From the IMG/VR virus record IMGVR_UViG_3300042879_005959, positions 1-25,639 of that record: DNA of 25,639 nucleotides; one strand, written 5' to 3'. Below, piece by piece: positions 1-25,639 of the stretch; the first letter of the stretch is position 1, and each line of letters opens with the position of its first letter. The notes under the pieces are model-generated. The model saw nothing but the letters and a program-made list of their open reading frames with translations. It was not told where the DNA came from and did not search any database. The stretch is from a virus. A program made the position numbers and the translations under genes.

Positions 1-412
1 GCTTGAGCCAGTTGGGCAATTGCTCATATGCAAGTCGCACTCTTCTGAATATTTCAATGGCTGTGCTTTCCTTGTTTGCAACAATGAGAATGTTTTGATC
101 TTGATTGAAGCATGCTACCCACAAAGCATAAATGCATAACAATGTTGTTTTGCCGAGCTGTCTAGATGTCAGCAAAATATTGTAGCGATTGTCTCGCAGC
201 ATTCTTAGTGCATCTTTTTGGTATTTGTACAACTCAATTATGACACGCCCTTTGTCTGGATCAATGATGTAAAAATAATTTTCAGCAAAAAACAATAAAT
301 TCTGTGCGCACTTTTTTAAATCACGCACCATTTGCGGTGTATATTCATATTCTGCTGTGCTGGTGGGCAGATTTGGGTTGTTGAGATAAAACTCTCTACT
401 TTTTGATGGCAT
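1..412 (-). CDS. terL: Terminase large subunit (gp17-like), 3' part outside window
   Basis: This is the packaging motor ATPase/nuclease that drives DNA into the prohead. Only the first 137 residues are in the window; the gene runs off the left edge. The visible part is the N-terminal ATPase: an adenine-binding segment LYKYQKDALRML (residues 61-72) followed by the Walker A motif SRQLGKTT (83-90), the exact form typical of T4 gp17. The start ATG (412-410) is preceded in frame by TAA. A TAAATA element on the same strand lies seven bases upstream. The gene diverges from the scaffold-like gene at 448. Walker B and the C-terminal nuclease are not visible. The family call is firm; the completeness of the gene cannot be judged. 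Confidence 0.93.
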   Translation of the reverse strand, partial: MPSKSREFYLNNPNLPTSTAEYEYTPQMVRDLKKCAQNLLFFAENYFYIIDPDKGRVIIELYKYQKDALRMLRDNRYNILLTSRQLGKTTLLCIYALWVACFNQDQNILIVANKESTAIEIFRRVRLAYEQLPNWLK

Positions 413-419
413 GCATGTT

Positions 420-425
420 TATTTA
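420..425 (-). promoter_or_regulatory. Late promoter-like TAAATA for terL
   Basis: TAAATA on the minus strand, followed by a seven-base spacer and then the terL ATG. It resembles the T4 late -10 element (TATAAATA). Function is inferred from the repeated placement of the same element before other genes in the window. Confidence 0.5.
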
Positions 426-435
426 CATGATGCAC

Positions 436-442
436 ATAAATA
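436..442 (+). promoter_or_regulatory. Late promoter-like ATAAATA for the scaffold-like gene
   Basis: ATAAATA followed by five bases and ATG at 448. Its spacing matches the other late elements in the window and decides between the possible starts of the downstream gene. It sits ten bases from the oppositely oriented element of terL. Confidence 0.55.
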
Positions 443-447
443 ATCGC

Positions 448-1242
448 ATGCAACACAAAAAAGCTAAAAAGCCTATGATGGGTAACAAGCGCGGCAAAGG
501 TGCACAAAATTTGCCACTCATGAAATCAAAAAAACCACTTGCCTCAACAGAAGCAATGGCATTTGACAAGCGCGGAGGTCCTGAACATGTGCAAGGCCTG
601 AACAAAGCAATTGAGCCAACCAGCAAAAAAAATCTTTATTCTCCTGAAAAATTTTCTTTAGGAGTTGAAAAAGCTAATATCACAGCACTAAATAGAAGTA
701 TGACTAACAAATCTGCTTTTGATACTCTTTACGAAGAAGTTATGGACAATCCCGCTGATCTCGGCGCCGAACATGAAGATCTTGATGCTCTTGATGTTGA
801 TACAGACTCACCTGATGATGACATGGGTGGAGACGAAATTACCATCACATTGTCACGCGAACTTGCTCAACAACTTCATGATGCCATCATGGGTCAACTT
901 GAGAGTGGCATGGAAGATGAAATGTCAGATGAAGAACTTGGTGCAGAAGATCTTGGCGCAGACATGGGCGATGAAGGTGATGATGAAGATACATTCCCTG
1001 AAAGTGTAACTGTTGAGCCAGAACCAAAGCCACTTGGCAACAGAGGCCATAAGCTCATGAGCAAAGGCAGCATGAAGGCTGGTGGCACAGTAACTGGCAA
1101 ATCTGGTGGCAAGCCTGCTACAACTGGAGCCAAAATTACTCTTCAGTCAGAGCCTAAAGAACTCAAGCACACAGTCAATGACGGCAAAGGCGGCAAAATG
1201 AAAGTCGGCAATTTGCAGCAAGGCAAGAGCCTTTTTGATTGA
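448..1242 (+). CDS. Acidic prohead core/scaffold-like protein (putative)
   Basis: 264 residues with a strongly charged layout. The first 40 residues are Lys-rich (MQHKKAKKP...). A long Asp/Glu-rich middle (about residues 95-190) contains an amphipathic stretch ITLSRELAQQLHDAIMGQL. The Gly/Lys-rich tail starts around residue 200. No enzyme motif is seen. Acidic, low-complexity, helix-bearing proteins next to terL and neck genes are often prohead core or scaffold proteins, so that role is an inference. I chose ATG 448 because it lies five bases after ATAAATA; in-frame ATGs at 406, 415, 427 and 430 exist but lie upstream of or within the promoter region. The gene ends at a strong terminator. It is the only plus-strand gene inside a minus-strand block. 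Confidence 0.6.
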   Translation: MQHKKAKKPMMGNKRGKGAQNLPLMKSKKPLASTEAMAFDKRGGPEHVQGLNKAIEPTSKKNLYSPEKFSLGVEKANITALNRSMTNKSAFDTLYEEVMDNPADLGAEHEDLDALDVDTDSPDDDMGGDEITITLSRELAQQLHDAIMGQLESGMEDEMSDEELGAEDLGADMGDEGDDEDTFPESVTVEPEPKPLGNRGHKLMSKGSMKAGGTVTGKSGGKPATTGAKITLQSEPKELKHTVNDGKGGKMKVGNLQQGKSLFD

Positions 1243-1261
1243 TCGATTAAACTATAAACAC

Positions 1262-1293
1262 AAAAAAGCGGAGATTTATCTCCGCTTTTTTTT
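1262..1293. terminator. Bidirectional intrinsic terminator
   Basis: Inverted repeat GCGGAGA (1268-1274) / TCTCCGC (1279-1285) with a four-base loop, flanked by six A on the left and eight T on the right. It works as a Rho-independent terminator on both strands. It lies between the convergent genes ending at 1242 (plus) and 1302 (minus), exactly where a shared terminator is expected. Confidence 0.93.
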
Positions 1294-1301
1294 GTGCTTT
1301 T

Positions 1302-1730
1302 TTAAATTGATAATGTTGAGCTGCTGTAATAATCATCCTCTGATGGAAGACTGCGCAGAAAATTATTGGCTACATCAACAGCGTTGATTTCGCTGATCAA
1401 ATACAGAGGAGATTTAAAATGCTCTTCGTAATTAATTTTGCCGCCACCAATTACATTGCTAGCAGCACATTCTACATCATACAAATTATATGTTTTGGTA
1501 TCATCCTGAATATGCTGCCAATTCTTAAACTCATTTACAAGATTAAGAGCATAAAATGTTGCTATTCGCTTGTTGATATCAGCAGATCTTGGTGACATTT
1601 GCATCATGAGATCACTCTTAACTACTGTTGCATCTTGACGCTCTGGCCAATTGATGCTATCTACTACTCTCCAAAATTCGTTGATCTGATCTTTGGAGAA
1701 ACGACTTGCGGCGCTACTATGTATTTGCAT
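1302..1730 (-). CDS. Hypothetical protein, 142 aa
   Basis: Unrecognised protein that begins MQIHSSAASRFSKDQ and has a Trp/aromatic-containing helical N-terminal half (FWRVVDSINWPERQD) and a short Ser-rich C-terminus. No signal peptide, membrane segment or catalytic motif is visible. Its ATG lies inside the end of the nuclease gene (14-base overlap), so it is probably translated by coupling and belongs to the same minus-strand operon. It ends nine bases from the bidirectional terminator, so it is the last gene of that operon. Confidence 0.75.
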   Translation of the reverse strand: MQIHSSAASRFSKDQINEFWRVVDSINWPERQDATVVKSDLMMQMSPRSADINKRIATFYALNLVNEFKNWQHIQDDTKTYNLYDVECAASNVIGGGKINYEEHFKSPLYLISEINAVDVANNFLRSLPSEDDYYSSSTLSI

Positions 1731-2427
1731 TTTGTATTTGTGTTTTTCTTAGTTGAAAGAGTTTTTCAATGGTATCTTTGCAGTAAATGATGGGAATTTC
1801 TTTCCAATATTTAGTATTGTTGTAAGTATTTGTTGTCAAATATAGAATCTTCATACCCTTGCAATGCTTGCCTGTTGCTTGCTGCATCATGTATGCATAA
1901 GTGGACAATTGCAATGTGTAGATGTTGTATTCACAATAATCTAGGAAGTTGAGAGGTTCAAGTAATTTTTCACCAAAATCATTGCTAAACTTAAACTTTT
2001 TGTTGGTTTTAAAATCCATCACAAAAAATTCTGCATCATTTTCAAGAATTAGATCTGCTGTGCCTGCAATGCGAGCACCATCATTCCAGAGCAAACATTC
2101 TGCTTTCTTTTGCTTGCATTTGAAACCTTCACTTGCTCTATTGAGACTCTTGATGAGGTCATTATATTCTTCAGCCACTTCACCATATTTGATGTAATCT
2201 TCCATGGCTTTGTGATAATTTTTACCTTTTTCTTGTGCTTCAACTGTTATGGTCTTCCACAAGTTTTTGATGGCCTCTGGCGTGGTATCGTTCTTTTCAG
2301 CAACTCTTGCTGCATGTGCATCAGTATCAAATGGCTTTTTGAAAGTATTTAAAAGAGTAGTTACACTGATGTATTCTACATCAAATGCATTGTAGTATTT
2401 GTGATTGACCTCGTCAAATTTGATCAT
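1717..2427 (-). CDS. PD-(D/E)XK (RecB/Cas4-type) nuclease
   Basis: 236 residues with the ordered motifs of the RecB-like exonuclease fold: a His in NYHKAMEDYI (H72), GTADLIL with D125, VMDFKTNKK giving D138-x-K140, and QLSTYAYMMQ giving Q173-xxx-Y177. These are the metal-binding and catalytic residues of PD-(D/E)XK enzymes, so it should cleave DNA in a Mg-dependent way. The position downstream of the neck gene and in the same operon is unusual. A role in trimming DNA during packaging or in degrading host or competitor DNA is inference. The start ATG sits in a palindrome 29 bases after the neck gene stop. No Cys cluster typical of Cas4 iron-sulfur proteins is evident. Confidence 0.82.
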   Translation of the reverse strand: MIKFDEVNHKYYNAFDVEYISVTTLLNTFKKPFDTDAHAARVAEKNDTTPEAIKNLWKTITVEAQEKGKNYHKAMEDYIKYGEVAEEYNDLIKSLNRASEGFKCKQKKAECLLWNDGARIAGTADLILENDAEFFVMDFKTNKKFKFSNDFGEKLLEPLNFLDYCEYNIYTLQLSTYAYMMQQATGKHCKGMKILYLTTNTYNNTKYWKEIPIIYCKDTIEKLFQLRKTQIQNANT

Positions 2428-2459
2428 TTATAAATGTAAATGATGATTTTTAAAAATCA
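2425..2459. repeat. Two AT-rich palindromes in the neck-nuclease junction
   Basis: CATTTATAAATG (2425-2436) is a perfect 12-base palindrome containing the nuclease start codon. TGATTTTTAAAAATCA (2444-2459) is a perfect 16-base palindrome containing the neck gene stop. They fill the only intergenic gap of this operon. They may be protein-binding sites or weak RNA hairpins; in AT-rich DNA chance is possible. Confidence 0.5.
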
Positions 2460-3266
2460 AGACTGATCGTAACCATATTCTCCATAAACACCAGTATTAA
2501 CAGCTCTTTGATCATAAACTTTGTTGATGCTGTCTGTGCTTGCATCACCAGGATATGATTTTGGTTGAGATTGTTGCTGCATTCCTCCAGACAGTATGCC
2601 ATTGAATGCATTGTCAAACACCTGAGCAGAACCTTTTTCACCAGAAAGACCAGGTTCAAAGCTGTAATCAAGGCGACGTGCACGAATTTTCCACAAATAG
2701 TGGCCGCCCAACATGTTGATGCCTTCACTCACGCTTTGATCCAAACGCTCTGTTATTTCAAAGAACTTGCCATTGCGATCTCCAGGGCGTGTTGATCCAT
2801 ATTGAGTGAGTTGAAACACATCACCAGCTTTGGGTTCAACAGCTTGACTGAGTGCAGGGTATACAGACAATGGTGAGAACGTTGCATAATAAGAACTAAT
2901 GTGTATAAATGCAGTGATGTTGTCATCTCCATCAAAACCAAAACGTTTGAGCACTGTATTGTCCTCAGTCAATTGAATGTACATCAAGATGTTGGTTGGA
3001 CCAAAGAATATGCTGGTTGGATCTTCACCATAAATGTTGTCTGCATTGGAAACATTGTAGGTGTTTACATAATATGCAACTGTGCTGCCATATCTATTGA
3101 TGATTTCCTGCACGCTACTGGAGATCAATTGTTGCTCACCACTGTTGAGAGCACTTTCATTGACATTTACTTGACATTGCAAATTGCCATTGTTGGCACC
3201 TGTATAAAAAACATTGCCACAGGTGTTTGGTGTGGGATATGTTCTGACTTGGTAATATGAATTCAT
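2457..3266 (-). CDS. 14: Neck protein, T4 gp14-like
   Basis: 269 residues. In T4, gp14 forms part of the neck that closes the filled head and joins it to the tail. Similar features here are the NIYGED segment (T4 has IFGED), the 'PKAGDVFQLTQYG...FFEITERLDQ' stretch matching T4 gp14 'PKEGDLIYF...LFEI', and the following LGGHYLWKIRARRLDYSFEPG region. The C-terminus is Gln/Ser/Tyr-rich and probably flexible. The start ATG overlaps the stop of the upstream gene (ATGA), so the two are translationally coupled. The homology is remembered pattern similarity, not a computed alignment. Confidence 0.72.
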   Translation of the reverse strand: MNSYYQVRTYPTPNTCGNVFYTGANNGNLQCQVNVNESALNSGEQQLISSSVQEIINRYGSTVAYYVNTYNVSNADNIYGEDPTSIFFGPTNILMYIQLTEDNTVLKRFGFDGDDNITAFIHISSYYATFSPLSVYPALSQAVEPKAGDVFQLTQYGSTRPGDRNGKFFEITERLDQSVSEGINMLGGHYLWKIRARRLDYSFEPGLSGEKGSAQVFDNAFNGILSGGMQQQSQPKSYPGDASTDSINKVYDQRAVNTGVYGEYGYDQS

Positions 3267-3721
3267 TGAATTGGCTTGTAATGCATGATCTTATACACTG
3301 GCTTGCCAGTTGCATCCATGTTTCTTACTACTGCTGCATTTATTTTTGAGTTGATTTGCAGCGGCTGATTGTCCTGCATGTTGTTCAAGTCAATGCCATG
3401 TGTGTTTTGAATCTCTTGCAAATCTGCATCACCAAGAACTTCTTGCATTGATGGGTTTTGAGTCACCTTGTCAATTTTATTCTTGGTCATTGATTGGGTG
3501 TTGATGTTGCTTTGAGCAACAGTATTGGTGGCGCCTGGATTATTCTTTGTTCCAGTGCGCAAACCTGTTGCATTTGCACCACCTGCAACGCGATTGTCTC
3601 TAATATTTGAAGACTTGTTGTAGCCAGGTCCATTGGCAAGCTTGATTGCATTTGGATCTGCAGCAGTGTTTTCAAAAAAAGTCTCAAATGTAACAAATGG
3701 CATTGAGGTAAGGATATTCAT
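3263..3721 (-). CDS. Hypothetical structural-operon protein, 152 aa
   Basis: Unrecognised. It begins MNILTSMPFVTFETFFENTA and continues into an Asn/Gly/Thr-rich, low-hydrophobicity middle (residues about 35-95) that is probably disordered, then a short structured tail ending MHYKPIQ. The start at 3721 is chosen because ATAAATA lies seven bases upstream; a longer reading from 3748 would run across the promoter. It is the first gene of the minus-strand operon and is coupled to the gp14-like gene by an ATGA overlap, so a head or neck role is plausible. Confidence 0.72.
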   Translation of the reverse strand: MNILTSMPFVTFETFFENTAADPNAIKLANGPGYNKSSNIRDNRVAGGANATGLRTGTKNNPGATNTVAQSNINTQSMTKNKIDKVTQNPSMQEVLGDADLQEIQNTHGIDLNNMQDNQPLQINSKINAAVVRNMDATGKPVYKIMHYKPIQ

Positions 3722-3723
3722 TG

Positions 3724-3735
3724 TTAAATATTTAT
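3724..3735. promoter_or_regulatory. Palindromic bidirectional late promoter
   Basis: TAAATATTTA (3725-3734) is self-complementary and gives a late element on both strands: TTAAATA (3724-3730) on plus toward the peptidase gene, and ATAAATA (3735-3729) on minus toward the gene starting at 3721. The spacer to the minus start is seven bases; the plus start lies 23 bases away. Confidence 0.55.
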
Positions 3736-3753
3736 GCGTGTTGTGCAAAAGCT

Positions 3754-4224
3754 ATGAGAATATTTAAATTTTATCCCATTGGTCAGGCTAAAAAAGCATT
3801 TGCAGCATGGAATTTTGACTGCAATGCTTTTAGTACAGCATTTACAAGCTTTTACAATCATCATTTTTTTGATGATGTTGAATCAATTAGACATTACAAC
3901 ATTGGATTGCGCATTGATAACAAGGATGAAGAGGCGTTTGGGTTGTATGAACTTGGTGGCAGCATATTTTTATGCAATCAAAACATGAGTATTTTGCCAG
4001 AAAAACAATTTGAAATACAATTGTTTAAAACACTTTTGCATGAAATCATGCATTGGTTACAATACACTTTTTACAAGTGGTCTGATGAAGAAATAGTCAA
4101 AGGTGAAGAGGATCAAAAATGTGCAGCAGAACTCATGTGCAGAAAATTTGAAAAACAGTCCCGACATGTTTTAAAAATATACAGAGCTTTGCTGCGTGTA
4201 AAGAAACATGAGTACAGATGTTAA
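3754..4224 (+). CDS. Putative HExxH zinc metallopeptidase
   Basis: 156 residues. The segment LLHEIMHWLQ contains HEIMH, the HExxH zinc-binding and catalytic motif, with a hydrophobic residue before it as in true zincins. About 25 residues on, EGEEDQKCAAELMC supplies Glu residues that could be the third ligand (gluzincin-like). No signal peptide is seen, so it should act in the cytoplasm or inside the particle. I prefer ATG 3754 (MRIFKFYP) over an upstream TTG at 3721 because the latter overlaps the promoter. Possible roles are prohead protein processing or host protein cleavage; neither can be decided. Its TAA stop is part of the next gene's late promoter element. Confidence 0.7.
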   Translation: MRIFKFYPIGQAKKAFAAWNFDCNAFSTAFTSFYNHHFFDDVESIRHYNIGLRIDNKDEEAFGLYELGGSIFLCNQNMSILPEKQFEIQLFKTLLHEIMHWLQYTFYKWSDEEIVKGEEDQKCAAELMCRKFEKQSRHVLKIYRALLRVKKHEYRC

Positions 4225-4227
4225 ATA
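4221..4227 (+). promoter_or_regulatory. Late promoter-like TTAAATA overlapping a stop codon
   Basis: The TAA at 4222-4224 is the stop of the peptidase gene and also part of TTAAATA. A five-base spacer leads to the ATG at 4233. Confidence 0.55.
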
Positions 4228-4232
4228 CAGTT

Positions 4233-4382
4233 ATGAAATTTAATGAAATTGTGGAGTTCTTTCTTGAAAAGAACAGCAGCAAGCACAAACGCAAAAGAAA
4301 AAAGGCGAAAGATGAAAATGTTGAGCAATTTGATCATGCTGTAACATTGGAGCATGCACACAAACAAAAGAGAAGCACCTAA
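4233..4382 (+). CDS. Small basic protein, 49 aa
   Basis: Begins MKFNEIVEFFLEKNSS, followed by a Lys/Arg cluster (KHKRKRKKAK) and a His-containing tail ending KQKRST. It has the late element TTAAATA five bases before its ATG, and its stop is used by the next late element, so it is bracketed as a real gene even though short. The basic cluster suggests binding to DNA or to an acidic protein. No family was recognised. Confidence 0.65.
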   Translation: MKFNEIVEFFLEKNSSKHKRKRKKAKDENVEQFDHAVTLEHAHKQKRST

Positions 4383-4385
4383 ATA
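4379..4385 (+). promoter_or_regulatory. Late promoter-like CTAAATA overlapping a stop codon
   Basis: Contains the TAA stop (4380-4382) of the 49-aa gene. A six-base spacer leads to ATG 4392. It is the head of the long plus-strand tail block. Confidence 0.6.
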
Positions 4386-4391
4386 ACAACA

Positions 4392-7361
4392 ATGGCAAGC
4401 AATGTTTTTAGTGTTGGTACTACCAATGTACGTTTTTCAATAACAAATTCAAATGTGGATCTGACTGATTCACAAGATAATTTCCAGCCATTTTCATTTT
4501 TTGAGTATTTAAAAAATACTCAACAGCTCAACACACCAGAGCTGTTTACGCAAGGATACAATGACTACTTGCATGTTTGGTATTCAACCAAGAATGTGGA
4601 ACAAACAGTGCAGCGTGATGAAATTCGTCAACGCTACATCGATTTGCTCAAAGACATTGCTTACAACTACACCACATCAGAAGAAAAGCGATTCTTGGCC
4701 AACTTGGATTATGATGATGCATCAGATTTATCCATAGCAATTCCTTTTTACGCTCAGAAGCTCAAAGAAATTTGCTTGTTTTATGCTAACAAGCGTGAGT
4801 CATTCAAGTTCAGAATTGAAGAAGTAAAAATCAAAGGATCAACACTTTCCATTGAAAAAGCTATTTTCAAAAGCATCATTGATTATCTCTCAACAGATGA
4901 TGCAATTGCAGCAGCCACAGTAACTGCTGTAGCAAGTGATTTGCAAATCAACATTACAGAATATGTTGATGCTTACAGTTCTTATTTCGATTTAGATCCA
5001 GATGCAACAGCAAGTGATTTGCAAATCACAAATGAACTGCGCACCAAATATCTAACAAGCAACACCAATGCTATATCTGCAAATTTATTTTTGAATTTGC
5101 GGGATACAATAGCAAATGAAGTGCTCAATACGCCCATTTATTTGAAAGAAATTGGACAGGGGTTGCTGATAAATCCGCGACTTCTTATTCAACAAGCATT
5201 GAAGCAGACAGCTTGTGAGCAGACATTGGCACAATTGCTCAACACTTCTGTTGATGCACTATCAAGTTCATATAATCTCAAACGCAAACTCATAGAAAAG
5301 TACATTGGAACAGATTTTTATTATTTGTCAACCAATTCACTCACAAATTTTGTTTCTGGTGAACTATTCAAAGCTGCCAATGCAAGTGGAAATTTAATAA
5401 ACAAGCGCTTTGCCACCACTGCTTCTGTTGCTGAAGATGATTTAATATCACTGCAACAACTGGGCTTGTTCTTCAAGCCAGACAAAATGGGTGTTGTGCA
5501 GTTTGCAGCTCCAAGCAAGCGATTCTATGTAGATGCAACCAAGCTTGAAGCAAATAAAATTTATATTTTTCCAGACCCACAAGTGTATGGCAATGTGGAT
5601 AATTTTCTTTACAGCAATTTAGATTATCCTTTGCTGTATGTAATTGACAATTCTACACATGTCAAAGGTTTGGATCAAGGAGCTGCTCAAGGCAAAATCA
5701 AGAGCAGTGAATACTTGCAAAACTTTTATGCATACTTTTCTGAACCAGTTTACATCAATTCCAGCAACATAAATGTTTCATCATTTGATGCAAACATGTT
5801 GAGAGTTTTCAACCAAGGCTCGTTTGCTTCATATGCACAGGATGTATATGGCAATGAATATGGTGTTATAAAGAAAGTAGACAGATACAATGAGCAACAG
5901 ACAAATGAAACAAATGCTTTGGGTCAATGCATAACAATTGATGGCTATGCATTTTATGATGATGAAGTGGGATATGCTTTCAATTATGCACTCACTGGCA
6001 TAAACTTTGATGGATCCATACGCACTGGGTTGACAGCACAAACAGTTGATAGATTCCCACCGGCAGGTGGCAGCTTTTCAACAGGCTATACTGCGCCAAG
6101 TGCAGGCATGTTCTATTTGTCAGGTGACAAGTATACATTATATTTCAGAGAATTTTCACCATTCATTGATTGCAACACAACAGACAACATCACTTGTGCA
6201 ATAAGAGATGGTGGCTTCTTTGCACCATCAGATGATGAAACGTATCCAGATGTTTCATCAGATTCAATTGCATGGAGCACCAACTCCCGTGTTTACTACT
6301 CTACATTGTGTGATGCTGGCATTAGTGCAACCAACTCAATGACACCGGGTCTAACTTCTGCAACATTGACTGCAACCATTATAGCACCAGCATTATTGAG
6401 CCCGCTTTATGAATCTTTTGATTGCAGATTATTCCCCAATGATGCATGTGAATTAAATACAGATTACAATTATGCTGGCTTGACCATTTCTTATTTGAAT
6501 GATGTCAATCCAGAATGCATCTCACAGTTGCAAGCAGTGCAGCAGCTTGGTGATGAGACACTCAATGACGTCAACAGCATGGCTGGTGTGTTGTTGGTAA
6601 AAAATATTGCAACAAATCAAATGTATCCATTGTCATCTGCATTGTCAGCGACATTTTCAAAATACAATGATGTTGTGAAACAAGAATTGTACAACAACAG
6701 AGTTCAGCACATAAACATTTATTATGATTCCATTGCAGTAAGAACAGACAATTATTTGATTTTTGATAAAATCAAAGTTGCCAATGATGGTACTTTTGAA
6801 AAACCAGGCACAGCAAACAATTACATTGCCATTGGCATGGATGAATATTCATCATTATCAAATACATTTTATCTTGAAAAAACAAATGAAGCTTGGGTGT
6901 GCAAAACTACATTATTGAATGTTGCATCTGGTGGCAATGAAAAAATCATCTATCCACAAATTTACAAATACTCTGTGGATGATAATAAACTGCAAAGAAA
7001 ATATCCAGGATTGTTTGTCACAAACCAAACATTGAGTGGTTTGTTTGCAAATGCTCTTTCATCAATCAACATTATAAAAGCAATGGATGCAACATTAACA
7101 TATGCTGCATTCAATGACAAGTTTAATTTAACATGGACTGTTGTTGATTTAAATGGCTTGAGCTATTTGTTTAGCACTTGGTTCAACTACAAAGATGATG
7201 CAATTATTTTTGACGCAGATCAAATAGCAGTTTATAAAACATCTACACAAGCGAATACATTAAATTTCTACTACAATATAAATGAGCTTACCAACGTTGA
7301 TGTAGCTTCAGCTGCCAATGCATCTTTTGCATCACAAAACAACATACTATATTTCAACTAA
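4392..7361 (+). CDS. Large tail/baseplate structural protein (putative), 989 aa
   Basis: Soluble protein without signal peptide. The N-terminal third is helical and charged, with FFEYLKNTQQLNTPELF and YAQKLKEICLFYANKRESFK. The remainder is Asn/Thr/Ser/Tyr-rich and beta-like, as in phage tail-tip proteins. A short in-frame repeat places ASDLQI twice 26 residues apart near residues 180-210. No enzyme motif was seen. The size is close to that of large T4 baseplate wedge proteins, but I could not assign it to gp6, gp7 or gp10. It overlaps the next gene by one base (TAATG), implying coupled translation. The assignment rests on context: first gene of the fibre/tail block. Confidence 0.65.
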   Translation: MASNVFSVGTTNVRFSITNSNVDLTDSQDNFQPFSFFEYLKNTQQLNTPELFTQGYNDYLHVWYSTKNVEQTVQRDEIRQRYIDLLKDIAYNYTTSEEKRFLANLDYDDASDLSIAIPFYAQKLKEICLFYANKRESFKFRIEEVKIKGSTLSIEKAIFKSIIDYLSTDDAIAAATVTAVASDLQINITEYVDAYSSYFDLDPDATASDLQITNELRTKYLTSNTNAISANLFLNLRDTIANEVLNTPIYLKEIGQGLLINPRLLIQQALKQTACEQTLAQLLNTSVDALSSSYNLKRKLIEKYIGTDFYYLSTNSLTNFVSGELFKAANASGNLINKRFATTASVAEDDLISLQQLGLFFKPDKMGVVQFAAPSKRFYVDATKLEANKIYIFPDPQVYGNVDNFLYSNLDYPLLYVIDNSTHVKGLDQGAAQGKIKSSEYLQNFYAYFSEPVYINSSNINVSSFDANMLRVFNQGSFASYAQDVYGNEYGVIKKVDRYNEQQTNETNALGQCITIDGYAFYDDEVGYAFNYALTGINFDGSIRTGLTAQTVDRFPPAGGSFSTGYTAPSAGMFYLSGDKYTLYFREFSPFIDCNTTDNITCAIRDGGFFAPSDDETYPDVSSDSIAWSTNSRVYYSTLCDAGISATNSMTPGLTSATLTATIIAPALLSPLYESFDCRLFPNDACELNTDYNYAGLTISYLNDVNPECISQLQAVQQLGDETLNDVNSMAGVLLVKNIATNQMYPLSSALSATFSKYNDVVKQELYNNRVQHINIYYDSIAVRTDNYLIFDKIKVANDGTFEKPGTANNYIAIGMDEYSSLSNTFYLEKTNEAWVCKTTLLNVASGGNEKIIYPQIYKYSVDDNKLQRKYPGLFVTNQTLSGLFANALSSINIIKAMDATLTYAAFNDKFNLTWTVVDLNGLSYLFSTWFNYKDDAIIFDADQIAVYKTSTQANTLNFYYNINELTNVDVASAANASFASQNNILYFN
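4931..5028 (+). repeat. 20-base direct repeat, in frame
   Basis: The same 20 bases occur at 4931-4950 and 5009-5028, 78 bases (26 codons) apart, both reading ASDLQI in the large structural protein. This looks like a small internal duplication trace. Confidence 0.7.
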
Positions 7362-8011
7362 TGAGCACAACTACAGTTTACTTAACAGGCAACGCATTAT
7401 CTGCAGATTATGTTAATTTTTATGGTCCTTTTTTGATCAAGGGCACATCAACTGTTGGCTTCAATTTGTATGGCGTCAATGAAGAAACAAATCCAGTTGC
7501 AAATATTCATGGTTATTTTGGTGATGGTACTGAATATCAAGATGTTTTAAACTTGCACATTGATTTGTCTTCTTTGGATACCATTGAGATTGCTGAATCT
7601 GGAAAAATTCGCTGCATCGCGCAAAATTTTGAGCACATTTATGAAAAAAATCAAACCACATTTGTGGAATATTTGACTGCTTCATTTGCGCTTACATACA
7701 CATCTCAACGACGCGGCATACACAATGTTGGGCTAATTCATGTAAAAAATTCATATTATGATGATGTTAAGCAGATACATTTAAATGCAACGCAAATGCT
7801 GCCTATTTCTTCAAATGATTTGGTAGCTGTTGCTTCAGATGATTCTGGCAATGTGTTTCACATGTACATCAGCAGAACACAGCTAGAATCAGCTGATGTT
7901 ACTCTAACTACCCCTGCAACAGGCGTATTCTTGGGCCCACGCACCATAAAAAACTGCTATATACTTCAAGCACAGCAAGGTGGTGTTATTGTTCCTTTAC
8001 TGTCTACATAA
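7361..8011 (+). CDS. Hypothetical tail structural protein, 216 aa
   Basis: Starts MSTTTVYLTGNALSADY and is beta-rich throughout, with no signal peptide or catalytic motif. Its ATG shares the A of the preceding TAA stop (TAATG) and no late element lies in front, so its translation should depend on the 989-aa gene. This fixed stoichiometric coupling suggests the two proteins assemble together in the baseplate or tail tip. Family not recognised. Confidence 0.7.
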   Translation: MSTTTVYLTGNALSADYVNFYGPFLIKGTSTVGFNLYGVNEETNPVANIHGYFGDGTEYQDVLNLHIDLSSLDTIEIAESGKIRCIAQNFEHIYEKNQTTFVEYLTASFALTYTSQRRGIHNVGLIHVKNSYYDDVKQIHLNATQMLPISSNDLVAVASDDSGNVFHMYISRTQLESADVTLTTPATGVFLGPRTIKNCYILQAQQGGVIVPLLST

Positions 8012-8014
8012 ATA
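8008..8014 (+). promoter_or_regulatory. Late promoter-like ATAAATA overlapping a stop codon
   Basis: Includes the TAA stop (8009-8011) of the 216-aa gene. A six-base spacer leads to ATG 8021. Confidence 0.58.
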
Positions 8015-8020
8015 ACACAT

Positions 8021-9325
8021 ATGCCTGATATTAAATTATCCATTGATGATCTCCCACCAGCAACAACTGTATACAATGCAGATGTTTTTGTCATTGATCA
8101 GTTGGGAAGCGATGGGTATTCAAAAAAGCTTACCTATCAAATTTTAAAGAATACTTTGGCAACTGATGCATTTGTATTGCGTGCTGGTGATACAATGACT
8201 GGTGCATTAATTTTAAATACAAGTACACCATCCTTGTCACTTCAAGCTGCTCCAAAAGCATATGTTGATACATTCCTATCAAAAGCTGGTGGCACAATGA
8301 CGGGTAATTTAATTCTTAATACAAATGCACCAACAAATGCTCTTCAAGCAACTTCAAGAGCATATGTACAAAATAATTTCCTGCCCATCAGCGGCATAGG
8401 CACTGGTGAGCAAAACACTGGCATGACAGGTTTCTTGACTCTTTGTGCTCATCCAATTAGTGCGTTTCATGCTGCAACTAAATTTTATGTAGATACTCTC
8501 AACCGTCCTGGTGATGGCTCCCCAGTTGGCAGCATTGTTTATTTTGCTGCAAGTGCAGCACCAGTAGGCTGGTTTGAATGCAATGGTGCGGTGCTGGATA
8601 AAACAATTTATGTTGATTTGTTCAATGTAATTGGTTATTCTTTTGGTGGCTCTGGCAACCAATTCTTATTGCCTGATTTGCGTGGTGAATTTCTTCGCGG
8701 CTGGGACAATGGAAGAGGTGTTGATTCGGGCCGTGCATTTGGTAGTGCGCAAACTGACATCATAAAAAATCATACACACCCCTTCCCTGTTGATCTACCA
8801 CTTGCATATGGTGGTACATTTGTGGGTACGTGCCAAAGAGGTGACACTGCTCCTGGGCCTGGTGTAAATGCAACATCAGCTCAAACAGGTGGTGGTACTG
8901 AAACACGACCACGCAACGTTGCATTCTTGCCTTGCATAAAATATGCAACTGATGCAGCAGTAAATTACCTTGGATTGAGTGCACAGGCTTTATTAAATTA
9001 TGTTAATAGCCTGAGTCCAAAGTCAGTTGCAAAAGCATGGGTTACTTTTGATGGTACACTTGCCAGCCCGAGTGTAGTGGGTGCAAATTATAATGTATCA
9101 ACCATAACTAAGAATAGCACAGGGGTATATACTATTACATTTACAACACCAATGGTAGATTTAAATTATTCTATAGTTAGCACAGCAAAAACTACTTTAC
9201 CTCTCGTGGGTACATTTGGTACAGGTGAAAATACAAGAACGGTAAACAACGTTCAAATAACAACAGGTACTTTTAGTACATTATATGATTCACCGGTTGT
9301 TAATGTAGTGGTTTTTGGTAATTAA
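8021..9325 (+). CDS. Tail fibre with phage collar domain
   Basis: 434 residues. Domains in order: an N-terminus MPDIKLSIDDLPPATT probably for virion attachment; three repeats of the type 'AG-TMTG-LILNT...A-KAYVD' (about residues 54-160), common in fibre shafts; a phage tail-collar domain (about 168-310) with PVGWFECNGAVLDK, YSFGGSGNQFLLPDLRGEFL and a closing ETRPRNVAFLPCIKY; and a C-terminal module beginning AWVTFDG (about 339-434). Collar domains of this kind occur in trimeric fibres and usually sit near the receptor-binding tip. The last module is shared with the 523-aa fibre at 14945, and the first 15 bases of the gene are identical to those of the gene at 16522. The protein likely contacts the host surface. 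Confidence 0.88.
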   Translation: MPDIKLSIDDLPPATTVYNADVFVIDQLGSDGYSKKLTYQILKNTLATDAFVLRAGDTMTGALILNTSTPSLSLQAAPKAYVDTFLSKAGGTMTGNLILNTNAPTNALQATSRAYVQNNFLPISGIGTGEQNTGMTGFLTLCAHPISAFHAATKFYVDTLNRPGDGSPVGSIVYFAASAAPVGWFECNGAVLDKTIYVDLFNVIGYSFGGSGNQFLLPDLRGEFLRGWDNGRGVDSGRAFGSAQTDIIKNHTHPFPVDLPLAYGGTFVGTCQRGDTAPGPGVNATSAQTGGGTETRPRNVAFLPCIKYATDAAVNYLGLSAQALLNYVNSLSPKSVAKAWVTFDGTLASPSVVGANYNVSTITKNSTGVYTITFTTPMVDLNYSIVSTAKTTLPLVGTFGTGENTRTVNNVQITTGTFSTLYDSPVVNVVVFGN

Positions 9326-9328
9326 ATA
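9322..9328 (+). promoter_or_regulatory. Late promoter-like TTAAATA overlapping a stop codon
   Basis: Contains the TAA stop (9323-9325) of the fibre gene. The ATG follows after only two bases, the shortest spacing in the window. A transcript from here may start inside the gene, so this element could be inactive for the downstream gene. Confidence 0.4.
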
Positions 9329-9330
9329 TT

Positions 9331-9738
9331 ATGGTAATATTACACGCACAACAAGATAATAAATTAGCAGTAACCGTTCCATGCATTAGTTTGGAATTAG
9401 CAATCGCAGCGCTATCAACTAATATATTTAAGGTTGTTGAAACCATTGATATCAACAATGATTTTTTTGATGCATATGAGTTTGATCAAGATAAAGGAGC
9501 TGTATTAAACATTGAAAGAGCTAAAGAGATTAAACGCAATCAATTTAGACAAGCTCGCAAACCATTGCTTGAGCAATTGGATGTTGAATATATGCGCGCA
9601 GTTGAAGCATCTAATGATGATAAAAAGAAAATCATTGTTGCTAAAAAACAGGATTTACGGGATGTTACTAGCATTGAATTGCCTGATGATGTTGATGAAT
9701 TAGCCAAATTCTGGCCTGATGTATTGAAAAGTGCTTAA
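9331..9738 (+). CDS. Tail fibre assembly-like protein, 135 aa
   Basis: The middle section (about residues 60-110) reads IKRNQFRQARKPLLEQLDVEYM...KKQDLRDV. This is the pattern I know from small phage proteins encoded behind fibre genes, where the text 'R..R...L...D...' precedes 'KQ.LRD.' and a Pro/Trp-containing end. The C-terminus FWPDVLK fits. Such proteins often act as fibre-assembly factors or minor tail proteins. The position directly after a collar fibre supports this. No other motif was found; the exact role is inferred. Confidence 0.65.
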   Translation: MVILHAQQDNKLAVTVPCISLELAIAALSTNIFKVVETIDINNDFFDAYEFDQDKGAVLNIERAKEIKRNQFRQARKPLLEQLDVEYMRAVEASNDDKKKIIVAKKQDLRDVTSIELPDDVDELAKFWPDVLKSA

Positions 9739-9741
9739 ATA
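9735..9741 (+). promoter_or_regulatory. Late promoter-like TTAAATA overlapping a stop codon
   Basis: Contains the TAA stop (9736-9738) of the assembly-like gene. A five-base spacer leads to ATG 9747. Confidence 0.58.
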
Positions 9742-9746
9742 TAAGC

Positions 9747-12700
9747 ATGCAGGTTTATAATTTTGCAACACATACCCGCAGCTTGAGCTGCACATACCAA
9801 ACTGATGTAAATTTTTCCCTCAAAGGCAGCAAAAATACAAATCAGCAAGGCATCAACATCTTTCAACATGACGCATTAAAAAACGCAAGAGATGCTCGCA
9901 TCAACAATTATAGCTCTCTAGTTTTAAGCAATGATGTGCTTGCATCAGATTCATTTGAATTGCAATCCATTGAAACGCCAGTAAAGCGCATTTTATCAAC
10001 ATATTTGGCTGTTTCCATCACCAATGAATTGAATGAAAAGACACGCTATTTGTATTTCAACAATGAAAGAGAAACAACTTCTGACAAGTTTAATGAATAT
10101 ACCTCTCATCAAATGCTGCCGCTGGCAGACATAGTTGAGGAATCACAGCGCTTTTTCAATGTTGAGCTCATTAATGATCAATTTGCTCGCATCAATTACA
10201 AATACGATAACAGAAATTATTATTTAGCAGCAAATACAAATCATGATTTATTGTTTGCAAGCAATGCATTGTACAAAGATTTTGCAAATTTAAATTTTAA
10301 CTTTGTTGATGAAACAACATTCTTTTATGTGCTAGATGAACCTTCAAATACATTGTTTTTGCTCAAGCCTTTGCCGAACAATGTAACAAATGGCTTGGGA
10401 TTATCTGCTGCTGATTCAACTAAATTACAGCTTTTGAGTGCAGTAAATTCTGCCAATTATTATGCATTCAATACTTTTAATTTTAAAATTAGAGACAACA
10501 TTGACTTGATTGCAAAGAAACTCAACACATCACAAGCAACATATAATGTTGAAAACATTGATGACTTGGATGTATTAGATACAACACAAGACTTAACCAA
10601 CAATATTCTCTTTGCATCACAATATAATGCTGCATCAACAAGAGACATCCCTACAAAACCGCTGATATTAAAAAATCAACATTCATTGATGTCTCATGTT
10701 GATGAATGCAGTTACACAAACCTACTCAATGGATTGCCAGGACCACAATTGCGTAATTACACAACCATCATCACCGGCAATGAGCAAGAAAAAGGCAATG
10801 ATTCAATTGCCATCAATTATGTAGTATATGCTAATGATTATGTAGCAAAACCAGATGCATATACAATATTCAAAACCTCAAGTGATTTGTATCCTTATCA
10901 TCAGCTCAACATCAATGATTCTACTCTGGTGCGAGATGGATCTCTAGGCGGTAATAATCCATATACATCTGATCAACTGTTTATGCAGAAAAATACTGCA
11001 CAAGGAATGGATGGTCAATATCTCTGCACGTGGCTTTCTGGTAGCAATTGGGTTGATAGGTACTACAACAACAATAAAATGTCTCCCATGGATGCAGCAA
11101 AAGCAGTCAATGCTGTATATGGTACATATGAGAGTTATGTTGAGCAATTGCTTGAATCAAATGATTTAAACTATGACTTTTTTGATAAAAAAAGTGATTT
11201 TATATTTGAGCCCAACAAAGAGTATTTTTATTATAGAATGGGCAGCAAAAGAGTTGATGAACAAATCAACAACTACAGCAATCACTTGCTTCTTAGTTCA
11301 TTGCAGTGGAAGACAAGCAATAATCAAAATATTGCAGCATCTAATGATTACAAATGTGATGGCAATTCATTTGCGGTCTTTAAACAGTATGAAACTATAA
11401 ATGATGCAAGTCAAATGACCATTTCATTTTGGCTTGACAGTCTTGATTGGTCTAAAATTAATGCTCATGAAATAGTTGGCAATGTTACAAATGCTGGATT
11501 TGGCATCATCAAAGATCCACTTGTGACACCCCTCATCATGGTGCAGAGCTCATCAGCAATTCATATTCTCAACAGCGATTTTGTTGAAATAACAAAAACA
11601 GCTGTTTCTGGTGCTTCTTTTTTAACAAGATCTGATGCATTGGATGCTTTTCAAGGCATTTCAAACAATGGAACAGTTTATAAGCTTCAAGCAGATGGTA
11701 CTTTGTATGATAAAAAGAATTTTAATGAAAGCATCATTGCAACTACATACGCAAATGATGTAATTTATAAATTGCATGGCAATGGCTATGATGTAAGTGC
11801 ATTTAATACCATTACAGAGCAGACATCCACATATACTGTTGATTTTAACTCACAAAGCATACTATACGTTGATGGTGCTTTGCGCGGCTTTGCTGGAACT
11901 AAGACTCTTGCATATGATGATGATGCAGTTATGTTTTTATACAATCAAAATCAGTTGGTGTATAAAAATTATGCAACAAATGATCAATATGTAGCATTTA
12001 AAACGCTGTCTTCATCCACTGATGTTGGCTTCATTGCTGACTTTGCTTTGGATGATGAAAGAAATCTATATGTGCTGCACAACAATTACAAAATATCTAA
12101 ATTTGATGCTGATCGCGTGCTGCAATACACAATTTCTATGCAAAGCTTGCTATCCAGTGCAAGTGCCACAAACATTGCAATTGATTTGTGCTATGAGTAT
12201 AAAGATGATGCTAAAAATAAAAGTCTCATTGTTGTGGCCAATGATTCAAAACAAAAATTATCATTTGCAAAAATAGCAACTACTGGTGCAATTCAAACAT
12301 TTGTACAAACAAACATAACAAAGTCTGCAGCTGGTGTTTTCAACCTCACCAATGCACAATATTTGCAACAGATTTATGCTGATAGAAGAGATGCTTTTGA
12401 TTTTGTATTAAAATTGCCAAATTATTACAATAGCCATGATTTTACATCAGTAAAATATACTTTCAATGCTTCTGATTTTAACTCTGGAATGCATCATTTT
12501 GCACTTAGAATTGATGCAAAGCAGGGAAATGCATCTTTCTTTGTGGATGGCATCTTAAAACAAAATGTTTATATTCAAGCTGCTAAATTTATGCATTTGC
12601 CCTTGCTGCAAAGCAGCATTTGCTTTGGTGCAACACATTTTAGCAACGGCAATACTCTTGCAAACTTCTTGCAGCAGCAAAGAGTCTATTTTGCAAGCAA

Positions 12701-13025
12701 TGTCACAATAAGTTATCCGCGAATTTATAGTGCAGCATTGCAAGATAATGATATTAAATTGCTTTGCATGCAAAAAACCAAAGTACAAGATTTAAATTTT
12801 CACTTGCCTTGTGGACAACGCAATAATTTAGATAAAATTAAGCAGATGTTTGCATGGGGAACACCTGGCTTCAAGAGCAGCAACATAAAAATAACTGTCA
12901 AAAACAGCAGCATAACATCTGATGCTACTAAACAGGCATTAAAAACTCAAATTTTGCAGGAAATTACTGATGTGCTGCCCATCAATACAAATGTAATTGA
13001 TATTGAATTTGCAGAATTTGATTAA
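9747..13025 (+). CDS. Giant tail protein with LamG-like and propeller-like segments, 1092 aa
   Basis: No signal peptide is seen. Residues 1-540 are mostly Asn/Thr/Tyr-rich and unrecognised. Around residue 555, SQMTISFWLDSLDW matches the first strands of a LamG/concanavalin-type domain. Around residues 914-935, MHHFALRIDAKQGNASFFVDG matches its closing strands. Between them lie about 300 residues with repeated 'LYVDG', 'LYVLHNNYKISKFD' type strands that look like an NHL-type beta-propeller. The C-terminal 50 residues (IKITVKNSSIT...IDIEFAEFD) form a separate small alpha/beta segment. LamG and propeller folds commonly bind glycans or proteins, so a tail-tip or baseplate-periphery role is likely. 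Confidence 0.68.
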   Translation: MQVYNFATHTRSLSCTYQTDVNFSLKGSKNTNQQGINIFQHDALKNARDARINNYSSLVLSNDVLASDSFELQSIETPVKRILSTYLAVSITNELNEKTRYLYFNNERETTSDKFNEYTSHQMLPLADIVEESQRFFNVELINDQFARINYKYDNRNYYLAANTNHDLLFASNALYKDFANLNFNFVDETTFFYVLDEPSNTLFLLKPLPNNVTNGLGLSAADSTKLQLLSAVNSANYYAFNTFNFKIRDNIDLIAKKLNTSQATYNVENIDDLDVLDTTQDLTNNILFASQYNAASTRDIPTKPLILKNQHSLMSHVDECSYTNLLNGLPGPQLRNYTTIITGNEQEKGNDSIAINYVVYANDYVAKPDAYTIFKTSSDLYPYHQLNINDSTLVRDGSLGGNNPYTSDQLFMQKNTAQGMDGQYLCTWLSGSNWVDRYYNNNKMSPMDAAKAVNAVYGTYESYVEQLLESNDLNYDFFDKKSDFIFEPNKEYFYYRMGSKRVDEQINNYSNHLLLSSLQWKTSNNQNIAASNDYKCDGNSFAVFKQYETINDASQMTISFWLDSLDWSKINAHEIVGNVTNAGFGIIKDPLVTPLIMVQSSSAIHILNSDFVEITKTAVSGASFLTRSDALDAFQGISNNGTVYKLQADGTLYDKKNFNESIIATTYANDVIYKLHGNGYDVSAFNTITEQTSTYTVDFNSQSILYVDGALRGFAGTKTLAYDDDAVMFLYNQNQLVYKNYATNDQYVAFKTLSSSTDVGFIADFALDDERNLYVLHNNYKISKFDADRVLQYTISMQSLLSSASATNIAIDLCYEYKDDAKNKSLIVVANDSKQKLSFAKIATTGAIQTFVQTNITKSAAGVFNLTNAQYLQQIYADRRDAFDFVLKLPNYYNSHDFTSVKYTFNASDFNSGMHHFALRIDAKQGNASFFVDGILKQNVYIQAAKFMHLPLLQSSICFGATHFSNGNTLANFLQQQRVYFASNVTISYPRIYSAALQDNDIKLLCMQKTKVQDLNFHLPCGQRNNLDKIKQMFAWGTPGFKSSNIKITVKNSSITSDATKQALKTQILQEITDVLPINTNVIDIEFAEFD

Positions 13026-13028
13026 ATA
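13022..13028 (+). promoter_or_regulatory. Late promoter-like TTAAATA overlapping a stop codon
   Basis: Contains the TAA stop (13023-13025) of the 1092-aa gene. A five-base spacer leads to a GTG start at 13034. The conserved spacing is what supports that unusual start codon. Confidence 0.58.
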
Positions 13029-13033
13029 GTTGA

Positions 13034-14923
13034 GTGATAAATTATTCAAAAACAAAGGTAGGTTTTACTAATGGTGCAGATTTTGTACTTTCAGCAAATA
13101 GCTATGTTGGTTATTATCATGTAATTGATGGTAGTGCTTATCAAGGTGCTAATATTTTAGATATTAGTCTGCCGCTTGAGGCTAAAAATAATATTTCAGC
13201 AGATGCTTTGCTATCTGAATTTTTGTATGATAGAATAATTGATGATGCTGTCTCTCTGCCTTATTCATTGAATGATATACTTGTAGCACCCAATGAAACC
13301 TGCAATGCTCGTGTGTTCAATGATAGACTTGAAAAACTCTACACCAATGCAATTTACCTGTATAACAATTTATTTTTAGCTAGCAACAATATACCCAATG
13401 GGTATGACAGAGCTGCAGGAGTTTCCAAAGCAACTAATACTTTGTCATGGTCTCAAGAAAGTGCACAATCTGGTGCTTCTTTTGCTCCATTTGCATCAGC
13501 AGGATATGCAGTTGTAGATGATGCAATACAATTTACTACAGTAAAAACATACAGCAACGATTATGTATTTTTTGGTATAACGCCTACTCACTTTGTTGCT
13601 CTTTCATCAAACAAAGATTTGACAGCATTTGATGTTGCAACAACCAATGAGTATGTTGCAGAAAATAATGATTTGAAATTTACACAGCTTGCAAGCTTTA
13701 GTGTGGCAGGCAAATATGCGTTTTTATGTGATGCTGCGCAAAATACAATTTATAAATATGATGTTTCTGGTTATTTTTCAGGAGATGCAACCATCTACAA
13801 TCGTCGCATTTTAATAGACAGCATTGGTGGATTTGGCAGTGCATTATCAAAGACCAAATTTGATTCACCAAACATTGTATTTGCTGTTGAACCTTTGAAT
13901 CGCTTGTATGTAAATGATAGCAACAACCGATGCATAAAAATATTTGATACTAGCTTTTCATATGTTGCAACAAAAACTTTTGCAGCAGGTTCTAATACTA
14001 TTGTAAAGTGCTTTGGATATAATCCTATTTTGCAGCGCATTTACTATGTAACAAAAAATGCTATTACACAGGAACATACTATACAAATATGTGATGCTGA
14101 TTTAAATGCAGAAGAGACTTATGGCTTGCCAGATGCATTGGAGCAAAATGAAGACTATGCAGGTTTTGTTTTTTCAAAGAATGATTCTAATATTTTTTAC
14201 TTGTTCACCAATCAAAATGTGTTTAAGAAATTTGTTAATAAGCCAAATAAAACCATAGGCAAATGGCTGCTATACAAAAGTGGAATAACAGCAACACACA
14301 TTTGGAATCTAGAGAATTCATTGTATAATTTGGCACAATGGAATTGGAATGAAGGTGAAATATCAATAAGAACAGCTCTCAGCATTAACGGCATGTCTTC
14401 TTTCTTTATTTCTGACATTGATGAAAGAGAAGAAATATTTTTGTTTGCGGGTGCCAACGACAAATCTTTTAACAGAATATTGCATTATACAGAAACAAAT
14501 ATTTTCAATACTGCATTGGGTGCTACTGTAATTAATGCATACAACATCTCCCAGGCCACAGTGGATGATAATGAATTTGTAAATGCCATGGTTGTAAACA
14601 AAGAGTTGTATAAAATTGCTTACAACATTTTGAACATCATAAGATTCATCACAAGCAGATATGCAGCAGAATATGATTTCTTGAATAATCTTGTATTTAA
14701 GAATACCATTGCTTTAACTGATGAAGAATTTGCTTTGATAAATTTTGTTAATTTAAAAAACCTGTATGTTCATGAAAATGAAATCATGAATAGCATTGGA
14801 CCAATCAATAGATGCTTCAGAGAGCTATGCAATTTGCAAAATAACGCATTGCAAATCGTGCGCACACGCATCAATAACTTCGTTTCATCGCTTTCTGGCA
14901 CACAAACAATTATTTTAAACTAA
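13034..14923 (+). CDS. Tail protein with NHL-like propeller, 629 aa (GTG start)
   Basis: Starts at GTG (MINYSKTKVGF). Residues about 180-400 hold propeller-like repeats, clearest in YAFLCDAAQNTIYKYDVSG (about 225) and LNRLYVNDSNNRCIKIFD (about 287), which match the NHL pattern of 'G.IYVAD..N.RI..F'. The last 120 residues are helical (LYKIAYNILNIIRFITSRYAAEYDFL, LCNLQNNALQIVRTRIN), suggesting an oligomerisation or attachment region. No catalytic motif was seen. Its neighbour at 9747 also carries propeller-like strands, so the pair may be functional partners in the tail tip. Family not identified further. Confidence 0.68.
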   Translation: MINYSKTKVGFTNGADFVLSANSYVGYYHVIDGSAYQGANILDISLPLEAKNNISADALLSEFLYDRIIDDAVSLPYSLNDILVAPNETCNARVFNDRLEKLYTNAIYLYNNLFLASNNIPNGYDRAAGVSKATNTLSWSQESAQSGASFAPFASAGYAVVDDAIQFTTVKTYSNDYVFFGITPTHFVALSSNKDLTAFDVATTNEYVAENNDLKFTQLASFSVAGKYAFLCDAAQNTIYKYDVSGYFSGDATIYNRRILIDSIGGFGSALSKTKFDSPNIVFAVEPLNRLYVNDSNNRCIKIFDTSFSYVATKTFAAGSNTIVKCFGYNPILQRIYYVTKNAITQEHTIQICDADLNAEETYGLPDALEQNEDYAGFVFSKNDSNIFYLFTNQNVFKKFVNKPNKTIGKWLLYKSGITATHIWNLENSLYNLAQWNWNEGEISIRTALSINGMSSFFISDIDEREEIFLFAGANDKSFNRILHYTETNIFNTALGATVINAYNISQATVDDNEFVNAMVVNKELYKIAYNILNIIRFITSRYAAEYDFLNNLVFKNTIALTDEEFALINFVNLKNLYVHENEIMNSIGPINRCFRELCNLQNNALQIVRTRINNFVSSLSGTQTIILN

Positions 14924-14930
14924 CTCATGT

Positions 14931-14938
14931 TATAAATA
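14931..14938 (+). promoter_or_regulatory. Full T4-type late promoter TATAAATA
   Basis: A perfect match to the T4 late consensus TATAAATA. It lies seven bases after the preceding TAA stop and six bases before ATG 14945. It is the best single late promoter in the window and the reference for the weaker copies. Confidence 0.7.
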
Positions 14939-14944
14939 ACTACA

Positions 14945-16516
14945 ATGGCATCACAAACACTAACAGACCAAACAGTAGCTTCAACATATCAAGGCGTTTT
15001 GCATGCTAATGGGGAGGCATTGCCAGCTGTTTCTACAGCAGTAATTTATGATGGCAGCGGACAAATTTCTTCTCTGAGATTGGGCGTTTCAGGTCAAGGA
15101 GCTGCTGTTGCAGGAGGGTTTTCATGCTCACAACAGCTGACAGCAGGTGAAATAAGATATACCACAGTAGATTCTGCATCTGGTGCCAATTTTCCGCTGG
15201 TTTCTGATGGAAACAAAACAGCAGTGTTTGGTCAAATGACATCAAATGCTCTTCTTGATCTCACACCAAGCCCTGCAGGAGAATATGGCAATATTCAATA
15301 TTTAGCTGTTAACAGCAAGGGCTTAGTGACCAACGTTGTAGGTGGTCCTGCAACATCAAATGCTTGGGTTACTTTTGATGGCAAAGATGTATCCTTTACA
15401 TATGTGATTAACAACTTGCAAGTGACATGCACTTCCATTGGGCACTCTTTGGTAGTAGGCAATATAATAACTGTAAAAAATGCAACAAATACTGGCCTCA
15501 ACGGATCTTTTGTTGTGCAATCTTCTAACATTGGAGGCGATACGTTTACATTTGCAAATCCTACTGGAGCAACTACAGGCTCGGGTTCAGGCATTGTAGA
15601 TGTAACAATTAAATCCAGCTACAATGTAAGCTCTGTTGTTCGTGAATCTGTAGGCATATACAAAGTAAATTTTGCTACAGAATTTAAGAACAAAGATTAT
15701 GTTACGGTGTGTGGTGCAAAATATCCCAACGTTGCACGTACTGATTTGGAAAATTTGCAAGCAAATTCTGTGCTTGCACAAAAAGGCTATGTCAAAATAA
15801 GAAGCTTTTATATAACCAGTGGCGATCAAGTAATAGAATATGATGATGGTTACATCAGTGTTTATTGTTTAGGTAGCACAGTTGAGGATGATTCTCCAAC
15901 TCCAGTATCTTTTGATAGTTTTATAAACACAAATGCTCATTGGTCTGAAGCAGCAGCACCTGCTGGCTCCACTATAACAGCAAGCATAACACCTGCTGTT
16001 ATGTCAACCAACAAATGGAACATGGTCATCATTGGTGCATATGAGTCATTTAGTTGTGTCTCTGGCTGTCAAGGCATTGAGAGCAGAGTTGTTGTAAACG
16101 GTGCAACAACCTCGCAAATGAACCAGGGGTCATGCGGCAACTCTGGTGCTGAAACAGCTATATATCATGTATTCATTTACACTAACAATGAATTAAAATA
16201 TGCAAATTTTCATTGGACCAATTCTGGATGGAGCCCATATGTAACCAATGCATGGGATAGGCCCAATAAAAATGCTGCTTTGGCTGCTTTCAATGGACTA
16301 TATTCACAAGGTGCAATTGTTAATAATCAAATTGTAAATGTAACACAGAGTTCACCAGGAACATGGGTTACAAACTTTTTAAACTCATATGGTAGTGAAT
16401 TTACAATAATACAATCAGCTGATGTAACATTTTACACTGTTGCTGGAAGAGCAAATCGATGCAATGGTGGATATGCTGTGTGGCAAAATTATATTAGATA
16501 CTTTACCCCACAATAA
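14945..16516 (+). CDS. Tail fibre/receptor-binding protein, 523 aa
   Basis: The N-terminus MASQTLTDQTVASTYQG is followed by a beta-rich shaft with AVNSKGLVTNV, a stretch common just before phage fibre tips. From about residue 141 there is the module AWVTFDG...SYNVSSVVRESVGIYKVNF, which is also the C-terminal module of the fibre at 8021. Here it is interrupted by about 65 residues (TSIGHSLVVGNIITVKNA...TGSGSG) that form a known-looking small phage insert domain. The C-terminal 200 residues are aromatic- and Cys-containing (SGCQGIES, QGSCGNSG, RCNGGYAVWQNYIRY) and probably form the receptor-contact domain. No enzyme motif is evident. Confidence 0.72.
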   Translation: MASQTLTDQTVASTYQGVLHANGEALPAVSTAVIYDGSGQISSLRLGVSGQGAAVAGGFSCSQQLTAGEIRYTTVDSASGANFPLVSDGNKTAVFGQMTSNALLDLTPSPAGEYGNIQYLAVNSKGLVTNVVGGPATSNAWVTFDGKDVSFTYVINNLQVTCTSIGHSLVVGNIITVKNATNTGLNGSFVVQSSNIGGDTFTFANPTGATTGSGSGIVDVTIKSSYNVSSVVRESVGIYKVNFATEFKNKDYVTVCGAKYPNVARTDLENLQANSVLAQKGYVKIRSFYITSGDQVIEYDDGYISVYCLGSTVEDDSPTPVSFDSFINTNAHWSEAAAPAGSTITASITPAVMSTNKWNMVIIGAYESFSCVSGCQGIESRVVVNGATTSQMNQGSCGNSGAETAIYHVFIYTNNELKYANFHWTNSGWSPYVTNAWDRPNKNAALAAFNGLYSQGAIVNNQIVNVTQSSPGTWVTNFLNSYGSEFTIIQSADVTFYTVAGRANRCNGGYAVWQNYIRYFTPQ

Positions 16517-16521
16517 TTTTT

Positions 16522-17847
16522 ATGCCTGATATTAAAATAGTTAAATTAAAACTACGCCGTGGTACTGAAACTCAACGCAAATTGGTTGTTTTGGATCAAG
16601 GTGAGCTTGGTTATGTAACTGATACCAAAAGAACATTTGTTGGAGATGGCAGCACTTTGGGAGGAACTGTAATTGGAACAAAGATCTTTACGCCCATTGC
16701 AAGCAATAAAACAGGCTTAAATGCTTATGCTGGTGATGTAGTTGTTGAAAATAATTTGATGTATCAATTGACTGGCTCAAATGCTGGTCAACTTTCTGCA
16801 TGGAAATTAATTAGTCCCATTGTTGACAATTCTACCATTGATTTGGGAGCATCAAATGCTTTGCGCATTAAACCTGATGGAGTGGGCATTGCTCAACTTG
16901 GCAACATTACTTACAGTCTAGGTGGCATAATAATGAACAACACCCAAGGTTTGAGTGCAAATGTTGACAAAACCACCATCATTGTTAATACATCTAATCA
17001 GCTTGCCATCAGCACTGTTTATGCCAGTAGCATCATTGGGCAAATCAACAACTCTCAAATTAATACTGCCACTCTTGCTGGTAGTGCATTGCAAAGTGTA
17101 GGAAATAAACTAGATGTTCAGGTGGATAATTCCACAATTGTAATATCTTCCAATCAATTGACAGTAGGAACGCTTGATGCTAGCAAGATCTCAACCGGAA
17201 CCTTTGGTGCAAATCGCATTGATGCTTCTGTTGTAGGTCAGGGACTGCAGGGCGGTGGTGGTGTTGCAATTTCAACCAGCCTTGATCTCAACTCATTAGC
17301 ATTTAACAACAGCAACCAAATTGTACTCAACACACTTTATAAAGCTGCGCGCATTCCGCTCAGCTCAAATGATGTTAACTTTGGCGGCTTTACAACTAGC
17401 TATGCAACGGCTTCTGCATTAGCAACTATCAACAGTGCTTTGAGCACAGTGAGCACCATGATAATTATTGGTGCTGGCACCGGCTATACTTCTGCTCCAT
17501 CCGTCTCTGTTCAGCCTCCATCAGCTGCACCAGGTTTCATTCCAGCATCAGCAAGTGCTGTAGTTTATAATGGGATGCTTTCTGCAATTACTATAACTAA
17601 TGCAGGATCAGGTTATAATTTTATACCGCAGATAATAATTGATCCACCACCTCATAGAGAGACATTGTATCAGGTGGTTACTGCAACTACTACAGGTGGT
17701 GTTATACCTGTGTCTCAAACATATGAATTATCATCTGCAGGCTTTGTAATGATGAATTTTGGTAGCGAAATGGGAATTTTAGCCGTTCCGGTGTTTAAAG
17801 TACCCACAGCATTGCAAAATTTAACAGTTGCTACTGTAACAGTGTAA
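16522..17847 (+). CDS. Fibre with Mtd-type N-terminal domain, 441 aa
   Basis: Begins MPDIKIVKLKLRRGTET, and residues about 8-50 (LRRGTETQRKLVVLDQGELGYV-DTKR-FVGDG) match the N-terminal domain of major tropism determinant-type fibres, which anchors the fibre in the virion. A long Ser/Thr/Asn-rich shaft follows. Around residues 313-376 a glycine-turn repeat occurs twice: GAGTGYTSAPSVSVQPP and NAGSGYNFIPQIIIDPP. The start lies five bases after the preceding stop with no late element, so it is co-transcribed with the gene at 14945. The first 15 bases equal those of the fibre gene at 8021. Confidence 0.78.
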   Translation: MPDIKIVKLKLRRGTETQRKLVVLDQGELGYVTDTKRTFVGDGSTLGGTVIGTKIFTPIASNKTGLNAYAGDVVVENNLMYQLTGSNAGQLSAWKLISPIVDNSTIDLGASNALRIKPDGVGIAQLGNITYSLGGIIMNNTQGLSANVDKTTIIVNTSNQLAISTVYASSIIGQINNSQINTATLAGSALQSVGNKLDVQVDNSTIVISSNQLTVGTLDASKISTGTFGANRIDASVVGQGLQGGGGVAISTSLDLNSLAFNNSNQIVLNTLYKAARIPLSSNDVNFGGFTTSYATASALATINSALSTVSTMIIIGAGTGYTSAPSVSVQPPSAAPGFIPASASAVVYNGMLSAITITNAGSGYNFIPQIIIDPPPHRETLYQVVTATTTGGVIPVSQTYELSSAGFVMMNFGSEMGILAVPVFKVPTALQNLTVATVTV

Positions 17848-17862
17848 ATTTAGCTGCATGCA

Positions 17863-17869
17863 TTAAATA
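17863..17869 (+). promoter_or_regulatory. Late promoter-like TTAAATA
   Basis: Located in the 27-base gap between two fibre genes. A five-base spacer leads to ATG 17875. It does not overlap the upstream stop. Confidence 0.55.
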
Positions 17870-17874
17870 CAGGC

Positions 17875-20475
17875 ATGAGTAGCGGTGCTAATAAAATTGA
17901 AATTACACAATCAACCCTTTTAAAACTTCTTGTTCGTCGTGGCTCCAATGAAGAGCGCAAAAACATAGTTTTATCAGAAGGTGAATTGGGGTATGCAGTT
18001 GACACAAAAAAACTTTTCATTGGTGATGGTGCAAATGTGGGTGGCGTGCCTGTTACAACACAGGTTTATTATGGTGCCACTTCACCAATTGCTTATAATG
18101 CAGCAACCATAGGTGATTTTGCCTATGATTCAACAGAAGGTGCTTTGTATGTATTAACAGGTGATGATCCAACCACCATCGGCGATTGGGGAATTGTTGC
18201 TAATGATGTGCGCGTTGATGATGCAACAATGCAATTGATAACATACAATGGTGTTCCAAATACTCTTGCTGTTAAGACTGTTAGCGCAGCACAGCTTGAC
18301 CCAAATTTGCCTGGAACTGGTTTGGAATACAGTGGTGTGCCCATCAGAACAATTCAAACCACTGCAGATCAAGCTTTTGATAGCATCAGTTTGCGCTCTG
18401 CTGCAGCATTGCAAATACCTACCACCTTACAATTCGGTACAGCTGGTGGAGCAACTCAATATTCAATGCCACCCTTTGATGGTCCCAATGGTTACTCATT
18501 GGTCACAAATGGTAATGGTGTTCTTGAATGGAAGCCTGGCAATTCTGTTACAGAGTTTTTGGTTTTGACTGGCAACCAAATACCAGTTGGTACAATATTA
18601 CAGTTTGGATCTGGTGGCAACTTCCAACGAGCTGTTTCTAGTTATGATGTGCCTTATGGATATTTTTTATGTGATGGTAGAACGCTTTCAGGAACTCAGT
18701 ATCAAGCTCTCTGTGAAGCAATTGGAACGTTTTATGGAACTGCATCTGCTGGAACATTCAAAATTCCATCATTAACAGCATCAAATTATGTTTACCTCAT
18801 CAAATATCTTGAGGATCAATATGTTGAGCCTGTTACAATTTCTCTTGAAAACAGCCTCACTGGCTTAAACGTTACTGCATCAACATCGGTTTCATCTTTT
18901 GAAATTCCACAAAGTTCTGCTGTTGAAATTCGCTTGGGTGTTCCTGACTATGTTAGCAAGACTTATGTTGATTCTATTTTCTCCTCTTTGGTGGTTCAAA
19001 ATACTGTTTATAAGCTAGCAAAAATGTCTGAACCTAATTGCAGCAATGGTATAAATGCTCTAGGCTTTACAGCATTCATAGACAAACGTACCAAGGCATT
19101 GAGATTCAGCGGCTTGGATAGAAGTGGTGCTGCCGGTATTAGCAATATACAAAATAACTGCACTCTAATCCTCATTGATTCACCCATAGAATATGGTGAT
19201 GCATATGAATGTGCAGAAGAGATATATGGTGCAGAAGCCACTACATTTGTAGTCACCAACAGTGGCAATGTGTATGCAGCTGGTGATAATAATTATGGTA
19301 TAAATGGCACAAACAATTCCGCCACAGGTGGTATAAATGCTGCAAATTCTAGATATACCAAACTTACATTCCCTGCGGGTGCAGGCAAGGTTACAAAAAT
19401 AAGCATTGGTGGTGCTTGGTGGAATAGCGGGTCTTCTGTACGGCATGCTTTTGCATTGACAGAATCCGGCAGCGCATTTGCATGGGGGTATAATGGATAT
19501 GGACAAACAGGCCGTAATTCTTTGACAACTCAAGTAACATCACCAACCTCAACTCACACTGGATCTCTTTCTGACAAATTAGTAAGCAAGATATATTCAT
19601 TCTGTGGCGATACATATGGTTATTCTTTTGCCATTGATACATCTGGCGGCGTGCACGCCTGTGGCTATGGTGGTAGTTATAATTTTGGAAACAACTCAAC
19701 ATCCAATATAAACACTGGTTGGAGAAGCTTAAATAGAACTGCAGATGAAATCTATGCTGCAGTTGGTGGTTTTAACCAACATGCCACTTACTTGCTCTCT
19801 GGTGGCAAGCTGTGGGGTAGTGGATATAACAACGGATACCAAATTGGCAGAGCAACCGGTGAACCATACATTACCACTTTTGTGCCAGTTAGCTCCAGCA
19901 GCACAAGCTCTACACAGCTCACTGGTGTATCTGCTCTCTCCATAAGTGATAATTATGGTGGAGACTGCACAATAATTGCTTTGATGCAAAATCAAACCAT
20001 TAGAACATGGGGATATAATAACAGTGGGCAGTGTGGAACAGGTACCACATCTCAGTATATAACAGCTCCTGCTTCTAACATATCTACCGGTGGTGGATTT
20101 ACAAATGCAGGCATAGTTAAAATAAAAGCTCATGGATATTATCTGTATAGTTCAGTTTTTGTTATGAATTCTGCTGGGCAAATTTGGAGCACTGGATACA
20201 ATGGCCGTGGTCAATTGGGCAATGCCAACACTGGCTCAAATTCTAGCTTCTTTACCAGAGTAAAACAGCCGCGTGGAGTAACTTACAAAGATTTCAACAT
20301 CTATGCTGATTATAGTGCAAGTGAATCCTACACTGTACTTGCAGTAGATGCAAATGATAATTTATATGCTTGGGGCGGAAACATTTACTCACAGTGTGGG
20401 TTTGCCAACTACCCAACTTATGGAGCAAATAATTTGACCTATTACGGAACTCCACTAAAAATTAACTTCAATTAA
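17875..20475 (+). CDS. Fibre with Mtd N-terminus, collar domain and RCC1 propeller, 866 aa
   Basis: Domains in order: Mtd-type N-terminal domain (residues about 14-55, LVRRGSNEERKNIVLSEGEL then FIGDG); shaft; phage collar-like domain (about 238-310, VGTILQFG, PYGYFLCDGRTLSG, FKIPSLTASN); linker; RCC1-type repeats (about 455-860). The RCC1 signature G-N-YGQ-G recurs about seven times, for example AAGDNNYGINGTNN, AWGYNGYGQTGRN, RTWGYNNSGQCGTG, STGYNGRGQLGN and AWGGNIYSQCG, enough for one complete seven-bladed propeller at the C-terminal tip. A propeller at the tip is a plausible receptor-binding head. Its stop overlaps the following ATG (TAATG). The domain calls are by eye but the repeat pattern is strong. 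Confidence 0.85.
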   Translation: MSSGANKIEITQSTLLKLLVRRGSNEERKNIVLSEGELGYAVDTKKLFIGDGANVGGVPVTTQVYYGATSPIAYNAATIGDFAYDSTEGALYVLTGDDPTTIGDWGIVANDVRVDDATMQLITYNGVPNTLAVKTVSAAQLDPNLPGTGLEYSGVPIRTIQTTADQAFDSISLRSAAALQIPTTLQFGTAGGATQYSMPPFDGPNGYSLVTNGNGVLEWKPGNSVTEFLVLTGNQIPVGTILQFGSGGNFQRAVSSYDVPYGYFLCDGRTLSGTQYQALCEAIGTFYGTASAGTFKIPSLTASNYVYLIKYLEDQYVEPVTISLENSLTGLNVTASTSVSSFEIPQSSAVEIRLGVPDYVSKTYVDSIFSSLVVQNTVYKLAKMSEPNCSNGINALGFTAFIDKRTKALRFSGLDRSGAAGISNIQNNCTLILIDSPIEYGDAYECAEEIYGAEATTFVVTNSGNVYAAGDNNYGINGTNNSATGGINAANSRYTKLTFPAGAGKVTKISIGGAWWNSGSSVRHAFALTESGSAFAWGYNGYGQTGRNSLTTQVTSPTSTHTGSLSDKLVSKIYSFCGDTYGYSFAIDTSGGVHACGYGGSYNFGNNSTSNINTGWRSLNRTADEIYAAVGGFNQHATYLLSGGKLWGSGYNNGYQIGRATGEPYITTFVPVSSSSTSSTQLTGVSALSISDNYGGDCTIIALMQNQTIRTWGYNNSGQCGTGTTSQYITAPASNISTGGGFTNAGIVKIKAHGYYLYSSVFVMNSAGQIWSTGYNGRGQLGNANTGSNSSFFTRVKQPRGVTYKDFNIYADYSASESYTVLAVDANDNLYAWGGNIYSQCGFANYPTYGANNLTYYGTPLKINFN

Positions 20476-22765
20476 TGTCTAGCACAGTCATATCAACATC
20501 AGCAGCTGCGGCAAGCATTGCATTGCGCAAGCATATAATGCATATCAGGACATCACCTGGTCTTTGCAATACACTCTCTGTGGTGATGCAAATGCACAAG
20601 GCGGTTTTTGTGCTTTTTTGTATGATGCTCCTGATTTGACGCCTGGCGGCATTGGCAAGTCTTTGGGGTTTGCGCCATCTCAAAATTATACTGGATTTTC
20701 TAATATATCCGGCATTAGTGGTGCAATTGTTGGCATAGGTTTGGATAGTCTTGGCTTGTTTGCTGTTTCTGGAAATGGCATGGCAAGTGGCATTGATGCT
20801 TCTCAAGCTATTCGCAATGCTATAACCATCAGAACCGGAACTAATTTTACCTTTTTAACTACATTTGCAGCCACTGCTTTTGATTCCACATTTACAGTTG
20901 TTCAATCATCTGCAGCATTGCAGCAGTTGCGATTCAGACTTACAGAAGCAAGCAATGCTGTGGAAATTGCACAATGGAATGGTGATGCATATGATGTTTG
21001 GTGCAATGTTCCTGTTTCGTTGAACTTGCCTGCATCTGCTTTTTGCAGAGCAGGCTTTTCATTTGCTGCACCTCTCTGTGGAAATGTTGCTGCAGCTAAG
21101 TTTGGCATTGCAAATGCACATTTTGAGGGATCATTGCAGCAACCAACTCAGCAAATTGTAGAACCACCACTGCAATGCAAATTGCCTGTTGTATCAAATA
21201 TCAATGTTGCAACACCAAATTCAATAACAATACAACCCAACATTGAAACACTGGGTGGAGCTTATGCGCCCATTGAACCACCAGCACCATTGCCTGATCC
21301 ATGTGATGCTCAACCTACTGCTACAGTCAAATGCGGTGAAAATATTTCTTATGTTGGTGAACGCGGCACCTTTTATTATTACATTGATGCTGGTGAAGCA
21401 ACAGGCGAATTTACCATTGCATATGATGCTTATGCCGTCCCAGATAGATTTACACTTACATGGAACAATCAAGTAGCTACATCATGCTTTGTTGGTGATT
21501 CAAGCTTTAATGCTGAATTATCTGCACTTGGCTATGGACCTGTTGCTTCAACAGGCAGAGGGTTGCTTAAAATTAACAAAACTTTGAGCAATCCACGAAT
21601 TGTGGAATTGCGCGTTGATGGTCCGTTGGAGGGAACTGCATGGGAAGTTCAGGTATTGTGCATACCAACACCACAGCCACAATTGCTGCTTTATAGGGGC
21701 ACAAATACATCTCCAGCTAACCTCATTAATAATTTTGACAGCATCAACTTTGGTACATTTAATTTGGGACAATCTGCTCAACAGATTTTCACCATTAAAA
21801 ACAATGGTGATGCAAATTTAAATTCTTTTAGCTTGGTGCAGCTGCTCACTGCATCATTTTCACAATACAAAGTTGGTATTCCAATTACTTCAGCTGCAGT
21901 TGCACCAAATGGTTCAACTACTTTTGCCATTAATTTTACACCTACATTAACAGGAAGCAACAATAGTCAATTTGCTCTGTATAGTAATGATGCGAGTAGT
22001 CCTCTTACTTTTAATCTTGGTGCTACTGTTCTCAGTGATGCTATTCCATTGTGTGCATGCAATTCAGAAATTACTTATAGCGGCAATCAAGGTGTATTTA
22101 CTTACAACCTAGATTATGGTTCTGATGTTGGTGACATCAGCATCGAATACAATTCATTTAGCATCCCAGATAGATTTACACTCAACTGGAATGGCATAAG
22201 TGCAACTACAGGATTTGTTGGAGATTCTACATACAATGGCCAGTTGACTGCTCTGGGCTATCCATCTGTTGCTTCAACAACAAGCTACGGCTTTTTATCT
22301 GTTGCTAAAACATCAGCAGAGCCTCAGTATGCTACATTAACAGTTGAAGGACCGCTTGTGGGAACAGCATGGTATGTTAAATCAAGATGTATAGAAATAC
22401 CAACTCCAACACCTACACCAACTCCAACGCCTACTCCAACGCCTGTACCACCAACACCACCACCTACACCACCGCCAACTCCAACACCTACGCCGCCACC
22501 AACACCTACGCCGCCACCAACACCTACGCCAACTCCAACACCTACGCCAACTCCAACACCTACGCCAACTCCAACACCTACGCCAACTCCAACACCTACG
22601 CCAACTCCAACACCTACGCCAACTCCAACACCTACACCAACACCTACACCAACACCTACGCCAACTCCAACTCCAACTCCAACTCCAACTCCAACACCTA
22701 CGCCAACTCCAACACCTATGTCAACTCCAACACCTATGTCAACTCCAACGCCAACGCCCCTATGA
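20475..22765 (+). CDS. Lectin-like multidomain adhesin with Pro-Thr tail (one frameshift)
   Basis: ATG 20475 overlaps the previous stop and reads [18 protein letters not shown], then needs a -1 shift near 20530 to continue as [16 protein letters not shown]. Next comes an L-type-lectin-like domain ([29 protein letters not shown]). A 110-codon Cys-bounded domain (21332-21661) is followed by an ASH/choice-of-anchor-D-like Ig domain (about 21690-22050: [25 protein letters not shown]) and by a second copy of the Cys-bounded domain (22058-22390). The protein ends in about 120 residues of Pro-Thr repeats. The 3' end overlaps the glycosyltransferase gene by ATGA. Probably a virion adhesin binding glycans. 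Without the shift the first frame stops near 20640, so this is a sequencing error, a real lesion or programmed shifting. Confidence 0.72.
22400..22760 (+). repeat. Pro-Thr minisatellite
   Basis: Tandem array, mainly of the 18-base unit CCAACTCCAACACCTACG and its 6-base fragments, encoding PTPTPT. It makes the tail of the adhesin. Units are multiples of three, so copy-number change preserves the frame. The other plus frame (Asn-Ser-Asn-Thr-Tyr) and the opposite strand (Gly-Val) are also open, an artefact of the repeat composition. Confidence 0.95.
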
Positions 22766-24618
22766 TCCAAATCGCATGTGTTATGAAATCGGGCGGTGAA
22801 TATGAATCTCGCCACGTATTAATGCTCAAAAAGATGTGTGAAAAGTATATTCCCAACAGCCGGTTCATTTGTCTTAGTGATGTCGATATTGCAGGCTGCA
22901 CGACACTAAAATTACAGCACCCAAACTGGAGAGGCTGGTGGTCTAAGATTGAGCTATTTGGTCCATTACTTGAAAATGTTCCCACTATGTTCTTTGATCT
23001 TGATACTATTATTATAGATGATATTTCTGATATTTTATCTGCTGTATCAGGCAAGGAATTTGTAATATTGCGCGATATTTATAGGGGAAAATTCAATGCT
23101 AAAAGTATGCAATCATCTGTTATGTACTGGAGTGTTAAACCAACTGAAGTATATGAGAAGTTTATCGGCAATTCAGATAGTATAATTTCAAGCATGAGGG
23201 GTGATCAAGACTTTCTAGAAGCATCTATCGAGAGAAAGGTTGAGTATTTCCAAGATATAACTCTTGGTTTCTCTAGCTATAAGCGCGATATTGTTCGTAG
23301 AGGCATTTTGCCTAAAGATAAAGTAATTGTATTTCATGGCAAGCCTCGTCCATGGCAACAAGATATTATTCCATACGAGTGTAAAAGAAATCGCGATGAT
23401 CTTGTATTGCGAAACGGATTTGTTGTTCCAGTAAGTGATACTAAGTGTCTGCCAGCAACATTAAAGCATCTTAATGATTTAAATGCATATGTAGCATTGT
23501 GCACAAACAAAAGAACTGTAATTCAAGCAGGAGGAAACGTGGGTGTGTGGCCCCATCAACTTTCCAAATCTTTTATTAAAGTAATTACGTTTGAGCCTGA
23601 TAAATTAAATTTTGAGGCGTTATCAATTAATGTAGGTGATTTAGGTAACGTGCAATGTTACCAAAAAGCTCTCGGAGCATCAGCGGGTAGAGCATCATTG
23701 CAGAGAGTTAGCGATAATATTGGAGCACACTCCATAAAGAGTGGTGATGAGTTTGATGTTATTGATATAGATTCCTTGGGTGTAAAAGATTGTGATCTCC
23801 TTCAGCTTGATGTTGAAGGATATGAACACGAGGCACTTATTGGAGCACGAGCTACTATTGAGACGTCTAGGCCGTTGATCGTATTAGAGCTTAAAAGACA
23901 TGGAGAGCGATACGGTCATACTAATGAAAGCACTATTGAGCTTTTGAAGCAATGGGGATATGAGCAGATAGCTAAGTTAAATCGCGATTATGTATTTAAA
24001 TATAACGAAAAGAAACCGAAAGCTGTACAATTTTATAATATGCCAAGCTTTTCACCTATTCACCGTGATGAGACATGCCTATTAGTAGGAAATGGACCAT
24101 CAGCTGCCCTAGATGGCAATGGAGCACGTGTAGATTCTTTTGACCAGGTAGTGCGCTTTAATCAATTTAAAATTAAAGGATTTGAGGATTGCGTAGGCAC
24201 TAAGACTACACTATGGTCTACCTTTGGCCGAGGGATGGTACCACATGATGATATACGCCCCGATAGAGCAATATTCATTCACGGTGATAATGGTGACCCT
24301 GCGTGGGTGATGAAAGAGCTTTGGAGAATACCTCTTAGCTATTTCAATCAGATTATACCTGAGTGGGAGAACGCTAAAGGACAAAACGGTAACAGGCTGT
24401 TGCCGTCTTCTGGTTTCCTCGTTGCATCGTGGCTACTTGATCAAGGTGTTAAACAAATTCACTTACTGGGTTTTGATCACTTCGAGAAGCAGAGATCAGG
24501 TCAACACCACTACTGGAATTCACGCTCTTATAAAAGGCCTACGGAGCATGATGGTGATTTTGAGTCATTAATATTTAAAAAATGGGAACAAGAAGGACGT
24601 GTAGTGTATTTTAAATGA
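22762..24618 (+). CDS. Trifunctional glycosyltransferase-FkbM methyltransferase-GT29-like enzyme
   Basis: 618 residues from ATG 22762, which overlaps the adhesin TGA. Domain 1 (about 1-215) is a GT-A-type glycosyltransferase with [10 protein letters not shown] (DxD, about 78-87), GDQDFLE and HGKPRPWQ (about 191). Domain 2 (about 245-410) is an FkbM-type SAM-dependent methyltransferase with [12 protein letters not shown] (about 252), ITFEPD and [17 protein letters not shown] (about 347). Domain 3 (about 435-618) is GT29/sialyltransferase-like: [13 protein letters not shown] (about 438), [33 protein letters not shown] and LLGFDHF, then HHYW. It could extend and O-methylate a glycan. Leucine is rarely TTG here (one of the first eleven) while TTG is common in the fibre genes, which suggests separate acquisition. 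An upstream ATG in the repeat is rejected. Confidence 0.82.
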
Positions 24619-24624
24619 TATCAT
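24615..24624. repeat. Short palindrome between convergent genes
   Basis: ATGATATCAT is self-complementary and spans the stop of the enzyme gene and the seven-base gap before the opposite-strand stop. It is too short and GC-poor to be a convincing terminator. Confidence 0.4.
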
Positions 24625-24625
24625 A

Positions 24626-24883
24626 TTAGTATTTAAAAAAGAGGTCTTCTTCAGTCTCTTGTTCAGCGCCATTTTTCATTTCATAAACAATGTCATGTTT
24701 CATTGAATGAAAGCGTTCTTCAATGTATCTTTCAATGGCAATGGGCTTCACCCAATCGAATTTTTCTGGATCAATGCCGTGTTGAATCATTTGTGCATCA
24801 GCAACTGAAATTGCTTCTACCAAGCAGCTCCATCGTACGATTTCATCCAGAGACATATCCTTTGTTGTTTTGTTATTTTCCAT
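24626..24883 (-). CDS. Hypothetical protein, 85 aa
   Basis: Small soluble, acidic, helix-like protein. It begins MENNKTTKDMSLDEIVRWS, contains AISVADAQMIQHGIDPEKFD and ends EEDLFFKY. No motif recognised. It converges with the glycan enzyme gene. A well-spaced sigma70-type promoter ends five bases before its ATG, unlike the late elements elsewhere, so it may be expressed early or constitutively. Confidence 0.7.
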   Translation of the reverse strand: MENNKTTKDMSLDEIVRWSCLVEAISVADAQMIQHGIDPEKFDWVKPIAIERYIEERFHSMKHDIVYEMKNGAEQETEEDLFFKY

Positions 24884-24917
24884 AGTTCACTATACGTGAC
24901 TTTTTGAAAAACTTCAA
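24884..24917 (-). promoter_or_regulatory. Sigma70-like promoter with inverted repeat
   Basis: On the minus strand TTGAAG (24917-24912) and TATAGT (24894-24889) are separated by exactly 17 bases; the ATG follows after five bases. The -35 box overlaps the stop of the preceding gene. AGTCAC and GTG-A-ACT flank the -10 region as an imperfect inverted repeat, possibly an operator. Expected transcript start is at or next to the ATG. Confidence 0.5.
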
Positions 24918-25315
24918 CCGTTATTTTCAGAAAAAACAGAATAAGCATATCCAAGAATCAAAGCTATAAAAATGTTGTTGTCATCTGGAGACAACATTTT
25001 TATGCATTCTTGCGTGTTTACAATGTTTTTTGATAGCTTATCAACAATTGTGCCGTCTTTTGCTTTGCTGCACTTTTTGAAATATTCCAACAAGCAATGC
25101 ACAAGCGTTTCTGTTTCACAATTCTTTCCATACAATTGTGATATTTTATACATGTTCATCACATCATGATATTTGCCTTCTCCTTTGAAGGCAATTTTAT
25201 CAATGCATGCATCAAATGCTCTTTTGATATCAGAATCTGAAACAATTGGCTTTTGTAAAGCTGCAGTTACAGAAGATGGAATCTGCGGCATTTGTTGTAT
25301 AAAATCATTATTCAT
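24914..25315 (-). CDS. Hypothetical protein, 133 aa
   Basis: Starts MNNDFIQQMPQIPSSV at ATG 25315, which overlaps the stop of the upstream zinc-ribbon-like gene by eight bases; a longer reading from 25381 is possible but lies inside that gene. It contains KRAFDACIDKIAFKGEG, YGKNCETETLVHCLLEYFKKC and a hydrophobic end IFIALILGYAYSVF that could be a buried helix. Cys residues are scattered without a clear metal site. Coupled to its upstream neighbour. Function unknown. Confidence 0.7.
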   Translation of the reverse strand: MNNDFIQQMPQIPSSVTAALQKPIVSDSDIKRAFDACIDKIAFKGEGKYHDVMNMYKISQLYGKNCETETLVHCLLEYFKKCSKAKDGTIVDKLSKNIVNTQECIKMLSPDDNNIFIALILGYAYSVFSENNG

Positions 25316-25639
25316 CAGCAGTTGTCTTTGGCAAGTTTGACATGGCTTGAACCATTTGATTGTGTGTTGCATCAACATCAATGATGTCAGTCATGAGTGC
25401 TGTTTTTGCTGTCAATCCAACATTGATGTTTTTTTCACAATTGATGCATTTGTAAAAATTGGGCTGATCCAATCGAATGGGTATAATTTGCTCCACCATG
25501 TTGGTGCAAGGGCACTTTAATTTGAGTGTTTGTTTTGCAGCATCTTCAATGCGCTTGGTGAGCTGCTTTTCCATTTCCAAGGATGTTTTGACTTGCAACC
25601 ATTGATTCATTGCTGCACCAATGATGAATTGAACAACAA
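25308..25639 (-). CDS. Zinc-ribbon-like protein, 5' end possibly outside window
   Basis: The first ATG in view is 25610 (MNQWLQVKTS), but the frame stays open to the window edge (...QFIIGAAMNQ), so the true start may lie outside. Two Cys pairs, KCPCTN and YKCINCEKN, about 25 residues apart suggest a zinc ribbon. N-terminal charged helix (KQLTKRIEDAAKQTLKLK) precedes it. T4-like phages carry small zinc-binding proteins near baseplate-hub genes, but I cannot assign this one. Confidence 0.68.
   Translation of the reverse strand, partial: VVQFIIGAAMNQWLQVKTSLEMEKQLTKRIEDAAKQTLKLKCPCTNMVEQIIPIRLDQPNFYKCINCEKNINVGLTAKTALMTDIIDVDATHNQMVQAMSNLPKTTADE

Follow-up and report, generated by a model that had tools for sequence, protein, structure and literature searches.

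A phage gene joining GT8-like, FkbM and GT29 domains overlaps a Thr-Pro-tailed fibre-like gene and may serve glycosylation of the fibre

A single viral gene was found to combine two glycosyltransferases and a methyltransferase in one chain, and its start codon overlaps the stop codon of a fibre-like gene that ends in a long Thr-Pro repeat. We analysed a window of 25,639 nt, the whole stretch of DNA available from IMG/VR record IMGVR_UViG_3300042879_005959 (positions 1 to 25,639). The enzyme (P0001; 22762–24618, + strand, as are all features below) is an uninterrupted open frame of 618 amino acids with an ATG start. Its division into three domains, put forward in an original prediction from the letters alone, was borne out by domain profiles: these support a GT8-like GT-A glycosyltransferase, an FkbM methyltransferase and a GT29 glycosyltransferase, and in both glycosyltransferase domains structure models of high confidence concur with the sequence profiles. 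The motifs quoted in that prediction ([17 protein letters not shown]) and the DLD motif are present in the protein, the observation as a whole lies far above chance, and the DxD, SAM-motif and sialylmotif residues are retained in nearly all relatives. Two outcomes that would have counted against the original prediction, a domain 3 modelled unlike GT29 and loss of the DxD and SAM-binding residues in relatives, did not occur. Among 514 records searched for the same three-way fusion, the window (L001 in our numbering of loci) was the sole carrier. The domain content is consistent with an enzyme that builds a glycan bearing both a cap and a methyl group. Whether the phage uses this one-chain assembly enzyme to glycosylate its own tailed fibre is evenly poised in our judgement, and gene neighbours in the phage GT29 group point more to the fibre than to the host surface, two targets between which the original prediction did not choose.

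Domain 3 (residues about 423–618; 24028–24615) carries the clearest family signature. It matched Pfam PF00777 (Glyco_transf_29) at 8e-17 and 61.9 bits (cut-off 23), and a 47-row profile of the window and its phage relatives matched mammalian ST3Gal-I (2wnb) over profile positions 6–196 of 197 (3.9e-33). Its model (pLDDT 88.1, pTM 0.88) takes the GT29 fold, with sialyltransferases as best structural matches: all 24 PDB chains retrieved by Foldseek at E ≤ 0.001 were mammalian sialyltransferases (2wml, E 1.8e-9), and human ST6GalNAc2 (6apj_F) superimposed with Z 16.5 and 3.0 Å over 189 residues. In a tree of 102 GT29 rows, with identical domain sequences merged, domain 3 falls in a close group of 13 rows (support 100/100) found here only in viral contigs; cellular GT29 matches spanning at least 100 residues were only 23–31% identical. 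We take four sites to be the GT29 sialylmotifs. Motif L (residues 438–485; 24073–24216) contains N467 and G479, and motif S (residues 546–573, PSSG ... GFDHF; 24397–24480) contains G551, all three identical in 102/102 rows. Motif III (H583-Y584-W585 within HHYW; 24508–24516) retains H583 in 13/13 close rows and 51/60 other phage rows, and motif VS (H596 ... E601, HDGDFE; 24547–24564) retains H596, presumably the catalytic base, in 11/13 and 58/60, respectively. The PSSG, HHYW and HDGDFE sites lie beyond the motifs listed in the original prediction. Domain 3 thus resembles GT29 sialyltransferases (PF00777; ST3Gal-I, 2wml/2wnb; human ST6GalNAc2, 6apj) in its fold, in all four motifs and in the two conserved histidines, at 19–24% identity to the ST3Gal-I and ST6GalNAc2 entries and complexes in Foldseek alignments. 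Unlike the animal enzymes, it is one part of a three-domain phage protein. Animal GT29 sialyltransferases carry a disulfide, whereas motif L of domain 3 has a Cys and motif S has none, so that an animal-type disulfide is impossible.

Domain 2 (residues about 207–422; 23380–24027) is assigned to the FkbM family of SAM-dependent methyltransferases, with above-cut-off scores against NCBIfam TIGR01444 (60.4 bits, cut-off 37.7) and Pfam PF05050 (45.9 bits, cut-off 22.7) and a match to phrog_8156 (1e-32). G257-x-x-x-G261 (23530–23544), which we take to be SAM-binding motif I as in other family members, was conserved in a 36-row alignment (G257 in 35 and G261 in 33 of the 35 rows with a letter there), as were E278 (33/35) and D350 (36/36). 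In contrast to ordinary FkbM methyltransferases, the domain sits fused between two glycosyltransferases. Domain 1 (residues about 1–206; 22762–23379) matched phrog_1962 'glycosyltransferase' (2.6e-32), and its model (pLDDT 95.4, pTM 0.91) is predicted to adopt a GT-A fold close to GT8, with LgtC (Z 17.1), glycogenin (Z 16.9) and GlyE as best PDB matches. Each aspartate of the DxD motif (D79-L80-D81; 22996–23004) is identical in 79 of the 81 rows aligned, the window counted. A profile of domain 1 relatives matched Skp1 galactosyltransferase (2e-6) and glycogenin (4.5e-6); we call the domain GT8-like because other GT-A enzymes score too and the window protein itself has no match to PF01501 (Pfam GT8) at E ≤ 1. 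It has the GT-A fold and DxD in common with LgtC, glycogenin and pneumococcal GlyE, yet identity to the solved structures is only 12–17%; phage P1 PmgQ shows the same likeness, and the PmgQ region of P1 is ~31% identical. At 22 of 80 domain 1 loci there was an FkbM-like gene on the same strand no more than 300 b away, fused at none of them (0/80), and none of the 84 domain 1 relatives with enough upstream sequence was preceded by an X-Pro tail.

The gene directly upstream (20564–22765) encodes a fibre-like protein of 733 amino acids with a HYDIN/ASH-type Ig-like domain (PF22544, 1.6e-7; phrog_13374) and a C-terminal Thr-Pro tail. Partial relatives occur in Flavobacterium phages, hypothetical where annotated, and its position among collar and fibre genes suggests a tail fibre or other virion part. 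The tail is coded by an 18-bp tandem repeat (22400–22758; 20.1 copies, TRF) and comprises, in the 121 residues from residue 613, 63 Pro, 52 Thr and 2 Ser. Stop and start codons of the two genes share the four bases ATGA (22762–22765), an arrangement absent from the original prediction, and translation of fibre and enzyme is probably coupled. The same overlap (ATGA or GTGA) occurs at L144, L145, L146 and L152; at L145 an alternative ATG start lies one base further, in register. An X-Pro repeat ending the directly upstream gene was thus combined with a four-base overlap in the window and in three other GT29 lineages (L144 and L146; L145; L152).

X-Pro repeats were concentrated around the close GT29 group. 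An ORF with a dense P-x-P repeat lay within 2.5 kb of 8/13 close rows, 0/60 other phage rows and 1/29 cellular or plasmid rows. Two of the eight are on one contig (L027), and a ninth row, L047, shows the repeat on its longer copy L145. Rows are not independent, as the Fisher value of 9.6e-8 for this comparison assumes: clustering at 60% identity reduced them to 9 clusters in the close group and 44 among other phages, many scanned loci are contig copies (for example L027/L146, L053/L148, L047/L145, L031/L147, L048/L149 and L002/L061), and close rows are few, with L144, L145, L146, L152 and L328 sharing a tail-gene relative between particular pairs. The comparison is biased, if anything, against the close group because its rows have shorter flanks (2.5 kb or more on each side in 4/13 close and 40/60 other phage rows; at least 1 kb upstream in 8/13 and 54/60). 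Two close lineages lacked a dense repeat nearby (a short repeat at L149, none at L150/L151). A methyltransferase was fused to or located beside GT29 in 7 of 12 close-group records and was of three kinds: FkbM in the window, Methyltransf_24 at L144, L145 and L151, and Methyltransf_11/25 at L146 (= L027), L150 and L152. None of these three families was found at GT29 in the other five records. The methyltransferase was swapped between near relatives (L150 versus L151, L144 versus L146), and GT29 and methyltransferase were almost the sole genes common to close-group phages of differing backgrounds in the stretches compared. This near-exclusive sharing backs gene acquisition as a mobile module better than codon use, from which the original prediction had drawn it: leucine codons differed from those of eight other fibre-region genes (chi-square p = 0.0105, lowest of nine genes), but not significantly after correction for nine tests, and arginine codons gave p = 0.051, so that codon use argues only weakly for acquisition. 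As for a donor sugar made by the phage itself, NeuB and CTP_transf_3 were absent from all 12 close-group records, the window included, a result of little weight in partial records.

We also started from tails instead of enzymes. A scan of 227 loci returned at least 18 sites with both an X-Pro tail and an overlap; L144, L145 and L146 fall outside them, L144 and L146 because their end prolines are not strictly alternating. Tails were purely Ser/Thr-Pro at 3 of the at least 18 sites. At these (at least 3) sites, the next gene encodes a methyltransferase-GT29 at L231 (the L152 contig again) and a GT9 at L370; at L328 the next frame is cut at 64 residues and is methyltransferase-like by eye. Pfam identified no transferase among the downstream proteins of the 15 other sites, which comprised head-tail connectors (L315, L348), 'xxxxx_N' (L359), a P22-type tail factor (L415, after an overlap and a mixed Thr-Pro and Asp/Glu-Pro tail) and proteins matching no family. 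Dropping the overlap condition yielded 80 Ser/Thr-Pro stretches and 31 tail genes of at least 80 amino acids, 26 of them with a next ORF; a small number of gene families accounts, in copies, for many of these 26 loci. We ran Pfam on eleven of the next genes, ten from the 26 loci plus that of L483, which follows a 65-residue open piece, and the other loci were judged by eye. None of the 11 encoded a glycosyltransferase or methyltransferase; matches were to a GIY-YIG endonuclease and to sub-cut-off structural or plasmid families. We thus reject a general rule that places a glycan enzyme gene after a Ser/Thr-Pro tail (0/11). The next gene at L479 is transferase-like by eye, with no Pfam match.

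We hypothesize that the phage glycosylates its own fibre as follows. Domain 1 would add a first or extending sugar from a nucleotide-sugar donor, most likely to hydroxyls of the Thr-Pro stalk; the FkbM domain would O-methylate the sugar, and the GT29 domain would transfer Kdo or a different nonulosonic acid that the host supplies in CMP-activated form. The tail fibre would thereby gain a mucin-like, methyl-capped stalk, which could confer stiffness or protease resistance, or mask or alter adhesion. Several observations argue against the fibre as acceptor. In the loci scanned, Ser/Thr-Pro tails are generally not followed by such enzymes, and the repeats at L144 and L146, being His-Pro, offer no site for O-glycosylation. 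To these are added the close lineages that lack a dense repeat, the tail factor after the overlap at L415, the absence of X-Pro tails upstream of domain 1 relatives and that of NeuB and CTP_transf_3 in the partial records. In favour of the fibre, the GT29 (L144, L027) adjoining the one kind of repeat that contains no Ser or Thr (L144, L027/L146) has Met at the presumed catalytic His. A wider reading, which we offer tentatively and consider rather doubtful, is that an X-Pro mucin-like C-terminal stalk and an overlapping GT29-methyltransferase gene form a mobile phage module, of which the window holds the most compact, one-chain form (GT8-like, FkbM, GT29), putting a methylated, nonulosonic-acid-type-capped glycan on its own fibre, with methyltransferase exchange varying the cap like a serotype. 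If true, some tailed phages coat their own fibres with mucin-like methylated glycans using a family of enzymes familiar chiefly from sialylation in animals, which would add a new layer to phage host binding, protease resistance or recognition avoidance. Pairs of tail and enzyme genes would provide a directly testable enzyme and acceptor.

Other explanations account for part of these observations. The enzyme might instead act during infection on glycans of the host surface (LPS, capsule or teichoic acid), blocking superinfection or changing phage release. Bacterial GT29 genes can sit in polysaccharide clusters, such as one on a Pseudosulfitobacter plasmid that also contains FkbM, mannose and sulfotransferase genes, and serotype-altering phage glycosyltransferases are described in a part of PMC12619734; we nevertheless judge this unlikely, given a gene that is placed in the fibre region, overlaps a fibre gene and recurs beside X-Pro neighbours across phage backgrounds. 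Somewhat less probable again is that the repeat DNA is a recombination-prone landing site at fibre gene ends, occupied by glycan-enzyme modules that do not act on the tail. Such a site would fit the 18-bp tandem array, the near absence of other genes common to the different phage backgrounds, the His-Pro tails without hydroxyls and the lack of such enzymes, where scanned, after Ser/Thr-Pro tails taken without the overlap condition. It leaves unexplained, however, why the repeat lies beside the close GT29 group only (8/13 versus 0/60 phage rows), why the overlaps are exactly four bases and why the GT29 next to His-Pro tails has lost its presumed catalytic His.

Two further readings have little in their favour. 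Frameshifting within the repeat could fuse fibre and enzyme, so that the virion displays the enzyme by way of an X-Pro linker, and the enzyme frame is indeed open through the entire repeat (745 codons). This open frame is no evidence for fusion because the genetic code allows no stop codon in any frame of Thr-Pro, His-Pro and Ser-Pro repeats (the last with TCN serine codons); extracellular transferases would, moreover, be without nucleotide sugars, and we consider such a fusion very improbable. We give still less credence to glycosylation and methylation of modified bases in phage DNA. Known GT29 enzymes act on glycans, the gene has structural genes as neighbours, and general family scans of the window proteins, the record being a fragment, revealed no base-modification gene. 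Phage glycosyltransferases are nonetheless frequently DNA-directed, as a section of PMC12619734 states.

Self-glycosylation of the fibre would have a partial counterpart in mycobacteriophages, in which glycans occur at the C-termini of virion proteins (Freeman et al. 2023, as cited in a passage of PMC12619734). The likeness lies in the C-terminal location on phage virion proteins; the mycobacteriophage glycans decorate capsid and tail tube, whereas the target proposed for the window is a fibre stalk, and that passage of PMC12619734 mentions neither GT29 nor an FkbM fusion nor an X-Pro stalk. Within the open literature (titles and abstract openings, with few subscription papers covered), we found no account of a GT29 domain in a tailed phage or of a GT29-methyltransferase fusion. 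Like the window, the 484-kb uncultured phage LR756508 (L003) encodes GT29; it has four GT29-like genes, of which three lie in tandem. Its genes differ from the window in being separate, adjoined by NeuB and GDP-mannose dehydratase families and placed outside the close GT29 group. The phage GT29s are small (< 200 residues per domain) and could be of use in glycan synthesis.

Within the window, a virus record of 25,639 bases, the enzyme is encoded by a stop-free frame of 618 residues on the plus strand (22762-24618), and family matches along this frame bear out the original prediction that a glycosyltransferase, an FkbM methyltransferase and a GT29-like domain are joined in one protein. Residues 3-201 matched the glycosyltransferase family phrog_1962 (2.6e-32) and residues 247-416 the methyltransferase family phrog_8156 (1e-32); TIGR01444 FkbM scored 60.4 bits (cut-off 37.7), and Pfam matches to GT29 (8e-17) and FkbM (9e-12) both exceeded the cut-off. 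The best hits of the whole enzyme among solved sequences, ST3Gal-I and human ST6GalNAc2, both mapped to domain 3. The predicted structure of domain 3 (47 rows comprising the window and phage relatives, pLDDT 88.1, pTM 0.88) agreed with the anticipated GT29 fold: all 24 PDB chains at Foldseek E ≤0.001 were mammalian sialyltransferases, and VIA-align Z reached 16.5 for ST6GalNAc2 and 16.0 for ST3Gal-I, with lower values for the GT42 enzymes Cst-I and CstII (both 11.0) and for a pyrophosphokinase (9.9). The 47-row profile matched ST3Gal-I at 3.9e-33, spanning positions 6-196/197. The domain 1 model (72 rows, pLDDT 95.4, pTM 0.91) was structurally closest to LgtC (Z 17.1), glycogenin (16.9) and GlyE (16.4). 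The DxD aspartates were retained in 79 of 81 domain 1 rows, the SAM glycines G257 and G261 in 35/35 and 33/35 rows of domain 2 relatives, and N467, G479 and G551 were invariant across 102 GT29 rows.

A motif-L DNA pattern retrieved 56 stretches from viral_contigs, each with a GT29 frame (56/56). Among 514 records, the three-way fusion was found only in the window and its own copy (L001); no other record fused any two of the three domains in the form modelled here. In the best 80 of 194 loci with domain 1 profile relatives, a co-directional FkbM-like gene lay no more than 300 bases away in 22, and the two were fused in none. Domains 1 and 2 have their nearest relatives at loci L002 and L062 (the first gene of L062 being truncated by the contig start), where they are two separate, overlapping genes with 47-53% identity to the window's domains. 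Given these separate genes and a fusion confined to the window among the 514 records, the enzyme looks like a phage GT8-FkbM gene pair joined to a GT29 gene. At locus L129, two GT29 domains share one open frame of 1178 residues (1-3534), and a 480-residue frame nearby has a C-terminal GT8-like domain. The pmgQ region of phage P1 (AF234172, 81449-82087) codes for a domain 1 relative of ~31% identity, so this "morphogenic" protein is probably a GT8-like glycosyltransferase.

Scanning with the five closest GT29 sequences yielded 39 viral loci, of which 12 showed 41-50% identity along most of the domain length, and 26 cellular loci (from one genome per species, 84,980 bacterial and archaeal species), in which matches of at least 100 residues were only 23-31% identical. 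In a 102-row GT29 tree, the window grouped closely with 12 further viral rows (support 100/100), and the 28 genome rows fell outside this close group. Across the compared stretches, GT29 and methyltransferase genes were almost the only genes common to the differing phage backgrounds of this group; in the listed pairs, L144, L145, L146, L152 and L328 also shared a tail-gene relative.

Methyltransferase partners (METHYLTRANSFERASE) from three families were sought in 12 close-group records, and in seven a methyltransferase was fused to or adjoined GT29. The fused partner is FkbM in the window, Methyltransf_24 in L145, and of Methyltransf_11/25 type in L146 (second gene of its same-contig copy L027), L152 and, in reverse order, L150; a separate Methyltransf_24 gene comes directly after GT29 in L151 and also in L144, where the two overlap by four bases. 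All three families were absent from L141, L142, L143, L147 and L149, and other FkbM matches on the L150 and L151 records lay tens of kilobases off. In L149 (5956-7341), the GT29 fusion partner is instead a C-terminal Evr1/Alr (sulfhydryl oxidase) domain (PF04777, 1.1e-10). The methyltransferase that follows the same GT29, whether fused or separate, differs between the near relatives L150 (5971-7077) and L151 (5971-7081), which share 11 matching ORF pairs, and between L144 (6537-6920) and L146 (L027, 1520-2608), whose GT29 domains are 84% identical, which suggests exchange of the methyltransferase between near relatives. Outside the close group, L039 encodes a GT29-Methyltransf_23 fusion. Such recurrent pairing with varied methyltransferases points to a common product, a methylated glycan.

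Directly ahead of the enzyme lies a fibre-like gene (20564-22765) whose product closes with a 121-residue stretch comprising 63 Pro and 52 Thr; the stop codon of this gene and the enzyme's start codon overlap as ATGA. A C-terminal X-Pro tail with an ATGA/GTGA overlap recurs at L145 (Thr-Pro), L152 (Ser/Thr-Pro), and L144 and L146 (His-Pro). Elsewhere in the close group, a divergent neighbour carries a Thr-Pro linker (L141, L143), a Ser/Thr-Pro protein lies one gene away (L031), or the upstream overlapping gene (613 aa) contains a short TPTPTPPPP stretch (L149); no X-Pro repeat was found near GT29 at L150 or L151. When an X-Pro neighbour was defined as any frame within 2.5 kb with at least 9 P-x-P steps per 30 residues, one was present for 8 of 13 close rows, versus 0/60 other phage rows and 1/29 cellular or plasmid rows; a ninth close row, L047, has one on its longer copy (L145). 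The close loci were selected by GT29 similarity, independently of the tail.

Scans starting from the tail (eight alternating prolines ahead of an overlapping start; 109 and at least 120 stretches) fetched 227 loci with at least 18 sites where both genes were ≥60 aa. Pure Ser/Thr-Pro tails occurred at three. One, L231, is the L152 contig again, with the tail followed by methyltransferase-GT29. In L370, a DUF5122 beta-propeller protein with a long Ser/Thr-Pro tail (13045-14934, minus strand), shares the ASH/HYDIN Ig-like type with the window's fibre; a GT9 gene and a capsule-type transferase come after it, across a four-base overlap. The L328 tail precedes a 64-residue frame cut by the contig end, methyltransferase-like by eye and with no family match above cut-off. 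No Pfam transferase lay downstream at the other 15 of the at least 18 sites, nor, in a scan without the overlap condition (80 stretches), in the 11 next genes scanned. Prediction thus runs in one direction, from membership of the GT29 group to the tail and not from the tail to the enzyme. L035 (9029-13054, minus strand), whose GT29 falls outside the close group, has a Ser-Pro-rich tail frame and, one base on, a gene run including GT8, GT2 and GT29.

Our leading reading, to which we give about even credence, is that the phage decorates its own fibre. That the enzyme instead changes the host surface we consider rather unlikely, and that the X-Pro repeat, coded in the fibre by an 18-bp tandem array, is merely a recombination landing site we hold to be improbable. 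For the putative fibre decoration, the His-Pro lineage cuts both ways. The L144 and L146 repeats contain no Ser or Thr, and this counts against the repeat being the acceptor there. In the adjoining GT29 genes (L144 5956-6540; L027 948-1523), Met replaces H596, presumably the catalytic base in animal GT29 enzymes; the His is present in 11/13 close rows and 58/60 other phage rows, and the second GT29 of L027 retains it in an HDGQVE motif. A Ser/Thr-free tail together with Met at H596 is how joint loss of acceptor and activity would be expected to look, an anecdote from a single lineage.

In the literature searched (titles and starts of abstracts), we found no description of an X-Pro stalk linked to a GT29-methyltransferase module, or of the one-chain GT8-like/FkbM/GT29 form. 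Virion-protein glycosylation as a kind is already known, since mycobacteriophage virion proteins are glycosylated (Freeman 2023, as cited in PMC12619734). The window encodes a further fibre-like protein with Mtd_N, tail collar and RCC1 repeats (17875-20475). A 484-kb uncultured phage (L003, LR756508, 9-6549) has four GT29-like genes, three in tandem, alongside genes of the NeuB and GDP-mannose dehydratase/epimerase families; together these may form a nonulosonate pathway encoded by the phage.
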